From Streptomyces sp. MspMP-M5 (GTDB lineage Bacteria; Actinomycetota; Actinomycetes; Streptomycetales; Streptomycetaceae), in the NCBI RefSeq assembly GCF_000373585.1, contig NZ_KB891929.1, forward strand, positions 62,001-126,000: a DNA stretch of 64,000 bases. The letters are read 5' to 3'. The notes below the pieces were generated by a model. The model was not told the DNA's origin. It ran no database searches and worked only from the letters and a program-made list of their open reading frames with translations. Shown piece after piece: positions 1-64,000 of this stretch (positions are counted from its first letter, which is position 1; every line of letters starts with the position of its first letter). The position numbers and the translations under genes were made by a program.

Positions 1-204
1 GCCTTCCGGGCGGCCGCCGACCGCGCGACGGAGTTCCAGGCGATGGCCGCGGCCCAGCTGGCCGACCCCCGTCGTTTCGACCGGCTGCCGCTGGCGGAGG
101 TCGCCGAGCGGGCCGACTGGACCGAGGACTACGCGCAGAAGATGGTCGAGTTCGGCCGGAGCCTGCTGCGCAGCGGCAGCACGGTGCCGCCGGACGCCGA
201 CTGA
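1..204 (+). CDS. C-terminal end of an unidentified protein
   Basis: An open frame enters from the left edge and ends at TGA, giving the last 67 residues of a protein. The visible part is alpha-helical in character, acidic and Arg-rich, with a stretch (LAEVAERADWTEDYAQKM) that could be a helix-turn-helix or helical bundle. No family is recognised. It is followed by 158 bp containing a CATATG-centred palindrome and then the primase-like gene on the same strand. The start lies outside the window. Confidence 0.6.
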   Translation, partial: AFRAAADRATEFQAMAAAQLADPRRFDRLPLAEVAERADWTEDYAQKMVEFGRSLLRSGSTVPPDAD

Positions 205-250
205 GGTGTCACACGAACCTCAGGGGTCGCTCCTGGCCCTTGGGTCAAGA

Positions 251-274
251 TCATGAGCCCCTGGCATATGCAGG
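251..274. promoter_or_regulatory. TCATGA / CTGGCATATGC motif upstream of the primase-like gene
   Basis: TCATGA is followed after four bases by CTGGCATATGCAG, about 90 bp before the start of the primase-like gene. Nearly the same arrangement (TCATGA, two bases, CTGGGCATATGCCAG) occurs at 14964-14985 upstream of the IclR gene. It may be a regulator site or contain a promoter element; the binding factor is unknown. Confidence 0.3.
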
Positions 275-362
275 GAGGGGAAGATACTCCCCGTCGCGCC
301 GCGCTGTCCCGGTTTCCGGCAATCAGCTCTGGCGCGGCGCGGGGAGTCGATAGACCGGTCCC

Positions 363-1163
363 ATGAGCGAATGGCTGCCTGAGACTCCCCGGAACCCGGC
401 CTTCCCCACCACGGCGTACGTCACCCTCGCCGGGGCCGACTGGCTCGCCTCCACCAGCCCGCATCCGGAGGGTCTGCACCGGCTGTGGGCGGAGCGGCCC
501 ACCGCGCCGAGCACGCTGCCGTGCGGCACGGTCTTCGACGTGATCAACGCCCCGGCGCTCTTCGGACGGCGCATGGTGGACCGGCTGTGGTCGGCCGGCC
601 CCGGTTCGGGGCCGGTGGCCATGCACCGCGGCCGGATCCTGCTGTTCGCGGCCCCCGGCACCGCCCAGCGGCTGCCCGCGCTGCTGGCCTGGGAGGAGTG
701 GGGCAGCGCGGTGCCGCCCCTGCTGTGCCACGGCAGCGGGGACGCGGTGACGGTGCCGCCGTTGCACCCCCACGCCGCGGGTGGCCGGCGGGGGCCGCTG
801 ACCGGACGCGGGTTCGCCGCCCTCAGGCCCGGCGAGGGGTACGGGTGGACGGCGTCGGGGGCCGGGTGGCCGATCGACGTCGCGGCCGGCGCGGGTGAGG
901 CGGGTGCGACGGCCGGCCCGGCCTACGGTGACGCCCCGACCTCCGCCGGCGACCCGGATTCCGCCGGCGACCCGGGCGCCCCCGCCGCCTCGCGCTGGCT
1001 GGTCGCGCCGGATGTGCGGGAGCCGTGGCTGCCGGGGCCCGAGGTGTTGTTGTGGGCCTGTGTGCGGGCCGCGCGGGGTGGGCTGGGGGCCGATCGGGAG
1101 ACTGCCCGCGAACACCACGAATTGGCTGTTCAGGGCGTGGATACGGGACCGACGGGCGGCTGA
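363..1163 (+). CDS. Bifunctional DNA primase/polymerase-like protein
   Basis: 266 residues starting at ATG. The N-terminal half resembles the prim-pol-like proteins common in Streptomyces chromosomes (GCRPT-type substrate-handling region, GTVFDVINAP, GPVAMHRGRILLF). Sequence around 180-205 is a Gly/Ala/Asp-rich linker and the C-terminal part (LVAPDVREPWLPGPEVLLWA) is again conserved-looking. Family members were annotated from plasmid prim-pols, but in chromosomal versions like this one enzymatic activity is unproven and the catalytic acidic cluster is not obvious, so a role outside replication is possible. It is monocistronic, ending just before a tRNA-Lys gene. Confidence 0.7.
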   Translation: MSEWLPETPRNPAFPTTAYVTLAGADWLASTSPHPEGLHRLWAERPTAPSTLPCGTVFDVINAPALFGRRMVDRLWSAGPGSGPVAMHRGRILLFAAPGTAQRLPALLAWEEWGSAVPPLLCHGSGDAVTVPPLHPHAAGGRRGPLTGRGFAALRPGEGYGWTASGAGWPIDVAAGAGEAGATAGPAYGDAPTSAGDPDSAGDPGAPAASRWLVAPDVREPWLPGPEVLLWACVRAARGGLGADRETAREHHELAVQGVDTGPTGG

Positions 1164-1219
1164 GGGGAAGCGGTTTTTGCCCTCCCCGGCCAGGATGCTA
1201 ATGTTTCCTCCGTCAGCAG

Positions 1220-1293
1220 GCGCCGCTAGCTCAGTTGGTTAGAGCAGCTGACTCTTAATCAGCGGGTCCGGGGTTCGAGTCCCTGGCGGCGCA
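1220..1293 (+). tRNA. tRNA-Lys (CUU), copy 1
   Basis: Full cloverleaf: 7-bp acceptor GCGCCGC/GCGGCGC with discriminator A, D-arm GCTC/GAGC, anticodon stem CTGAC/CAGCG-type with loop carrying CTT, and a T-arm with GTTCGAGTCC. CCA is not encoded. Two further copies with the same body lie at 16047 and 18507. The first two copies share identity from 8 bp upstream through the downstream terminator. Confidence 0.97.
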
Positions 1294-1303
1294 CAGACGG
1301 TCG

Positions 1304-1329
1304 AAGGCCCCCACTCCGGTGGGGGCCTT
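1304..1329 (+). terminator. Terminator after tRNA-Lys copy 1
   Basis: Perfect 11-bp stem AAGGCCCCCAC / GTGGGGGCCTT with a TCCG tetraloop, immediately behind the tRNA. An identical hairpin follows tRNA-Lys copy 2. Confidence 0.85.
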
Positions 1330-1357
1330 CGGCGTGCGTGGGCCCCACTGCCGTGCA

Positions 1358-2605
1358 CTACGCGGTGCTGTGGGTGACCTTGACCGCCCACTCGCCGTCG
1401 CCGGACCGGCCCTCAACCTGGATGTGTACGCCGTCCTCGGTGTCGTTGAGGCTCTCCCCCACGCCGAGCGGGGCGTCGGCGAGCGGCGGGTAGACGGAGG
1501 TGCCCCAGCAGGCGGAGGTACCGGGGTGGCCGTCGAGGACCCGGACCGGACCGGAGCCGGACGCGGTGGAGCTGCGGACGCGGTAGACGAGGACGCCCTC
1601 GGTACAGAGGGAGCGGTCGTTGCCCTCGGCGGCGCGGGCTTCCATGGCGAGGGCGGTCTCGGGCCCGGTGCGGACGACCAGGAGGCGGGGGCGGCGGGGG
1701 CCGGCGGGGTCGTCGGGCGCGGAGAGGGGGCGCAGTGCGTGCATCCGGGGACGGTCCAGGGAGACGCAGTCGACCTGGCTGTCGGTGATCCAGCCCAGGC
1801 GCCACTTGTGCCAGGCGAAGGGGTCGGGGGCCAGTCCGAACTGGCTGCCCATGAGGTCCCAGTCGCCCACGTAGGTGTCCCAGTCGCCGTGGCCGTTCTC
1901 GGGGCGGTGGTAGAGGTCCGGCAGGTCGAAGACGTGGCCGGTTTCGTGGGCGAGGACGTTGCGGTCCGGCGGGCTGTGCTCGAAGACGGTGACGAAGCGG
2001 CTGAGCTCGGCGCCGTCGGCGTGCATCGGCTGGTCGAGGTTGACGACCTTGGTGGCGTCGGAGTCGACGCCGGGGGCGCCGGGGTCGGCGGCGAGGTAGA
2101 TGAGGTCGTAGCGGCTGAAGTCGATGGCGGGGTCGGCGGCGGCGACCGCGTCGCGGAGGTAGGCGGAGCGGCGTCCGGAGTCCCAGTCGCGCTGTATGCC
2201 GTACCAGGTGGAGGGGTGCGGCATGCGGACCCAGTGGTGGTGGACGTGGGTGCGGAGGCGGAACCTGCCGTAGGAGGCGCGGGCGAAGAAGCGGTCGGTG
2301 GCGGGGAAGTAGTCGCCGGAGAGCTCTTGCGGGGTGGCGGTGGGGCGGGCGTCGGGGAAGGAGAGGTAGATCATCACCGCGTCGAGCCGGCGGTCGGGGC
2401 GGGGGTAGGCGCCGTTCCAGCTGTCGACGCCTTCGGAGTGGTGGGCGTCGGTGCGTCCCAGGGCGCAGGAGAGGGCGGCTTCGGAGGCGGTGGCGGGGCC
2501 GGTGACGATGGAGGTGGCGATGAGCGCGCTCAGGGAGGTGGCGATCGCTGCGACGCGCCGCATGCGTCGGCGGTCCACCCCGGGGGGTGTCTGAGCGCGC
2601 GGCAC
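1358..2605 (-). CDS. Secreted M6-type zinc metalloprotease
   Basis: 415 residues from a GTG start preceded by GGAGG at 5-nt spacing; a longer GTG start at 2638 has no good ribosome site. The N-terminus has an Arg-rich n-region (DRRRMRRVA), a hydrophobic core and an Ala-rich cleavage region (TGPATASEA), so the protein should be exported. The zinc motif HETGHVFDLPDLYH fits the HExxHxxxxxxD signature of M6-like peptidases and is followed by GDWDLMG, typical of that family. Family members are extracellular proteases related to immune inhibitor A. It diverges from cdgA, sharing about 300 bp of intergenic DNA. Confidence 0.82.
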   Translation of the reverse strand: MPRAQTPPGVDRRRMRRVAAIATSLSALIATSIVTGPATASEAALSCALGRTDAHHSEGVDSWNGAYPRPDRRLDAVMIYLSFPDARPTATPQELSGDYFPATDRFFARASYGRFRLRTHVHHHWVRMPHPSTWYGIQRDWDSGRRSAYLRDAVAAADPAIDFSRYDLIYLAADPGAPGVDSDATKVVNLDQPMHADGAELSRFVTVFEHSPPDRNVLAHETGHVFDLPDLYHRPENGHGDWDTYVGDWDLMGSQFGLAPDPFAWHKWRLGWITDSQVDCVSLDRPRMHALRPLSAPDDPAGPRRPRLLVVRTGPETALAMEARAAEGNDRSLCTEGVLVYRVRSSTASGSGPVRVLDGHPGTSACWGTSVYPPLADAPLGVGESLNDTEDGVHIQVEGRSGDGEWAVKVTHSTA

Positions 2606-2715
2606 GTGGACCTCCAGGGGTGGAATCGGGACACCCACTTACCCTGAGGTGATTTCATGCTCTTCGTCCTGATATGGCAGCCCGAAGGGGTGACCTGGAC
2701 ACCTCCCCTGTCTCG

Positions 2716-2728
2716 TAACGCAAAGTCA
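2716..2728. promoter_or_regulatory. Candidate BldD box upstream of cdgA
   Basis: TAACGCAAAGTCA matches the BldD consensus TNACNC(A/T)GNGTNA at 8 of 9 fixed positions, the exception being A for G at position 8. It lies about 185 bp before the cdgA start and about 110 bp before the protease start. BldD with c-di-GMP represses many developmental genes, and c-di-GMP turnover genes including cdgA are known members of its regulon, so the site supports both the operator call and the gene name. Confidence 0.6.
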
Positions 2729-2912
2729 CAAGCGACTAAAGGTGCAATAGGGGCGAACAGAGCCGGACAGATTTGGCTGAACTTCCGTCATGCGTGCGGA
2801 TGGTCACGGCTTCGTCGCTGGATCGGCCCTCGTGCCAGCCTCTATGATCGCCACACTTTCCAGGGCGAGGTCCCCCCTCCGTCACGAGACAAGCGCCATG
2901 CGGGAGCGAGCA

Positions 2913-4793
2913 GTGAGCGGACACCCCGACAGCACGGGCCGCACGTCCGGAGCGACACTGCCGTCAGTGACGGAGCGTGATGGTTCGACCAAAGACCCGA
3001 CCGACCGGTCCGCTTCTCCGCCCTGCGACGCCTCGGCGCGCTGCGACGGCACCGCGGCCTCCCTCGGCGACTACCGCGCCGCCTTCCTCGCCGCGAGCCT
3101 GCCGATGGCCGTCCTCAACCGCGACGGGCTGGTGCTCGCCGCCAATCCCGCGCTGGGCGCCCTGGTGGGCACCGACCCGGACGAGCTGGTCGCCGCCACC
3201 GCCGCCGACCTCACCGACCTGGGCGCCGACCCGCGGGTGTGGAGCGCGTACCGCGAGGTGCTGTGCGGCCGCAGCGAGCGGCTGCGCTGCACCCGGCGGC
3301 TGAAACGCTCCGACGGGAGCTCGGTGTGGGTGGAGGTGACCGTCGAGCCGGTGACCGAGGGGCCGCTGGGCGGCGAGGAGCGGGTGCTGCTGTCGGCGGC
3401 GGACATCAGCGACCGGCACGATCTGCGGGCCCGGCTGCGGCATCTGCAGATGCACGACCCGGTGACCCGGCTGCCCAACCGCACGCTGTTCTTCGAGCGG
3501 CTCTCCGCGGCGCTGGAGGCGGCCTCGTTCGAGCGGTCCGGCACCGGCCGGATCGGGCTGTGCTACCTGGACCTGGACGGCTTCAAGGCGGTCAACGACA
3601 CCCTGGGACACCGGGTCGGCGACCGGCTGCTGAGCGCGGTGGCGCAGCGGCTGACGCGCTGTGCGGAGCGGGCCGCGGAGCGCGGGCCGGGCCGCGGCGG
3701 GCATCTGGTGGCGCGGCTGGGCGGGGACGAGTTCGCGCTGCTGGTGGAGGACTCCACCGGCACCGACCAGCTGGCGGAGCTGGCGCAGTCCGTACTGGAC
3801 GCGCTCCAGCGGCCGTTCGACCTGGCCGGGCAGCGGATGTCGGTGTCGGCGAGCATCGGCGTGGTGGAGCGGGCGGCCAGCGGGACCACCGCGACGGGTC
3901 TGATGCAGGCCGCGGACACCACGCTGTACTGGGCGAAGGAGGACGGCAAAGCCCGGTGGACGCTCTTCGACCCGGAGCGCAACGCCCACCGGATGACCCG
4001 GCAGGCGCTGTCCAGCACACTGCGGCCGGCGGTGGACCGCGGGGAGTTCACGCTGGAGTACCAGCCACTGGTCGGGCTGGGGGACGGCCGGGCGCAAGGG
4101 GTGGAGGCGCTGGTGCGGTGGCGGCACCCGCAGTTCGGGGTGCTGTCGCCGAATCGGTTCATCGCGCTGGCCGAGGAGAACGGCGCGATCGTGGAGCTGG
4201 GCCGCTGGGTACTGGAGCGCGCCTGCTATCAGGCGCGGGCCTGGCAGCTGGCGCACCCCGGAGGCCAGCCGCTGTTCGTCAGCGTGAATGTGGCCGTGCG
4301 TCAGGTGTGGGACTCCGACCTGGTCGCGGACGTCGCCGGAATCCTGGCGGAGACCGGGCTGCCGCCGCGGCTGCTCCAGCTGGAGCTGACCGAGTCCGCG
4401 GTGATGGGGTCGGCGGGCCGGCCGCTGCAGGCGCTGCAGGCGCTCAGCGACATGGGGGTGCGGATCGCCATCGACGACTTCGGCACCGGCTACTCCAACC
4501 TCGCCTATCTGAGCCGGCTGCCGGTGTCGGTGCTGAAGCTGGACGGGTCGTTCGTGCACGGCTTCCGGTCGCAGGAGCACCCGAACCCGGCGGACGAGGT
4601 GATCGTGGAGGCGCTGGTCGCGCTGGCGCACCGGCTGGGGCTGACGGTGACGGCGGAGTGCGTGGAGAGCGCCGAGCAGGCCGAGCGGCTGCGCCGGATC
4701 GGCTGTGACACCGGGCAGGGCTGGCTGTACTCCCGGCCGGTGGCCCCGGACCGGGTGGAGGCGTTGCTGGACGCGGGGCGCGCCTGCGGCTGA
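2913..4793 (+). CDS. cdgA: PAS-GGDEF-EAL c-di-GMP synthase/phosphodiesterase
   Basis: 626 residues from a GTG start with GGGAG six bases upstream. Domain order: disordered N-terminus (1-50), PAS (about 51-170; FLAASLPMAVLNRDGLVLAANPA), GGDEF (ARLGGDEFALL near 270) and EAL (GVEALVRW near 397, ELTES, IDDFGTGYSNL near 520, KLDGSFV, GQGWLYSRPV). Both signature motifs are intact, so both synthesis and hydrolysis of c-di-GMP are possible. The inhibitory RxxD site expected just before GGDEF is not visible. No transmembrane segment is seen, so it should be cytoplasmic. The architecture and upstream BldD-like box match CdgA of S. coelicolor, which affects development and antibiotic production; the symbol is inferred from architecture and synteny. 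Confidence 0.88.
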   Translation: MSGHPDSTGRTSGATLPSVTERDGSTKDPTDRSASPPCDASARCDGTAASLGDYRAAFLAASLPMAVLNRDGLVLAANPALGALVGTDPDELVAATAADLTDLGADPRVWSAYREVLCGRSERLRCTRRLKRSDGSSVWVEVTVEPVTEGPLGGEERVLLSAADISDRHDLRARLRHLQMHDPVTRLPNRTLFFERLSAALEAASFERSGTGRIGLCYLDLDGFKAVNDTLGHRVGDRLLSAVAQRLTRCAERAAERGPGRGGHLVARLGGDEFALLVEDSTGTDQLAELAQSVLDALQRPFDLAGQRMSVSASIGVVERAASGTTATGLMQAADTTLYWAKEDGKARWTLFDPERNAHRMTRQALSSTLRPAVDRGEFTLEYQPLVGLGDGRAQGVEALVRWRHPQFGVLSPNRFIALAEENGAIVELGRWVLERACYQARAWQLAHPGGQPLFVSVNVAVRQVWDSDLVADVAGILAETGLPPRLLQLELTESAVMGSAGRPLQALQALSDMGVRIAIDDFGTGYSNLAYLSRLPVSVLKLDGSFVHGFRSQEHPNPADEVIVEALVALAHRLGLTVTAECVESAEQAERLRRIGCDTGQGWLYSRPVAPDRVEALLDAGRACG

Positions 4794-4829
4794 GCCGCGG
4801 CGCGCCCCGTACCGGGTGCCGGGCGGGCG

Positions 4830-5960
4830 TCAGCCCCGAGGGAGCCCGTAGGCGTCGGCTATGAGGTCGTAGGAGCGGCGGCGGACCTCGCCGGTGTGGG
4901 CGTTGGCGGTGATCATCAGCTCGTCGGCGCCGGTGCGCTTGGCGAGGTCGTCGAGGCCCTGGCGGACGGCGTCCGGGGTGCCGTGGAGGACGTTGCCGAG
5001 CCAGCTGTCGACGAAGTCCTGCTCGACGGCGCTGAAGTGGTGGGCGGCGGCCTCCTCGGGGGTGGGGACGAGGCCGGGGCGGCCGGTGCGCAGCCGGACC
5101 ATGGCGAGGGCGCCGGTGCGGACCTGGCGGAGCGCCTCCTGTTCGTCCTCGGCGGCCAGTGCGGAGACGCCGATCAGGGCGTAGGGCTCGGCGAGCACCT
5201 CGGAGGGGCGGAACGAGGAACGGTAGAGGTCCAGGGCGGGGACGGTGTTGGCCGCGGAGAAGTGGTGGGCGAAGGCGAACGGCAGGCCGAGCGCGCCGGC
5301 CAGACGGGCGCTGAAGCCGGAGGAGCCGAGCAGCCACAGGGGCGGGCGGTGCGGGGACTGGACGCCGCCGGGCGAGGTCGACTGGACCGGGCCGGGGACG
5401 GCGTGGATGCGCGCGTAGGGGTGGCCGTCGGGGAAGTCGTCGTCGAGGAAACGGGCCAACTCGGCCAGCTGCTGCGGGAAGTCATCGGCGCCCTCATGGA
5501 GCCGCTCGGTGCGGCGGAGGGCGGCGGCGGTGGCGCCGTCGGTGCCGGGGGCGCGGCCCAGGCCCAGGTCGACGCGGCCGGGGGCCATCGCCTCCAGGGT
5601 GCCGAACTGCTCGGCGATGACCAGGGGGGCGTGGTTGGGGAGCATCACGCCGCCGGAGCCGAGCCGGATGCGGTCGGTGTGCGCGGCGAGGTGGGCGAGG
5701 AGCACCGCGGGCGAGGAGGAGGCGACGCCGGGCATGGAGTGGTGCTCGGCGACCCAGTAGCGGTGGTAGCCGCGGCGTTCGGCGGTGCGGGCGAGGTCGA
5801 CGGCGGTGCGGACCGCGGCGGTGGCGGTGCTGCCGGCGCCGACCGTCACCAGGTCGAGCACGGACAGGGGGACGGGTGCGGTGCCGAGGGCGGTGCCCCG
5901 TATGCCGTCGTCCCCGGGGGTGCCGTCGGTGCTCGGGGTCTGCTGGTCTTCGCCGCTCAC
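4830..5960 (-). CDS. LLM-class flavin-dependent oxidoreductase
   Basis: 376 residues resembling bacterial luciferase-like monooxygenases of the MsnO8 type: [13 protein letters not shown] near the N-terminus, [58 protein letters not shown], and [13 protein letters not shown] further on, which together form the TIM-barrel FMN-binding pattern. It probably uses FMNH2 and oxygen on an unidentified substrate. It converges with cdgA (37 bp between stops) and is not obviously part of the downstream catabolic cluster. Confidence 0.85.
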
Positions 5961-6116
5961 GGTGCGGGTCCTCCTCGCGTCGCGCTTCTGACGTCGTTGG
6001 TCTGCGGGCCCGGACTGCGGGTCTGCGAGGAGGGTAACCGGAGCAATTCTCCGGTTATTCCCGGTGGGGCGAGGCGTCCGAACGGGTGACCGGGGGCACG
6101 GCGGGGTGGCGGGCGG

Positions 6117-6138
6117 GACGGGCCCGTGCGGGCCCGTC
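6117..6138 (-). terminator. Hairpin after the isomerase-like gene
   Basis: Perfect 9-bp stem GACGGGCCC / GGGCCCGTC with a GTGC loop just beyond the stop codon at 6148; no T-tract, as is usual in this genus. Confidence 0.55.
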
Positions 6139-6147
6139 GACCAGAGC

Positions 6148-6873
6148 CTAGGCGCGTGCCGGGCGGGAGAAGAGCGTGCCCAGTTCCGGGCAGGCGAGGG
6201 GGCGGTCCAGGAGTCGCAGGCCCTCCCAGACCGTCACCTGATTGGCGGTGAGGACCGGTTTGCCGAGCGCGGCTTCGAGGGCGGGCAGATGGGCGGCGGT
6301 GTGCAGGGCGGTGTCGGGGAGCAGGACGGCCTCGGCGTCGGGGTGGTCGCCGGCCCGGGCCAGCTCCAGGACCTCGTCGCGGCCCCAGGTGCCGACCTCG
6401 GCGGCGGTGATGACGCCGCTGCCGCGGGTGGCGACGACCTCGATGCCGGCGGACTTGAGGAACGCGTGGAAGCACTCGGCGACATCGGTCGGATAGGTGG
6501 CGGCGATCGCGACCCGCCGGGCACCGAGGGCCCGGACGGCGTGCGCGAAGGCGAAGGAGGTGCTGGAGGCGGGCAGCCCGGCGGCGGCCGACAGCTCCCG
6601 CACCTGCTCCTGGGCGCCCTCCCAGCCGTAGACGAAGCTGGCGCTCGTACAGGCCCAGACGACGGCCTCGGCGCCGCGGTCCCGCAGTGCGCCGACGCCG
6701 GCCGCGAGCCGGGCCGCCGAGCCCATCTCCCGCAGCGCGTCGACGCGGTGGGCGTCCTCGCCGATGTCGGTGTGGACGAGCGGCAGGCGGACCGCGCCGC
6801 CCAGGAGTGCCTCCAGCCGGGGGTAGTCGTCCTCGGCGGAGTGGCCGGGGTAGAGGAAGCCGACCGATGCCAT
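6148..6873 (-). CDS. Asp/Glu racemase-superfamily protein lacking the second catalytic Cys
   Basis: 241 residues of the maleate isomerase / arylmalonate decarboxylase / EutA branch of the Asp/Glu racemase superfamily. The first catalytic cysteine is present ([10 protein letters not shown], Cys75). At the second site, where the adjacent paralogue has ISCTNLPT, this protein has LLPDTALHT, with Asp187 in the Cys position. The family uses a pair of cysteines for racemisation or cis-trans isomerisation, so this protein should have changed chemistry or be a partner subunit. It lies 55 bp downstream of its paralogue in one transcription unit. Substrate unknown. Confidence 0.8.
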
Positions 6874-6928
6874 GCAGGTCTCCCTTGCGGGTGGTGGGTG
6901 CGGTGTGCGGTGGTGCGGCGGACCGGGC

Positions 6929-7837
6929 TCAGACCGGGGGCCGGCGGCCCGGGTCGTCGGGGAGGTACGGGGGCGGCTCGGGGCCGTCGCCGGGATCCGC
7001 GTCGGGCGGGGCCGGCGGGCCGGCCAGGGCGGCCTCGGGAGTGGGTCTCGGTGCGCTCCGCGGCGGCGGCTGGGTGCCGGTCATGGCCGCCGGGCCGCTG
7101 CGCGCCACGGGATCGAGCAGCGCCTGGTACGGGCCGACGGCGCGGACGCCGATGGCGCGCAGCGCGGCCCACATCGTCACCTGGTTGGCGGAGAGCACGG
7201 GCATCCGCAGCTCGGCCTCCAGTTGGGGGATGACGTCGTAGGTGGGGAGGTTGGTGCAGCTGATGAAGAGGGCGTCGGCGGCTCCGACGACGGCCGCACG
7301 GGCCATGTCGACGACATCGCGGTAGGGGACCTTCCAGATGTGCCGGGTGAGTCCGAGATAGGCACGGCCGGTGACGGTGATGCCCGCCTCGGCGAGGTAC
7401 TCCTCCAGGGATCGGGTGACGGACTTGGTGTACGGGGTGACGACGGCGATGCGCCGGGCGCCGATCTCGTGGAGGGCCTCGAGCGCGGCGCCCGAGGTGG
7501 TCAGGGCTGGCACCTCCCCCGCCTGGGTCATGGCCGCGCACATCGCGCGTTCGCCCGCGGTGCCGCCGACGAAACTGCCGGACGTGCACGCGTAGGCGAT
7601 GACCTGCGGCGACACCGCGCACAGCGCCTGGACGGCGGCATGCAGGGTCTCGTGCTCGCTGACCAGGCGGGCCAGGTCGAGGCTGACCTCGACGGGCACG
7701 AAGGGAGTTCGGGTCAGGTGGAGGGACACGTCGTCGGGGACCCAGCGCCACAGCTCGCGGTCGAGCGCGAAGTCGAAGGGGGCGACGACACCCACGCCGA
7801 GCTGCGGCTGTGGGCCACCCAGGAAAGAGACGTCCAT
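6929..7837 (-). CDS. Maleate cis-trans isomerase / EutA-like protein
   Basis: 302 residues from an ATG preceded by AGGGG; an upstream in-frame start (7909) adds a non-conserved leader. Both catalytic cysteines are visible: YACTSGSFVGG (Cys84) and FISCTNLPTYD (Cys194), with SANQVTMW near the end of the fold. Maleate isomerase turns maleate into fumarate by Cys addition; the related EutA sits in ectoine-degradation operons. The C-terminal 45 residues are Pro-rich. It diverges from the D-2-hydroxyacid dehydrogenase over a 211-bp promoter region and is co-transcribed with the one-Cys paralogue, suggesting a dicarboxylate or amide degradation role. Confidence 0.82.
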   Translation of the reverse strand: MDVSFLGGPQPQLGVGVVAPFDFALDRELWRWVPDDVSLHLTRTPFVPVEVSLDLARLVSEHETLHAAVQALCAVSPQVIAYACTSGSFVGGTAGERAMCAAMTQAGEVPALTTSGAALEALHEIGARRIAVVTPYTKSVTRSLEEYLAEAGITVTGRAYLGLTRHIWKVPYRDVVDMARAAVVGAADALFISCTNLPTYDVIPQLEAELRMPVLSANQVTMWAALRAIGVRAVGPYQALLDPVARSGPAAMTGTQPPPRSAPRPTPEAALAGPPAPPDADPGDGPEPPPYLPDDPGRRPPV

Positions 7838-7936
7838 GAAGGCCCCTAGAAAGGCACGAAGGGCTGGAAGGGCACGGCCAGTGGCCGGGGAGGTGATGCA
7901 GCCGGACAAGCCGGGGACGTCGGGACAGAGCCGTTG

Positions 7937-7965
7937 TTGACACGGTAGATACGACTTCTTAGCGT
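7937..7965 (+). promoter_or_regulatory. Predicted sigma-70-type promoter for the hydroxyacid dehydrogenase
   Basis: TTGACA and TAGCGT separated by 17 bp, about 85 bp before the ATG at 8049. It lies in the divergent region between the isomerase and dehydrogenase genes, a likely place for IclR control. Confidence 0.5.
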
Positions 7966-8048
7966 GGTCAATCCTCGCATCTCAGGCATCTGTCGGCGCC
8001 CTGTTCCGCGATACGGGGCACTCGTTTTCAGAACGGTTTCTCTGGCCT

Positions 8049-9053
8049 ATGTCCGTTAGCACCGGCAGCACCGACGCCCCCGGCGGCACCACCGTCCCCA
8101 CCCTTCTCGTCCTGGGTTCCGAGCCACCCCCGCGGCTGGACCGCCTCACCGGCCGGGCCGAGATCGTCTTCGCCGACGAGACGACCCTGGCCGGCCTACT
8201 CCCCACCGCCGACGCGCTGTTGGCCTGGGATTTCACCTCCGACGCGATCCGGGAGAGCTGGCCCGCCCACGGCCCGCGGCCCCGCTGGGTGCACACCGCC
8301 AGCGCCGGCGTGGACCGGCTGCTGTGCCCGGCGCTGATCGCCGACGACACCGTCGTCACCAACGCCCGCGGGGTCTTCGAGCAGCCGATCGCCGAGTACG
8401 TCGCCGGACTGGTGATCGCCATGGCCAAGGACTTCTACGGGAGTTGGGAGCTGCAGCGGCAGCGGCGCTGGCAGCACCGGGAGACGCTGCGGCTGGCCGG
8501 GACCCGCGCGGTGGTGGTCGGGTCGGGGCCGATCGGCCGGGCCGTCGGCAGCACCCTGCTGGCACTGGGTGTCGGCGTCGACCTGGTCGGCCGCCGGGAG
8601 CGGACCGGTGATCCGGAGTTCGGCCGGGTGCACGCCGCGGGGGCCCTGAACGGGCTGCTGCCGCACGCGGATTGGGTGGTGTGCGCGGCGCCTCTGACGG
8701 CGGAGACCCGGGGGATGTTCGGGGCCGCGGCGTTCGCCCTGATGCCGCGGCGGGCCCGCTTCGTCAACGTCGCCCGCGGGCCGCTGGTCGACGAGGCGGC
8801 GCTGGTCGCGGCGCTGCGGGAGTGGCGGATCGCGGCCGCGGCGCTGGACGTCTTCGCGGACGAGCCGCTGGCCTCGGACAGCCCCCTGTGGGACGTGCCG
8901 CACCTGATCGTCTCGCCGCACATGAGCGGCGACACCCTGGGCTGGCGGGACGCGCTCGCCGCGCAGTTCCAGGACAACTTCGACCGGTGGGCGGCCGGCG
9001 AGCCACTGCGCAACGTGGTCGACAAACGCCTCGGATACGTACCGGTGACCTGA
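8049..9053 (+). CDS. D-2-hydroxyacid dehydrogenase
   Basis: 334 residues with the D-isomer-specific 2-hydroxyacid dehydrogenase pattern: HTASAGVD, dinucleotide-binding VVVGSGPIGRAVG (about 156-168), NVARGPLVDE carrying the catalytic Arg, DVFADEPL with the Glu and SPHMSG with the His. It should interconvert a 2-keto acid and a D-2-hydroxy acid with NAD(P)H. It is followed after 84 bp by the amidase on the same strand, so the two probably act on one pathway (amide hydrolysis, then acid reduction or oxidation). Substrate unknown. Confidence 0.85.
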   Translation: MSVSTGSTDAPGGTTVPTLLVLGSEPPPRLDRLTGRAEIVFADETTLAGLLPTADALLAWDFTSDAIRESWPAHGPRPRWVHTASAGVDRLLCPALIADDTVVTNARGVFEQPIAEYVAGLVIAMAKDFYGSWELQRQRRWQHRETLRLAGTRAVVVGSGPIGRAVGSTLLALGVGVDLVGRRERTGDPEFGRVHAAGALNGLLPHADWVVCAAPLTAETRGMFGAAAFALMPRRARFVNVARGPLVDEAALVAALREWRIAAAALDVFADEPLASDSPLWDVPHLIVSPHMSGDTLGWRDALAAQFQDNFDRWAAGEPLRNVVDKRLGYVPVT

Positions 9054-9137
9054 CCGCGCGGGCCGTCCGGGCCCGGCCCGCGGCGGTCCGCGCCCCGCCC
9101 GCCGCCCCGCCCGGGGCGGCCGACGCTCGGAGGACGC

Positions 9138-10556
9138 ATGACCAACGGACCGACCCGCCTCGCCGACCTCACCGCCACCCGTCTGCTCGCCGGCTACGCC
9201 TCGGGCGAGTTCTCCCCCGTCGAGGCGACCCGGGCCGTGCTGGAGCGCGCCGAGGCCGCCCAGGCCGCCGTCAACGCCTTCACCCGGATCGACGCCGAGC
9301 AGGCTCTCGAGCAGGCCGCGGCGTCGGCGGAGCGCTGGCGGAGCGGCGCGCCGGCCGGGCCGGTGGACGGGGTGCCGGTCACCGTCAAGGACCTGCTGCT
9401 GATGCGGGGCGCGCCGACGCTGCGCGGCTCGCGCACGGTCCGGGCCGAGGGCGCGGCATGGGACGAGGACGCGCCGTCGGTGGCCCGGCTGCGGGAGGCC
9501 GGTGCGGTGTTCGTCGGCAAGACCACCACCCCGGAGTTCGGCTGGAAAGGTGTCACCGACAGTCCGCGGCACGGGGTGACGGGCAATCCGTACGACCCGG
9601 GGCGCACCGCGGGCGGCTCCAGCGGGGGCGGTGCGGCGGCGGTGGCGCTGGGCGCCGGGCCGCTGAGCCTGGGCACGGACGGCGGCGGGTCGGTGCGGAT
9701 CCCGGCGTCGTTCTGCGGGATCTTCGCGCTGAAGGCGACGTACGGGCGGGTGCCGCACTATCCGGCGAGCCCGTTCGGGACGCTGGCGCATGTGGGGCCG
9801 ATGACGCGGGACGCGGCGGACGCGGCGCTGATGATGGACGTGATCTGCGGCCCGGACTGGCGGGACTGGTCGCAGCTGGCGCCGGTGGCGGGGTCGTTCC
9901 GGGAGGCGCTGGCCGGGAAGGTGACGGGGCTGCGGGTGGCCTACAGCCCGTCGCTGGGGTGGGACGTGCCGGTGGCGCCGGCGGTGGCGGCCGCGGTGCG
10001 CCGGGCGGTGGACACACTGGCGGAGCTGGGCGCGGACGTGGAGGAGATCGATCCGGGGGTGGCGGATCCGGTGGCGGCGTTCCACACGCTGTGGTTCAGC
10101 GGCGCGGCCCGGCTGGTGCAGCCGCTGGGGGCGGCCGACCGGGAGCTGCTGGATCCGGGCCTGCGGGAGATCTGCGAGGAGGGGGCCCGTTACAGCGCGC
10201 TGGACTATCTGGCGGCGGTGGACGTGCGGATGGCGCTGGGGCGGGCGATGGGCCGTTTCCACAGCGTGTACGACCTGCTGGTGACGCCGACGGAGCCGAT
10301 CACCGCGTTCGCGGCCGGCCGGGAGGTACCGCCTGGTTCCGGCCACACGCGGTGGACGGGCTGGACGCCGTTCACGTACCCGTTCAACCTCACCCAGCAG
10401 CCCGCCGCGAGCGTGCCCTGCGGGGTGGACGGCGACGGGCTGCCGATCGGGGTGCAGCTGGTCGGCGCGCGGCACGCGGACGCGCTGGTGCTGCGCGCCG
10501 CGCACGCGCTGTACGAGGCGGGGGCGGCGGAAATCCCGCGGCCGGCGGTTCCGTAG
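9138..10556 (+). CDS. Amidase signature-family hydrolase
   Basis: 472 residues. The Ser-cisSer-Lys triad is visible: PVTVKDLLL (Lys near 84), GRTAGGSSGGG (cis-Ser near 160) and GTDGGGSVRIPASFCG (nucleophile Ser near 185), the classic GGSSGG signature. Length fits the family, whose members hydrolyse amide bonds to an acid and ammonia. It starts at ATG after GGAGGA. Position beside a hydroxyacid dehydrogenase, two EutA-like proteins and an Ehu-type importer suggests it deamidates or ring-opens an imported compound. Confidence 0.87.
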   Translation: MTNGPTRLADLTATRLLAGYASGEFSPVEATRAVLERAEAAQAAVNAFTRIDAEQALEQAAASAERWRSGAPAGPVDGVPVTVKDLLLMRGAPTLRGSRTVRAEGAAWDEDAPSVARLREAGAVFVGKTTTPEFGWKGVTDSPRHGVTGNPYDPGRTAGGSSGGGAAAVALGAGPLSLGTDGGGSVRIPASFCGIFALKATYGRVPHYPASPFGTLAHVGPMTRDAADAALMMDVICGPDWRDWSQLAPVAGSFREALAGKVTGLRVAYSPSLGWDVPVAPAVAAAVRRAVDTLAELGADVEEIDPGVADPVAAFHTLWFSGAARLVQPLGAADRELLDPGLREICEEGARYSALDYLAAVDVRMALGRAMGRFHSVYDLLVTPTEPITAFAAGREVPPGSGHTRWTGWTPFTYPFNLTQQPAASVPCGVDGDGLPIGVQLVGARHADALVLRAAHALYEAGAAEIPRPAVP

Positions 10557-10732
10557 GGGCGGGGGTCCGTAGGCGCGGGGGGGGGCGGGCGGGTCACCTA
10601 GGGAGGGGGCGAACACTTCCCGTAGGGGGCGGCGGGGCCCCCTCGGGGCCACAACGCGAGGGGGGCGGAAGGTATTCCGGAGGGTGTTCCGGCAGCCCCG
10701 CGGTCCCGCCTTCCCCGGGAGCGTTCGGCCCC

Positions 10733-10762
10733 CGGTGTGCCTTCCCCGGGGAAGGCACACCG
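10733..10762. terminator. 30-bp perfect palindrome between convergent genes
   Basis: CGGTGTGCCTTCCCC followed directly by its exact complement, about 175 bp after the amidase stop and 10 bp beyond the DUF3830 stop. It can serve as a bidirectional terminator. The 10557-10732 stretch before it is G-rich and holds no gene. Confidence 0.65.
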
Positions 10763-10772
10763 CGAAGCCCCG

Positions 10773-11273
10773 TCACGCCCGTCGGAAGTTGAGCGTCTCC
10801 CCCAGGGCGCCGGCGCGCCAGAGGTCCTGGCAGGCGTCGGCCATCCGGTCCAGGCCGTCGACGACCGCGCCCCAGACGATGCCGGGCACCCAGCCCGCGT
10901 CTCCGTTGATCAGCAGGTTGTTGCGCTCGTAGAAGAGCGCGAGGTCGACGACGGTGGCGCGGCCGCGGTGCCTGGCCTCGCGCTCGTAGCCGTAGGAGGC
11001 GGTGCCCAACTGGGTGTCGCTGAAGGTGAAGTAGCACAGGTCGCCGGGGATCGGGGTGATGGTGGGGTTCTCCAGCGGCGGTTCCTCGGGCGCGAACGGC
11101 GGCACCAGGGCGTAGATCTCGTTGCGGGCGTACTTGGCGTGGTAGACGTCGCCGCCGAGCGGGAGCGCGTCCCAGACGGCGGCGCAGGTGAGCGGGGCAC
11201 GATCGTCGAGCAACTTGGCCGTGCAGCTGACGCCGCGCTTGTCCAGGGAGACTTCGATGAAGCGATCGGTCAT
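10773..11273 (-). CDS. DUF3830 family protein (cyclophilin-like fold)
   Basis: 166 residues beginning MTDRFIEVSLDKRGVSC. The pattern TAKLLDDRAPLTCAAVWDALPL, then GDVYHAKYARNEIYALVP, then GDLCYFTF marks DUF3830, a family with a cyclophilin-like barrel often encoded beside amidases and Asp/Glu racemase-type proteins. Biochemical function is not known to me. It diverges from ehuB across about 107 bp and so probably shares control with the transporter. The start has only a weak ribosome site (CGGGAT close to the ATG). Confidence 0.78.
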   Translation of the reverse strand: MTDRFIEVSLDKRGVSCTAKLLDDRAPLTCAAVWDALPLGGDVYHAKYARNEIYALVPPFAPEEPPLENPTITPIPGDLCYFTFSDTQLGTASYGYEREARHRGRATVVDLALFYERNNLLINGDAGWVPGIVWGAVVDGLDRMADACQDLWRAGALGETLNFRRA

Positions 11274-11380
11274 ATCCCGAGCGTAGGGGGCATTACCGGC
11301 GTACGGAACATCTCCTGCGGCGGTGTGAAGGGCTCGAAACGATCGGCATAGGCGTGAACGCTTCGGGTAGCCACGCGCCC

Positions 11381-12358
11381 ATGGCTCCACCACAGAGCAC
11401 GTCCTCAGACAATCAAGGACCACACCCCATACGACTCACCACCCGGAGACGCGAGATAACAGGACATCGGCCCCCCGGTCTTGGCCGCCGGTCGCTGCTC
11501 GCGGGGGTGGCGGCGCTCGGCGCGGCGGGGGCGATCGGCGCGGCGAGCGGCTGCAGCCGGGTCCCGACCGCGGCGGCGGCGGGCGGCGGGCAGCTGCTGG
11601 AGCGGCTGCGCAAGAAGGGCTCGGTCACCCTCGGCCTGGCCGGCGAGCAACCGTACGGCTACATCGGCACCGACGGCAGGATGACCGGTTCGGCGCCCAC
11701 CATCGCCCGGGTGATCTTCAAGCGGCTCGGCGTCCCGCGCGTCGAGCCCTTCCCCACCGACTTCGGCTCGCTGATCGTGGGGCTGAACTCCCAGCAGTTC
11801 GACGTGGTCGCGGCCGGGATGTACATCAACCCCGAGCGCTGCGCGCAGGTGATCTTCGCCGATCCCGAGTACCAGATGCGGGACGCCTTCATCGTCCGCA
11901 AGGGCAATCCGCTGAAGCTGCGCACCTACAAGGACATCGCGCGGACCGGGGCGCGGATGGCGACCGGTGTCGGCTACGCCGAGATCGACTACGCCAAGGC
12001 GGCGGGGGTCACGCGCATGACCACGCTGCCCGACCAGTTGGCGGGGCTGCTGGCGGTCGAGCAGGGGCGGGTGGACGTCTTCGTCGGCACCGCGGTGACG
12101 GTGCGGAACGTCGTCCGGCAGTCGCGGACCACCCGGGCGGAGGCCACGCCGGAGGTCACCCCGTACGTGGACGGGAAGCCGGTGATCGACGTCGGCGGCT
12201 TCGCGTTCCGGACGCCGGAGACCAATCTGCGCGACGCGTTCAACCGCGAGCTGCACAAGATGAAGCGCTCCGGGGAACTCCTGGACCTCATGCGGCCCTT
12301 CGGCTTCACCGCGCAGCAGATGACGAAGATCACCGCCAAGGAGAAGTGCCGGCCATGA
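11381..12358 (+). CDS. ehuB: Ehu-type ABC transporter substrate-binding lipoprotein
   Basis: 325 residues from ATG; a GTG nine codons upstream (11354) is an alternative. The N-terminus has a twin-arginine-like run (GRRSLLAGVAALG) and a lipobox (AASGC), so it should be a lipidated exported solute binder. The body (LRKKGSVTLGLAGEQPYGYI, GLNSQQFDVVAAGMYINPERC, VGYAEIDYAKAAG) fits the EhuB family, first described for ectoine and hydroxyectoine. First gene of ehuBCDA; its stop overlaps the ehuC start. Family assignment is strong, but the substrate in this organism is uncertain because the ectoine-degrading enzymes are absent nearby. Confidence 0.85.
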   Translation: MAPPQSTSSDNQGPHPIRLTTRRREITGHRPPGLGRRSLLAGVAALGAAGAIGAASGCSRVPTAAAAGGGQLLERLRKKGSVTLGLAGEQPYGYIGTDGRMTGSAPTIARVIFKRLGVPRVEPFPTDFGSLIVGLNSQQFDVVAAGMYINPERCAQVIFADPEYQMRDAFIVRKGNPLKLRTYKDIARTGARMATGVGYAEIDYAKAAGVTRMTTLPDQLAGLLAVEQGRVDVFVGTAVTVRNVVRQSRTTRAEATPEVTPYVDGKPVIDVGGFAFRTPETNLRDAFNRELHKMKRSGELLDLMRPFGFTAQQMTKITAKEKCRP

Positions 12359-13119
12359 CTGACATCACCTGGGGCCTGTGGGAACTCCTCCTCAAGGGCG
12401 TGTGGGTCACGGTCCAGCTGACCGTCTGCAGCGCGGCGCTGGGCGCCGTCGTGGCCTTCGGCATCGGGCTCGCGCGCACCCACCGGCGGTGGATCGTGCG
12501 GTTCCTGTCCGGGGCCTATTTCGAGATCTTCCGCGGGACCTCCGCGCTGATCCTGATGTTCTGGATGTTCTTCGTGCTGCCCATGGGGTTCGGCTGGCAG
12601 CTGGCCCCGATGTGGGCCGCGGTGCTGACGCTGGGCCTGACGTACGGCGCGTACGGTTCCGAGGTCGTGCGGGGCGCGATCGCCGCGGTGCCGCCGGGCC
12701 AGCGCGAGGCCGGCCTCGCGCTGAGCTTCTCGCCGGCCCAGCAGCTGCGGAAGGTCGTCCTGCCGCAGGCGTGGCCGGGCATGGTCCCGCCGTTCAACAA
12801 CCTGCTGATCGAGCTGCTCAAGGGCACCGCGCTGGTGTCGATCCTGGGCGTCGGCGACATCGCCTTCGGCGCCTCCCTGGTGCGCAACGCCACCGCGCAG
12901 AGCGCCCCCGTCTACACGATCATCCTGGTGATGTACTTCGTCCTGGCGTTCGTCCTGACCCGCGGGATGCGGGCGGTGGAACGGCACGCCAAGGCGGGCG
13001 TCGGGCAGGCGCCGGCCGGGCGGTCGCCGCTGCGGCTGCGACGGCGACGACAGCCCGGCCCCGTCACCGGTCCGGCGGTCACCGGTACCGCCGCTCCCGC
13101 GGAAGGTGAGGCCCGATGA
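12355..13119 (+). CDS. ehuC: Ehu-type ABC transporter permease
   Basis: 254 residues, starting at the ATG of an ATGA overlap with ehuB. Five or so hydrophobic helices and the polar amino-acid permease EAA loop (GQREAGLALSFSPAQQLRKVVLPQAW) are visible, followed by NNLLIELLKGTALVSILGV, all typical of His/Glu-type permeases. The C-terminal 45 residues are a basic, Arg/Pro-rich cytoplasmic tail not needed for the fold. It should pair with EhuD in the membrane. Confidence 0.88.
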   Translation: MTDITWGLWELLLKGVWVTVQLTVCSAALGAVVAFGIGLARTHRRWIVRFLSGAYFEIFRGTSALILMFWMFFVLPMGFGWQLAPMWAAVLTLGLTYGAYGSEVVRGAIAAVPPGQREAGLALSFSPAQQLRKVVLPQAWPGMVPPFNNLLIELLKGTALVSILGVGDIAFGASLVRNATAQSAPVYTIILVMYFVLAFVLTRGMRAVERHAKAGVGQAPAGRSPLRLRRRRQPGPVTGPAVTGTAAPAEGEAR

Positions 13120-13766
13120 CGTTCGACTGGTCCGCGGTCGGCGCCTTTCTGCCGACGTTCTGGAAGGGCGTGCTGGTCACGCTGCAGGCCCTGGTGCTGG
13201 GCTCGCTGATCGCCTTCGCGCTCGGCCTGGTGTGGGCGCTGGCGCAGCGCTCGTCCCTGAAGGTGGTGCGCTGGCCGGTGACCGCGGTCACCGAGTTCGT
13301 GCGCAACACCCCGCTGCTGGTGCAGCTGTTCTTCCTCTTCTACGTGATGCCCGAGTGGGGCGTCACGCTCAGCGCCCTGGCCACCGGCGTGATCGGGCTG
13401 GGCCTGCACTACTCGACGTACACCGCCGAGGTCTACCGCGCCGGCATCGACGGCGTGCCGGCCGGCCAGTGGGAGGCGGCAATCGCGCTCAGCCTGCCGC
13501 GCCGCCGCACCTGGACGGCGGTGATCCTGCCGCAGGCGGTCCGCCGGGTGGCGCCCGCGCTCGGCAACTACGTCATCGCGATGCTGAAGGACTCGCCGAT
13601 GCTCTTCGCCATCGGCGTACTGGAGATGCTGGGCGAGGCCCGGCAGTTCTCCTCCCAGACCTTCCAGACCGTGGAGCCGTACACGGTCGTCGGGGTCGCG
13701 TTCATCGCCATCGCCTACCCCGCCTCTCTTCTCCTGCGAGCCCTGGAGCGCCGCCTTGTCCGCTGA
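13116..13766 (+). CDS. ehuD: Ehu-type ABC transporter permease
   Basis: 216 residues beginning at an ATGA overlap with ehuC. The permease EAA loop (GQWEAAIALSLPRRRTWTAVILPQAVRR) precedes GNYVIAMLKDSPMLFAIGVLEM, as in EhuD and related polar amino-acid permeases. Hydrophobic segments are consistent with five transmembrane helices. Its 3' end overlaps the start of ehuA by 11 bp. Confidence 0.88.
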   Translation: MTFDWSAVGAFLPTFWKGVLVTLQALVLGSLIAFALGLVWALAQRSSLKVVRWPVTAVTEFVRNTPLLVQLFFLFYVMPEWGVTLSALATGVIGLGLHYSTYTAEVYRAGIDGVPAGQWEAAIALSLPRRRTWTAVILPQAVRRVAPALGNYVIAMLKDSPMLFAIGVLEMLGEARQFSSQTFQTVEPYTVVGVAFIAIAYPASLLLRALERRLVR

Positions 13767-14583
13767 CCGCGACACCCCGAACACCCCGTCCACCGCCGGC
13801 GAGCCCGCGTCCTCCGGGGAGACCGAGCTGATCCGTTTCGAAGCGGTCACCAAGCGGTTCGGTACGCACACCGTCCTGGACGCGCTCGACATGACGGTCT
13901 ACCCGGGCAAGCACGTCACGCTGATCGGCCCGTCCGGCTCCGGCAAGACCACGATCCTGCGGCTGATGATGACGCTGCTCAAGCCGGACGAGGGCACCAT
14001 CAGGCTGGGCGACCGGTATCTGACCCACGAGGAGAAGGGCGGCCGGCTCGTCCCGGCGAGCGACCGCTACAGCCGGGAGATCCGCAAGAACATCGGGATG
14101 GTCTTCCAGCAGTTCAACCTCTTCCCCAACATGAAGGTGCTGCGGAACATCACCGAGGCCCCGGTGCACGTCCTCGGCCTGGACAAGGACGCGGCCGAAC
14201 AGCGCGCCCGCGAACTGCTGGACCTGGTGGGCCTCACCGCCCACCTCGACAAGTACCCCTCGCAGCTCTCCGGCGGCCAGCAGCAGCGGGTCGCCATCGC
14301 CCGGGCGCTGGCCATGCGCCCGCAGGTGCTGCTGCTGGACGAGGTGACCTCGGCCCTCGACCCGGAGCTGGTGGCCGGCGTGCTGGACCTGCTGCGGGAC
14401 ATCGCGCACAGCACGGACATCACCATGCTCTGTGTCACGCACGAGATGAACTTCGCCCGGGACGTCTCCGACTGCGTGATGATGTTCGACGCCGGGCGGG
14501 TCATCGAGTTCGGCCCGCCGGAGCAGATCTTCACCGCCCCGGAGCACGAGCGGACCCGGGAGTTCCTGAGCGCGGTGCTGTAG
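13756..14583 (+). CDS. ehuA: Ehu-type ABC transporter ATPase
   Basis: 275 residues from a TTG start inside the ehuD 3' end. Walker A GPSGSGKTT, Q-loop MVFQQFNLFP, signature LSGGQQQRVAIARALAM, Walker B VLLLDEVTSALDPE and switch His (VTHEM) are all intact. The stretch MKVLRNITEAPVHVLGL is characteristic of the EhuA subfamily. About 30 residues before the ABC core are low-complexity and may not be functional. Last gene of the operon, followed by a strong hairpin. Confidence 0.9.
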   Translation: MSADRDTPNTPSTAGEPASSGETELIRFEAVTKRFGTHTVLDALDMTVYPGKHVTLIGPSGSGKTTILRLMMTLLKPDEGTIRLGDRYLTHEEKGGRLVPASDRYSREIRKNIGMVFQQFNLFPNMKVLRNITEAPVHVLGLDKDAAEQRARELLDLVGLTAHLDKYPSQLSGGQQQRVAIARALAMRPQVLLLDEVTSALDPELVAGVLDLLRDIAHSTDITMLCVTHEMNFARDVSDCVMMFDAGRVIEFGPPEQIFTAPEHERTREFLSAVL

Positions 14584-14618
14584 GCGGCGTGGCGGGCGTG
14601 GCCCCGGCGGGGCCGTCC

Positions 14619-14664
14619 GGGGCGTGCGGGAGCGCGGCACGTGGTGCCCGCTCCCGCACGCCCC
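14619..14664 (+). terminator. Terminator of the ehuBCDA operon
   Basis: Stem of 16 perfect base pairs (GGGGCGTGCGGGAGCG with its complement) enclosing an inner GGCAC/GTGCC stem, 36 bp after the ehuA stop. Confidence 0.8.
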
Positions 14665-15167
14665 GTCCGCTTTCCCGCCTCCCCGATGGCGAGGTGCCGA
14701 GCCCCTCCCACCGCGAGTTTGAGACATTTGCGACCGCTGCGCCCCCTGCGGCGGATGTGACGGATGCGCTGGACGAGGCGAACGACTCCCAGGCGGAAAG
14801 ACGAACAGCAAGCGGAAGAACGGGGCGTGCGAGCCCCGGCGAAAACCCGACGGTGCGTCAACTCCGCGCGTCACCAACGGCCGTCAACGCCCGTCCTCGG
14901 CCGGCCAATCACCCGCCCTCCGTACGCCGTTGTCGCCGGTCCGGGGGAGATTCCTCGACCAGCTCATGACCTGGGCATATGCCAGAGTGCAGGGCGCCTG
15001 CACAGACGCGTGAACCAATCCGGTTTTCGGTCAAGACCCCCTCCATCCGGGCTCGTTGACCGCTATCGTGATACGAGCCCGTTGTCCGGAAGCGGCCCGC
15101 GTTCCACGCGGTCGCACCCGCCACGACGGTCACGACGCAAGCGGTACCAACCTCCTAGGGGGACACC
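14665..15167. other. Gene-free region upstream of the IclR gene
   Basis: About 500 bp with no convincing coding frame. It contains TCATGA-CC-CTGGGCATATGCCAG at 14964-14985, resembling the motif at 251-274, and just before the IclR gene a TTGACC element with TATCGTGATA (a short palindrome) around 15056-15075, a reasonable autoregulatory site for an IclR protein. Confidence 0.45.
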
Positions 15168-15926
15168 GTGGCGCTGAAGCCCGAGCCGACCGCGCCGTTC
15201 CATTCGGTGCAGCACGCCCTGCGCGTACTCGAGACGATCTCCCGGCACGCCGACGGCGTGACCGACGCACAGATCGCCCGCGAGACCGGCCTCCCGGCAG
15301 CCCACCTCACCCAGCTGCTGTCGATGCTGCGCCGCGAAGGCTACGCGCAACAGCTCTCCGACGGCGCGTATGTCGTCGGCGAGTCGCTGCTCCTGCTGGG
15401 ATCCGGCGCCGACCGCAGCCGCGCCCTGCGCGACAAGCTGCAGCGCACGCTGGACCAGCTGCGCGACTCGGTCGGGGCGGCGGTCTACATCAGCCGGTAC
15501 ATCGACGGCGAGGTGAAGATCCTCCACTACGCCGACGGGCCACTGGCGCCCAAGGTCAACGAGTGGGCCGAGTTCCGCCGCACGGCCCACGCCAGCGCGG
15601 TCGGCAAGTGCCTGCTGGCGCAGCTCGACCACGACGGGCGGATGGACCACCTCTCACGCCACAAGACCGCCCGGCTCACCTCCCGGACGATCACCAACGA
15701 GAAGGTGCTGTTCCACAAGCTCGACAGCCAGCCGCCGACCGTCCCCGTCCTGGACCTCCAGGAGTACGCGGTCGGCACGGTCTGCGCCGCCGTCCCGATC
15801 ACCGCCGGCAAGACGGTCGGCTGCCTGGCGCTGTCCATGCCGCTGGAGCACGCCCACCGTCTGCGGCAGGCCGCCGACACCCTCAACCGCAAGGCCGCGC
15901 CGGTCCTGCTGTCGCTGGCGATCTGA
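15168..15926 (+). CDS. IclR-family transcriptional regulator
   Basis: 252 residues from GTG, with AGGGGGA upstream. The N-terminal winged helix-turn-helix is visible (HALRVLETISRHADGVTDAQIARETGLPAAHLTQLLSMLRREG shown here only as the region 10-55), followed by the IclR effector domain (HASAVGKCLLAQL, then VCAAVPITAGKTVGCLALSMP). IclR proteins usually control neighbouring catabolic and uptake genes, so ehuBCDA, the DUF3830 gene and the isomerase/amidase genes are the likely targets. The effector is unknown. Confidence 0.85.
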   Translation: MALKPEPTAPFHSVQHALRVLETISRHADGVTDAQIARETGLPAAHLTQLLSMLRREGYAQQLSDGAYVVGESLLLLGSGADRSRALRDKLQRTLDQLRDSVGAAVYISRYIDGEVKILHYADGPLAPKVNEWAEFRRTAHASAVGKCLLAQLDHDGRMDHLSRHKTARLTSRTITNEKVLFHKLDSQPPTVPVLDLQEYAVGTVCAAVPITAGKTVGCLALSMPLEHAHRLRQAADTLNRKAAPVLLSLAI

Positions 15927-16046
15927 GGGCGGAAGCGATACCGGGCGGGGCCCCGCGGGGCATGATCACGAGGGTGGCCAGGCGGATGGCCAGGCGGGTG
16001 GTCATGAGCACCCCTCTCGACCAGGTAGTATTTCTTTCGTCAGCAG

Positions 16047-16120
16047 GCGCCGCTAGCTCAGTTGGTTAGAGCAGCTGACTCTTAATCAGCGGGTCCGGGG
16101 TTCGAGTCCCTGGCGGCGCA
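16047..16120 (+). tRNA. tRNA-Lys (CUU), copy 2
   Basis: Same cloverleaf as copy 1, anticodon CTT, no encoded CCA. A likely -10 element (TAGTAT) lies about 20 bp upstream. With its terminator it forms a 118-bp direct repeat with copy 1, bracketing 14.7 kb. Confidence 0.97.
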
Positions 16121-16130
16121 CAGACGGTCG

Positions 16131-16156
16131 AAGGCCCCCACTCCGGTGGGGGCCTT
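16131..16156 (+). terminator. Terminator after tRNA-Lys copy 2
   Basis: Identical to the copy 1 terminator: 11-bp stem AAGGCCCCCAC / GTGGGGGCCTT with TCCG loop. Confidence 0.85.
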
Positions 16157-16262
16157 TCGGTGTTACGTGGGGCCCTCGGGGCCCCTTTCGCATGCCTTCG
16201 GGCGGTTTCTTTCGTGTGTGCCCGGCCCCTCCCCGGGCCCGGCCCCGCGCCCCGGCTCGGGG

Positions 16263-17495
16263 TCAGGCTGCCTCGGGGAGGGGGCCCGGGGCGGGGGCGG
16301 CGGCGGTGTGGACGAGGGCGGTGTAGGTGCGGCGCAGGGCGATGAGGGATTCCTGGGCCTCGCGGTAGACGGCGGCGTCGGGGCCGCCGCGGTGGGCGAG
16401 GGTGCGGACGGGGGCGCAGTGCCGGTCCATGGCGCTGAGCCAGGCGCGGTGCTGGGCCGGGAGGTGGCGGCGCAGGTGCTGGCGGCGGCCCTCGCCGAGG
16501 CGGCGCCCGCCGATGCCCAGGACGGCGTCCGCGGCCTGGAGGACCGGCGGTTCCAGGGCGCCCTGCTCGGCGAGCGCGCCGAGTACCGCGCGCTGCTGGC
16601 CGTTGACCGGGGCGGCCGCCAACTCCGTGGCTTCGGAGTGGAGTTGGGCGCGCAGGGCGTGCTGGATGCGGACCAGGCGGCGCAGCGCCGTCGGGGTGGA
16701 CGAGTCGTCGGGGGCGCGGCCGGCCAGGGTGTCGGCCAGGCGGAAGAGCCAGATGCCGTGTGCCTCCAGCCGGGTCGCGGCGAGCATCAGCCGGTCCAGG
16801 CGGCTGAGCGGCTGGCCCTCCGGGGCCCAGCGCACGATCGGCACCAGCTGTTCGGTGCGGGCCAGCTGGTCGATGGGGATGTGGCGGCGCGGCTTGCGTT
16901 CCGGGGCCCAGTTGTGGAGCGCGAGGGTGGGCAGGGCGACGAACTGGTCGTGGTCGATGCGGTGCGCGATGGCCGCCCAGAGTTCCAGGAACGCCTCGTT
17001 GGCGACCTCGCGGGCGGCCGGCGCCTGCGGGTCGAGGGCGCCCCAGCCGCAGGACACCGCGATGACCGCGACGCGCATCGCGGCGGCCTCCGCGTTGCGC
17101 GGCGAGAGGCGGGAGACGCGCTGCCGCAGGGCGGTCAACTCCTCGGCGCGGTCGGCGCGGTCGACGACCTCGGCGGCGGCCCCGCGGCCGGTCGCGACGG
17201 CCGCCTCGCGGGCCATGGCGTCCAGCCGGGTCCAGGTGCCGATCATGGACCGCACGGGCGGCCGCTCCGGGAGGAAGCCGTGCGCACAGGGGTCGTGCGC
17301 GGCCGGGGCACCGGAGGGGTCGCCGTCGGGGCAGGCGGGCGCGGCGTCGGCGGCACCGGGCGGGCCGGCCTGCGCCGGGATGCGGACGGCCGGGTCGGCG
17401 GTCGCGGTGGCGACCGACCCGCCCGTTCCGGCGGCGGCACCGGCGCGTAGGGCGAGGCGGGTGTCGGGCGTCGTCGTCATGGGAGTGGGAGTCAT
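16263..17495 (-). CDS. Unknown protein coupled to the SsgA-like gene
   Basis: 410 residues. The chosen ATG overlaps the TGA of the SsgA-like gene by one base (TGATG) and has GGGGA seven bases upstream. The first 75 residues are Ala/Pro/Gly-rich and probably disordered; the rest is helical and rich in Arg, Leu and Ala, with conserved-looking stretches such as VSCGWGALDPQAPAAREVAN and DRLMLAATRLEAHGIWLFRL. No transmembrane helix or known catalytic motif is seen, and the family is not recognised. Tight coupling to an SsgA-like protein suggests a role in sporulation-related cell division or wall growth, by inference only. Confidence 0.65.
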   Translation of the reverse strand: MTPTPMTTTPDTRLALRAGAAAGTGGSVATATADPAVRIPAQAGPPGAADAAPACPDGDPSGAPAAHDPCAHGFLPERPPVRSMIGTWTRLDAMAREAAVATGRGAAAEVVDRADRAEELTALRQRVSRLSPRNAEAAAMRVAVIAVSCGWGALDPQAPAAREVANEAFLELWAAIAHRIDHDQFVALPTLALHNWAPERKPRRHIPIDQLARTEQLVPIVRWAPEGQPLSRLDRLMLAATRLEAHGIWLFRLADTLAGRAPDDSSTPTALRRLVRIQHALRAQLHSEATELAAAPVNGQQRAVLGALAEQGALEPPVLQAADAVLGIGGRRLGEGRRQHLRRHLPAQHRAWLSAMDRHCAPVRTLAHRGGPDAAVYREAQESLIALRRTYTALVHTAAAPAPGPLPEAA

Positions 17496-17914
17496 CAGCA
17501 CTTCCCCGCCAGCAGGCGGGCCAGGTGGGCGTCCATATCGAGAGAGCGGGCCTCGCGGCCGGGCGGGACGATCGCCGCGGTCTGCTCCAGCCAGGCGGTG
17601 AGCTCCGTGGCGCGCACCGCCAGTTCGCAGAAGCCGGCGTCGGTGGCGAGTTCGATGCGCACATGGCGCGCAGTGCCCGCACGGCCGGCGGGGCGCACCC
17701 GCACATCCCCTTCCCCGGCTTCCCCGCGCAGCCCGGCGAACAGCAGATCGCGGGCGAACAGCCAGGTGGCGACGGTCTCGCCGCGGCTGAGGAACGCGAC
17801 CTCGACCTCGTAGGGGCGGTCGCTGCGGTAGCTGAACCGGCCGGCCACCGGAACCGTTTCGTCCGGCCCGAGGAGGAGCTGCATCTCGAGGGTGCGCTTG
17901 GCTGTCGACACCAC
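17495..17914 (-). CDS. SsgA-like sporulation/cell division protein (SALP)
   Basis: 139 residues from GTG with AAAGG nine bases upstream, the usual SALP length; upstream in-frame sequence is low complexity. Conserved SALP core is visible: PVAGRFSYRSDRPYEVEVAF, then TWLFARDLLFAGLRGEAGEGDVRVRP in outline, then VRIELATDAGFCELAVRATEL. SALPs are actinomycete-specific and guide septum placement, peptidoglycan turnover and spore separation. Which paralogue (SsgA to SsgG) this is cannot be settled by eye, so no symbol is given. It is translationally coupled to the downstream unknown gene. Confidence 0.85.
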   Translation of the reverse strand: MVSTAKRTLEMQLLLGPDETVPVAGRFSYRSDRPYEVEVAFLSRGETVATWLFARDLLFAGLRGEAGEGDVRVRPAGRAGTARHVRIELATDAGFCELAVRATELTAWLEQTAAIVPPGREARSLDMDAHLARLLAGKC

Positions 17915-18506
17915 GACGATCAACCTTTCCGAAGAGGGGCGAGTCCCGGGGCCCCGGGTCGGGGCTCGCGTCCTAGCAGACGTCGGCTCGCGGGATGGGG
18001 TTGCAGGCGAGGGCGGAGGAGTGATGGACGCCATGATCCGCGGGCGGTCGGCGGGGGCGGTCGCCGGACCGTCGTCCGGGCAGGTCGGCGGGCGGAGTTC
18101 ACGGCGGCACGGGCGGTGCTTCCCGGGACCGTCATTCCCGTTCACCTCCGGGCCGGCTGCTCGTGGGGGCCGCACGCCCCGGCACGGCCGCGCCGCGCCC
18201 CCGGGCGCCGACCCCAGCCTCTCAACGGGCGGGCGGTACCGCATGCCGACGGGGCGGCCGGACGGACGACCGCGCTGCGGGCGACGAGGCCCGTTCCGCG
18301 GCCGTCGCCCCGCAGTCGATCTTCGCCTCGGGCCGGGCGGCCCCGTGATGCGGTAGAGGTGGTCGGGGCACCTTCCACCCGGGCGCCCTCCACCGGGGCG
18401 TCAGCCCCAGGTCGGTGACGGGGATCACAGGGCCCCGAGGCGTGGTGGGCGTAGGCGTGGGTACGGAGCACCCCCGGAGTTCGTGTAGAGTTTTCTCCGT
18501 CAGCGC
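17915..18506. other. Gene-free region upstream of the SsgA-like gene
   Basis: About 590 bp with no reading frame that looks coding. It should hold the promoter of the SsgA-like operon (reading left) and, at its right end, the tRNA-Lys copy 3 promoter (TAGAGT just before 18495). I see no other clear structure. Confidence 0.4.
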
Positions 18507-18580
18507 GCGCCGCTAGCTCAGTTGGTTAGAGCAGCTGACTCTTAATCAGCGGGTCCGGGGTTCGAGTCCCTGGCGGCGCA
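18507..18580 (+). tRNA. tRNA-Lys (CUU), copy 3
   Basis: Body identical to copies 1 and 2, anticodon CTT; the flanks differ from the other copies on both sides. Confidence 0.97.
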
Positions 18581-18585
18581 CGTAG

Positions 18586-18620
18586 GACTGAGGCCCCTCG
18601 CATCGCGGGGGGCCTCAGTC
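18586..18620 (+). terminator. Terminator after tRNA-Lys copy 3
   Basis: Stem GACTGAGGCCCC / GGGGCCTCAGTC with a short loop. It overlaps the 3' end of the small minus-strand gene that stops at 18615, so it can work in both directions. Confidence 0.8.
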
Positions 18621-18920
18621 GTGTTGCGGTACGGCGCCGCGGCCCACCGGGGTTCGGGGGTGCGGTGCGGACGCGTGGGCGACGGGGCGGCCGACGGCGG
18701 CGGCGTCGCCGGTCACCGGGAGCCCGGCCGGGCCGCCGTCCGGCAGGTCGGGGCCGCCGCCGCAGAGCCAGCACGCCACCAGCAGCGCGGCGCCGACGAG
18801 GCCCGGCAGGAGGCGGGGGCCGACGGGTGCCGGGGGCGCGGGACGTCGCGGCCCCTCCCCCGTGGCGTCCTCCCCCACGGCGTGCTCCGGGGCCGCCGTC
18901 TCCTCACTCGTCGTCGGCAC
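18615..18920 (-). CDS. Small membrane protein, unknown
   Basis: 101 residues from GTG. An acidic N-terminus is followed by a single hydrophobic segment (LLPGLVGAALLVACWLCGGG, about 37-56) and a Pro/Gly/Ala-rich tail. It overlaps the end of the upstream gene by 17 bp in another frame, so the two are probably co-translated. No family recognised, and the coding call rests on GC3 pattern, overlap and spacing. Confidence 0.5.
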   Translation of the reverse strand: MPTTSEETAAPEHAVGEDATGEGPRRPAPPAPVGPRLLPGLVGAALLVACWLCGGGPDLPDGGPAGLPVTGDAAAVGRPVAHASAPHPRTPVGRGAVPQHD

Positions 18921-19293
18921 CGCCGCCCCCCTGGCGTTCGCGGCGGAGCCGGAGTCTGAGGCGGAGCAGCTGGCCGGCGATGACCAGGACCGCGCCGCCC
19001 GCCAGGACGAGGGCGACGGCGGAGGTGCTGCTCAGTTCGCGGTGGGCGGTGACGCGGCCGGGGGTGAGGCGGGACCGGGCGGCGGGGGCGGGGGCGAGAT
19101 GCACGGCGGGTGCCGTTCCGGCCGGGTCCGCGGCCCGGCCAGCGCCGAGGCCGGCGGGTGCAGGGCGGGCGGGGGCGGGGGCGACGGCGGCGTGGGGGGT
19201 GCGGGTGGGGGGTCCGGCGGCGGCGTACGCGGGTGCCGTCGTCACCGCGCACGCCGCGAGGGCGGCACAGAGTGTGAGCTGCGGTGAGCGCAT
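18904..19293 (-). CDS. Small exported, C-terminally anchored protein
   Basis: 129 residues from an ATG with GGAGG at 6-nt spacing. It has a signal peptide (MRSPQLTLCAALAACAVTT, cleavage near APAYAA), a long Ala/Pro-rich extracellular region, one C-terminal membrane helix (STSAVALVLAGGAVLVIAGQ) and a basic, then acidic tail. The layout resembles wall-spanning or anchored surface proteins, but there is no LPXTG motif. No family recognised. It lies between tRNA-Lys copy 3 and the interrupted HAD gene. Confidence 0.6.
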   Translation of the reverse strand: MRSPQLTLCAALAACAVTTAPAYAAAGPPTRTPHAAVAPAPARPAPAGLGAGRAADPAGTAPAVHLAPAPAARSRLTPGRVTAHRELSSTSAVALVLAGGAVLVIAGQLLRLRLRLRRERQGGGGADDE

Positions 19294-19401
19294 GGTGTAC
19301 CTCCGGTTACCTCCGAAGGTCCGCCGCCCCGCCGCCGGGCGCATCCGGGGCGGGGCGGGGCTGCGCCGTTCGGGTGCCGCGGGGCGGCGCCGCACCGCGG
19401 G

Positions 19402-19770
19402 TCAGACCAGGTCGACGAGGTCCGCGATGGAGTCGACGACGTGGGAGGGGCGGAAGGGGTGGCGCTCGATACCCTCGGGGCGGGTCAGGCCGGTGAGGAC
19501 GAGGAAGGTCTGCATGCCCGCCTCCAGGCCGGCGACGACGTCGGTGTCCATCCGGTCGCCGATCATGGCGGAGGTCTCGGAGTGGGCGCCGATGGCGTTG
19601 AGGACGTGGCGCATCATCAGCGGGTTGGGCTTGCCGACGAAGTACGGTTCGACGCCGGTGGCCTTGGTGATCAGCGCGGCCACCGATCCGGTCGCGGGCA
19701 GCGCACCCTCCCGCGACGGGCCGGTCTCGTCGGGGTTGGTGGCGATGAAGCGGGCGCCGTCGTTGAGCGC
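19402..19770 (-). pseudogene. 3' part of the interrupted host HAD-IIA (NagD-like) gene
   Basis: Codes [18 protein letters not shown] through [25 protein letters not shown] and the terminal [10 protein letters not shown], the C-terminal half of a NagD-type HAD phosphatase. The reading frame upstream of 19770 no longer matches the family and belongs to the inserted element. The missing N-terminal half is at 25163-25621 on the same strand. Compared with the intact copy at 24351, about 16 residues (roughly 48 bp) between the two halves are missing altogether. The catalytic Asp residues are on the other fragment, so this piece cannot be active. Confidence 0.85.
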
Positions 19771-19773
19771 TGC

Positions 19774-20982
19774 ATCGATATCTACGAGAAGGCTCGTAGG
19801 CCGATGATCTTTGCCACCACCACTGGCGACTTCGACCTCACGACCAACGACGGCCGCTTCCAAGCCCGCATCTACGTCACCATTGCCAACAAGTTCTCTG
19901 CGGACGCCGCGCGCCGAGTCGCCCGCCAAAAGCTCGCAGATGCCACTGCGGGAAAGCCCCACAAGGGGCAGCGCGCTTTCGGCTGGAAGGACGCTGAACA
20001 CGTTGACGAGCGGGAAGCGGAACTGCTTCGGGCAGCGCGCAAAGACATCCTGAAAGGCAAGAAGGTCGCCACCGTCCATGAGGAATGGGCAAAGCTGAAG
20101 GTACGAAGCCCGCAGACTCCGCCGGGCAAGACCATCGGATACAGCAGTGTCAGGTATGTACTGCGCAACCCGCGTCTGTGCGGCTACCGCGCCTACATTC
20201 CGCAGGAGGTCCGCGAACGCTCTGGCCGAGTCGACCCCGCTGAGTGGCTAGTCGAGCGCACGGACGGGACACCCATCAAGGGGCAGTGGGAAACGATCTT
20301 CACCCCTGAGGAGTGGCGCGAACTGATTGACGTCCTCGATGCCCGCAAAAACACCGGCAAGGGGCGGAAGGTCGGCAGCACAGTCACCAAGCGCCTGATG
20401 ACGGGCATTGCCCGCTGCGCCAAGTGCGGCACCGGCCTGTCCTCTGGGATGTACACCCGAGGCACCAAGAGCTACGAGAAGTACGGGTACTACTACTGCC
20501 GCAAGGCGGATGGCGGCTGCGGGAAGTTGTCGCGCAGCGGCCCGCCGATGGAGGACTACGTGGAGAAGATCCTTCTCGGCAACCTGAGGAAGCAGGCCCA
20601 ACACGTGAAGCCTGCCGAACAGGAGGACTCCGAGCTGATCAAGGCCAAGGCCACCTTGAAGCAGATCGAGGCCGACAAGGCAGAGGCTCGGCAGCTGCGC
20701 GCCGACGACAAGCTGTCCCTGGCAGAGTTCGCACGCGAGATCAGCCGCCTTGAGGACAAGGAGAGGGAGACCAGGGAGAAGGTCTCCACCCTCTCGGCCG
20801 CGCCGGTTCGGGCCGGGTCCGCGGCGGCGCGCATCGTCCGGGAGTGGAAGGACTACACCGTGGACATGAAGCGGGAAGAGATCTTGAAAAACATCGAGGC
20901 TGTGGTGGTCAAGCCGGCTGGCAAGGGCGGCGCCCAGCGTGGAGAGTTCCGTGCGGACCTGCTTGAGATTGTGTGGAGGTAG
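19774..20982 (+). pseudogene. Large serine recombinase (integrase), N-terminal catalytic domain missing
   Basis: The frame starts inside the end of the resolvase domain ([13 protein letters not shown], then [19 protein letters not shown]) and runs through the recombinase domain ([32 protein letters not shown]), the zinc-ribbon domain (CAKCGTGL ... YYYCRKADGGCGK) and the long coiled coil (about 300-380; KATLKQIEADKAEARQLRAD). The first 100 or so residues with the nucleophile Ser are absent; in their place is the host HAD gene read backwards. An ATG at 19804 could start a stub, but it would be catalytically dead. It is followed by a strong hairpin. The right half is intact, so the loss came from the left border. 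Confidence 0.9.
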
Positions 20983-20992
20983 CCGCAAACAA

Positions 20993-21028
20993 CGAGACCG
21001 CCCCGACCTTATGGCCGGGGCGGTCTCG
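20993..21028. terminator. Bidirectional terminator after the integrase remnant
   Basis: Perfect 13-bp stem CGAGACCGCCCCG / CGGGGCGGTCTCG around a 10-nt loop, directly after the integrase stop and abutting the stop of the small minus-strand gene at 21029. Confidence 0.85.
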
Positions 21029-21148
21029 TCATGCGCGGATAATACCGAAGCGCGAGAGCAGGTCGGTGACCCACTCGTCACTTCGGAGCGGCGAACGCTC
21101 TATCTCCCACTCGATCCGCTCCTCAAGCGTCATCGCCTGGAGATCCAC
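21029..21148 (-). CDS. Possible 39-residue phage-type protein
   Basis: GTG start with GGAAGGA nine bases upstream; the product begins MDLQAMTLEERIEWEIERS and ends SRFGIIRA. The sequence is charged, helical and protein-like, and its stop abuts the bidirectional terminator shared with the integrase. Phage genomes often carry short genes of this kind next to HNH genes, and an HNH-like remnant lies just upstream. Function unknown. Confidence 0.4.
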   Translation of the reverse strand: MDLQAMTLEERIEWEIERSPLRSDEWVTDLLSRFGIIRA

Positions 21149-21847
21149 TCAACTCATTCCTTCCTTGGCGCTTGTTTGCTTCGAGATCGAGGACGCCGCC
21201 CCATGGTTGGGAGCCGATTCGGGTGTCACCCGGGACGATGTGGTCCAGGTCCGTCGCACGAGGTCCGCCGTCATGAGCGTTAACCGGGGGCTGTGGCACC
21301 CTCGTCCGGCGAGCGCATCGAGGCCCGAAAGGCCAGGTCGACGACAAGAGCAACGGGAACAACGCACAAGCGGTCACCGAACCTTGCCTGACCATCAACT
21401 GGGCCAAGCTGCACCGGCCAAGGGAGCCCGAGGCCGCATCCCAAGCCGCATAGCGCCGGGGTGCCCTGACACGTAAAAACTGAGACCCACGCCACACCGT
21501 GAGGGAGCCGCCCCGTCAAGGGTGCGACTCCCTCACTTCGTGTTGCCGCCAGGTGGACGGAAAGCGACTGAACGGGTGCGTTCGGGGCACAAAAACTGTC
21601 CCTGGTTCCTTCTTTTCTCTTACCCGTATGAGAAAGAAGGGGTAAAGGGCAGTTACTTGGCCCCTGGGTGAGAGGTCGGCCCACCGCCTGGCGGACGAGG
21701 GTGTCATGGCCCCCAGTTAATGCTTATGCAGGCGGGTTCCGTGCCGCGGACTCCAGCGTCCGACGTGGAGGCGCGAGCATCGCGCCCGCCCGGCTCCTCC
21801 CGCGCGCCCCGGTGTCTTCCAGGATGACGCGCGGGAGTTGAGCCCCA
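21149..21847. other. Gene-poor stretch of the element with an HNH-like remnant
   Basis: No intact gene. Minus-strand sequence at about 21223-21255 reads DLDHIVPGD, the first half of a phage HNH motif, but the following Cys/His half is absent, so I take it as a remnant. A 9-bp hairpin (GTGAGGGAG / CTCCCTCAC) lies at 21499-21536 and an A/T-richer imperfect inverted repeat (CCTTCTTTTCTC ... GAGAAAGAAGG) around 21608-21642. Confidence 0.4.
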
Positions 21848-21918
21848 GGCCCCGTAGCTCAGTGGGAGAGCGCCCGATTGTCGGTCGGGGGTTGCCGGTT
21901 CGGTTCCGGCCGGGGTCG
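21848..21918 (+). tRNA. tRNA-Asp (GUC)-like gene carried by the element
   Basis: Cloverleaf with acceptor GGCCCCG / CGGGGTC (one G-U pair), discriminator G, D-arm GCTC/GAGC, anticodon stem CCCGA/TCGGG with loop TTGTCGG giving GTC, and T-stem GCCGG/CCGGC. It departs from normal tRNAs in the T-loop (TTCGGTT, so the nearly invariant A58 is G) and has a short D-loop; CCA is not encoded. Discriminator G fits tRNA-Asp. It may be a phage-type tRNA or a degenerating one. Confidence 0.6.
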
Positions 21919-22066
21919 CTGGAAAGACTCTGCCTTGGGGGTGGCCTTATCCGCAGCCTCCACCGCACTGGCAGGGGCCGCCTTGCTGGCACCCGCAGCT
22001 ACAGCCGGGACCGCACTGGCAGTCGTTGGCGACAGTTCCCTCACTGGTCGGCATGGTGCCTCGCTT

Positions 22067-22375
22067 TCACGTGCCTGGGGTCGGTGGACGGCTCACTGTG
22101 GCACCTGCGCCTGTCACTCCACCACCAATCTCGGGGCGAAGGCTGAAGTTCGCCTCATTGACACGGCGTTGCCCTGATGTATCGCCATCCACTAGAGGTG
22201 TTTCTTCATCCCGGCGACGACCACGACCCGGCGAACCTTCAGGCTTTGTGCGGGTGGCATCACGCGCGGAAGTCCAGCGCTGAGGGCGCGGCGGCCCGGC
22301 GGAGGTGGGTGTCCAGGCGGAGGCCGGAGGCGCGGCATCCGGGAGAGTTGGCGTGAGCGAGCGCGCGGTGTTCAT
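22067..22375 (-). CDS. Possible small protein, unknown
   Basis: 102 residues from an ATG with a good ribosome site (AGAGGA, 5-nt spacing). The product is Pro/Arg/Thr-rich (MNTARSLTPTLPDAAPPAS at the start) with no recognisable domain, signal or membrane segment, and could be disordered. The start region is convincing, the rest is not; it may be a truncated gene like its neighbours. Confidence 0.3.
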   Translation of the reverse strand: MNTARSLTPTLPDAAPPASAWTPTSAGPPRPQRWTSARDATRTKPEGSPGRGRRRDEETPLVDGDTSGQRRVNEANFSLRPEIGGGVTGAGATVSRPPTPGT

Positions 22376-22766
22376 GGCGTCCTCTTGCTAAACCGCGAAG
22401 AAGACGAAATCCGAGGCGCCTCAAATGTACGATTTAACCTGGGGGGTGGCCCAGGTCACTTTTCGAGAAAAGACCGAAGTGTAATAGCGGCTCGGATTCT
22501 GTACGGGTTTCAAGGTCGTTAGGACCAGCGCCCTGGGCCTGACCCACCCGGTTTTTCGGCGAAGGCGCCCACGAACCAGGGGAGAGGCGACCCGACACGT
22601 TTACTGTGGGACGCGGCGAAGAATGTGATGCGCGCCCCGCCGCGCTGATGGCGACGGGGCGCGGCGCTTTCATTCCCGATCTGTACGAACCTTCAGACCA
22701 GAAATTATGTGCGCTCAATCATGGATCCTCGCGGCGGTGATGCACCGAAGTCGGGGCCGCAGGCCC
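22376..22766. other. Non-coding stretch with hairpin in the element
   Basis: About 390 bp, A/T-richer than the chromosome (GTACGATTTAACC near 22425), with no coding frame I trust. A hairpin CGCGCCCCG / CGGGGCGCG lies at 22631-22663. The left part probably holds the promoter of the minus-strand small gene at 22375. Confidence 0.35.
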
Positions 22767-23198
22767 TTAGTCGGGATTGCCCCAATCGGTACAGTAACCC
22801 ATTAGATGGTTACCTTTGAATGTGGCAACCTGGATGCCGATATTTTTGATGCCGCCACTGTACTTGACTGACACCCATCCCTCCTTGTGCTTCCCGGCGC
22901 CGGAGACCTTATTCCAAGCACCTTGCTTTGAGGTGCCGTTCATTCCCAGTACGAGGACCCGAATCGCTGCGTAGCGCCCGTCAGCCTTGCCGTCTGCCAG
23001 ATCCAACTTGACGTTGAGCGTTGACATCGGGTCGTGCCAGTTGTAGATGACCGCCCCGCCTGACGCTCCTGCGTCACCTGTAGTGCACCCTCGTTTCACC
23101 ACGGGGTCGCCTGAGGCGGCTGCCTGGGCGGCAGCTGTGGGAGTGCTCAACACCGCAATGACCGCGGCGGCAGTCATAAGTGAACGCTTGACGTTCAT
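22767..23198 (-). CDS. Small secreted protein, unknown
   Basis: 143 residues from an ATG with AGGGGGA just upstream. Clear signal peptide (MNVKRSLMTAAAVIAVLSTP, cleavage near AAAQAAA). The mature part is about 115 residues with two cysteines (KRGCTTGD and MGYCTDWGNPD) that could form one disulfide, and beta-type sequence with alternating polar residues (VSVKYSGGIKNIGIQVATF). Intact and well formed, unlike most of the element. No family recognised; similar small exported proteins are common in Streptomyces. Confidence 0.6.
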   Translation of the reverse strand: MNVKRSLMTAAAVIAVLSTPTAAAQAAASGDPVVKRGCTTGDAGASGGAVIYNWHDPMSTLNVKLDLADGKADGRYAAIRVLVLGMNGTSKQGAWNKVSGAGKHKEGWVSVKYSGGIKNIGIQVATFKGNHLMGYCTDWGNPD

Positions 23199-23353
23199 GT
23201 TCCCCCTGTGTCTTGGTACCTGACGGCCCGAAGGGGAAAGCAGCCAGCGATTTGCGAATACGCACTGCACTGACGGGCTCCCCCGAGGCCCGTCATGACG
23301 CTATCGACGTTGGCAGGACTCGGTCAACTATCGCTGTTGGAGGAGGTAACACC

Positions 23354-23542
23354 ATGCCGGGCCCTGTCCCGAAACGCAGCGATCAGCGCCGACGGCGCAA
23401 CGAGCCGGACGGTCCGGCCTTGGTGAAGGCGGGGGCCGGCAAGGCACCGCCGATTCCCCGGGCGTCAAGCGACTGGCACCCGATCGCCAAGCGCTGGTTT
23501 CAGTCCCTGAAGGACAGCGGCCAGGCCCAGTTCTACGAGTAA
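23354..23542 (+). pseudogene. Phage small terminase subunit, truncated
   Basis: ATG with a strong AGGAGG site. The 62-residue product starts MPGPVPKRSDQRRRRNEPDG and continues through DWHPIAKRWFQSLKDSGQ to FYE, the conserved beginning of actinophage P27-type small terminase subunits. A TAA follows FYE, and the next in-frame residues SDW still fit the family before homology ends, so there is both a nonsense codon and a downstream truncation. It is fused to the ATP-grasp fragment. This supports a prophage origin for part of the element. Confidence 0.7.
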
Positions 23543-23552
23543 AGCGACTGGC

Positions 23553-24149
23553 ATGTCCGAGGCTGGGCGGCGGTTCGCCGCCGCCCAGTCCCGGGCGGGC
23601 TTCCTCGGAGTCGTCGCATCTCTGCCGTGTCTGTGGATCAACCACCCGGCACGTGACCAGCAGGCCAACTACAAACCTTGGCAACTCCGCGTGGCTGACC
23701 AGCTCGGCCTTAACCCGCCGCGAACGATCGTGACGAACAACCCTGCGGCCGGCCGCAAGTTTGCCGCTGACGTTGGCGGCCCGATCATCACCAAGTCGCT
23801 TGGCGCCCCTGTAGACACGGTGGTGGTCGATCCAGCCGAGTTCGACGACTCGGTGAGGCTCTGTGCCCACATATTCCAGGAGTGGATAGAAAAGTCGCAT
23901 GAAGTCCGGTTGACCGTGGTCGGCTCGCGTTTCTTCGCGGTTGAGATCCATGCAGGCTCGGCGGCCGGTCGGATCGACTGGCGGACGGACTACGCAACCA
24001 ACACCTACAAACCCACGGCCGTCCCATCTGGAGTGCGGGAGCGTGCAGTCGCGCTCATGCGCCGCTTCGGCCTCGTCTTTGGTGCCTTCGACTTCATCGT
24101 GACTCCATCAGAGGACCCGACGCGGCCGGTCGGCACACTCGGCGACTGA
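23553..24149 (+). pseudogene. ATP-grasp peptide maturase (TgmB/MvdD-like), truncated at both ends
   Basis: 198 residues matching the middle of graspetide maturases: WINHPARDQQANYKPWQLRV, then LNPPRTIVTNNPAA, GGPIITKSLG, then VRLTVVGSRFFAVEIHAGS, and FGLVFGAFDFIVTP. The normal N-terminal domain is missing, and the frame leaves homology just before the expected FLEINP-type metal-binding motif, so it cannot be active. No precursor peptide is recognised nearby. A full family member would be about 320 residues. Confidence 0.7.
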
Positions 24150-24350
24150 CGAAGCCTACGGGCGCATGAGCAGGGGGCTCCTCCCCTGGCTTTCGTCGAA
24201 GCGCCGACTCTACTGATCCTTCCGTTGCCGCTGTGCACCGCCACAAAGGATGGCGTCCTCGGAGGGTTCGGGCTGGGTCTGGCTAGGCTGGGGGCGTCGG
24301 CACGAGGTCGTTCCGGCACCCCAGCAAGCTCATGCGTACAGGAGAACAGC

Positions 24351-25130
24351 ATGGCGGAGCGCAAGCCCATCGAGTCGTGGCTCACCGATATGGACGGGGT
24401 GCTGATGCACGAAGGCATCCCGGTGCCGGGCGCAGACGCATTCATTACGAAGCTGCGCGACTCAGGCCGTCCGTTCCTGGTCCTTACGAACAATTCGATC
24501 TACACGGCGCGTGACCTCCACGCCCGGCTGAGCCGGATTGGGTTGAACGTACCCGTGGAGTCGATCTGGACGTCCGCACTCGCCACCGCGAAGTTCCTTG
24601 ATGACCAGCATCCCGGCGGCTCGGCATACGTCATCGGTGAGGCGGGCTTGACCACCGCTCTGCACGATGTGGGCTACGTCCTCACGGACACCGAACCCGA
24701 TTTTGTGATCTTGGGTGAGACTCGAACTTACTCGTTTGAGGCCATGACGAAGGCTGTCCGGCTGATCAACGATGGCGCTCGATTCATCGCGACGAATCCC
24801 GACGAGACCGGGCCCTCCACTGAAGGTGCGCTTCCCGCGACGGGGGCAGTTGCCGCCCTCATCACGAAGGCGACGGGCAAAGAACCCTACTTCGTGGGCA
24901 AGCCGAACCCGCTGATGATGCGTACGGGCCTCAACACAATTGGCGCGCACTCCGAGACCAGCGCGATGATCGGCGACCGAATGGACACTGACATCTTGGC
25001 CGGGCTGGAAGCAGGCATGGAGACCTTCCTCGTCCTCACCGGACTGACCGCCCCAGCGGACATCGACAAGTTTCCCTACCGTCCGACCCACGTCAAGGAC
25101 TCCATCGCGGACCTGGTCGACTTCATCTGA
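24351..25130 (+). CDS. HAD-IIA family phosphatase (NagD-like), intact copy carried by the element
   Basis: 259 residues from ATG with GGAG six bases upstream. HAD motif I is [14 protein letters not shown] (Asp nucleophile and DxD), motif II LVLTNNS, the IIA cap follows, motif III is the Lys in VGKPNPLMM and motif [11 protein letters not shown]. It is full length and about 85 percent identical by eye to the N-terminal half of the host gene at 25163-25621, and similar to the C-terminal half at 19402, with less GC-rich third positions. NagD-type enzymes dephosphorylate nucleotides or small phosphorylated metabolites. It lies on the opposite strand to the host gene and should supply its function. 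Confidence 0.9.
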
Positions 25131-25162
25131 CCGCCACTGGCTCTGGCCGGTCCGGCAGACCG

Positions 25163-25621
25163 TCAGGCGGCCAGAGCAAGCCCCCCGGAGGCTGCCACAG
25201 CAGCGTTTCCGCAGGTCAGGCCCAAATACGTTTTGGGCGTGCTAGTCCCGCCGAGGACGACGTAGTCGGGGGCGTGGTCGGTGAGGATGTAGCCGATGTC
25301 GTGCAGGGCGGTGGTCAGGCCGGCCTCGCCGATGACGTAGGCGGTGCCGCCGGGCCGCTGGTCGTCGAGGAACTGCGCGGTGGCCAGCGCCGAGGTCCAG
25401 ATCGACTCCCAGGGGACGTCCAGGCCGATGCGGTCGAGGCGGGCGTGCAGGTCGCGGGGGGTGTAGATGGAGTTGTTGGTCAGGACGAGGAAGGGCTTGC
25501 CCGATTCTCGGAGCCGCTTGATGAAGGCGTCCGCGCCGGGGACCGGCACGCCCTCGTGCATGAGGACACCGTCCATGTCGGTGAGCCAGGACTCGATCGG
25601 CTTGCGCTCTGCCACTGCCAC
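25163..25621 (-). pseudogene. 5' part of the interrupted host HAD-IIA (NagD-like) gene
   Basis: Starts GTG and codes [20 protein letters not shown] through YVVLGG, the N-terminal 125 or so residues of the HAD protein with motifs I and II. After about 25247 the frame enters the element and adds 27 unrelated residues (starting STPKTYLGL) before a stop. The rest of the gene is at 19402-19770. Without motifs III and IV the product should be inactive. It lies 120 bp downstream of the aminophosphonate operon on the same strand. Confidence 0.88.
25220..25246. repeat. Right border (attR-like) with inverted repeat
   Basis: GCCCAAA-TACGT-TTTGGGC at 25220-25238 sits a few bases inside the point where the host HAD frame is lost. 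Serine integrase attP half-sites often carry such inverted repeats. No matching sequence survives at the left border. Confidence 0.5.
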
Positions 25622-25741
25622 TCCTGCGGTGCGTGTCGACCAGAGCCGGCCGCTTGGCCAGGCCGTCGGCCGGCCCCTCGGAGGGCGGCCGACGGCCCCA
25701 GCCTAAGTCAGCGGCGGCCCGCCGGCCCTGGTCGGCGGGGG

Positions 25742-26806
25742 TCAGCTTCCGGTTGCGGTCTTCCAGGCGCCGATGTAGGTGTCGAGGTTCTTGTCGATGT
25801 CGTGCCAGTCGGGCTGGAAGACGTCGACCCCGCTCATGATCCTGGCGAGGGCGGTGGCGTTGGGGTCGGTGGCCTTGACGTCCTTGCGGGAGGTGAAGCC
25901 GCCGCCGATGGCGGAGACCTCTTGCTGGACGGGCTTGCTGAGCAGGTAGTCGAGGAACTTCCGGGCGTTGGCGGCGTGCGGGGCGTCCTTGACCAGGCCG
26001 GCGGCGTAGGGGAGGGCGAAGGTGGCGGGGCGGGCGCCGGGCTTGCCGGCGGGGAAGAAGATGCCCTGGTCGGGCATGGTCTTGAGGTTGGCGTAGTTCA
26101 TCTGGACGTCGCCGTTGGCGACCAGGAGTTCGCCCTTGTCGGTCTTGGGGGCGAGCTGGCCGGTGGAGGAGGACGGGCCGACGTTGTTGGCCTGGAGCTT
26201 CTTGAGGAAGGCCATGGCCGGGCCCTGGCCGCCGAAGTCGTGCAGGGCCTTGACGAGGACGGCGGTGCCGTCGCCGGCGACGCCGGGGGTGGAGTACTGC
26301 AGCTTGCCGGCGAAGCGGGGGTCGGTGAGGTCCTGCCAGGTGGCCGGGGGCTGCTTCAGCTCCTTCTTGTTGTAGATGAAGCAGAAGTAGTTGTTGACGA
26401 CGGAGACCCACTTGCCGTTGGGGTCCTTGTCGGCGGCGGCGACCTGTTCGGAGCCGTGCGGGCGGTAGATGTCCAGCAGGCCCTTGTCGTCGGCCTGCTG
26501 GATGAACGGCGGCAGGGTGACCACGACGTCGGCCTTGGTGTTGGCGCGTTCCCGGGCCAGGCGCTGGACGGCGGCGCCGGAGCCGGACTCCACGTAGTCG
26601 ACCCTGATGCCGGTCTGCTGCTGGAAGTCCTTGAAGACCTTGTCGTAGAAGCCGTCGCCCTTCTCGCTCTTGAGGCCGTCGGCGCTGTAGACGGTGATCA
26701 CCTTGGCGTGGGGGTCGGCGGCGGAGGCGCCGCAGGCGGTGCCGGTGGCGGCGAGGACGAGGACGGTGGCGCCGACGGTGAGGAGGCGGTGCGGGCGGCT
26801 GGGCAT
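25742..26806 (-). CDS. Aminophosphonate ABC transporter substrate-binding lipoprotein
   Basis: 354 residues. Signal peptide with lipobox (LAATGTAC) then an iron/AEP-type periplasmic binder fold: KVITVYSADGLKSEKGDGFY, FQQQTGIRVDYVESGSGA, VVNNYFCFIYNKKEL, GDVQMNYANLKTMPDQGIFF. It fits the PhnS family of 2-aminoethylphosphonate binders. Ribosome site AGGAG eight bases before ATG. Last gene of a six-gene unit (oxidoreductase, hydrolase, ATPase, two permeases, binder). The enzymes in the operon suggest the ligand is an aminophosphonate, possibly a modified one. Confidence 0.8.
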   Translation of the reverse strand: MPSRPHRLLTVGATVLVLAATGTACGASAADPHAKVITVYSADGLKSEKGDGFYDKVFKDFQQQTGIRVDYVESGSGAAVQRLARERANTKADVVVTLPPFIQQADDKGLLDIYRPHGSEQVAAADKDPNGKWVSVVNNYFCFIYNKKELKQPPATWQDLTDPRFAGKLQYSTPGVAGDGTAVLVKALHDFGGQGPAMAFLKKLQANNVGPSSSTGQLAPKTDKGELLVANGDVQMNYANLKTMPDQGIFFPAGKPGARPATFALPYAAGLVKDAPHAANARKFLDYLLSKPVQQEVSAIGGGFTSRKDVKATDPNATALARIMSGVDVFQPDWHDIDKNLDTYIGAWKTATGS

Positions 26807-26860
26807 GGCGGGTGCTCCTGGGGAACGGGGCGGGTGGCGGGGCGGGGGTGGCGCAGGGGT

Positions 26861-27658
26861 TCAGCGGTAGGTGGCCCTGGTGCGGACGCGGGAGACGCCG
26901 AGCAGGACGAGGAGGGTGGTGGCCATGAGGGCCACGGCCAGTGCGGCACCGGTGAAGAGGGCGCCGCGGTCGGTGGCGGCGAAGATCTGGACCGGCAGCG
27001 GCATCCAGTCCGGCGGGTAGAGCATCATCGTGGCGCTCAACTCGCCCATGGACAGGGCGAAGCACAGGCCCGCGGCCGCGGTCAGCGACGGCAGCAGCAG
27101 GGGGAGTTTGATCCGCCACAGGACGTGGGCGGGGCGGGCGCCGAGGGCGGCGGCGCTCTGTTCGTACGCCGGGTCGAGGCGGGCGAGTGCGGCGGTCACG
27201 GACTGGTAGGCGAAGGCGGTGACCAGCACGGTGTGGGCGATGATCACGATCTGCGGGGTGCCGTTGAGGAGGAACGGGGGGCGGGAGAAGGCGACGAGGA
27301 GGGCGAGGCCGACGACGACGGAGGGGACGGCGACCGGCAGCAGGAAGAGGGCGTCGAGGAGCCGGCGGCCGCGCCGGCCGAGCTTCTCGGCGGCCAGGGC
27401 GGCCCAGGTGCCGGCGGTCAGGGCCGCGACGCCGGCGGCGAGGGCGGTGAGCACGCTGGTGGTGAGGGCGGTCAGCGCGTCCCCCCGGGCGATGTCCTGA
27501 TAGTGCGTCAGGGTCGGGCCGGAGGGGAGGGCGCCGCTCCAGCCGTCGGCGAAGGAGGCGGCGGCGATCACCAGCAGGGGGAGGGCGAAGACCGGGACGA
27601 AGACGAGGAGGAACACCGCCCGGATGATCCGGCGGGCGGCTGCGCTATGGACGAGCAC
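26861..27658 (-). CDS. Aminophosphonate ABC transporter permease (PhnV-type)
   Basis: 265 residues from a GTG inside the end of the upstream permease gene (14-bp overlap). Six predicted membrane helices; the EAA loop reads AYEQSAAALGARPAHVLWRIKLPLL. The last part (GELSATMMLYPPDWMPLPVQIF) matches PhnV-type permeases. It forms the channel with the permease encoded just upstream. Confidence 0.8.
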   Translation of the reverse strand: MLVHSAAARRIIRAVFLLVFVPVFALPLLVIAAASFADGWSGALPSGPTLTHYQDIARGDALTALTTSVLTALAAGVAALTAGTWAALAAEKLGRRGRRLLDALFLLPVAVPSVVVGLALLVAFSRPPFLLNGTPQIVIIAHTVLVTAFAYQSVTAALARLDPAYEQSAAALGARPAHVLWRIKLPLLLPSLTAAAGLCFALSMGELSATMMLYPPDWMPLPVQIFAATDRGALFTGAALAVALMATTLLVLLGVSRVRTRATYR

Positions 27659-28631
27659 GGTCGACGCCTCCTGCGGCGAGGGCGGGTACGGGGGCCGGGG
27701 CGGGGGCGTTTCCGGTGGAAACGGCGGTGGGGGCGGCGGTCGCGGCCGGTGCGGGCCGGCGGCGGGCGGCGGCGCCGGCCGTGCGGGCCGTCACCGCGCG
27801 GTAGAGGGCGTAAAGAGCGGCCGACAGGACGATGTTGACGACCGCGACGACGCAGGCGCCGGTGTAGTCGCCGTCGAGGATCGCCTTGGAGTAGACGAGC
27901 ACCGGCAGGGTGACGACGTCCTTGGCGCCGGTGAACAGCACGATCCCGAACTCGTTCAGGCACAGCACGAGGACCAGCGCACCGCCGGCGGCGAGCGAGG
28001 GCAGCGCCTCGGGCAGGATCACCGTCCGCACGATCCGCCACGGCCCGGCGCCCAGCGATCCGGCGACCTCCAGTTGCGCGGTCTCCACCTGCGCGAACGC
28101 GGCGAGGAGGGGGCGCATCACGAACGGCGTGAAGTAGGTGACCTCGGCCAGCAGCACGCCCCAGGGGGTGTGCAGGAAGTCCAGTGGCCCGTGGGCGGCA
28201 CCGGTGACGTCCGTCCACAGTCCGTTGGCGATGCCGGCGGTGCCGTAGAGGAACAGCAGGGCGAGGGTGATCAGGAAGGACGGGAAGGCCAGGAAGAGGT
28301 CGACGAAGCGGGCCAGCGCCCGGCCGCCGGGGAACGGGACGAAGGCGATGACCAGGGAGAGCAGCAGGCCGAGGAGGAGCGCGCCGAGGGTGGCGCCGGC
28401 CGCGATCAGCACGGTGTTGGCCAGCGCGTCCCGGAAGGAGGCGGTGGCCAGGACCGCGGTGTACGGGGCGGTGGTCGGTCCGCCGCCGTTCTCCGGGGTG
28501 ACGGACTGACGGACGACCAGGGCGAGCGGGTAGAGGAAGACCAGTGCGAGGGCGGCGACGGGCGGCAGGGCCCACAGGGCGGCGGTCCGGGCGCGGTTCG
28601 GCCCGCCGGCCGCCGGGGTGCGGTCAGACAT
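27645..28631 (-). CDS. Aminophosphonate ABC transporter permease (PhnU-type)
   Basis: 328 residues. Six hydrophobic helices; EAA loop AQLEVAGSLGAGPWRIVRTVILPEALP; GTAGIANGLWTDVTGAAHGPLDFLHTPWGVLLAEVTYFTPF in outline (190 region) is typical of PhnU-type permeases. The C-terminal 40 residues are an Ala/Pro-rich tail that may be dispensable. Its start overlaps the ATPase stop by 8 bp and its end overlaps the next permease, indicating tight coupling. Confidence 0.8.
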   Translation of the reverse strand: MSDRTPAAGGPNRARTAALWALPPVAALALVFLYPLALVVRQSVTPENGGGPTTAPYTAVLATASFRDALANTVLIAAGATLGALLLGLLLSLVIAFVPFPGGRALARFVDLFLAFPSFLITLALLFLYGTAGIANGLWTDVTGAAHGPLDFLHTPWGVLLAEVTYFTPFVMRPLLAAFAQVETAQLEVAGSLGAGPWRIVRTVILPEALPSLAAGGALVLVLCLNEFGIVLFTGAKDVVTLPVLVYSKAILDGDYTGACVVAVVNIVLSAALYALYRAVTARTAGAAARRRPAPAATAAPTAVSTGNAPAPAPVPALAAGGVDRARP

Positions 28632-29796
28632 GGTCCGCCCCGCCGTCCGGAATATCCGGGACGTCCACCGGGACGTCCGCCCGGAGGCCGGCCGGGACGA
28701 GGACCGCGTCCTGCGGGGCGAAGTGCAGGGCGAGTTCGGTGCCCGGTGGCGGGGTCTCGCGCAGCTCCCGCAGATCGGCCAGGACGCGGTGGCCCGCCAC
28801 CTCGACGTACAGCCGGTGGGTGGCGCCGCGCCACTGGACCTCGGTGACGGTGCCGTGCAGGGTGTTGCCGTCCGGGTCGGGGCTCGCGCCGAGGCCGAGG
28901 AGGTGCGGGCGGACGCAGAGCGTGGCGGTGGCGCCCGGGGTCGCGTCCCCGGTGCGGGCGGCCAGCGGACGGCCGGCGAACTCCACGCCGCCGGCCCGGC
29001 GCACGGTGACCGGCAGGAGGTTGGCGGTCCCGACGAACGACGCGGTGAACGCGGTGCGCGGGCTGCGGTAGAGCTGTTGCGGGGTGCCGCACTCGCGCAG
29101 CCGGGCCGACTCCAGGACGGCGATCCGGTCGGCGAGGGTCAGCGCCTCGACCTGGTCGTGGGTGACGTAGAGGATCGAGACGTCCGGCAACTCGCGGTGC
29201 AGGCGGGCGAGTTCGGTGAGCATGCCGGAGCGCAGCCGGGCGTCGAGCGCGGACAGCGGCTCGTCGAGCAGCAGCACGCCGGGGCGGATCGCGAGCGCGC
29301 GGGCGAGGGCGACCCGCTGCTGCTGGCCGCCGGACAGCTCCCGGGGGTGCCGGCCGGCGTAGGCGGCCATGCCGACCAGTTCCAGGGCCTCGGCGACCCG
29401 GCCGGGGATCTCGGCGCGCGGGACCTTCTGCGCCTTCAGTCCGAAGGCGACGTTGTCGGCGACCTTCATGTGCGGGAAGAGCGCGTACTGCTGGACGACC
29501 ATGCCGATGCCGCGTTTGTGGGGCGGCAGGTCGGTCACGTCCCGGCCGCCGATCAGGACCCGCCCGGAGGCCGGGCGGACGAATCCGGCGACCGCCCGCA
29601 GCGCGGTGGTCTTGCCGGAGCCGGACGGGCCGAGCAGGGCCAGCACCTCGCCCGGTTCGACGGTCAGGTCGAGCGAGTCCAGGACGGTGTGCTCGCCGTG
29701 CCGCCCGTAGGCGACGGTGACGTGGTCGAAGCGGATGCCGGAGGCCGGGGGCGGGGCGGCGGTCGTGGCAGGGGCGGGGGCCGTGGCGGCGGGCAT
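28624..29796 (-). CDS. Aminophosphonate ABC transporter ATPase (PhnT-type)
   Basis: 390 residues. Walker A GPSGSGKTTALRAV, Q-loop MVVQQYALFPHMKV, signature LSGGQQQRVALARALAI, Walker B VLLLDEPLSALDARL and switch VTHDQVEALTLADRI are intact. A TOBE-type C-terminal domain follows (about 270-380; LLPVTVRRAGGVEFAGRP, LCVRPHLLGLG). Its start lies one base after the hydrolase stop. Energises the two adjacent permeases. Confidence 0.87.
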   Translation of the reverse strand: MPAATAPAPATTAAPPPASGIRFDHVTVAYGRHGEHTVLDSLDLTVEPGEVLALLGPSGSGKTTALRAVAGFVRPASGRVLIGGRDVTDLPPHKRGIGMVVQQYALFPHMKVADNVAFGLKAQKVPRAEIPGRVAEALELVGMAAYAGRHPRELSGGQQQRVALARALAIRPGVLLLDEPLSALDARLRSGMLTELARLHRELPDVSILYVTHDQVEALTLADRIAVLESARLRECGTPQQLYRSPRTAFTASFVGTANLLPVTVRRAGGVEFAGRPLAARTGDATPGATATLCVRPHLLGLGASPDPDGNTLHGTVTEVQWRGATHRLYVEVAGHRVLADLRELRETPPPGTELALHFAPQDAVLVPAGLRADVPVDVPDIPDGGADHV

Positions 29797-29797
29797 C

Positions 29798-30580
29798 TCA
29801 CACCACTCCCAGCAGCGCGGGCAGTTCGGCGACCGAGCCCAGGACGTGGGTGGCGCCGGCGGCCGACAGCTGGGCGGCGTCGTGGGCGCCGGTGCGCACC
29901 CCGGCGACCACCGACGCGCCGCTGCGGCGTCCGGCGATCATGTCGTAGGAGGTGTCGCCGGCCACCGCGATCTGCGCGACGTCGTCGGCGGCGCCGGTGC
30001 GCAGCAGGGCGGCCAGCACCATGTCCGGGTACGGGCGGCCGCGGCCGCCGGCGTCGGCCGGGCAGAGGGTGAGCCGGACCAGGTCGCGCCAGCCGAGCGC
30101 GTCGAGGAGGGCGTCCTGGGTGACCCGGGCGAAGCCGGTGGTGAGGACGACGGTGCGGCCGGCGGCCTGGAGGGCCTCGATCGCGGCGCGGGCGCCGGGG
30201 ACGGGGGCGATCCGGCCGTCGTCGACGAGGTCGCCGTAGGCCGCCTCGAAGGCGCGGTTGGCGCGCCGGGCGGCCTGCTCGGTGGCGTGCGGGTCGCCGT
30301 CGGGGGCGGCGAACAGGTGCCGGAAGACGGAGATCTTGGACTCGCCCATGGTGGCGCGGACGTAGGCGAGTTGCTCGGCGTGCGCGGGGCTGCCGGGCTC
30401 GACGCCCATGTGGCGGGCGGCGGCGTCGAAGGCCCGCTCCACCAGGCCGTCGTCGGCGACGGTGGTACCGGCCATGTCCAGGACGACGAGCCGGATGTCG
30501 TCGGGACGGAAGGTGCCGGGGGTGTCGGGGGTGCCGGTGTTGCCGGGCGTGTGGTCGGGGTGCGTCAACGGGCTCACCAT
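29798..30580 (-). CDS. Phosphonatase-like HAD hydrolase (TIGR03351 type)
   Basis: 260 residues. HAD motif I IRLVVLDMAGTTVADDGLVE is the phosphonatase version (DMAGTT), followed by VERAFDAAARHMG, motif II TTGFAR, and GRGRPYPDMVLAALLRTG with IAVAGDTSYDMIAGRRSG as motifs III/IV. It resembles PhnX but belongs to the group paired with TIGR03364 oxidoreductases, thought to cleave a C-P bond of an oxidised aminophosphonate and release phosphate. The ATG (or GTG three bases on) overlaps the oxidoreductase stop. Confidence 0.83.
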   Translation of the reverse strand: MVSPLTHPDHTPGNTGTPDTPGTFRPDDIRLVVLDMAGTTVADDGLVERAFDAAARHMGVEPGSPAHAEQLAYVRATMGESKISVFRHLFAAPDGDPHATEQAARRANRAFEAAYGDLVDDGRIAPVPGARAAIEALQAAGRTVVLTTGFARVTQDALLDALGWRDLVRLTLCPADAGGRGRPYPDMVLAALLRTGAADDVAQIAVAGDTSYDMIAGRRSGASVVAGVRTGAHDAAQLSAAGATHVLGSVAELPALLGVV

Positions 30581-31695
30581 CCCAGTGCGTTCGCGGTGGT
30601 CTCGGCGATGGCCGGGGAGCAGGTCATACCGCGTCCGCCGGGCCCGGTGACCAGCCAGACGCCGTCGCGGACCTGCTGGCGGTGGACGACCCGGCCGGGG
30701 TCGGTGCACTGGGCGTAGACCCCGGCCCAGCGGTGGCGGATACGGGGCAGCGGGCGGCCCAGGATCGCCTCGACGACGCCGGTGAGGTGCTCGTAGGGCT
30801 CCTCGACGGTGTCGAAGGCGAACGGGGCCTCGTACTCGTGGGTGTCGCCGATGGTCAGGCCGCCGTCGGCGCGCTGGACCATCAGCAGCTGCATCTTGTG
30901 GGCGGCGGCGGTCGGGGCCTGCGGCCGGCCGGCGTTGAGGGCGTCCAGGGCGTCGCCGCGGTAGGCGGGGTAGTAGCGGAAGCTGTCGGCGTCGGCGACG
31001 GAGGTGGTCAGCGGCTCGCCGAGCGGGTCGGTCTGCATCATCTGCAGGCGCACCCGGCGCACCGGCAGGTCGGGGACCAGCTCGCGGACCAGCCCGCCGA
31101 GCCAGGCGCCGGTGCACAGGATCACCGTGTCGCCGTGGTGGGTGGTGCCGTGGTCGTCGCGGACCGCGTGCTCGCCGACCACGTCGCGGACCTCCCGGCC
31201 GCCGAGGTAGGTGTACCGGCCGGACGCCAGCAGGGCGTCCTTCAGGGCGCGTTGGGCGACCCGGGGCTCCACGGCGGCGTCGCGTTCGCACCACAGCGCG
31301 CCGGTGAAGTCGCCGCGCAGGGCGGGGTTGCGGGCGCGGGCCTGCGCGGCGTCGAGGAGGCGGTAGCCGCGGGCGGCGGCGTCCGGGCGGCGGGTGGCGG
31401 CCTCGGCGACGGCACGCTCGGCGTCGTTGCGGACGACGGTCAGCGAACCGATGGCGCGGAAGCCGATGCCGGGGACGCGGGCACCAATGCCCTCCCAGAG
31501 TTCGCGGGCGCGCAGCGCGGTGTCCAGCTCCTCGCCGCCGGCCCGGCCGCTGACCCAGATCTGCCCGAAGTTGCGGACCGAGGCGCCGCGGGCCTCGGCC
31601 TCCCGCTCGATGTGGAGGACCTCGTGGCCCCGTTCAACTGCGTGCCAGGCGTGCATTGTTCCCAGCACGCCGGCTCCGACGACGATGACTCGCAT
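30574..31695 (-). CDS. FAD-dependent amine oxidoreductase of phosphonate operons (TIGR03364 type)
   Basis: 373 residues. FAD Rossmann motif at the very N-terminus (MRVIVVGAGVLGTMHAWHA), RGASVRNFGQIWVSG, a D-amino acid oxidase-like core (VILCTGAWLG) and a C-terminal WLVTGPGGRGMTCSPAIAE. This subfamily is encoded next to phosphonatase-like hydrolases and is expected to oxidatively deaminate or demethylate an aminophosphonate, giving the aldehyde that the hydrolase cleaves. First gene of the operon, 190 bp after the GntR gene, with a likely GntR operator in between. Confidence 0.85.
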   Translation of the reverse strand: MRVIVVGAGVLGTMHAWHAVERGHEVLHIEREAEARGASVRNFGQIWVSGRAGGEELDTALRARELWEGIGARVPGIGFRAIGSLTVVRNDAERAVAEAATRRPDAAARGYRLLDAAQARARNPALRGDFTGALWCERDAAVEPRVAQRALKDALLASGRYTYLGGREVRDVVGEHAVRDDHGTTHHGDTVILCTGAWLGGLVRELVPDLPVRRVRLQMMQTDPLGEPLTTSVADADSFRYYPAYRGDALDALNAGRPQAPTAAAHKMQLLMVQRADGGLTIGDTHEYEAPFAFDTVEEPYEHLTGVVEAILGRPLPRIRHRWAGVYAQCTDPGRVVHRQQVRDGVWLVTGPGGRGMTCSPAIAETTANALGW

Positions 31696-31768
31696 GCCCC
31701 AGACGGTCGCGGCGCCGGGTGGCGCGGAGGGGAAGGTTCGGCGACGAGCCGGTTAACACGCCTTCAAA

Positions 31769-31783
31769 CTTGGCCTAGACCCG
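31769..31783. promoter_or_regulatory. Candidate GntR/HutC operator before the aminophosphonate operon
   Basis: CTTGGCCTAGACCCG resembles the TGGTCTAGACCA palindrome bound by HutC-type GntR regulators such as DasR and PhnF. It lies about 75 bp upstream of the oxidoreductase start and downstream of the GntR gene. Confidence 0.5.
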
Positions 31784-31884
31784 TTATCTTTTCGTAACAT
31801 CAAGCCGAACTACCCACCGCCACCCACCGGGTAGGAATCGGCCAGGGGCCCACCCACCCCCTACGGGCCCCCTCCCCCGCCCCC

Positions 31885-32673
31885 CTACGGGCCGTCGTCC
31901 CGCCCCTGCGCACCGCCGCCGCCCAGATGCGTGGTGAACGAGAACCGGTCGCCCCGGTAGAGGGACCGGACCCGCTCCAGCGGACGGCCCTCGGTGTCCC
32001 GGGACAGCCGGTGGATGAGGAGCATCGGCAGCGCGCCCGGCGTGCCGATCAGCAGCGCCTCGCGCGGGGTGGCCAGGACGGTCTCCAGGCGCTCGTCCGC
32101 GTCCCCGAAGGCGGTGCCGAGGCGCTCGCGGAGGTACGCGTAGAAGGACGAGTCCGGCTCGAAGTCGGCCGCCAGGTCCGGGACCCGGGACACCGCGACA
32201 TAGGTGCTCTCCAGGCCGACCCGCTCGTCGTCGGCGAGCAGCACCCGCTCCATGTGCCACACCGCGTCGCCCGCGGCGAGCCCCAGATCGCGGGCGAGCG
32301 CCGGCGGCGCGGGGAAGCGGTCCAGCGAGACGAGGTGCCGGCCGGGCCGGCGGCCCTGGCGGCGGACGCCCTCGGTGTAACTGGCGAGCGAGAGCGGCTG
32401 CTCCATCTTGGGGCCGGCGACGACGGTGCCGCGCCCCATCCGGCGCAGCCGCCCCTCCAGCACCAGCTCCCGGAGCGCCTGGCGCAGCGTCTCGCGGGAC
32501 ACCTCGAAGCGCAGGGCCAGTTCGCGCTCGGCGGGCAGCGGTTCGCCCTCGCCCAACTCCTCCAACAGGGCGGCGAGATCGACCTTCGCCGCGTAGTACT
32601 TGGGGATGCGTCCGTGCTCGGGAATGCCGGACCGAACGGGTGCGCCAGGATCCTGGCCGTACGGGAACTCCAC
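31885..32673 (-). CDS. GntR-family (HutC/UTRA) regulator of aminophosphonate genes
   Basis: 262 residues. The winged helix is at about 30-90 (GEPLPAERELALRFEVSRET, then LRRMGRGTVV) and the UTRA effector domain follows (VWHMERVLLADDERVGLEST, LPMLLIHRLSRDTEGRPLER). UTRA regulators bind small phosphorylated or amino compounds. It is upstream of, and in line with, the aminophosphonate operon and is its likely controller. The GTG start lacks a strong ribosome site, so a slightly later start is possible. Confidence 0.83.
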   Translation of the reverse strand: MEFPYGQDPGAPVRSGIPEHGRIPKYYAAKVDLAALLEELGEGEPLPAERELALRFEVSRETLRQALRELVLEGRLRRMGRGTVVAGPKMEQPLSLASYTEGVRRQGRRPGRHLVSLDRFPAPPALARDLGLAAGDAVWHMERVLLADDERVGLESTYVAVSRVPDLAADFEPDSSFYAYLRERLGTAFGDADERLETVLATPREALLIGTPGALPMLLIHRLSRDTEGRPLERVRSLYRGDRFSFTTHLGGGGAQGRDDGP

Positions 32674-32845
32674 CCGGGGATCTTCGCATCAGGGTGGGTG
32701 GAGGGGCGCGGGGACCCTCGGGGGTGGCCGGTTCCCCTACGGCGCGGCAGTACCGGCGGTACGACGCGGCACTCCAACCCACCTCCGATGTACGGGAGTT
32801 CCCCCACCGTCCGCCTCAGCCGCCCCGATCAGGGACCGACCGCCC

Positions 32846-34078
32846 CTACCGGAACAACCCCTTCAGCACCAGCTCCGCCGCGCCGTCCGCGACCGTGCGG
32901 GGGCCGCCGCGGGCCGGCGCCACCGGTATCGCGGACGCGCCCCCGGGACCGCCGCCTGCGGCCGCGCCCGGCCGGCCGCGCAGCGCCGCGTGGTCGGCCA
33001 GGACGCGGGCCACGCCGTCCCGGAACACCTCCGGGTGGGCCAGGACGGTGCGGCCGCCGAGCAGCACCCGGTCGATGTCGAGCAGTTCGACGAGGTTGGC
33101 CGCGGCCACGCCCAGCACCCGGGCCGCCGCCGGGAGATCGCCGCGGGCCACCGCCGCCAGGCACAGCGCCTCGACGCAGCCGCGCCGCCCACAGCCGCAC
33201 CGCGGCCCGTCCAGCTGCACCACCTGGTGGCCGAACTCGCCCGCCCCGGTGTGCGGCCCGCGGTAGAGGCCGCCGTCGAGGACGAGCCCGGCGCCGAGCC
33301 CCGTCCCCAGGTGGAGGTAGGCGAACGAGGCGCCGCCGTCGTCCTCGGGCGCGCGGCTGAGGCCGAGGGCCGCCGCGTTGGTGTCCTTGTCGAGGACGAC
33401 GGGCAGGCCGAGGCGGTCGGCGAGCGCGTCCCGCAGCGGGAAGCCGTCCCACTGGGGGGCGCCGGTGACCTGGCGCAGGACGCCGGTCGCATGGTCCAGC
33501 GGCCCCGGGCAGGCCACGCCCGCGCCGAGCACCGGCGGCCCGCCCGCCGCCTGCCGCAGCGCCGCGACCTGCCGCGCGGCGGTGGCCAGGACGGACCCGG
33601 CGCCGGCGCCGAAGTCCAGGGGCGCGCGGCGCACGGCGGCCGGCCGGCCGGTGAGGTCGGCCAGGACGCAGATGATCTCGTCGCGGTCGAGGTGGACGCC
33701 GACGGCGTGCCGGGCCCCGGGGACCAGCCGCAGCACCGTACGGGGCTTGCCGCCCGTGGAGGCGCGGCGGCCCGCCTCGGCGACCAGGCCGTCGGCGCGC
33801 AGCCGCGCGGTGATCTTGCTGACCGCCTGCGGGGTGAGCCCGGTCCGCTCGGCCAGCTCCAGCCGGCTTGCGCCGGCCTCCCCCGCGGTGCGCAGCAGGC
33901 CCAGCACCAGGGCGGTGTTGTGCCCGCGCAGGGCGAGGAGGTTGGCGCCGGGGGAGGCGGAGGCGGCGGGCCGGGCGGGGGCGGTCGGACCGGCCGGGGC
34001 GGGTGGGGCGGCCGACGGGCCCGGCGCGCCCTCCCGCCGCTCGCCGCCGTCCGGGTGATCGGAATCGTTGCTGCTCAC
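32846..34078 (-). CDS. ROK-family sugar-responsive repressor
   Basis: 410 residues from a GTG with GGAG nine bases upstream. A disordered N-terminus (about 45 residues) precedes a MarR-like helix-turn-helix (ASRLELAERTGLTPQAVSKI) and the ROK sugar-binding domain with YLHLGTGLGAGLVLDGGLYRG and the zinc motif CGCGRRGCVEA. ROK repressors bind sugars and usually control neighbouring sugar genes. It diverges from the Gfo/Idh gene over a 57-bp gap that holds a long palindrome, its likely operator. Confidence 0.86.
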   Translation of the reverse strand: MSSNDSDHPDGGERREGAPGPSAAPPAPAGPTAPARPAASASPGANLLALRGHNTALVLGLLRTAGEAGASRLELAERTGLTPQAVSKITARLRADGLVAEAGRRASTGGKPRTVLRLVPGARHAVGVHLDRDEIICVLADLTGRPAAVRRAPLDFGAGAGSVLATAARQVAALRQAAGGPPVLGAGVACPGPLDHATGVLRQVTGAPQWDGFPLRDALADRLGLPVVLDKDTNAAALGLSRAPEDDGGASFAYLHLGTGLGAGLVLDGGLYRGPHTGAGEFGHQVVQLDGPRCGCGRRGCVEALCLAAVARGDLPAAARVLGVAAANLVELLDIDRVLLGGRTVLAHPEVFRDGVARVLADHAALRGRPGAAAGGGPGGASAIPVAPARGGPRTVADGAAELVLKGLFR

Positions 34079-34101
34079 CCTCCCATTCTCCGCACTGCTT
34101 G

Positions 34102-34128
34102 CACTTTGGCAACAGCGTTGCGAAAGTG
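34102..34128. promoter_or_regulatory. 27-bp palindromic operator between ROK and Gfo/Idh genes
   Basis: Arms CACTTTGGCAAC and GTTGCGAAAGTG, complementary except for one base pair, around an AGC centre. It fills the short divergent promoter region and ends 6 bp before the Gfo/Idh start, so binding would block both genes. Confidence 0.7.
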
Positions 34129-34134
34129 GAGGAC

Positions 34135-35277
34135 ATGAGCGACCCCGAAGCACCCAGCGCCCCCGCCACCACCGCGGCCGCGGCCCGCACCGCCCCCTTC
34201 CGCGTCGGCCTGATCGGTTACGGCCTGGCGGGCTCGGTCTTCCACGCCCCGCTGATCGCCGCCACCGACGGGCTGCTGCTCGACACCGTCTCGACCGGCA
34301 GCCCCGAGCGGCAGGCCCGGGCTCGCGCCGAGCACCCGCAGGTCCGCACCGTGGCCACCGCCCAGGAGGTCCTGGACCGGGCCGCCGCCGGCGACCTCGA
34401 CCTGATCGTGCTGGCCTCGCCGAACAAGACGCATGTGCCGCTCGCCACCGCCGCCCTGGAGGCCGGCGCCGCCGTCGTCGTCGACAAGCCGCTGGCCGCC
34501 ACCGCCGCCGAGGCCGAACAGCTCGCCGCGCTCGCCGACCGCCGCGGCCTGCTGCTCTCGGTCTTCCAGAACCGCCGCTGGGACAACGACTTCCGCACGG
34601 TGCGCCGGCTCCTCGCGGACGGCGCGCTCGGCGCGGTGCAGCGCTTCGAGTCCCGCTTCGAACGCTGGCGGCCGCAGCCCAAGGGCGGCTGGCGCGAGTC
34701 CGGCGACCCCACCGAGCTGGGCGGACTCCTCTACGACCTCGGCAGCCACCTCGTCGACCAGGCGCTGACCCTCTTCGGCCCGGCGGCCTCGGTCTACGCC
34801 GAGTCCGACGTCCGCCGCCCGGGCGCGGAGGCCGACGACGACACCTTCCTCGCCGTCACCCATGCGAACGGCGTCCGCTCCCACCTCTGGGTGAGCGCCA
34901 CCGCCCCCCTCCTGGGCCCCCGTTTCCGGGTACTGGGCGACAAGGCGGGCTACACCAAGCACGGCCTGGACCCGCAGGAGGCGGCACTGCGCGAGGGCCG
35001 TCGCCCCGGCGACGGGGAGACGGAGTGGGGCGTGGAGCCGAGGGCCTGCTGGGGCCGGCTCGGCGCCGGGGCGTCCCCGCGGATGGGCGGCGGCGACCCG
35101 GTGCCGACGCTGCCCGGCGACTACCCCGCGTACTACGCCGCGATCGTCCGCGCCCTGCGGGACGGCGGCGCACCGCCGGTGACCGCCGCCGAGGCCGCGG
35201 CCGCGCTGCGCGTCCTGGAGGCCGCCAGGACCTCGGCGGCCGAGGGCCGCACGGTCCGCATCGGGGAAGGCGCATGA
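34135..35277 (+). CDS. Gfo/Idh/MocA-family oxidoreductase
   Basis: 380 residues. Dinucleotide-binding VGLIGYGLAGSVFHAPLI after a short leader, the EKP-type signature AAVVVDKPLAAT, then NRRWDNDFRTVRRLL and GGLLYDLGSHLVDQAL with the conserved Asp/His. It probably oxidises or reduces a sugar or inositol derivative using NAD(P). It is controlled by the divergent ROK repressor. Its TGA overlaps the ATG of a broken UPF0303 gene, implying an original two-gene operon. Confidence 0.86.
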   Translation: MSDPEAPSAPATTAAAARTAPFRVGLIGYGLAGSVFHAPLIAATDGLLLDTVSTGSPERQARARAEHPQVRTVATAQEVLDRAAAGDLDLIVLASPNKTHVPLATAALEAGAAVVVDKPLAATAAEAEQLAALADRRGLLLSVFQNRRWDNDFRTVRRLLADGALGAVQRFESRFERWRPQPKGGWRESGDPTELGGLLYDLGSHLVDQALTLFGPAASVYAESDVRRPGAEADDDTFLAVTHANGVRSHLWVSATAPLLGPRFRVLGDKAGYTKHGLDPQEAALREGRRPGDGETEWGVEPRACWGRLGAGASPRMGGGDPVPTLPGDYPAYYAAIVRALRDGGAPPVTAAEAAAALRVLEAARTSAAEGRTVRIGEGA

Positions 35278-35390
35278 GCGCCCCGGTCTGCGCCCGGCCG
35301 TAGAGGACGAAATCCGCACCCTGGAAGCGCAGGAACGGCGCCTGGTCTTCGACACGTTCGACAACGAGGACGGTGCCTGGCGGGGCCGCG
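35274..35390 (+). pseudogene. UPF0303 (heme-degrading domain) gene, frameshifted and truncated
   Basis: An ATG overlaps the Gfo/Idh stop as ATGA and opens MSAPVCARP before a stop. One frame over, the sequence continues VEDEIRTLEAQERRLVFDTF then DNEDGAWR, the conserved N-terminus of UPF0303/DUF336 proteins. Homology stops at the left end of repeat element A, and no remainder is found beyond it. So the gene carries a frameshift and has lost everything after about 38 codons at the element junction. Confidence 0.65.
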
Positions 35391-36034
35391 CCCCACGTAG
35401 CCGGCTGTCCCGCCGTGGGGGTTCGCCTTGTTGCGCCTGACGGCGCTTGCCGTTGCGCCTGACGGCGCGTTTTCCGGCCCGCTTCGCGGGCGTTGTCGGT
35501 CCGCTGCGCGGGGCGGGTCCGCTGCGCGGGGCTTGGTCGTACGTTGCCGGGTGCGGCGTCGTTTGCGCCTGCGGCGCATTGCCGGTCCGCTGCGCGGGGC
35601 TGTCGGGTGCGGTGCCGGGTCTGCGGGGCAGGGGGTGTGTCCGGACTGCTTCGCTTTACGTCCGGACACACCCCCTGCCCCGCAGACCCGTCCCCTCCCG
35701 TGGTGGGTCATAGAGACGGTAGGTGGGAGCTGGCGTAAGTGGTCCCGTGCCGGTCGCTCGTCATCGACGGTCACCCCTCAGTCCAGAGCCTGCACCGGCC
35801 CACAGACAGATGGTGCAACTGGCCTGAAATCCAACCCCCAACGGGAGGGGACGGGCCGGAGGGGGTGGTGTGCCGGACGTAAAGCGAAGCAGTCCGGCAC
35901 ACCACCCCCGCAGGCCCGTCACCGCACCCAACAGCCCCGCGCAGCGGACAAACACCACGCCGCAGGCGCAAAAGACAAGCGCCGTCGGGCGCAAGCAAGG
36001 CGAACCCCTACGGCGGGGAAGCCAACTACGTGGG
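35391..36034. repeat. Large inverted-repeat element with paired hairpins, copy A
   Basis: 644 bp bounded by imperfect terminal inverted repeats (CCCACGTAG ... CTACGTGGG, extending inward about 38 bp through GTAGGGGTTCGCCTT). The arms (about 250 bp each) are inverted relative to each other and each holds a hairpin: 30-bp perfect stem at 35617-35689 with loop TGCTTCGCTTTAC, and 18-bp perfect stem at 35861-35909 with loop GTAAAGCGAAGCA. The two 13-nt loops are exact reverse complements. A central part of about 150 bp (GGTCATAGAGACGGT onward) is conserved in copy B. No convincing coding frame. It cuts the UPF0303 gene on the left and ends 2 bp from an FAH gene stop on the right. Confidence 0.85.
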
Positions 36035-36036
36035 AA

Positions 36037-36894
36037 TCAAGCCAAGCGCAGCGCCTGCCGCTGGCGCCCCACCCCGTCGACCTCCAGTTCCACCACATCG
36101 CCGGCCCGAAGATACGGCTTGGGGTCGGGCTGGCCCATCGCCACTCCCGCCGGGGTGCCGGTGTTGATCACGTCGCCCGGGTACAGGGTCATGAACTGGC
36201 TTACGTAGCGGACCACTTCGGCCACCGGGAAGATCTGCTCGGCGGTGGTGCCGTCCTGTTTCAGCTCGCCGTTGACCCACAGCCGGATGCCCAGTGCCTG
36301 CGGGTCCGGTATCTCGTCGGCGGTCACCAGCCACGGGCCCAGCGGGTTGAACGTCTCGCAGTTCTTGCCCTTGTCCCACTGGCCGCCGCGCTCGATCTGG
36401 AAGGCGCGCTCGGACACGTCGTGCGCCACCGCGTAACCGGCCACCGCCGCCCGTGCCTGCTCGTCGCTCTCCAGATAGCGGGCGGTCCGGCCGATGACCA
36501 CCGCCAGTTCGGCCTCCCAGTCGGTCTTCACGCTGCCGCGCGGGATGAGCACGGTGTCGTCGGGGCCGACGACGGTGTCCGGGGCCTTCAGGAAGACGAT
36601 CGGCTCTTCGGGGGTGGCGGCCCCGGTCTCCCGGGCGTGGTCGTGGTAGTTCAGCCCGATGCACACGACCTTGCCGATCCGCGCGACCGGCGGGCCGATG
36701 CGGAGCCCGGCGTCGTCCAGTACGGGCAGGTCGCCGGCGGCCGCGGCGGCCCGGACGCGGGCGAGGGCCGCGTCGTCCGCGAGCAGCGCGCCGTCGATGT
36801 CCGTGACCAGGCCCGACAGGTCCCGCAGCAGGCCGGTTTCGTCGAGCAGCGCCGGGCGCTCCGCCCCCACCGGTCCGACACGCAGCAGCTTCAT
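36037..36894 (-). CDS. Fumarylacetoacetate hydrolase-family protein
   Basis: 285 residues from ATG with GGGAG eight bases upstream. Typical FAH C-terminal catalytic fold: VVCIGLNYHDHARETG, EPIVFLKAPDTVVGPDD, DWEAELAVVIGRTARYL with the metal-binding Glu pair, and GDVINTGTPAGVAMG. Members hydrolyse or decarboxylate beta-diketo acids from aromatic breakdown (2-hydroxyhepta-dienedioate isomerase, fumarylpyruvate hydrolase and similar). Substrate cannot be told from context. The stop codon lies almost at the edge of repeat element A, which may supply its terminator. Confidence 0.85.
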   Translation of the reverse strand: MKLLRVGPVGAERPALLDETGLLRDLSGLVTDIDGALLADDAALARVRAAAAAGDLPVLDDAGLRIGPPVARIGKVVCIGLNYHDHARETGAATPEEPIVFLKAPDTVVGPDDTVLIPRGSVKTDWEAELAVVIGRTARYLESDEQARAAVAGYAVAHDVSERAFQIERGGQWDKGKNCETFNPLGPWLVTADEIPDPQALGIRLWVNGELKQDGTTAEQIFPVAEVVRYVSQFMTLYPGDVINTGTPAGVAMGQPDPKPYLRAGDVVELEVDGVGRQRQALRLA

Positions 36895-36989
36895 CGTCAC
36901 AACTCCCGTGGTCGAAGGGTCGGTCCGGGAGGGTGCTCCCGGACCGGCCGATGGGGGACGGCCATCGAGCGATTTGGCTGATCCTCCGA

Positions 36990-37019
36990 GAACGGGGTCC
37001 ACTCCGCAAGACCCCGTTC
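36990..37019 (-). terminator. Terminator after the yidC gene
   Basis: 10-bp perfect stem GAACGGGGTC / GACCCCGTTC with a 10-nt loop, 14 bp beyond the YidC stop on the minus strand. Confidence 0.75.
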
Positions 37020-37032
37020 ACGGACTGGACCG

Positions 37033-38109
37033 TTACTGAGCGGTAGTAACGATCGGGGTGCCGTCGGGCCGTCGGTTGTCAGCGCGCGGCGCGGTGTTCG
37101 GCTTGCCCGGGGCGCCCGACGCGTCCGAACCGCCCTTTTGCGCCGCGGCATTGGCCCTGGCCCGGGCCGCCTTCTGCCGCGCCGCCCGGGACTTGGGCCC
37201 ACCCCGCCGCCCCGCCCGCGCCCCCGGGGAGGGGGAGCATGGGGCCGAGGTGGAAGTGGGCTGCGCCTGCGACGTCGACTGCGGCTGCGGCTGCCCGGTG
37301 GTGCTCGCCGCCGGCTTGGGGCCCCCGGTCGTCTTACGCTGCGTCGTCCGGCGGGCGGTGGTCGTCTTGCCGGCTGCCGCCGGGTCGCCGTCGGCCGCGG
37401 GCTTCCGGTTGCGGTGGAGGAGGGCGCGTTCGCAGGCCGTCCAGGTCGTGGTCGTCACCATGTAGAGGCCGGCCGCCAGCGGGACCACCGCGACTGTGAT
37501 CAGCGTGCCGAACGAGAGCAGCGGCATCAGCTTGCCGAGGGCGCCCAGGCCCGGGGCCGCGGTACCCGCGGCGGGGGTCGGGACGGCGGCCGCCGCTGCC
37601 CGGGCGCGGCGGTAGTTCCAGGTGGCGACGGCCGCGATCAGGGCGAAGAGCGCGAGGTAGACCAGGCCCTGAGGGCCGGCCATCCCGCCGTCGGCGAGGG
37701 CCCGGCGCCAGGTGCCGCCGAGCGGCGCGCCCAGCAGCGTGTGGTTCAGCAGGGTGCCGCTGCCGGTGGAGAAGAGGTGGTACATCACGAAGAAGACCGG
37801 GATCTGGAGCAGGCTCGGCAGGCAGCCGGCCAGCGGTGAGGAGCCGGACTTCGCGTAGAGGTCGCTCATCGCCTGCTGGAGGCGCTCCCGGTCACCGCCG
37901 TACTTGCGCTGGAGGGCGGCGATCTGGGGGGCGAGGGCGGCGCGGGCCTTCTCGCCGCGGGCCGCCGCGCGGGCGAGCGGATGCAGGGCGGCGCGGACGC
38001 CGAGGGTGAACAGGACGATGGCGGCGGCGGTGGCCGCGGTGCCGAAGAGCGGTTCGATGAGCTGGGCGCCGCGCGTCAGCGCCTCGCCGAGGATGTCGAA
38101 AACGGACAT
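37033..38109 (-). CDS. YidC/Oxa1-family membrane protein insertase
   Basis: 358 residues from ATG with GGAGG upstream. Five hydrophobic segments of the YidC core, with KYGGDRERLQQAMSDLYAKS and GCLPSLLQIPVFFVMYHLF as the cytoplasmic hairpin and TM region, and the hydrophilic groove region near FTLGVRAALHPLARAAA. The C-terminal 110 residues are a basic, Lys/Arg/Ala/Pro/Ser/Gln-rich tail likely to contact ribosomes. It is away from the rnpA-yidC origin cluster, so it is probably a second paralogue. Paired with the small membrane protein gene upstream. Confidence 0.85.
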   Translation of the reverse strand: MSVFDILGEALTRGAQLIEPLFGTAATAAAIVLFTLGVRAALHPLARAAARGEKARAALAPQIAALQRKYGGDRERLQQAMSDLYAKSGSSPLAGCLPSLLQIPVFFVMYHLFSTGSGTLLNHTLLGAPLGGTWRRALADGGMAGPQGLVYLALFALIAAVATWNYRRARAAAAAVPTPAAGTAAPGLGALGKLMPLLSFGTLITVAVVPLAAGLYMVTTTTWTACERALLHRNRKPAADGDPAAAGKTTTARRTTQRKTTGGPKPAASTTGQPQPQSTSQAQPTSTSAPCSPSPGARAGRRGGPKSRAARQKAARARANAAAQKGGSDASGAPGKPNTAPRADNRRPDGTPIVTTAQ

Positions 38110-38303
38110 GGGTGAGCCCTCCACGGGTCTCGTCGTGCCGGAATGGAGAGACGGCGTGACGAGCCGCGCGGGCACGCACCGGCGCAGCGGTGGGACAGGT
38201 CGGGAGGGGGACGTCGCCGGTCAGGGCACGGGCCGGGGCAGGGTGAGGGCCGGCCAGGGCAGGTGCCGGAGAGCAGTCGGGCGTCGGGGGTGCGCCGGAG
38301 CGG

Positions 38304-38609
38304 CTACGCGGCCGCCGGGAGGGCGCGGCCCGGTGCTCGCGGGCGCGGCCGGCCGGCGGCGTCCGGGTCGCGTTGCGGCAGGAAGGCCGTACGGCGCTCG
38401 CGGTCGCGGATGGCCGTGCGTATGCGGCCCGGTGGGACCGGGCGGGCGGTGGCGGCCAGGGCGAGGGCGCTGCACAGCAGCAGCACCGCGGCGGTGGTCG
38501 CGGCGGCGGCGAGGGACGTCGTCAGACCGCTCTGGGCGAGCAGGAGTCCGACGAGCAGGAAGAACAGCGCGCTGGTGTAGAGCCGCCAGGCATCGACGAT
38601 GCGGTACAT
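38304..38609 (-). CDS. Small membrane protein upstream of yidC (DUF6412-like)
   Basis: 101 residues from ATG with GGGGGGAG just upstream. Two close hydrophobic segments (SALFFLLVGLLLAQSGL and AAATTAAVLLLCSALALAA) are followed by a basic, Pro/Arg-rich tail. It matches the small membrane proteins (DUF6412 as I recall) encoded next to this type of YidC in Streptomyces. It probably works with or is inserted by the YidC. The 195 bp between the two genes hold no other gene. Confidence 0.65.
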   Translation of the reverse strand: MYRIVDAWRLYTSALFFLLVGLLLAQSGLTTSLAAAATTAAVLLLCSALALAATARPVPPGRIRTAIRDRERRTAFLPQRDPDAAGRPRPRAPGRALPAAA

Positions 38610-38853
38610 CCGGCTCCCCCCTTCCGCGCTCCCCCGCGCGTGCGTTGCTCTCGTCACTCTCGTTGCTCTCGGTCGGCGGCCCGATGCCGGTCCGACCGTC
38701 CGTTCCAGAGTAACCGCACCCGCGACCGCCCGCGACAACCAGTTCGAGGATTCACTCCAGACGGTGAACGGCAATAGACGGCAGTAGACGGCAGTGCTCA
38801 GCGACGCATTGCGGTGAACCGCAGCCGGCTGCGGCCGATGGGTGGCGCGGGCC

Positions 38854-40407
38854 CTACCGGGGGCCGCTCGCCTCCGCCGTCCCGGCCCCGGCACCGGCAC
38901 CGGTCGCGTCCCCGACCCGGGGGAACTCGTCGTCCAGCGCGAGCACTTCGGCATCCGGGCGGTCGTCTCCGCGTTCGCGCGGGCCGAGCCAGGTGACCGC
39001 CAGGGCCACTGCCACGTTCACCGCGAGGCCGACGATGCCGGCGTTCACACCCCAGACGGGATCGTGGCCGCCGAAGACCAGAACGCACACCACGGTGAAG
39101 CCGGCCGCCAGGCCGCTCACCGCCGCGTACATCGTCAACCGCCGCCACACCAGCCCCAGGAGCAGCATCGGCACCAGCTGGGCCATGCCCTCGTAGGAGA
39201 TCAGGGAGAGCCGGACGAGGGTGTTGGGCGCGGTGTAGGTGAGCACCAGCGCGAGGGCCCCGGCGACCACCACGACCACCTGCGACCAGAGTTTCTGACG
39301 GGACGCCAGGCGCGGCACCGCGCCGAGCACGCTCCTCCCCCACATCGTGCCGATGACCAGCATGAAGACCGCCATCGGCACGATCGACGAGAGCGCCGCG
39401 GCCGCCCCGATCACGCCCACCGCCCAGGCCGGCAGGGAGTCCACGACGAGTTTGAACAGCGCGAGGTTGGAATCGGCGCCGGTCAGGCCCGGGACGACGA
39501 ACAGCGCCGCCAGTCCCAGCAGCATCGGCACGAACAACAGGACGTTGTAGAAGGGCAGGTACATCGCGTTGCGGCGGAGCGCGTCGGCGTTGCGGGCGCC
39601 CAGGTAGCCGGCCACGGTCGTCGGGAAGATCACCACCGTCAGGGAGTTGATCACGGTGGTGGTGACGAACCACGTCTGGCCCAGGCCGTTGGAGGCGTGG
39701 CCGGGGAAGGTCAGCCACTGCGGCTTCTCGGCGACGACGCGGTCCAGGAAGGGGCCGTAGCCGCCGAAGTAGTGCAGCGGGACGTACACCGCGAGGAAGC
39801 CGAGGGTGACGACGACCAGGATGTCCTTGAGGACCGACACCCAGGCGCTGCCGCGCAGTCCGCTGACGACGACGAAGCCGGTGGTCACCGCGAAGCCGAT
39901 GAAATAGGCCCAGTTGAGGCTGATCGTGCCGTAGGAGAGGGTCGAGACGACCACGCCCATGCCGGTGATCTGGAGCTGGATGTAGGGCAGCAGGCAGACG
40001 GTGGCGAGGACGGCGACGGCGGCGCCGAGCCAGGGCCGGCGGTAGCGGTGGGCGACGATGTCGGTGATGCCGACCAGGTCGTGCCGGCGGGCGTAGGCCC
40101 ACAGCATCGGGCCGACGACATAGCCGACGGCGTAGCCGCAGGACATGTAGGCCACGACGTAGAGCACCGGGGCGCCGAAGTTGTAGCCCCAGCCGGCCGC
40201 GCCGAGGTAGCTGAAGCTGGTGTAGCTCTCGCCGGCCATCAGCACCCAGATGAAGACGGTGCCCAGGCTGCGCCCGCCCACCGACCATTCGGCGAGCCCG
40301 CCCGGCCGCCCCTCCGACGCCCCTCTGCCGCGGACCGCGAGCAGCCCCAGGACGACAGTCAGCAGCATGAACGCGGCGAAGATCGCGGTGGCGACGGTGG
40401 CGTTCAC
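38854..40407 (-). CDS. Sodium:solute symporter (SSS family)
   Basis: 517 residues, GTG start overlapping the DUF3311 stop as GTGA. About 13 transmembrane helices; SSS marks include AEWSVGGRSLGTVFIWVLMAGESYTSFSYLGAAGWGY (region 40-75), the sodium-site region near helix 8 (PAWAVGVIGAAAALSSIVPMAVF) and the ISYEGMAQLVPMLLLGLVWRR stretch. It resembles monocarboxylate/pyruvate transporters of the genus (MctP-like), which commonly pair with a DUF3311 protein. C-terminal tail is Asp/Gly/Ala-rich. Confidence 0.85.
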   Translation of the reverse strand: MNATVATAIFAAFMLLTVVLGLLAVRGRGASEGRPGGLAEWSVGGRSLGTVFIWVLMAGESYTSFSYLGAAGWGYNFGAPVLYVVAYMSCGYAVGYVVGPMLWAYARRHDLVGITDIVAHRYRRPWLGAAVAVLATVCLLPYIQLQITGMGVVVSTLSYGTISLNWAYFIGFAVTTGFVVVSGLRGSAWVSVLKDILVVVTLGFLAVYVPLHYFGGYGPFLDRVVAEKPQWLTFPGHASNGLGQTWFVTTTVINSLTVVIFPTTVAGYLGARNADALRRNAMYLPFYNVLLFVPMLLGLAALFVVPGLTGADSNLALFKLVVDSLPAWAVGVIGAAAALSSIVPMAVFMLVIGTMWGRSVLGAVPRLASRQKLWSQVVVVVAGALALVLTYTAPNTLVRLSLISYEGMAQLVPMLLLGLVWRRLTMYAAVSGLAAGFTVVCVLVFGGHDPVWGVNAGIVGLAVNVAVALAVTWLGPRERGDDRPDAEVLALDDEFPRVGDATGAGAGAGTAEASGPR

Positions 40408-40697
40408 GCGCCGCCCCCGGTCGCTTCGTCGCCGCTCCGGCCGTGACCGCGCCGGAGGTCGCCGCGGCGCGCCAACCACACCGACACCGGGGTCAGCAGG
40501 ATCGCGAGCAGCATCCAGAAGAAGAGGAACGGCAGGCCGAGCACGGTCGGGGTGACGCGGTTGACGGCCGGCAACGCGAGCAGGAACAACGCGTAGGGGA
40601 CCAGCAGCCAGAGCGCTGCGCTTCGCCTGCGCCCCACGTTTTCGGCTTTCCCGCCGTAGGTCGGTTTTCGCACGTCGGCCGAGCCTAGTCGTTGCAC
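40404..40697 (-). CDS. DUF3311 small membrane protein
   Basis: 97 residues from a GTG with GGGAG nine bases upstream. Two membrane helices (ALWLLVPYALFLLALPAVNR and FLFFWMLLAILLTPVSVWLA) fit DUF3311, the usual partner of SSS monocarboxylate symporters. Codons 11-22 (KPTYGGKAENVG) are encoded by a segment nearly identical to the terminal repeat of the large repeat elements, so the true N-terminus may be downstream (GTG at 40637) or may have been altered by such an element. Confidence 0.78.
   Translation of the reverse strand: MQRLGSADVRKPTYGGKAENVGRRRSAALWLLVPYALFLLALPAVNRVTPTVLGLPFLFFWMLLAILLTPVSVWLARRGDLRRGHGRSGDEATGGGA
40633..40660. repeat. Solo terminal repeat of the large element, in the DUF3311 5' end
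   Basis: CCCACGTTTTCGGCTTTCCC continuing through GCCGTAGG matches the left terminal repeat of copy B (40709 onward) at all but two or three positions, and lies in the same orientation about 50 bp before it. It may be a remnant of an older insertion or deletion. Confidence 0.65.
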
Positions 40698-40708
40698 TTG
40701 GCTGGGCT

Positions 40709-41245
40709 CCCACGTAGTCGGCTTTCCCGCCGTAGGGGTTCGCCTTGTAGCGCCTGGCGGCGCTCGCTTGTTGTCCGCTGCGCGGGGCCGGTCCGCTGCG
40801 CGGGGCTTATCGGCCGCGGTGCCGGGCCTCCGGGGCAGGGGGTGTGTCCGGACTGCTTCGCTTTACGTCCGGACACACCCCCTGCCCCTCCGACCCGTCC
40901 CCTCCCGTGGGTGGTCATAGAGACGGTGAGTGGGGGCTGGCCTGAGTGGTCCCGTGCCGGTCGCCCGACAATTGCGGTCACCCATCCGTCCAGAGCCGGC
41001 ACCGGCCCACCAGACATGAGCCCCAACTCACCTGAAATCCAACCCCCCAACGGGAGGGGACGGGCCGGAGGGGGTGGTGTGCCGGACGTAAAGCGAAGCA
41101 GTCCGGCACACCACCCCCGCAGGCCCGTCACCGCACCCAACAGCCCCGCGCAGCGGACAACAAGCGACGCCGCCAGGCGCAAAAGACAAGCGCCGTCGGG
41201 CGCAAGCAAGGCGAACCCCTACGGCGGGGAAGCCAACTACGTGGG
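40709..41245. repeat. Large inverted-repeat element with paired hairpins, copy B
   Basis: 537 bp, bounded by CCCACGTAGTCGGCTTTCCC and its inverted counterpart ending CTACGTGGG. Hairpins at 40832-40888 (22-bp perfect stem, loop TGCTTCGCTTTAC) and 41070-41118 (18-bp perfect stem, loop GTAAAGCGAAGCA) match copy A, as do the central part (GGTCATAGAGACGGT) and ACGGGAGGGGACGGG. It is shorter than copy A because the outer GC-rich arm differs in length. It lies between the DUF3311 start and the DUF445 stop, both minus strand, ending 14 bp from the DUF445 stop. Confidence 0.85.
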
Positions 41246-41259
41246 GAAAACCGGCGGCT

Positions 41260-42606
41260 TCAGCCGCCTACCGCCCGGGACACCGCATAGATGCACAAGC
41301 CCGCCAGCGCCCCCACCACCGTGCCATTGATGCGGATGAACTGCAGGTCGCGGCCGATGTGGGCCTCGATCTTGCGGGAGGTGTGTTCGGCGTCCCAGCC
41401 GGCGACGGTGTCGGTGATCAGGGCGGTGATCTCGCCCTGGTACGTCGTCACGACGTAGACCGCGGCGCCCTCCAGCCAGCCGTCGACCTTGTCGCGGAGC
41501 CGGGCGTCGGTGGCCAGCCGGCCGCCCAGGGAGAGCAGTGCGGCGCGTACCCGCAGCCGCAGCTCGCTCCGTTCGTCCTCGGCGGCGGCCACGATCATCG
41601 CGCGGACCGCGCCCCAGGCGGAGGCGATCAGGTCCTGGACCTCGCCGCGGCCCAGCACCTCGGACTTGAGCCGTTCGACCTTCTCGCGGGTGCCCGGGTC
41701 GGCGCGCAGGTCGCCGGCGAAGTCGGTCAGGAAGCGGTCCACCGCGCCGCGCGCCGGGTGGTCGGGCATGTCGCGCATCTCGGTGACGAAGCGCAGGAGT
41801 TCCTTGTAGACGCGGTCGCCCACTCTGCGGTCGACGAACCGGGGGGTCCAGCCGGGGGCGCCGCCGGAGACCGCGGCGAGCACCGCGTCCCCGTGGTCGA
41901 CCAGCCAGTCGTGGGCGCGGGCGCAAACCAGGTCCACGACCCGGGTGTGGCCGCCCTCGGCGACGATCTTCTCCAGCAGGGCGCCGATGCCGGGCGCGAC
42001 CTCCTGGGCGTCCGCGCGGCGGGTGATGGCCTCGCCGACCACCGCCTGGACGTCGGAGTCGCGCAGTACGGTCAGCGCGCCGCGCAGCGCGGTGGACAGT
42101 TCGGCGGTGACCCGGTCGGCGTTGTGCGGTTCGGCGAGCCAGCGGCCGAGCCGGGCGCCGATGCCGACCGAGCGCAGCCGACGGCGGACCACCTCGCCGG
42201 AGAGGAAGTTCTCCCCCACGAAGTCGCCGAGGCTCTGCCCGAGCTGGTCCTTCTTGGTGGGGATGATCGCGGTGTGCGGGATCGGCAGTCCCATGGGCCG
42301 CTTGAACAGCGCGGTGACCGCGAACCAGTCGGCCAGCGCGCCGACCATGCCCGCCTCGGCGGCCGCCGCCACGAAGCCCGTCCAGCCGCCGGCGCCGGCC
42401 GCGCCGGCCCACTTCGCCAGGGCGTAGACCGCAGCGACGGCCACCAGCAGCCCGGTGGCCAGGGCCTTCATCCGGCGGACGGCCTGCCGCTTCTCGGCGT
42501 CGGCGGCGCTGTAGCGGAAGCCGCCGGGCACCGTGCGGCCGCCCGCGCCGCCCGCCGCGGGCACCGGCTCCACGGCCCGCGCCCCCTCGGTCGTCGTGTC
42601 GTCCAT
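41260..42606 (-). CDS. DUF445 membrane-associated protein
   Basis: 448 residues from ATG (a GTG three codons upstream is possible). One N-terminal membrane helix (ALATGLLVAVAAVYALAKWAG), a second hydrophobic stretch (GGWTGFVAAAAEAGMVGALADWFAVTALFKRP in outline) and the family motif TAIIPTKKDQLGQSLGDFV. A C-terminal helix (INGTVVGALAGLCIYAVSRAV) closes the protein, with a long helical middle between. DUF445 proteins (YheB-like) have no settled function. Monocistronic; its 3' end abuts repeat element B, which may terminate it. Confidence 0.83.
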   Translation of the reverse strand: MDDTTTEGARAVEPVPAAGGAGGRTVPGGFRYSAADAEKRQAVRRMKALATGLLVAVAAVYALAKWAGAAGAGGWTGFVAAAAEAGMVGALADWFAVTALFKRPMGLPIPHTAIIPTKKDQLGQSLGDFVGENFLSGEVVRRRLRSVGIGARLGRWLAEPHNADRVTAELSTALRGALTVLRDSDVQAVVGEAITRRADAQEVAPGIGALLEKIVAEGGHTRVVDLVCARAHDWLVDHGDAVLAAVSGGAPGWTPRFVDRRVGDRVYKELLRFVTEMRDMPDHPARGAVDRFLTDFAGDLRADPGTREKVERLKSEVLGRGEVQDLIASAWGAVRAMIVAAAEDERSELRLRVRAALLSLGGRLATDARLRDKVDGWLEGAAVYVVTTYQGEITALITDTVAGWDAEHTSRKIEAHIGRDLQFIRINGTVVGALAGLCIYAVSRAVGG

Positions 42607-42907
42607 CCGCTCCACCGCTCCCGCCGTGTCCCCCGCCGACCGTACCGGCCGTACGCCCGTATGTGTCCCACAGTGCCCTACTCCTGGAACCCGCCACGAG
42701 TTCCCGGCGTCCGGGACACCCGGTGCGGAGCAGGGCGCCGGGCGGCCGGTGGGGGGTACGTGGGATCATGGACCACCGGCCGGACCGCTGCGACGCTGTT
42801 CACCGGGCGTCCGCGGCCCGCCGCCCTCCCCGGCCACCGCCGGGTGGGAGTGCCCCCAGTCCGCCCGGAGCGCGCAGCTCCGCCAGCCCCCTGGAGACCC
42901 CTCCGGC
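42607..42907. other. Divergent promoter region DUF445 / SGNH hydrolase
   Basis: About 300 bp with no gene. It contains GGGAGTGCCCCCAG near 42846, a G/C-rich motif whose complement recurs at 63681-63700 upstream of the MBL-fold gene. No clear promoter hexamers stand out. Confidence 0.35.
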
Positions 42908-44218
42908 ATGACCAGACGCGTGGGATACACCCTGCTCGCCGGCCTGGCGGCGGTGGTGGTGCTGATCTCGGCGGCGATATTCGCCGGTTTCGACGGCACC
43001 CCCGGCCTCCCGGGCGGCCCGCCGCGGGAGCCGCGGACCTCGGCGGCGCCGGCGGTCTCCGGGCAGTGGGTCGGCACCTGGTCGGCGGCCGTCGCGTCGG
43101 CGGAGCCCGGCACCAAGGACGGCTACGCGCAGATGTCGATCCGGAACGTCGTCCACACCAGCGTCGGCGGCTCCAGCGCCCGGATCCGGCTCTCCAACCT
43201 CTACGGCACCCGCCCGCTGCCGCTCAGCCACGCCTCGCTGGCCCTGTCGGCCGGCAGCGGCAGCCCGATCGCCACGGCCGGCAGCATGCGCCGGCTGACC
43301 TTCGGCGGCAAGCCGTCGGTGACGCTCCCGATCGGCGGCGAGCTCACCAGCGACCCGGTCCGGCTGGCCGTGCCCGGCAACGCCGACCTGCTGGTCACCA
43401 CGTACTCCCCGGCCCCCTCGGGACCGGCCACCTACCACCCGTACGCCCGGCAGACGTCCTACCTGGCGCGCGGCGACCGCACCGAGGACTCCGCGGGCAC
43501 CGCCTATACGGAGCAGAGCCCGTACTGGCGCTATCTGACCGGCGTGGACGTGCTGACCACCAAGGCACGCGGCGCGGTGGTGGCGATCGGCGACTCGATC
43601 ACCGACGGCATCACCTCCACGCCCGGCGCCAACCACCGCTGGACGGACTTCCTCGCGGCCCGGCTGCGCGACGAGCCGGGCGCCCCCCGCTACGGCGTCC
43701 TCAACACCGGCCTCAGCGGCAACCGCCTGCTCACCGACAGCAGCCGCCTCGCCCCCACCAACGGGCCCAGCCTGCTCTCGCGTCTGGACCGTGACGTGCT
43801 GTCCCGTACGGGCGTGCAGGCGGTGGTGGTCGAGATCGGCGTGAACGACCTGTTCAAGGCACCGCGTCAGCTCGACCCGCGGAAGGTCGTGGCGGGCATG
43901 CGGGAGGTGGTGCGGCGGGCGCACGAACGCGGGCTGCGGGTCACCGGCAGCACCCTCACGCCCTTCGGTGGGCACCGCGGCTACTCCCGACGGCTCAACG
44001 CGGTACGCGAACGGGTCAACCACCTGATCCGCTCCGGCGCCGTCTACGACGACGTCGTCGACTTCGACCGGGCGCTGCGCGATCCGGCGCACCCGCTGCG
44101 GCTGCTGCCGGCGTACGACTCCGGTGACCATCTGCACCCCAGCGACGCCGGCTACCGCGCGATGGCCGACGCGGTGGACGTGGACGGCCTGCGGCAGACC
44201 GCGCCCGCCGCGCTCTGA
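42908..44218 (+). CDS. Membrane-anchored or secreted SGNH/GDSL hydrolase
   Basis: 436 residues. An N-terminal membrane segment (YTLLAGLAAVVVLISAAIFAG) is followed by a beta-rich domain (about 50-200; WVGTWSAAVASAEPGTKDGY, IRLSNLYGTRPL) and the SGNH catalytic domain: block I VVAIGDSITDGITS (Ser), Gly in NTGLSGNRLL, block III VVVEIGVNDLF (Asn) and block V DHLHPSDAGYRAM (Asp/His). Family members are extracellular esterases or lipases. Monocistronic and divergent from DUF445. Confidence 0.86.
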   Translation: MTRRVGYTLLAGLAAVVVLISAAIFAGFDGTPGLPGGPPREPRTSAAPAVSGQWVGTWSAAVASAEPGTKDGYAQMSIRNVVHTSVGGSSARIRLSNLYGTRPLPLSHASLALSAGSGSPIATAGSMRRLTFGGKPSVTLPIGGELTSDPVRLAVPGNADLLVTTYSPAPSGPATYHPYARQTSYLARGDRTEDSAGTAYTEQSPYWRYLTGVDVLTTKARGAVVAIGDSITDGITSTPGANHRWTDFLAARLRDEPGAPRYGVLNTGLSGNRLLTDSSRLAPTNGPSLLSRLDRDVLSRTGVQAVVVEIGVNDLFKAPRQLDPRKVVAGMREVVRRAHERGLRVTGSTLTPFGGHRGYSRRLNAVRERVNHLIRSGAVYDDVVDFDRALRDPAHPLRLLPAYDSGDHLHPSDAGYRAMADAVDVDGLRQTAPAAL

Positions 44219-44232
44219 GCCCGCGGCCCCGG

Positions 44233-44943
44233 TCAGTCCAGTTCGCGGCCCTGCCGGCGCTCCTCCTTGAGCCGCCGCCGCTCTTCCTTGCGCTCGGCCT
44301 TCAGGCGCCGCTGCTCCTCCTTGGGCAGCTTGCGTTCCACGCCGACGCCGCCCATCAGGGCCAGCCCCGAGACGATCACCCGGGGCGCCCCGGGCTCGCC
44401 CGGCACCCCGTCCTCCCGGGAGTCGAAGCCGCCCATGATGCCCAGCCCGCGCACCTCGACCTCGACGCCCGGCGGCACGACGACATTGACCCCGCCCATC
44501 ACCGCCCAGACGTCGATCCGGACCTCCCGGTCGGCGAAGTCGGCCTCGCGCAGGTCGAGTTCGCCGCCGCCCATGAGGCAGATCGCGGTGAACCGGCGCC
44601 CGATCGTCCACCGGCCCCTGCGCTCGAAGCCGCCCATGACGGCGATGCCCGTCGTGGAGCCCTGGGCGCCCTCGCGGATCCGCGCGGACCAGGCCGTCAC
44701 CGCGCCGTCCGGCGCCGGCTCCTTGCGGAGCGACAGCGGGGGCGCGGCGGGCGCGGCCGCCGGCAGGTCGGCGGTGAGCCGCTCCAGTTCCCCGTAGGTG
44801 CGGGCCTTGTGGGTGGCGTCGAACCGCTCGTCGAACTCCGCCATGTCCAGCCGGCCCTCGGCGAGGGCGTCCCGCAGGATCTCGGTCACCCGCTCGCGGT
44901 CGGCGTCGGAGGCGCGCAGCTGGGGGAGCCGTTCGTCAGTCAT
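44233..44943 (-). CDS. DUF1707 protein with LiaF-like C-terminal domain
   Basis: 236 residues. N-terminal DUF1707 (RASDADRERVTEILRDALAE, then GRLDMAEFDERFDATHKA) followed by a right-handed beta domain of LiaF/DUF2154 type with repeated GG motifs (IAVMGGFERRG, AICLMGGGELDL, WAVMGGVNVVVPPG, LGIMGGFDSRE, LALMGGVGVERK). The tail is highly charged (Glu/Arg/Lys). DUF1707 proteins are actinobacterial and linked to envelope stress responses by analogy with LiaF. It converges with the SGNH gene (14 bp between stops). Confidence 0.82.
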   Translation of the reverse strand: MTDERLPQLRASDADRERVTEILRDALAEGRLDMAEFDERFDATHKARTYGELERLTADLPAAAPAAPPLSLRKEPAPDGAVTAWSARIREGAQGSTTGIAVMGGFERRGRWTIGRRFTAICLMGGGELDLREADFADREVRIDVWAVMGGVNVVVPPGVEVEVRGLGIMGGFDSREDGVPGEPGAPRVIVSGLALMGGVGVERKLPKEEQRRLKAERKEERRRLKEERRQGRELD

Positions 44944-44972
44944 ACGGACAGATTAGGGCCTGTCCGTGGGGA

Positions 44973-46013
44973 TCAGGGGCGGAGCGGCGGCGTCCGATGC
45001 GGGTCCGGCCCGGCGGCGGTGCCGGGGGCGGAGCGGGCCGTGCCGCCGCCCGCGTAGAGCTCGGCGATCAGGGTCTCGATGTCGGGTTCGCGCACCGCGA
45101 GGTCCACCAGCGGGTAGCGGGCGGCGACCGCCGCCACCACGGGTGCCGCGCTGCGCTCCGCGGGGAACGCCAGCCACTGCCGCGGGCCCTCCACCTTCAC
45201 CGTGCGGGCGCCGGGCACGCCCTCGATGGGCGGGAGTTCCTCGGCCAGGTCCACCACCAGGGTGCGCTCGCCGTCCGCGGCGGCCCGCAGCCCGGCCAGG
45301 TCCCCGTCGAAGACCAGCCGGCCGTGGTCGATGACCATCACCCGGCGGCACAACTGCTCGATGTCGGTGAGGTCGTGGGTGGTCAGCAGGACCGTGACCC
45401 CGCGTTCGGCGTTGACCTCGCGCAGGAACGAGCGGACCTTGGCCTTGCTGACGACGTCCAGGCCGATGGTCGGCTCGTCGAGGTAGAGCACGTCGGGGTC
45501 GTGCAGCAGCGCGGCGGCGATGTCGCCGCGCATCCGCTGGCCGAGCGAGAGCTGACGGACCGGCACCTCCAACAGGGGCGCGAGGTCGAGGAGTTCGACG
45601 CAGCGGTCGAGGTTGGTACGGAAGACGGCGGCCGGGACGCGGTACATCCGGCGCACCAGCTCGTAGGAGTCCTTCAGCGGCAGGTCCCACCACAGGGTGG
45701 TGCGCTGCCCGAAGACCACGCCGATGCGGCGGGCGAGGCGGGTGCGCTCCCGGGAGGGGTCGATGCCGGCGACCCGCAGCCGGCCGCCGCTGGGCACCAG
45801 GATGCCGGTGAGCATCTTGATGGTGGTGGACTTCCCGGCGCCGTTGGGCCCGATGTAGCCGACCATCTCACCGCGCGGCACCTGGAAGGTGAGGCCGTCG
45901 ACGGCGCGGACCTGGTGCCGGGTCCGGCGCCAGCGGCCCGCCCGGCGGCGGACGGTGAAGACCTTCTCGACGTCCGCCAGCTCGATCAGCGGATCTCCGC
46001 CCACCGCGTCCAT
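44973..46013 (-). CDS. ABC-2 exporter ATPase
   Basis: 346 residues. Walker A GYIGPNGAGKSTTIKML, Q-loop VVFGQRTTLWWDLPLKDSY, signature LSLGQRMRGDIAAALL, Walker B VLYLDEPTIGLDVVSK and switch TTHDLTDIEQLCR. The LSLGQRMR signature and GQRTTLWWDL are typical of the ATPase paired with ABC2_membrane_6 permeases. About 90 C-terminal residues form an extra domain (LVVDLAEELPPIEGVPGART). Third gene of a permease-permease-ATPase unit. Exported substrate unknown. Confidence 0.87.
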   Translation of the reverse strand: MDAVGGDPLIELADVEKVFTVRRRAGRWRRTRHQVRAVDGLTFQVPRGEMVGYIGPNGAGKSTTIKMLTGILVPSGGRLRVAGIDPSRERTRLARRIGVVFGQRTTLWWDLPLKDSYELVRRMYRVPAAVFRTNLDRCVELLDLAPLLEVPVRQLSLGQRMRGDIAAALLHDPDVLYLDEPTIGLDVVSKAKVRSFLREVNAERGVTVLLTTHDLTDIEQLCRRVMVIDHGRLVFDGDLAGLRAAADGERTLVVDLAEELPPIEGVPGARTVKVEGPRQWLAFPAERSAAPVVAAVAARYPLVDLAVREPDIETLIAELYAGGGTARSAPGTAAGPDPHRTPPLRP

Positions 46014-46045
46014 GGCCTCAACTCCCTCATGTCTCCGATGGCTTG

Positions 46046-46096
46046 GTGTCGTAGTGCTTGCTTCGTGTTGTGGTGCTTGCTTCGTGTCGTGGGGTC
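46046..46096. repeat. 19-bp tandem repeat between permease and ATPase genes
   Basis: GTGTCGTAGTGCTTGCTTC is followed directly by GTGTTGTGGTGCTTGCTTC (two mismatches) and a partial third copy. It fills most of the 81-bp spacer, where the rest of the operon is overlapped. Confidence 0.7.
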
Positions 46097-46946
46097 AGCT
46101 GCCGGTGCTGCGGTAGGCGCGGACACCGTGCCGCCAGGCCAGTGCGGCGCCGGCGACCATCAGCGCGGCCACCGCGGGGCCCAGGAAGGCCGTCCAGGCC
46201 GGCAGGCCGAGGGGGTAGGGGCGGCCGAGCAGCCACAGGGCGGGCAGCCAGTTGACGAAGGCCAGCGGGACGATGAAGGTGACGCCGCGGACGAGGTCGC
46301 GGGCGAACACCGTCGGCGGGTACTGGAGCAGGGCGTTGCCGCCGTAGGTGAGGGAGTTCTGGAGTTCGGCGGCGTCCTGCGCCCAGAACTGGAAGGCCGC
46401 CCCGGCGGTGTAGACCGCGCCGAAGATCACCGCGCCGCACACCGCCATCAGCGGCACCATCAGGACCCGGCCCGGCGTCCAGTCCACCTCGATCCGACCG
46501 GCCGACCACAGCAGCACCAGCAGCCCCTGGGTGGTGCGGCCCAGCCGGCGCAGCGCGAAACGGTCCGCGGCGATCTGGGCGTAGACCGGGGCGGGGCGCA
46601 GCAGCAGGGTGTCGAGGGTGCCGTCGCGGATCCGGGCGCCCAGCCGCTCCACGTTGCCGACGACCAGGTCCGCGAGTCCCAGCGCGAGGCTGCAGGTGCC
46701 GTAGAGGAAGGCGACCTCGGGGAGGGTGAAGCCGCCGAGCGCGCGGACGCGGGAGAACATCAGCAGGATCGCGGCGAAGTCCAGTGCGCTGCCGGCGAAG
46801 TTGCCGAGCGTCATCAGGGCGAACGACGTCCGGTAGGCGAGCGTGGAGCGCACCCACATCCAGGCGATCAGCCCGTACGCGTACATCCCGTGCCCGAGGG
46901 CGCGCAGCCGGCCGTCCGGTGCACCGAGGTCGCCGTCCCTAGCCAC
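46095..46946 (-). CDS. ABC-2 type exporter permease
   Basis: 283 residues, GTG start overlapping the upstream permease stop by 8 bp. Six hydrophobic segments; LGLADLVVGNVERLGARIRDGTLDTLLLRPAPVYAQI (about 90-125) is the conserved loop of the ABC2_membrane_6 family. It should form a heterodimeric channel with the upstream permease, powered by the downstream ATPase. No drug or lipid specificity can be assigned. Confidence 0.83.
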   Translation of the reverse strand: MARDGDLGAPDGRLRALGHGMYAYGLIAWMWVRSTLAYRTSFALMTLGNFAGSALDFAAILLMFSRVRALGGFTLPEVAFLYGTCSLALGLADLVVGNVERLGARIRDGTLDTLLLRPAPVYAQIAADRFALRRLGRTTQGLLVLLWSAGRIEVDWTPGRVLMVPLMAVCGAVIFGAVYTAGAAFQFWAQDAAELQNSLTYGGNALLQYPPTVFARDLVRGVTFIVPLAFVNWLPALWLLGRPYPLGLPAWTAFLGPAVAALMVAGAALAWRHGVRAYRSTGS

Positions 46947-47733
46947 CCTGGACCACCACCTTGCGGGTGGCGGCGGACTGCACCAGCCGCCCCAGGGCCA
47001 GCAGTGCCGCCGCCCAGGCCGCCTGGAACGCCAGCCCGCGCAGCAGCGCCGAGCCGGTCCGGGCGCCGATCAGGACGTCGGCCGGTACCTGGAGCAGCGC
47101 CGCCCACGGCAGCAGCTGGGCGGCGTCGGCCAGCCCGCCGGGGAAGACCCGCAGCGGCAGCACCATCCCGGAGAAGAACATGCAGGACAGCCCGCTGACC
47201 ATGGCCAGTCCCGAGCTGTCCAGCAGCCAGAACGCCGACAGCGCGACGAGGTAGCGCAGCGCGAAGCTGACGACGACGCCCAGCAGCGCCGACAGCAGGA
47301 ACCAGCCCCAGGTCAGCGGGTCGCCGGGGAGCGCGAGCGGGAAGGCCAGGGCGCCGATCGCGAGCGGTGCGACGCCGCGGCCGAGCAGTTGGAGGCCGGC
47401 CCGGCCCAGGTCCGCGGCGAGCCACCACAGCTGGAGGTCGGCGGGCCGGTAGAGGTCCACCGCGATGTCGCCGCTGCGGATCCGCTCCTGGAGCTCGTCC
47501 AGGCCGCCGGTGGCGATCAGCGCGACGGCCAGCAGGGCCTGCCCGGCCCAGACGAAGGTCAGCGCCTGCGCCGGTCCGTAGCCGCCCAGGTGCGGCCGCT
47601 GGTCCCACAGGGCGAGGTAGGTGTAGGCGATGATGAAGCCGAAGACGGTGTTGGTGACGATGCCGGCGACGGTGGCGGCGCGGTAGGTGGCGTACCGCCG
47701 GAAACTGCCGGCCGCCACCGCGACGTACAACAC
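46939..47733 (-). CDS. ABC-2 type exporter permease
   Basis: 264 residues from GTG with GGGGGAG six bases upstream; longer frames run into non-coding upstream sequence. Six membrane helices and the family loop GGLDELQERIRSGDIAVDLY PADLQL (split here), parallel to the IRDGTLDTLLLRP loop of its partner. First gene of the exporter operon. Its last 8 bp overlap the next permease. Confidence 0.83.
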   Translation of the reverse strand: MLYVAVAAGSFRRYATYRAATVAGIVTNTVFGFIIAYTYLALWDQRPHLGGYGPAQALTFVWAGQALLAVALIATGGLDELQERIRSGDIAVDLYRPADLQLWWLAADLGRAGLQLLGRGVAPLAIGALAFPLALPGDPLTWGWFLLSALLGVVVSFALRYLVALSAFWLLDSSGLAMVSGLSCMFFSGMVLPLRVFPGGLADAAQLLPWAALLQVPADVLIGARTGSALLRGLAFQAAWAAALLALGRLVQSAATRKVVVQGG

Positions 47734-48164
47734 GCCCTGCTCCCCCCGATCGTGGTCGATCCGCTCGTGGCCGGTCCGTGCGTGGTCGCTCCGTCCGGGC
47801 CGGTCCGTCCGGGGCGGTGCGGACGGCGGGCATCGGAGCCTAGGGTCCGCCCGCGGTGGGCACCATCGATTTATCACTCGTCCGGGTGAGGCAGGGGTGC
47901 CATTCGGCCGCTCGACGGGCGGACGCGGGTGCGTGCCACCCCCGGTGAACGGGACGGATGATGCGAAAGTTTCCTCTCGGGCATCAGCTGACTTTTCCGG
48001 CATAGCGCAGGAAACCCCGCACGGCACACCGCACCGCCGCCCCGCACCGCGGTCCGTGCGACCCGCAGCCCGGTACCGCACCCGCCCGGCAACCACACCG
48101 GTCCTGACACGACACCGCTCCGCCGCGGTACAACCTCCGGCGGTGGCCGAGGAGTCACACAGAC
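47734..48164. other. Divergent promoter region exporter / PBP
   Basis: About 430 bp with no convincing gene. It should hold the exporter promoter on the minus strand and the PBP promoter on the plus strand. No repeat or regulator site stands out. Confidence 0.35.
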
Positions 48165-50453
48165 ATGAGCGACGACGCGCGGCACGACGGCACGGGCAGC
48201 GAGCACGCCGAGACCGACGAGACCGACGAGACCGACGAGGCAGCCGTCGCCCGTCCCCGGCGCACGGGCTGGCGCCGGCTCCTGCCGACCTGGCGGACGG
48301 TGGTGGGCGGCGTACTGCTCCTCCTGCTGCTGATCGTGGGCGGGCTGACCGCCGGTTACCTCCTCGTCGGCATCCCGCCCGCCAACAGCGCCGCGAAGGC
48401 GCAGAGCAACGTCTACCTCTACTCCGACGGCACCGAACTGGCCCGCGACGGCGACGTCAACCGCGAGAACGTCCCGCTCGGGCAGGTGCCCAGGACCGTC
48501 CAGCGGGCCGTACTGGCCGCCGAGGACCGGGACTTCGCCGACGAGTCCGCGGTCGACCCGGCCGCAATGCTGCGGGCCGCCTGGAACACCGTCACCGGCA
48601 AGGGCAGACAGTCCGGCTCCACCATCACCCAGCAGTACGTCAAGAACTACTACCTCGGCCAGGAACAGACCCTCACCCGCAAGGCCAAGGAGTTCTTCAT
48701 CGCCATCAAGCTGGACCGCGAGGAGTCCAAGGACGAGATCCTCCAGGGCTACCTCAACACCAGCTACTACGGCCGCAACGCCTACGGCATCCAGGCCGCC
48801 GCCCAGGCGTACTACGGCAAGAACGTCGGCGACCTCACCACCGCCGAGGGCGCCTACCTCGCCGCGCTCCTCAACGCCCCCAGCGCGTACGACATCACCG
48901 CCCACCCCGAGAACCGCCCGCGCGCCGTGGCCCGCTGGAACTACGTGCTGGACGGCATGGTCGAACAGAAGTGGCTGAGCCGCGCCGAGCGCACCGCGAT
49001 GACCTTCCCCGCCCTCGTCCAGGCCCGCGCCTCCGCCGGCCTCTCCGGGCAGCGCGGCTATCTCGTCGAAGCGGTCCGGGACTACCTCACCCAGCACGAC
49101 GTCGTCGACGAGAACACCCTCCGGGCCGGCGGCTACCGCATCACCACCACCATCGACCGCAAGCGGCAGAACGCCTTCGTGCAGTCCGTCCGCACCCAGC
49201 TGATGGACCGGCTCGACGACACCCGCGCGGTGGACCGCGCCGTCCGGGCCGGCGGCGCCTCCATCGACCCCGCCACCGGCCGGGTCGTCGCCCTCTACGG
49301 CGGCATCGACTACGCCAAGCAGTACGTCAACAGCGCCACCCGGCGCGACTACCAGGTCGGCTCCACCTTCAAGCCGCTGGTCTTCGCCGCCGCCGTCGAG
49401 CACCACTCCGTCACCCAGGACGGCGCCCCGATCACCCCCCGCACCCTCTACGACGGCACGAACAAGCGGATGACGGTCAGTCACGGCCGGCCCACCGGCT
49501 TCGCCCCCGCCAACGAGGACGACCGCTCCTACGGCCCGCTCACCGTCACCGAGGCCACCGACAAGTCCGTCAACGCGGTCTACGCCCAGATGGGCATCGA
49601 CGTCGGCCCGGGCACCGTCCGCAAGACGGCGGTCGCCCTCGGGGTCCCCGCCGACGCCCCCGGCCTCGCCGCCTCCCGGGGCGCCATCGCCCTGGGCACC
49701 GCGACCCCCAGCGTGCTGGACATGACCGAGGTCTACGCGACCCTGGCGCGGCACGGCCGGCAGCTCCCGTACACCCTGGTCGACCGGGTCACCAAGGCCG
49801 GTGAGGAGATCGACCTGCCGAAGCGCGAGCAGACCACCGCCGTCGGGCGGGCCGCCGCCGACACCACCACCCACATCCTGCGCAGCGTCGTCGACGGCGG
49901 CACCGGCACCGCCGCCCAGGCCGCCGGGCGCCCGGCGGCCGGCAAGACCGGCACCGCGGAGCAGGACAAGGCCGCCTGGTTCGCCGGCTACACCCCCGAA
50001 CTGGCCACCGTCGTGGCCGTGCTGGGCCAGCACCCGCAGACCGCGGTCCAGGAACCGCTCTACGGCGCGGCCGGCCTGGACCGCGTCAACGGCGGCGACT
50101 TCCCCGCCCGGATCTGGGCCGACTACACCGCGGCGGCGCTGGCCGGCCGCCCCGTCCGCGACTTCGACCTGCGACTCCAGGACGGCGCCGAGCCGAGCCC
50201 GTCCGCCGCGCCGTCCGCCGACGCGTCGGCGTCGCCCAGCGGTTCGGCGTCCCCGAGCACCGGCCCGTCCGGCAGCCCCACCGCGACCGGCAGCGGGGCG
50301 CCGACGGGAACCGGCGCCCCCACCGGCCCGACCGGCGTGCCGACCCTGCCCCCGCTCCCCACCGACGTGCCCCCCACCACCGAACCCACCGAGGAGTTCC
50401 CGACGGTGGCCCCGCCGGACGCCGACGAACTGACCCAGCGCTGGGGCGGGTAA
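48165..50453 (+). CDS. Class A penicillin-binding protein (transglycosylase/transpeptidase)
   Basis: 762 residues. A short acidic cytoplasmic part with an ETD triplet repeat, one membrane helix (about 47-69), GT51 transglycosylase (AAEDRDFADE with the catalytic Glu near 120, SGSTITQQYVKNYYL, TSYYGRNAYGIQAAA) and a transpeptidase domain with SxxK in GSTFKP (near 400), SVN (near 468) and KTGTAE (near 593). The last 80 residues are a Pro/Ser/Thr/Gly-rich wall-spanning tail. It polymerises and cross-links peptidoglycan outside the membrane. Monocistronic, divergent from the exporter. Confidence 0.92.
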   Translation: MSDDARHDGTGSEHAETDETDETDEAAVARPRRTGWRRLLPTWRTVVGGVLLLLLLIVGGLTAGYLLVGIPPANSAAKAQSNVYLYSDGTELARDGDVNRENVPLGQVPRTVQRAVLAAEDRDFADESAVDPAAMLRAAWNTVTGKGRQSGSTITQQYVKNYYLGQEQTLTRKAKEFFIAIKLDREESKDEILQGYLNTSYYGRNAYGIQAAAQAYYGKNVGDLTTAEGAYLAALLNAPSAYDITAHPENRPRAVARWNYVLDGMVEQKWLSRAERTAMTFPALVQARASAGLSGQRGYLVEAVRDYLTQHDVVDENTLRAGGYRITTTIDRKRQNAFVQSVRTQLMDRLDDTRAVDRAVRAGGASIDPATGRVVALYGGIDYAKQYVNSATRRDYQVGSTFKPLVFAAAVEHHSVTQDGAPITPRTLYDGTNKRMTVSHGRPTGFAPANEDDRSYGPLTVTEATDKSVNAVYAQMGIDVGPGTVRKTAVALGVPADAPGLAASRGAIALGTATPSVLDMTEVYATLARHGRQLPYTLVDRVTKAGEEIDLPKREQTTAVGRAAADTTTHILRSVVDGGTGTAAQAAGRPAAGKTGTAEQDKAAWFAGYTPELATVVAVLGQHPQTAVQEPLYGAAGLDRVNGGDFPARIWADYTAAALAGRPVRDFDLRLQDGAEPSPSAAPSADASASPSGSASPSTGPSGSPTATGSGAPTGTGAPTGPTGVPTLPPLPTDVPPTTEPTEEFPTVAPPDADELTQRWGG

Positions 50454-50497
50454 CCGGACTGCGGCCGGTGCTCTGCGACCGGTGGGCGGAGGCGCCG

Positions 50498-50818
50498 TCA
50501 GTGGCCGGACGTGGCCTTCAGCCCGACGACCGCCACCAGCAGCAGGCAAATGAAGAAGATCCGCGCGGCGGTCGCCGGTTCGCCGAGGACGAGCATGCCG
50601 ACCACCGCCGCACCGGCCGCGCCGATACCGACCCAGACGCCGTAGGCGGTGCCGATCGGCAGAGTGCGGGCCGCGTAGGAGAGCAGCACCATGCTGGCGA
50701 CGATGCCGGCGCCGGTGGCCACACTGGGCCACAGCCGGGTGAACCCGTCGGTGAACTTCATCCCGATCGACCAGCCGACCTCCAGCAGGCCGGCGACGAG
50801 GAGCAGGATCCATGCCAT
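50498..50818 (-). CDS. sugE: SugE/Gdx-type guanidinium exporter (SMR family)
   Basis: 106 residues, ATG with GGAGG seven bases upstream. Four membrane helices, conserved Glu13 in LLVAGLLEVGWSIGMKF and the SugE pattern LPIGTAYGVWVGIGAAGAA. Gdx-type SMR proteins exchange guanidinium for protons. The guanidine-III riboswitch directly upstream strongly supports that function over general drug export. Confidence 0.93.
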   Translation of the reverse strand: MAWILLLVAGLLEVGWSIGMKFTDGFTRLWPSVATGAGIVASMVLLSYAARTLPIGTAYGVWVGIGAAGAAVVGMLVLGEPATAARIFFICLLLVAVVGLKATSGH

Positions 50819-50852
50819 GACGGCACCTCCGTGAAAGAGCTTCAACAGGGGT

Positions 50853-50893
50853 GCGTCGTCTTGTCCTGACCCGGTACGGCGCGTCTCGTCGGG
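50853..50893 (-). ncRNA. Guanidine-III riboswitch (ykkC-III)
   Basis: On the minus strand, 41 nt beginning CCCGACGAGACGCGCCGTAC and continuing CGGGTCAGGACAAGACGACGC match the ykkC-III consensus, including the ACGAG, GGTCAGGACAAGAC core and pairing of both pseudoknot arms (CCCG/CGGG and GCGCCGT/GACGACGC region). It ends about 34 nt before the sugE start, where it can expose or hide the ribosome site in response to guanidine. Confidence 0.9.
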
Positions 50894-50913
50894 TTCCCCC
50901 GAGGCTAGCAAAA

Positions 50914-50959
50914 GGCTCCCCCGCCGGCGGTGACACGGATCACCGCCGACGGGGGAGCC
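50914..50959 (-). terminator. Terminator between the GroES-like gene and sugE
   Basis: GGCTCCCCCG ... CGGGGGAGCC with the inner arms CGGCGGTGA / TCACCGCCG, about 30 bp beyond the GroES-like stop and just upstream of the riboswitch; it separates the two minus-strand units. Confidence 0.8.
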
Positions 50960-50989
50960 CCTCGGCCACAGCCGGCGACAGGTGCGGCG

Positions 50990-51340
50990 CTACAGATACA
51001 GGCCGGTCGAGTCGTCGGCGCCCTCCAGGCGCTCCGCGGCCACCGCGTGCAGATCGCGCTCGCGCATCAGCACGTACGCCACCCCGCGCACCTCGACCTC
51101 GGCCCGGTCCTCGGGGTCGTACAGCACCCGGTCGCCCACCTCGACGGTCCGTACGTTCTGCCCCACCGCGACCACCTCGGCCCAGGCCAGGCGACGGCCG
51201 ACCGCCGCGGTCGCGGGAATGACGATGCCGCCGGACGAACGGCGCTCGCCCTCGGGAATGTCCGTCCGGACCAGCACACGGTCGTGCAGCATCCGGATCG
51301 GCAGCTTGTCGTGGGTGTCCTTGGCGTTATTCGGGCTCAC
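50990..51340 (-). CDS. GroES-like co-chaperonin family protein
   Basis: 116 residues from GTG. GroES fold signs: LHDRVLVRTDIPEGERRSSGGIVIP, EVVAVGQNVRTVEVGDRVLYDPED and a C-terminal YVLMRERDLHAV. It is not next to a groEL gene and the mobile loop is only loosely GroES-like, so it is a paralogue rather than the main co-chaperonin. The start codon has only a weak ribosome site. Confidence 0.8.
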   Translation of the reverse strand: MSPNNAKDTHDKLPIRMLHDRVLVRTDIPEGERRSSGGIVIPATAAVGRRLAWAEVVAVGQNVRTVEVGDRVLYDPEDRAEVEVRGVAYVLMRERDLHAVAAERLEGADDSTGLYL

Positions 51341-51420
51341 GGCATGACCGTACCTGCCCCACGGCGGCACTCATGCACCGCGGGCCGGATCCGGCGGGCC
51401 GGACGGGCCCCGGCGGCGCG

Positions 51421-51741
51421 CTACTTGTGCCGCTTCTTCGAGCCCAGCACCAGCAGACCGATCACCGCCACACCGACCATGGCCACCGGAACGATCCGCT
51501 CCAGACGCGGCGCCCCGTCCTCGGACACCAGCTGGCCGCGCACGTCCGAGACCAGGCGGTTGACGGCCACATAGGCCCGCCCCGCCGTGCGGTCCACGGC
51601 CGCCGACGCCTTCGACTTCGCCTCGTCCATGATCGTCTTCGGGTGCAGCCGGACGCCGATCTCGTCGAGCGTCACGGCGAGATCCTGCCGCCTGCGGACG
51701 ATGTCCGCCTCGATCTGGGCAGGGGTCCTGGCTTCCGACAC
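51421..51741 (-). CDS. DUF3618 membrane-anchored protein
   Basis: 106 residues from GTG. N-terminal DUF3618 pattern (RTPAQIEADIVRRRQDLAVT, then LDEIGVRLHPKTIM), a helical middle and one C-terminal membrane helix (IVPVAMVGVAVIGLLVLG) ending in SKKRHK. Small actinobacterial family of unknown function. Lies between the GroES-like gene and bcp, divergent from bcp. Confidence 0.83.
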   Translation of the reverse strand: MSEARTPAQIEADIVRRRQDLAVTLDEIGVRLHPKTIMDEAKSKASAAVDRTAGRAYVAVNRLVSDVRGQLVSEDGAPRLERIVPVAMVGVAVIGLLVLGSKKRHK

Positions 51742-51995
51742 CGCGCCGCCTCCGTCGTCTCGTACCGATGCGTACGGGGGCCGGACGCGTTCCGGGGCCG
51801 CCTCGTACGGAACCGGCCACTTCGATCATGTGCCGATTCGTGAAGGACAGTCTGTCAGCTCGCACCCGCGTACGCCCCACAGCACCCCCGTTTCGCGCCG
51901 CCCCGACGCCCCCGCCGCGCCCCGGGCGCCCCGCTGGCTAGTCTCGGGGGCGTCCGACCATCCGCAGCACCACCGCAAGGAGACGGAGACCCACC

Positions 51996-52463
51996 ATGAG
52001 CGAGCGACTCCAGCCCGGCGACACCGCGCCCGCCTTCACGCTCCCCGACGCCGACGGCAAGCAGGTCTCGCTCGCCGACCACAAGGGGCGCAAGGTCATC
52101 GTCTACTTCTACCCGGCGGCGCTGACCCCCGGCTGCACCAAGCAGGCGTGCGACTTCACCGACAACCTCGACCTCCTCGCCGGCCACGGCTACGACGTCA
52201 TCGGCATCTCCCCCGATAAGCCGGAGAAGCTCGCCAAGTTCCGCGAGAAGGAAGACCTGAAGGTCACCCTGCTCGGCGACCCGGACAAGGACGTGCTCAC
52301 CGCCTACGGCGCCTTCGGCGAGAAGAAGCTCTACGGCAAGACCGTCACCGGCGTGATCCGCTCCACCGTCGTCGTCGACGAGGACGGCAAGGTCGAGCGG
52401 GCCCTCTACAACGTCAAGGCCACCGGCCACGTCGCCAAGATCATCAAGGATCTGGGGCTGTAG
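51996..52463 (+). CDS. bcp: Thioredoxin-dependent thiol peroxidase (Bcp/PrxQ)
   Basis: 155 residues. Peroxiredoxin motif YFYPAALTPGCTKQACDF with peroxidatic Cys47 and resolving Cys52 in the same helix, as in atypical two-cysteine Bcp enzymes. GISPDKPEKLAKFREKEDL and the VVDEDGKV region complete the fold. Reduces hydroperoxides with thioredoxin in the cytoplasm. Good GGAG ribosome site. Monocistronic. Confidence 0.93.
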   Translation: MSERLQPGDTAPAFTLPDADGKQVSLADHKGRKVIVYFYPAALTPGCTKQACDFTDNLDLLAGHGYDVIGISPDKPEKLAKFREKEDLKVTLLGDPDKDVLTAYGAFGEKKLYGKTVTGVIRSTVVVDEDGKVERALYNVKATGHVAKIIKDLGL

Positions 52464-52537
52464 ACACGACCGGCCGAGCCCGCCCGCCGAGCCCGCCCGC
52501 CGCGCCCGCCCGGCCGCGGCGGGCGGCGGCCGCACCC

Positions 52538-53818
52538 CTACGGCGCCGTCGCCGCCGCCTCCGGAACCGTCACCGTCGCCCGGTCCGGCAACTCCAGCAC
52601 CGCCTCGGCACCGCCACCCGCGGCCGCACCGAACTCCAGCCGCGCCCCGAGCACCTCCGCCTGCCCCGCGGCGATCGTCAGCCCCAGCCCGTGCCCCGTA
52701 CCGCGCTCCGGCGCCGCCGTACGGAACCGCCGCGGCCCCTCCGCGCGCAACTCCGCCGGATAACCCGGCCCGTGGTCCCGCACCACGATCCGCGCCCCGG
52801 CCACCACCACCTCGATCGGCGGCTCACCGTGCTTGGCCGCGTTCGCCAGCAGGTTCACCAGCACCCGCTCCACCCGCCGCCGGTCCGTCTCCACGATCCG
52901 CGGCTCCCCCTCGACCGACACCGACACCGCCAGGTCGTCCACCCCGCGCTGCCGCGCCGCCCGCTGCACGATCCCCCGCACCAGCGACGGCAGTTCACAG
53001 GCGTCCAGATCGGCCCGCTCCACCCCCGCGTCCAGCCGCGACACCTCCAGCAGATCCTCCACCAGACGCCGCATCGCCTGCGCCCGGTCCTGCACCAGCT
53101 CCACGGCCCGCGGCTCCGGCAACAGCTCCGCCGCCGCCACCAGACCCGCCACCGGCGTCCGCAGCTCGTGCGCCACATCCGCGGTGAACTCCCGCTCCGC
53201 CTCCACCCGCGCCGCCAACGACGTCGCCATGTGATGCACACTGCGGCCCAGCTCGGCCACCTCGTCCCGGCCGTCACCGGCCAGCGCGTCCGCGTCCGGC
53301 GGCTCACCCGCCGCGATCCGCCGGGCCGCCGCCGCACTCAGCCGCAGCCGCCGCGACAGCCGCTGCGCCACGAACCACGACACCACCGCCATCAGCACGA
53401 CAGTGCCGCACCCCGCGATCAGCAGCGCCCGGTCCAGCGCCACCTGCGCCGGATCGTCGTCCGGGTACGCCGCCGAGACCGACAGCGAACGCGTCGGCCG
53501 CTCCCCCTCCCCGCCGACCCCCGTCGCCGCCCACACCCGCGGATCGTCGCCACCACTGACATACGTCCCCGAACGATCGTGGAAGACCGCCTCCCGCAGC
53601 GGCGACGGCAGCGTCGCGTCGTCCAGCTGCGCACCCAGCGCCAGCGTCCCGTCCCGCTCGTAGATCTGCAGCGCCGAACTCAGCCGCTCGTCCTGATACG
53701 CCCGGGCCGACCGCTCCCGCTCGGCGTCCGCGATGTGGTGCACGGCGAACCCGAGCACCACCACCGCAAGCGCCGTCATACCCGAAATGGCCAGGGCGAT
53801 CCGGCCTCGAATGCCCAT
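52538..53818 (-). CDS. Membrane sensor histidine kinase without adjacent response regulator
   Basis: 426 residues from the ATG overlapping the upstream stop by one base. Two membrane helices (ALAISGMTALAVVVLGFAVH and LLIAGCGTVVLMAVVSWFVA) frame an extracellular sensor of about 110 residues; HAMP follows, then the H-box TADVAHELRTPVAG, N-box NLLANAAKHGE, G1 DHGPGYP and G2 GLGLTIA. No response regulator lies on either side, so its partner is elsewhere. Tight coupling to the upstream exported protein suggests that protein takes part in sensing. Confidence 0.87.
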   Translation of the reverse strand: MGIRGRIALAISGMTALAVVVLGFAVHHIADAERERSARAYQDERLSSALQIYERDGTLALGAQLDDATLPSPLREAVFHDRSGTYVSGGDDPRVWAATGVGGEGERPTRSLSVSAAYPDDDPAQVALDRALLIAGCGTVVLMAVVSWFVAQRLSRRLRLSAAAARRIAAGEPPDADALAGDGRDEVAELGRSVHHMATSLAARVEAEREFTADVAHELRTPVAGLVAAAELLPEPRAVELVQDRAQAMRRLVEDLLEVSRLDAGVERADLDACELPSLVRGIVQRAARQRGVDDLAVSVSVEGEPRIVETDRRRVERVLVNLLANAAKHGEPPIEVVVAGARIVVRDHGPGYPAELRAEGPRRFRTAAPERGTGHGLGLTIAAGQAEVLGARLEFGAAAGGGAEAVLELPDRATVTVPEAAATAP

Positions 53819-54342
53819 CACGCGAGGTTGTACATCTCCGTCGTGTCACCGAGCGGAGTGGAGCCCTCGTACGTCACCTCCAGGCCCGTGAAGGCCCGCG
53901 CGCCGTCGACCACCTTCGCCCCGTACAGCCGGAACGTCGCCCGGTACCCGGCGTCCGTCCCCACCCCGGCCGCCGTCTTCTCGACCTGCACCACACCGTG
54001 CCCCTCGGCCTCGTCGGCGTCATAACGCTCCCAGGTGATGCCGGTCGCCACCATCCCGGCATCCGCACAGGTCAGCGTGATCACCTGAGGACGGATCTCC
54101 GGCTCCCCGATCCCGCAGTCCCGGACGCCCGGAAGACCGCCGGTCGGCCGGGCCCCCGCCTTCACCTCACCGTCGGACTTCACGTCCTGGACGGCCGAGG
54201 TCTTCGGCGCGGCATCCACCGCCGACGCACGCTGCGACGCCTGGCTGAACCACACCCCGCCGGCCGCCAGCGCGGTCACCACGACAAAGGCCACCAGGGC
54301 GGTACGCCCGCGCCTGAAGCGGGACCCTTCGCGGTCGGTCAT
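53818..54342 (-). CDS. Membrane-anchored exported protein coupled to the histidine kinase
   Basis: 174 residues from ATG with GGAGG eight bases upstream. Basic N-terminus (DREGSRFRRGR), one membrane helix (TALVAFVVVTALAAGGVWFS) acting as anchor, and an extracellular domain with two cysteines (RDCGIGEPEI and LTCADAG) and beta-type sequence (VITLTC, HGVVQVEKTAAGVG, GLEVTYEGSTPLGDTT). No family recognised. Its stop overlaps the kinase start (TGATG), so it may be a co-sensor or ligand-binding accessory. Confidence 0.72.
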   Translation of the reverse strand: MTDREGSRFRRGRTALVAFVVVTALAAGGVWFSQASQRASAVDAAPKTSAVQDVKSDGEVKAGARPTGGLPGVRDCGIGEPEIRPQVITLTCADAGMVATGITWERYDADEAEGHGVVQVEKTAAGVGTDAGYRATFRLYGAKVVDGARAFTGLEVTYEGSTPLGDTTEMYNLA

Positions 54343-54795
54343 CACACACTCCTCCCGGGGCACCTTCGCCCCGTCAACCCCACCAAGCAAACAACGACCG
54401 CCGCGGCAGCCCCACACCGGCCCCGGAGCCCGCGCGCGACACCGCCCGGCAGCTGCCACTTCCCGCACTTCCCGACGACAAAAGGACCCCCTTCGACGGA
54501 CCTGCGCCGGAAAAAGGGCTATTTCGCCACCGCCACTCTCCTCTCCCCCCGACACAGGCTGATTGCCCGAATGCTGCGAAGACCACGCGGCTGTGTACCA
54601 GTCCTGTAACAAGCCACCCCCGTACGGCAACCCTCCACCCCTCCGACGTGCACCGGACGGGCGGACTCCACGTGACATACCTCGCGAACACCGCCCACAG
54701 TGTTTCGACCCGCCCCCCAGCGTGCAGGCGCACACGTCGTAGTTCCCACGCGCGCACAGCCGAACCGCGCGCAGACCGACCGGGAGGACCACCGC
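54343..54795. other. Divergent promoter region sensor unit / ProP-type transporter
   Basis: About 450 bp with no convincing gene. An imperfect inverted repeat GAACAC ... GTGTTTC sits at 54686-54706, about 90 bp before the transporter start, and could be an operator. Confidence 0.35.
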
Positions 54796-56331
54796 GTGCC
54801 CCACCTCAGTCCCGAAGACAGCCACACCACACCGAGGTCGGACCACGAGGCGCGCAGACGCCACTGGGTGCTCTTCCGCGCCATCGACCGGCGCCGCAAC
54901 CCCCGACTCCGCCGCACCGACATCACGGTCACCGACGAACCGACCGTCCGGCGCGCCGTCAAGGCCGCCGCACTCGGCAACGCCATGGAGTGGTTCGACT
55001 TCGGGATCTACAGCTACCTGGCGCTGACCATCGGCAAGGTCTTCTTCCCCACCGGCAGCTCCACCACCAGCCTGCTCTCCTCCTTCGCCACCTTCGCCGT
55101 GGCCTTCCTCGTACGCCCCCTGGGCGGCGCCTACTTCGGCCCCCTCGGCGACCGCATCGGCCGCAAGAAGGTCCTCGCCCTCACCATGATCATGATGGCG
55201 CTGGGCACCCTCTGCATCGGCCTCATCCCCTCCTACGAGACCATCGGCCTGTGGTCCCCGGCCCTGCTCATCCTCTTCCGCCTCATCCAAGGCTTCTCCA
55301 CCGGCGGCGAATACGGCGGCGCCTCCACCTTCATCGCCGAGTACGCACCCGACAAGAAACGCGGCTACTTCGGCAGCTTCCTGGAGATGGGCACCCTCAT
55401 CGGCTACACCGGCGCCGCCGGCATCGCCCTCGTCCTCAACACCGCGCTGAGCCCCGACGCCATGCTCAGCTGGGGCTGGCGCATCCCGTTCCTCGTCGCC
55501 GGCCCGCTCGGCCTCGTCGGCCTCTACCTCCGGCTGCGGCTCGACGAGACCCCGGCCTTCCAGAGGTTCGAGTCCGCACAGAGCCACGCCCCCGTCGACG
55601 CACCCGGCCGGGCCGAGGAGGAGTTCACCCACGCCAACTCCGCGGGCAAGAAGCTGAGCGAGATCCTCACCCACCACTGGCCCGCGCTCATCCTGTGCAT
55701 CGCCCTCGTCGGCGCCTACAACATCACCCACTACATGCTGCTGTCGTACATGCCGACGTACCTCACCGACACCCTCAAGTACGACGAGGCCCACGGCCTG
55801 CTGATCCTGCTCGTCACCATGGTCGTCCTGATCTGCCTGCTCCCCACCGTCGGCAGACTCAACGACCGCTACGGCCGCAAACCGCTCCTCATGAGCGGCA
55901 TGGTCGGCTTCCTCGTCCTCGCCGTCCCGGCGTTCCTCCTGGTCAAGCGGGGCTCACTGCTCGCCGTCGGATGTGGAATGGCCCTGCTGGGCCTCTCCCT
56001 CCTGTGCCTCCTGGGCACCATGTCCGCCGCGCTGCCCGCCCTCTTCCCCACCAGCGTCCGCTACGGCTCCCTGTCCATCGGCTACAACCTCGCGGTCTCC
56101 CTCTTCGGCGGCACCACACCCCTGGTCATCACCGCCCTGATGGACGCCTTCCACAAGAACGTCATGGTGCCCGCCTACTACACGATGGGCGCCGCCCTCA
56201 TCGGCGTGATCGCCGTCGCCTGCATGAAGGAGACCGCCCAACAGCCCCTCGAAGGCTCCCCACCCTCCGTCGCCACCAAGGAAGAGGCTCTCGCCCTGAT
56301 CGCGGAGCGCACCCACGAACCGCGCTTCTGA
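54796..56331 (+). CDS. MHS-family MFS transporter (ProP-like)
   Basis: 511 residues from GTG with GGAGG eight bases upstream. Twelve membrane helices; metabolite:H+ symporter marks include GNAMEWFDFGIYSYLAL, FLVRPLGGAYFGPLGDRIGRKKVL, RLIQGFSTGGEYGGA and ETPAFQRF. It resembles ProP, the proline/betaine osmolyte symporter. A 60-residue hydrophilic N-terminus precedes the first helix. Substrate is probably an osmolyte or organic acid, judged from family only. Confidence 0.85.
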   Translation: MPHLSPEDSHTTPRSDHEARRRHWVLFRAIDRRRNPRLRRTDITVTDEPTVRRAVKAAALGNAMEWFDFGIYSYLALTIGKVFFPTGSSTTSLLSSFATFAVAFLVRPLGGAYFGPLGDRIGRKKVLALTMIMMALGTLCIGLIPSYETIGLWSPALLILFRLIQGFSTGGEYGGASTFIAEYAPDKKRGYFGSFLEMGTLIGYTGAAGIALVLNTALSPDAMLSWGWRIPFLVAGPLGLVGLYLRLRLDETPAFQRFESAQSHAPVDAPGRAEEEFTHANSAGKKLSEILTHHWPALILCIALVGAYNITHYMLLSYMPTYLTDTLKYDEAHGLLILLVTMVVLICLLPTVGRLNDRYGRKPLLMSGMVGFLVLAVPAFLLVKRGSLLAVGCGMALLGLSLLCLLGTMSAALPALFPTSVRYGSLSIGYNLAVSLFGGTTPLVITALMDAFHKNVMVPAYYTMGAALIGVIAVACMKETAQQPLEGSPPSVATKEEALALIAERTHEPRF

Positions 56332-56447
56332 CGCCGAGCACCCGACTCCTCACCTGCCGTAACCACCCCTGCGTTCGATCGTTGTTCAGTTCGAAAGCTG
56401 AGAGAGCGCACGGGGTGGGCCTGGTGCGCCGCTACCGAGGGGGCACC

Positions 56448-57113
56448 ATGCCGGTGAGTCCGTACACCCGGGAACGACTGGAGACCGCGGCGGCGACGTC
56501 GCGGACGCTGTCCGAGGCGGTGGGGAAGTTGGGGGTGGATCCGCGGAGCGGTGCGAAGCGGAACTACCTCAGGGAACGCATGAAGAAGCTGGGCGTGGAC
56601 ACCTCGCACTTCGAGCGCGAGGGCGTGCGGTGGACCAGGGAAACCCTCCAGGCCGCGGTGTCCGCCTCGACGAACATGTGCGAAGTACTGCGCTACCTCG
56701 GCCTGGAGGTCGTCGGCGGCCACCATACGCACATCAACCGCCGCATCAGGGCGTACGGGATCGATACTTCGCACTTCACGCCTGCGGCCCGCACGGAGAA
56801 CATGAGGGGCAACCGACGCCGCCGAACGGCCGAAGAGATCCTCGTCGAGGCCACATCGGCGCACGCCACACGCATTCCGAACAACCGCCTCAAGAGGGCG
56901 CTGCGCGAGCGGGGCGTAGCGGAGCACTGCGCCCTGTGCGGAATCGAAGCGGTCTGGCAGGGGGAGCCGCTTCCCCTGGAGGTCGACCACATCGACGGCA
57001 ACTGGCGCGACAACCGAATCGGAAACCTTCGACTCCTCTGCCCCAACTGCCACTCGACGACGGATAGTTACCGGGGGCGGGGCGCGGGTCGCACCAGGGG
57101 TGACGTCGAATGA
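56448..57113 (+). CDS. HNH endonuclease-like protein with duplicated N-terminal module, paralogue 1
   Basis: 221 residues from ATG after GAGGGGG. Two N-terminal repeats of about 50 residues (YTRERLETAAATSRTLSEAV ... LGVDTSHFERE and WTRETLQAAVSASTNMCEVL ... YGIDTSHFTP) look like paired helix-turn-helix modules. The C-terminal HNH/zinc unit is CALCGIEAVWQGEPLPLEVD, HIDGNWRDNR and LRLLCPNCHS, with Cys pairs and the DH...N...H pattern intact. It overlaps paralogue 2 by 4 bp. Biological role unknown; could be restriction-like or a phage-derived nuclease. Confidence 0.75.
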   Translation: MPVSPYTRERLETAAATSRTLSEAVGKLGVDPRSGAKRNYLRERMKKLGVDTSHFEREGVRWTRETLQAAVSASTNMCEVLRYLGLEVVGGHHTHINRRIRAYGIDTSHFTPAARTENMRGNRRRRTAEEILVEATSAHATRIPNNRLKRALRERGVAEHCALCGIEAVWQGEPLPLEVDHIDGNWRDNRIGNLRLLCPNCHSTTDSYRGRGAGRTRGDVE

Positions 57114-57787
57114 GCAGTGGGGTGCAGTACACCCGCGAGCGACTGACCGAAGCGGCCACGCAATGTTCCGACATCGACGAGGTCATCGCGTTCTTGGGCG
57201 CTCGACCGTACGGCAATCTCCGCCGCTATCTCTTCCGGCGGTTCGGCCACTTCGGGATCGACGTTTCCCACCTTCCGCGTCAGCGACGAGACATGGGGCC
57301 GCCCGCCAAACCAGCCGCCGACGAGCTACGCCAGGCGGTCGAGGGGGCGACATCCATCGCCGGTGCGCTCCGCCTACTCGGCAAGAACCCGTACAACAGC
57401 CGGCTCCGCGCTCTGTTCCACACGTGGGTGACCCAGGACAGCCTCGACATCTCCCACTTCCTGGGGCAGGCGCATCTGCGTGGAAAGCCCGGTCCCGTGC
57501 CTGCCAAGCGCCCCGAAGACGTCCTGGTTCAGCACGACCGCAGGCAGCGCACTCCAACCCGCCAGCTGCGGCGGGCACTCCGGGAGGTCGGCGTGCCCGA
57601 GAAGTGCGCCAGGTGCGGTGTCGGCCCCGAATGGCTGGGGAAGCCCATGACGTTGGAGATCGATCACATCAGCGGGGACTGGGGCGACGACCGCAGGGAG
57701 AACCTCCGGTTGCTGTGCCCCAACTGCCACGCGATTACCAGTACCTGGTGCAGGGGAGGGCGACGAGCGGACCGTAGCGCCCAGTAG
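57110..57787 (+). CDS. HNH endonuclease-like protein, paralogue 2
   Basis: 225 residues, ATG overlapping the stop of paralogue 1 (ATGA). Same architecture: two N-terminal modules (YTRERLTEAATQCSDIDEVI ... FGIDVSHLP and ELRQAVEGATSIAGALRLLG ... LDISHFLG) and a C-terminal HNH unit (CARCGVGPEWLGKPMTLEID, HISGDWGDDR, LRLLCPNCHA). Sequence has diverged widely from paralogue 1, so the duplication is old. Both may act together as a two-subunit nuclease. It lies just upstream of an unusual tRNA gene. Confidence 0.75.
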   Translation: MSSGVQYTRERLTEAATQCSDIDEVIAFLGARPYGNLRRYLFRRFGHFGIDVSHLPRQRRDMGPPAKPAADELRQAVEGATSIAGALRLLGKNPYNSRLRALFHTWVTQDSLDISHFLGQAHLRGKPGPVPAKRPEDVLVQHDRRQRTPTRQLRRALREVGVPEKCARCGVGPEWLGKPMTLEIDHISGDWGDDRRENLRLLCPNCHAITSTWCRGGRRADRSAQ

Positions 57788-57802
57788 AGTAGGCAGCGCT
57801 GC

Positions 57803-57877
57803 GGGCCCGTATCCCAGCTGGCAAGAGGATGCCGGTTTAGATCCGGTATGTCGTGGGTTCGAATCCCACCGGGCCCA
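57803..57877 (+). tRNA. Atypical class I tRNA with UAG anticodon
   Basis: Good cloverleaf: acceptor GGGCCCG/CGGGCCC with discriminator A, weak D-stem (TCC/GGA plus a C-A mismatch), anticodon stem GCCGG/CCGGT with loop TTTAGAT giving anticodon TAG, variable loop of only 5 nt (ATGTC), and T-arm GTGGG-TTCGAAT-CCCAC. UAG would read the Leu codon CUA, but Leu tRNAs have a long variable arm, which is absent. CCA is not encoded. It cannot be a normal tRNA-Leu, and its charging identity is open. Confidence 0.8.
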
Positions 57878-57885
57878 CAGGAAGA

Positions 57886-57924
57886 TCAGGCCCCGTACCT
57901 TCAGATCGAAGGTACGGGGCCTGA
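57886..57924. terminator. Terminator shared by the odd tRNA and rdgB
   Basis: Perfect 17-bp stem TCAGGCCCCGTACCTTC with its complement around AGATC. It lies 8 bp after the tRNA and 9 bp beyond the rdgB stop, so it works in both directions. Confidence 0.88.
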
Positions 57925-57933
57925 CCCATTGGC

Positions 57934-58566
57934 TCAGCCCACCAACTCCCGCACCACCGGTGCCAGTGCCCGGAACGCCTTGCCTCGGTGGCTGATGGCG
58001 TTCTTTTCGGCGGGGGTCAGTTCGGCGCAGGTGCGGGTCTCGCCGAGGGGCTGGAGGACGGGGTCGTAGCCGAAGCCGCCGGTACCGGCGGGGGTGCGGC
58101 GGAGGGTGCCCTCCAGGGTGCCCTCGACGACGCGTTCGGTGCCGTCGGGGAGGGCGAGGGCCGCGGCGCAGGCGAAGCGGGCGGTGCGGAGTGCGTCGTC
58201 GATGTCGGCGAGCTGGGCGAGCAGCAGGTCGAGGTTGGCCTGGTCGTCGCCGTGCCGGCCGGCCCAGCGGGCGGAGAAGATGCCGGGGGCGCCGCCGAGG
58301 ACGTCGACGCAGAGTCCGGAGTCGTCGGCGACGGCGGGCAGGCCGGTGGCCCGGGCCAGGGCGTGTGCCTTGAGGAGGGCGTTCTCGGCGAAGGTGACGC
58401 CGGTCTCCTTGACGTCGGGGACGCCGGGGTAGGCGTCGGCGCCGACGAGTTCGACGTCGAGGTCGGCCGCGTCGAGGATGGCGCGGAGTTCGGTGATCTT
58501 GCCGGTGTTGCGGGTGGCGAGGACGAGGCGGCGGGGGGCTGCCGGGCGGCCGGTCTGTGACTCCAT
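57934..58566 (-). CDS. rdgB: XTP/dITP pyrophosphatase (HAM1 family)
   Basis: 210 residues. N-terminal LVLATRNTGKITELRAIL, GVTFAENALLKAHALA, the catalytic ADDSGLCVDVLGGAPGIFSARWAG and GFGYDPVLQPLGETRTCAEL are all HAM1 marks. It hydrolyses non-canonical purine triphosphates (ITP, dITP, XTP) in the cytoplasm. It is downstream of rph on the same strand, the usual actinobacterial order. Confidence 0.93.
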   Translation of the reverse strand: MESQTGRPAAPRRLVLATRNTGKITELRAILDAADLDVELVGADAYPGVPDVKETGVTFAENALLKAHALARATGLPAVADDSGLCVDVLGGAPGIFSARWAGRHGDDQANLDLLLAQLADIDDALRTARFACAAALALPDGTERVVEGTLEGTLRRTPAGTGGFGYDPVLQPLGETRTCAELTPAEKNAISHRGKAFRALAPVVRELVG

Positions 58567-58660
58567 GGGGGGCGATTATTCCTTGTCGCCCGGGGACCGG
58601 CGGAGGGGGCGGGGGCGGGCGGGGGTGGTGTGCGGCCGCCCGCCCCGGTGGCCGGCGCCG

Positions 58661-59392
<732 letters not shown>

Positions 59393-59488
59393 GGTCACGA
59401 CCCTATCGGCTGTGCCGAGGGCCCCGTTCCGGTGCGTGGGTGTGCACCGGATGCGGGGCCCTCGGGGGTGATCCGTGGGGGGATCAGC

Positions 59489-59722
59489 TCACATCATGTC
59501 TTCGATCTCGGCGGCGATGGGGTCGGCGTCGGTGCCGATGACGACCTGGATCGCGGTGCCCATCTTGACGACGCCGTGGGCGCCGGCGGCCTTGAGAGCG
59601 GCCTCGTCGACGAGGGAGGCGTCGTTGACCTCGGTGCGGAGGCGGGTGATGCAGCCCTCGACCTCTTCGATGTTGTCGAGCCCGCCGAGCCCGGCGACGA
59701 TCTTCTCAGCCTTGCTGGCCAT
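59489..59722 (-). CDS. nagF: PTS GlcNAc transporter EIIB subunit
   Basis: 77 residues, ATG with GGAG five bases upstream. Single-domain EIIB: KIVAGLGGLDNIEEVEGCIT has the phospho-accepting Cys in GCITRLRTEV, followed by GVVKMGTAIQVVIG. It passes phosphate from EIIA(Crr) to sugar bound by EIIC. It diverges from the first EIIC gene; the region between holds a DasR-like site. Matches NagF of S. coelicolor in size and position beside rph. Confidence 0.9.
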   Translation of the reverse strand: MASKAEKIVAGLGGLDNIEEVEGCITRLRTEVNDASLVDEAALKAAGAHGVVKMGTAIQVVIGTDADPIAAEIEDMM

Positions 59723-59873
59723 GTCCACTCCTGCTTGTCTCGGCCGTCGGCGCTTCCGCCGCGCGGATTTCACACGGTAACGCACGTTCAGCCCCCTTCC
59801 AGGGGCGCTCGTCCGTTCCATGGCGAAAGATGGCGAACGTCGGAGGGGGTTTCCGGAAGTGCCCCCTCCGACA

Positions 59874-59889
59874 AGTGGTCTACACCACC
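59874..59889. promoter_or_regulatory. DasR-type operator (dre) before the first EIIC gene
   Basis: AGTGGTCTACACCACC fits the dre consensus A(C/T)TGGTCTAGACCA(G/C)T at most positions. It lies 65 bp before the EIIC start and 152 bp before nagF, suitable for controlling both. DasR is released by GlcN-6-P. Confidence 0.85.
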
Positions 59890-59953
59890 AGTATGCGGCA
59901 AGCGGCGGGCCGGACGGGGGCGGGGCGGCGCCGGGAGCACCCGGAGGGCGCGG

Positions 59954-61288
59954 ATGAGTGCGGACGCAGCGGGCGCGGTGCCGGGGAAGGGGCCGGGGAG
60001 GCCGCTCAGGAGCCGGGCGTCGGGGCTCTTCCAGGGTCTGCAGAAGATGGGCCGGAGTCTTCAGTTGCCGATCGCGGTGCTGCCGGCGGCGGGCATCCTG
60101 AACCGGCTCGGTCAGCCGGATGTCTTCGGTGACAAGGGGCTCGGCTGGAACGCGGTGGCCAGGGTGTTCGCGGGGGCGGGTGGGGCGCTGCTGGACTCCG
60201 GGCTGGGGTTGCCGTTGCTGTTCAGCATCGGGGTGGCCATCGGGATGGCGAAGAAGGCGGACGGGTCGACGGCGCTGGCCGCGGTGGTCGGCTTCCTCGT
60301 CTACTCCTCGGTGTTGCACGCGTTCCCGTCGGGTTGTGCGGCGGGGCAGAGGTACACCCAGGCCGGTTTGTGGAACGGGGTGTGTGTGGACGCCTCGGCG
60401 AAGGTGACGCAGGCGGCGTTCCAGAATCCGGGGGTGTTCGGCGGCATTGTGATGGGGTTCTTCTCGGCCTGGTTGTGGCAGCGGTTCCATCGGGTGCGGT
60501 TGGTGGACTGGCTGGGTTTCTTCAACGGCCGTCGGCTGGTGCCGATCGTCATGGCGTTCGTGGGGCTGGTCTTCGCGGTGTGCGCTCTGTTCGTGTGGCC
60601 GCCGATCGGTGCGGGGCTGATGCGTTTCAGTGAGTGGCTGACGGCGTTGAGTGCGTGGGGTGCGGGGATTTTCGGGGTGGCGAACCGTGCGCTGCTGGTG
60701 GTGGGGCTGCATCAGTTCCTGAACATTCCGCTGTGGTTCCAGTTCGGGAGTTTCACCAAGCCGGACGGGACGGTGGTGCACGGTGACATCAATCGTTTCC
60801 TGGCGGGTGATCCGGCGGCGGGCCAGTTCACCACCGGTTTCTTTCCGATCATGATGTTCGCTTTGCCGGCGGCGGCGCTGGCGATCACGCATTGTGCGCG
60901 GCCGCACCGCCGCAAGGAGATCGCGGGCATGATGCTGTCGGTGGGCCTGACGTCGTGTGTCACGGGTGTCACCGAGCCGATCGAGTACGGGTTCATGTTC
61001 GTGGCGCCGGCGCTGTATGTGCTGCATGCGGTGCTGACGGGGGTGTCGATGGCGGTGAGCTGGGCGCTGGGGGTGCACGACAGCTTCAGTTTCTCGGCCG
61101 GCTTGATCGATTACGTCATCAACTGGGGGTTGGCGACCCGGCCGTGGCTGATCATTCCGATCGGTCTGTGTTTCGCCGGGCTGTACTACGTGGTCTTCCG
61201 TTTTGCGATCACGAAATTCGATCTCCAGACGCCGGGGCGGGAGCCGGACGAGGTGGGGGATGCGATGGAGCGCGAGAACGTGAAATAG
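59954..61288 (+). CDS. nagE1: PTS EIIC permease, NagE1-type
   Basis: 444 residues, ATG with GGAGG six bases upstream. Glucose-family EIIC: LPIAVLPAAGILNRLGQP, AKKADGSTALAAVVGFLVYS, FNGRRLVPIVMAFVGLVF, FFPIMMFALPAAALAI and the GVTEPIEYGFMF motif with the catalytic Glu, over ten membrane helices. It lacks EIIA and EIIB domains and would use NagF. In S. coelicolor the gene in this position is reported as poorly active compared with nagE2; whether that holds here is unknown. The symbol rests on synteny. Confidence 0.88.
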   Translation: MSADAAGAVPGKGPGRPLRSRASGLFQGLQKMGRSLQLPIAVLPAAGILNRLGQPDVFGDKGLGWNAVARVFAGAGGALLDSGLGLPLLFSIGVAIGMAKKADGSTALAAVVGFLVYSSVLHAFPSGCAAGQRYTQAGLWNGVCVDASAKVTQAAFQNPGVFGGIVMGFFSAWLWQRFHRVRLVDWLGFFNGRRLVPIVMAFVGLVFAVCALFVWPPIGAGLMRFSEWLTALSAWGAGIFGVANRALLVVGLHQFLNIPLWFQFGSFTKPDGTVVHGDINRFLAGDPAAGQFTTGFFPIMMFALPAAALAITHCARPHRRKEIAGMMLSVGLTSCVTGVTEPIEYGFMFVAPALYVLHAVLTGVSMAVSWALGVHDSFSFSAGLIDYVINWGLATRPWLIIPIGLCFAGLYYVVFRFAITKFDLQTPGREPDEVGDAMERENVK

Positions 61289-61381
61289 CGCCGGTCCGGG
61301 AGCGGGTCCGGGGGCTTTTGGCGGGGCGTGGCGGGGGCCGGGTATTCCGCAGGTTCCTTGCGGCGCCTCCGCCGTGCTACA

Positions 61382-61397
61382 ACAGGTCTACACCACT
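61382..61397. promoter_or_regulatory. DasR-type operator (dre) before the second EIIC gene
   Basis: ACAGGTCTACACCACT matches the dre consensus closely, about 100 bp upstream of the nagE2-type start and 94 bp after the end of the preceding EIIC gene. Confidence 0.85.
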
Positions 61398-61497
61398 TGG
61401 TTGGTGTGGATCATGCGGCCGGTCCGGCCGCGTCCCCGAGACGCCGTCATCCCCCACCCCATTTGCCCGGGCGGCGCCTTGCCCACTGGAGGAAGTT

Positions 61498-62766
<1,269 letters not shown>

Positions 62767-62787
62767 CCGGCGATTCCCGTCGGTTGA

Positions 62788-62828
62788 CCCCGGGTCCCCT
62801 TCCTCACCGGAAGGGAGCCCGGGGTTTT
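62788..62828 (+). terminator. Intrinsic terminator after nagE2
   Basis: CCCCGGG / CCCGGGG outer stem with an inner CCCCTTCC / GGAAGGG stem, followed by TTTT. Confidence 0.88.
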
Positions 62829-62907
62829 CCGGTTCTCCGGCGGTTTCCCGGTTCTCCGGCGGCAACTTCGGGACCGCCGGCGACCCGGCCGGGACGGCGC
62901 AGGCCGC

Positions 62908-63660
62908 TCAGACCTCGTAGACCGCGCCGGCCTTGGCGACCTCGACCGGCCCGTCGTAGACCTTCTGGGCGTCGCGGAGGCTGATGTCCGGGTCGGTCCA
63001 CGGCGGGATGTGGGTCAGCACCAGCCGGCCGGCGCCGGCCCGCCGGGCGTGCTCACCGGCCTCCCGGCCGTTGAGGTGGAGGTCCGGGATGTCCTCCTTG
63101 CCGTGGGTGAACGACGCCTCGCACAGGAAGAGGTCGGCGCCCTCGGCGAGCCGGTCCAGCGCCGCGCAGGGCCCGGTGTCGCCGGAGTACGTCAGGGTGC
63201 GGCCGCCGTGCTCGATGCGGAAGCCGTACGCCTCGACGGGGTGGCTGACCTGTTCGGAGCGGACGGTGAACGGGCCGATGGTGGTGGTGCCGGGGGTCAG
63301 CGTGCGGAAGTCGAAGACCTCGCTCATCGCCGCCTCGTGCGGCAGGTCGGCGTGTGCGGCGGTCAGCCGGCGCTCGGTGCCGGCCGGCCCGTGGACCGGC
63401 ATCGGCGCGCAGCGGCCGCCGTCCGGGCGGTAGTAGCGGACGACGAAGTAGCCGCACAGGTCGATGCAGTGGTCGGCGTGCAGATGCGACAGCAGCACGG
63501 CGTCCAGGTCGTAGAGACCGCAGTGGCGCTGCAGCTCGCCGAGGGCGCCGTTGCCCATGTCGAGGAGCAGCCTGAAGCCGTCGGCCTCCAGGAGGTAGCT
63601 CGAACAGGCCGATTCCACGGAGGGGAACGACCCCGAGCATCCGACGACGGTGAGCTTCAT
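62908..63660 (-). CDS. MBL-fold metallohydrolase (RNase Z / beta-lactamase superfamily)
   Basis: 250 residues from ATG (MKLTVVGCSGSFPSVESACS). Metal motif LLSHLHADHCIDLCGY (HxHxDH), then a lone Asp in LTYSGDTGPC, ASFTHGKEDIPDLHLNGREAG and the final His in LVLTHIPPW. The set matches the RNase Z-like/YhfI branch of the superfamily, though the exosite arm of tRNA-processing RNase Z is not evident. Cytoplasmic hydrolase of unknown substrate. In Streptomyces it lies near rph and the nag PTS genes. Confidence 0.83.
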   Translation of the reverse strand: MKLTVVGCSGSFPSVESACSSYLLEADGFRLLLDMGNGALGELQRHCGLYDLDAVLLSHLHADHCIDLCGYFVVRYYRPDGGRCAPMPVHGPAGTERRLTAAHADLPHEAAMSEVFDFRTLTPGTTTIGPFTVRSEQVSHPVEAYGFRIEHGGRTLTYSGDTGPCAALDRLAEGADLFLCEASFTHGKEDIPDLHLNGREAGEHARRAGAGRLVLTHIPPWTDPDISLRDAQKVYDGPVEVAKAGAVYEV

Positions 63661-64000
63661 GCGGGCGTGAACCTCCATGGGCTGGGGGCACTCCCCCAAC
63701 TGACGCTGGGGGCGCCCCCACCCGGCGGTGGCTGGGGGAGGGCGGCGGCCGGCGGTGCCGGAACGGGTGGTCCCGACGGTGCCGTGCGGGCTGCTGCCGG
63801 GTCCTTGGCGGTCGGTGCGGTGCCCACGAGCGTAAGGCGCAAAAGGGCGTGAGGCGCCTTTGGTGGGGCGAGCTGTGGGCGGAATCACCAGTCCGGGTGG
63901 GGGTTCGGCGGGCCGCCGCGCGCCGGCTTCCGGTGGACGGAAGTCCGGGGGCCGGGCGGGGCCGGCGGCGGGCGGTGCGCGAAGGGGTGGCCGCGGCGGA
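63661..64000. other. Upstream region of the MBL gene to the window edge
   Basis: About 340 bp without a gene I can support. It contains a run of short C/G inverted repeats (CTGGGGGCACTCCCCCA and GCTGGGGGCGCCCCCA within 63681-63720, then GGTGGCTGGGGGAG) related to the motif at 42846. A gene may begin beyond the right edge. Confidence 0.35.

Follow-up and report, generated by a model that had tools for sequence, protein, structure and literature searches.

A decayed prophage with a full-length HAD-IIA gene points to recurrent displacement of a core gene in Streptomyces

Phage 21 and e14 in icd, like many tRNA-targeting phages, are known to restore only terminal codons or bases of their target. 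These systems share with the locus described here that the host does not lose its target gene, but a full substitute is supplied only in the latter. The Streptomyces phages phiC31 and phiBT1, which use large serine integrases with attB sites inside coding genes (SCO3798 and SCO4848, respectively), resemble our locus in these two respects; neither is known to bring a copy of its target, which sets the present element type apart. Replacement of a native gene in place by a foreign homologue is known as xenologous gene displacement; here, a site-specific integrase appears to be the mechanism, and the displacement recurs at one locus genus-wide. The usual assumption for core genes is vertical inheritance or exchange through homologous recombination, yet at this locus one such gene seems to be supplanted entirely, and more than once, by a mobile element. 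The dusA-associated integrases, prophages, and islands fuse with dusA at the junction and replace its 5′ end only (PMC4482086). Common features are a conserved coding gene as target and element-derived sequence through which the gene may stay functional; unlike the dusA elements, the type described below contains a complete separate gene, which frequently lies on the other strand, and loss of the native gene is the end result.

The window is the entire analyzed stretch of 64,000 nucleotides from Streptomyces sp. MspMP-M5. In it, the native gene for a NagD-like HAD-IIA protein is broken at codons 123–126, and an element separates the two pieces, with the following features:

19402..19768, minus strand: native HAD gene, 3′ part, from about codon 138; 90% nucleotide identity to its native counterpart in the relative G318; Pfam PF13242
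19774..20982, plus strand: large serine integrase, 5′-truncated, lacking residues 1–98 of 501 including the catalytic serine, whose position we assume from the family motif; assigned from domain matches and relatives
20916..21138, plus strand: integrase 3′ end with a terminator-like hairpin and the sequence behind it; colinearity with phage record L163/G418 at 80.5% nucleotide identity over 226 bp
21156..21255, minus strand: phage DNA polymerase gene, C-terminal tail only, the rest absent; 73% nucleotide identity over 100 bp to the polymerase gene end in L163
21848..21919, plus strand: tRNA-Asp(GTC) within the element
22767..23270, minus strand: open reading frame of 167 aa within the element, family unassigned; no match in Pfam, NCBIfam, or PHROGs
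23354..23542, plus strand: truncated phage gene; small terminase in Pfam (62 of 139 positions), minor tail in PHROGs, so that the libraries disagree
23553..24149, plus strand: truncated ATP-grasp peptide maturase; TIGR04187 positions 84–278 of 312, under the model cut-off
24351..25130, plus strand: intact NagD-like HAD-IIA phosphatase of 259 aa, the copy that the element carries; full-length, with family matches; GC3 0.796
25131..25248, no strand assigned: right end of the element as judged from sequence, with a terminator-like hairpin after the HAD stop and then the host-gene junction
25240..25621, minus strand: native HAD gene, 5′ part; 91% nucleotide identity to native G318 up to about codons 123–126, where identity ends

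An earlier note on this DNA had described the host gene in two minus-strand parts. Both pieces lie where it placed them, but of the 152-residue reading frame at 25163–25621 only about the first 125–128 residues are host, and the remainder is element sequence. Beside the integrase, about 12–15 host codons are absent along with integrase residues 1–98. The crossover probably lies within about 25237–25248, and 25131..25248 can be read as a putative attR; the sequence of the window's junction, with weak support from other loci, suggests codons 123–126 as the crossover region. The host fragments look little decayed, and the insertion in the window may therefore be young.

The complete plus-strand homologue noticed earlier between the host pieces is present and intact. 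Its protein is 82% identical to each of them (residues 1–128 and 138–259), in place of the 85% or so estimated for the N-terminal half. It is the only intact gene of known family in the decayed prophage and the sole full-length copy of the gene in this 8.6-Mb genome (completeness rating 100), the other match being a 35% paralogue. HAD-IIA membership is supported by TIGR01460 (158 bits, cut-off 100), and the best PDB match is “protein NagD” (E=5.7e-70); the best equivalog model, NF007762, scores under its cut-off (274 of 368 bits). Residues D13/D15, T46–N48, K184, and G208–D214 (except 211), which we take to be catalytic, are invariant among 8 HAD copies. At the nucleotide level, the host pieces are far nearer to native G318 (91% and 90%) than to the carried copy (79%), which is therefore no recent duplicate of the host gene, a possibility that the earlier note had raised. 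Restoration by fusion at the junction, as at dusA, was rejected: both junction pieces are still broken, and the intact copy stands apart from them on the opposite strand.

We consider it likely that a temperate phage with a core-gene attB brings a full substitute for its target, and that the prophage then decays while the substitute persists and the native gene is displaced. In this scheme, HAD-IIA codons of about 118–132 would serve as attB for the large serine integrase of a temperate Streptomyces phage, and integration would sever the gene into two parts. A complete HAD-IIA gene carried beside one phage end would let the lysogen retain the enzyme. Most of the prophage would be deleted later, with purifying selection holding the carried gene; the native fragments and the integrase would erode, and the carried allele would replace the native gene, usually inverted. 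We infer the phage as vehicle, the integrase as maker of each insertion, the copy's mode of expression, and enzyme loss as the pressure for retention. The interpretation given earlier, of a single unusual element, is supported in kind but was too small, as the window would represent a single step in a displacement that recurs. The loci would form a natural series of prophage domestication; they also call for caution with single-core-gene phylogenies and make it testable why a phage takes a core gene as attB.

A phage origin is suggested by the colinearity with L163/G418, a 53.9-kb IMG/VR record with a phage-type polymerase, by the polymerase tail (its reading frame has no PHROGs match), and by parts of an ATP-grasp system near both right ends, the phage record containing there a methyltransferase from such a system (TIGR04188, under cut-off). 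All phage genes of the window element are truncated, in keeping with the earlier claim that the rest has decayed around an intact HAD gene, and no complete prophage was seen at the HAD locus in the loci examined. The 53.9-kb record has no HAD match; its integrase begins at base 31, so its end may be trimmed. In IMG/VR, scans with the single copy and with an alignment, both by exact peptide patterns of limited reach, found no phage record with the HAD gene; tblastn against INPHARED gave no Streptomyces phage among 13 HAD matches, and plasmids were also searched by tblastn, with no Streptomyces phage carrier in any of these searches. The window integrase is matched by 240 INPHARED records, all less than 60% identical, and at 26–30% among the 30 matches listed. 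A literature search, partly by narrow phrases, found no report of such an element.

Close relatives of the integrase (68–78% identity) are present in G154, G127, G081, Streptomyces sp. 8K308 (L064, G416), and WM6386 (L065, G417), and rescanning the genus from another centre returned the same integrase places. Four relatives of 497–504 aa match PF00239, PF07508, and PF13408 (the last under its cut-off in G154), the resolvase, recombinase, and zinc-ribbon architecture of large serine integrases, of which the window protein lacks the first domain. In all five genomes, an intact HAD gene lies 61–95 bp from the integrase 3′ end at the same locus, and in three of them the integrase is full-length and open; the test proposed earlier, whether other serine-integrase elements carry the gene and have it next to a complete integrase, thus gave a favourable result. 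The HAD gene is inverted relative to its neighbours in three of the five, as in the window, whereas the native orientation in G081 and WM6386 counts against our main reading. So does the spacing, as integrase and HAD gene are adjacent in these five loci and 3.4 kb apart in the window.

Remnants of the native gene are found in the window (both ends) and as 3′ parts in G127 and WM6386. The WM6386 remnant is 92–93% identical in nucleotides to the best native genes and 79% to its own intact copy; the clear G127 remnant, which begins at codon 145, shows a weak contrast (88% to the best native match versus 84% to its own copy). Upstream of the integrase, alignments suggestive of HAD remnants start at codon 123 in G154, where 1 of 200 shuffles did equally well, and at codon 120 in G166 (3 of 200). 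Candidates in 8K308 (codon 126, 18/200), G394 (codon 123, 71/200), and G081 (codon 118, 129/200) were equalled by more shuffles and were not taken as suggestive.

The vehicle might instead be a minimal integrative element of two genes, integrase and HAD (about 2.5 kb), travelling on other carriers, with the phage-like genes of the window inserted later. G154, G127, and 8K308 indeed keep only these two genes, 62–95 bp apart, and the final bases ahead of the HAD start appear similar by eye in these three, in G166, and in G394. However, the window sequence past the integrase is colinear with the 53.9-kb phage record, the right end resembles the peptide-maturase system of that record, and larger deletions are also possible at the other loci, where few or no host fragments are left. 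We therefore regard this alternative as less probable, though worth serious consideration.

Across the genus, the HAD gene is inverted in 25 of 60 loci examined (orientation was indeterminable in G010, and was set by one or two neighbours in L092, L095, and L097 and by majority in L094). Within 1.5-kb flanks, 21 of the 25 inverted copies have no whole integrase, but two of these, G166 (E=2e-10) and G394 (E=1e-5), retain a C-terminal integrase stub in the same place and orientation. The loci thus range in steps from a whole integrase through a stub to none at all, and in most cases a foreign allele without a visible element seems to be what is left. Against this, G382 has an element-lineage HAD gene in native orientation.

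On an rpoB tree of 59 genomes, picked by HAD score and kinship and not randomly (G001, with a 1692-base piece, was left out), the inverted label (25 genomes) needs 15 changes, 13 of them forced, gains and losses counting alike. On the tree of 60 HAD copies, the orientation label needs 3, and the 31 native copies form one clade with those of G081 and WM6386 (support 100/99). The displacement has probably happened a dozen or more times in Streptomyces. Composition also sets the copies apart: GC3 is 0.79–0.87 in six integrase-linked HAD genes (0.77–0.82 in the integrases), 0.82 and 0.87 in the two stub-linked ones, 0.84–0.98 (mean 0.937) in the other 19 inverted ones, and 0.935–0.988 (mean 0.961) in the 31 native ones.

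Nearly all inverted copies belong to one gene lineage, and most stand without a whole flanking integrase, as would also be expected if a single old insertion had given rise to the inverted allele, which then spread between species by homologous recombination without the integrase. We consider this unlikely. The nearby sortase gene does not travel along: its tree (47 loci, omitting 13 of the 60, the window included, with no match or a piece under 400 bases) needs 11 changes, 7 of them forced, and several neighbour pairs match rpoB. Furthermore, the integrase-linked copies are low in GC3 and strongly diverged from each other (HAD dS 0.8–1.35, integrase dS 1.0–1.4), the four integrase-bearing inverted genomes fall in separate parts of the rpoB tree, and stubs flank two integrase-less copies. 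The existence of two gene lineages would likewise fit an ancestor with two HAD genes at this locus, one inverted, of which each species lost one or the other, but this appears extremely improbable. With six candidates scored in each of 392 genomes, none showed a second intact close copy (E≤1e-45), second matches being fragments (window, G127) or, in G399, one gene in two frames of an assembly 55% complete. In addition, native remnants adjoin the integrase, the inverted lineage nests among Streptomyces copies in the rooted tree, and integrase-linked copies differ in composition.

An uninterrupted orthologue of the host gene is nearly universal in relatives, as the earlier note had proposed to check: it is present in 386 of the 392 Streptomyces genomes sampled (E≤1e-45) and in 36 of 36 in the relatives sample. 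The selection postulated earlier for the carried copy is supported by dN/dS of 0.03–0.12 among element copies (12 pairs) versus 0.11–0.18 in three native control pairs, ratios that are rough since dS is near 1. This conservation and purifying selection suggest that the host needs the enzyme. The remaining six assemblies contain only a 32–34% paralogue, and two of these (G140, G303) are rated 100% complete; the need may thus not be strict, or these are assembly gaps. Together with the possibly young insertion in the window, they are what speaks for the carried copy as an incidental passenger, retained neutrally. We judge this very unlikely in view of the low dN/dS over long divergence, the wide distribution of the gene, and the carried copy being the only full-length one in its genome.

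Residue 118, encoded within the left arm of the putative attB, is F in all 25 inverted copies and in both native-orientation integrase-linked copies, and Y in 29 of 31 native copies; outgroups have Y in 7 of 7 next-family genes and F in two more distant ones and NagD. Conceivably, though we doubt it, the carried HAD gene resists its own integrase, such that the sensitive allele is broken, a resistant one is supplied, and the lineage is immunised against re-insertion. If true, a core gene would be subject to a natural allele-replacement drive that runs one way; a block of the integrase by the substitute allele is open to testing. A general recoding of attB in carried copies was rejected: the 42-bp stretch over the inferred site shows no unusual divergence in integrase-linked copies (its excess is equalled or exceeded in 0.20 of windows), and the F118/Y118 contrast alone stands.

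F118 is also common to a large native-orientation group without a visible element, here called type II, which speaks against a resistant allele. Of 75 matching genomes, 30 gave loci, 29 of which showed the HAD gene (a motif search saw none at the match in G165), 19 of them new. Eighteen of the new loci group with the integrase-linked G081 and WM6386 copies, G300 falls outside, and G383 is the sole inverted one. Type II was not accepted as a second displacement lineage and was left out of the displacement count; on the rpoB tree, a single clade holds 15 of the 22 type II genomes, and the group may therefore be a donor lineage or reflect a single old event.

Our comparisons give good support to the conclusion that a core gene has been displaced repeatedly throughout the genus Streptomyces by an integrase-linked element that is most likely a phage. 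In the window genome (G000), an 8.6-Mb member of this genus, the native HAD-IIA gene is cut into two pieces on the minus strand, which enclose a truncated integrase, phage gene remnants, a tRNA-Asp gene and an intact HAD-IIA gene:

19402-19768, minus strand: native HAD-IIA gene, 3' part (host piece)
19774-20982, plus strand: large serine integrase, 5'-truncated, between the host pieces
24351-25130, plus strand: intact HAD-IIA gene, 259 aa, at the far end of the element
25240-25621, minus strand: native HAD-IIA gene, 5' part (host piece)

These features confirm the split host gene and the intact plus-strand copy described in the earlier note, and the analysis also supports the interpretation given there, in which the enzyme may be needed. 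The carried copy is clearly a homologue of the host gene, as stated there, but its protein identity is 82%, to both host pieces, and not 85%. It is the sole full-length copy in the genome, where its next relative is a 35% paralogue. At the nucleotide level, the host pieces are 91% and 90% identical to their native counterpart in G318, which is close to the window genome on the rpoB tree, versus 79% identical to the carried copy. The tRNA-Asp(GTC) gene lies at 21848-21919, inside the decayed element, and a fragment at 23354-23542 is labeled small terminase by Pfam and minor tail by PHROGs. Three identical tRNA-Lys(CTT) genes are located at 1220-1294, 16047-16121, and 18507-18581, the first two of which also share adjoining downstream sequence; these repeats may point to past integration sites or to duplications.

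The best solved-structure relative of the HAD protein is NagD. Uninterrupted homologues, for which the earlier note had suggested a search, are present in 386 of 392 sampled genus genomes (E<=1e-45), and all 36 same-genus genomes of the first sample contain one full-length match each (82-87% identity). The other six assemblies have just a 32-34% paralogue, which counts against a strict need for the enzyme. G140 and G303 are among these six though rated 100% complete, and G245 is interrupted by a contig end; the absences, including those in G140 and G303, may reflect either real loss or assembly gaps. In several genomes, a gene of phosphonate-uptake type or one for a phosphodiesterase lies nearby on one side; near the gene on the other side are an ORF without known family and a sortase gene.

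Searches of the 392 genomes and of GTDB contigs revealed five other close integrase relatives, in G154, G127, G081, Streptomyces sp. 8K308, and WM6386. In each of the five, 61-95 bp separate the 3' end of the integrase from an intact HAD gene, an outcome that supports the idea in the earlier note, and all share the sortase neighborhood. The integrase reading frame is complete in three of the five and split over two frames in G081. A degenerate native 3' piece is retained in WM6386 (92-93% nucleotide identity to the best native genes versus 79% to its own intact copy) and in G127, where the contrast is weaker (88% versus 84%).

The orientation of HAD gives away its history. Among 60 loci judged with flanks of up to 1.5 kb, native-type HAD is co-directional with its neighbors in 31, and HAD is inverted in 25. 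The inverted group comprises the window, G154, G127, 8K308, and 21 loci that lack a whole integrase. Native orientation is also seen in G081, WM6386, and G382, and G010 allowed no call; G383 is one more inverted case beyond the 25. In two of these 21 loci (G166 and G394), the stretch from HAD to the neighbor gene, which in G154 holds the whole integrase, contains a C-terminal integrase stub. No clear second HAD fragment was found within the flanks of these 21 loci, with one weak match in G360 (E=0.004).

When the inverted label is mapped on an rpoB tree of 59 genomes, it requires 15 changes, of which well-supported branches force 13, compared with three on the tree of 60 HAD copies. With shuffled labels, the rpoB tree needed 19.3 changes on average, so the label clusters to some degree, as sister species would lead one to expect. 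On a 78-genome rpoB tree, the 26 inverted genomes form 18 separate groups (counted manually on a tree built by a quick method, with several forks open). The sortase tree (47 loci) requires 11 changes, seven of them forced; this nearby gene thus behaves like rpoB, and HAD was therefore exchanged without the surrounding region. A HAD tree with nine outgroup genes as root united 25 of the 26 inverted copies, together with those of G382 and G010, in one group (91/97) within the Streptomyces copies and placed G383 elsewhere. G000 and its sister species G289 are both inverted and differ at 17.6% of HAD nucleotides while their rpoB genes are close, which suggests separate insertions; in other inverted sister pairs HAD is 90-95% identical, and each pair may represent one event. 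G382, which adjoins the inverted G283 and G023 on the rpoB tree, has an element-lineage HAD in native orientation, perhaps through re-inversion or recombination.

The integrases have a GC3 of 0.77-0.82. The values are 0.79-0.87 for the six HAD genes linked to an integrase and 0.82 and 0.87 for the two stub-bearing copies; the 19 remaining inverted copies span 0.84-0.98 (mean 0.937) and the 31 native ones 0.935-0.988 (mean 0.961). Read as an age series, these values are consistent with an origin in a mobile pool of lower GC, which would have been followed by adjustment to the host. In agreement with the selection proposed earlier, a simple counting method put dN/dS at 0.03-0.12 for the 12 pairs that include element-lineage copies, at 0.11-0.18 for three native pairs, and at 0.14-0.21 for integrase pairs; most dS values were close to 1.

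Similarity between the host 5' piece and its native counterpart breaks off within codons 123-126. Upstream of the integrase, weak HAD matches start from codon 123 in G154 (1 of 200 shuffles as good) and codon 120 in G166 (3 of 200); matches in 8K308, G394, and G081 were not significant in this shuffle test. Position 118 holds F in 25/25 inverted copies and in 2/2 integrase-linked copies of native orientation; 29 of the 31 native copies have Y there. One hypothesis is that the carried allele would escape the integrase; against it, whole-site divergence is not exceptional, and F118 also occurs in a native-orientation group without visible element. With 75/392 genomes, the F118 pattern reaches beyond the inverted group, and of the 22 native-orientation F118 genomes placed on the rpoB tree, 15 fall in one clade. 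In dusA integrases, as described in the published account (PMC4482086), one target end is replaced by fusion; unlike the system described there, the HAD target is not rebuilt, and a whole separate gene is carried, with eventual loss of the native one. The literature searched, partly with narrow phrases, yielded no published description of such whole-gene substitution.

The element is most likely a phage, which would be the putative carrier of HAD. A 53.9-kb IMG/VR phage record (L163) has an integrase 76% identical to that of the window. Window positions 20916-21138 match the record's integrase end and terminator region (80.5% nucleotide identity), and 21156-21255 correspond to the terminal part of the record's DNA polymerase gene (73%). 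Both sequences also contain an ATP-grasp part, each below the model cut-off:

Phage record (as L165) 17939-19240: ATP-grasp peptide-type methyltransferase (TIGR04188), near the right end
Window 23553-24149: truncated ATP-grasp maturase (TIGR04187), near the right end of the element

Given these matches and the location of the ATP-grasp parts, the window element is most simply read as what deletions have left of such a phage. The 53.9-kb record contains no HAD match; its integrase begins at base 31, so the record may be trimmed. In the five other integrase-bearing loci, integrase and HAD stand side by side, and in several the last bases before HAD appear similar by eye, so the original layout may have differed from that in the window. 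The record also carries, at L163 10495-11250, a FabG-like 3-oxoacyl-ACP reductase gene, so that a second gene of core-metabolism type occurs on a phage of this group.
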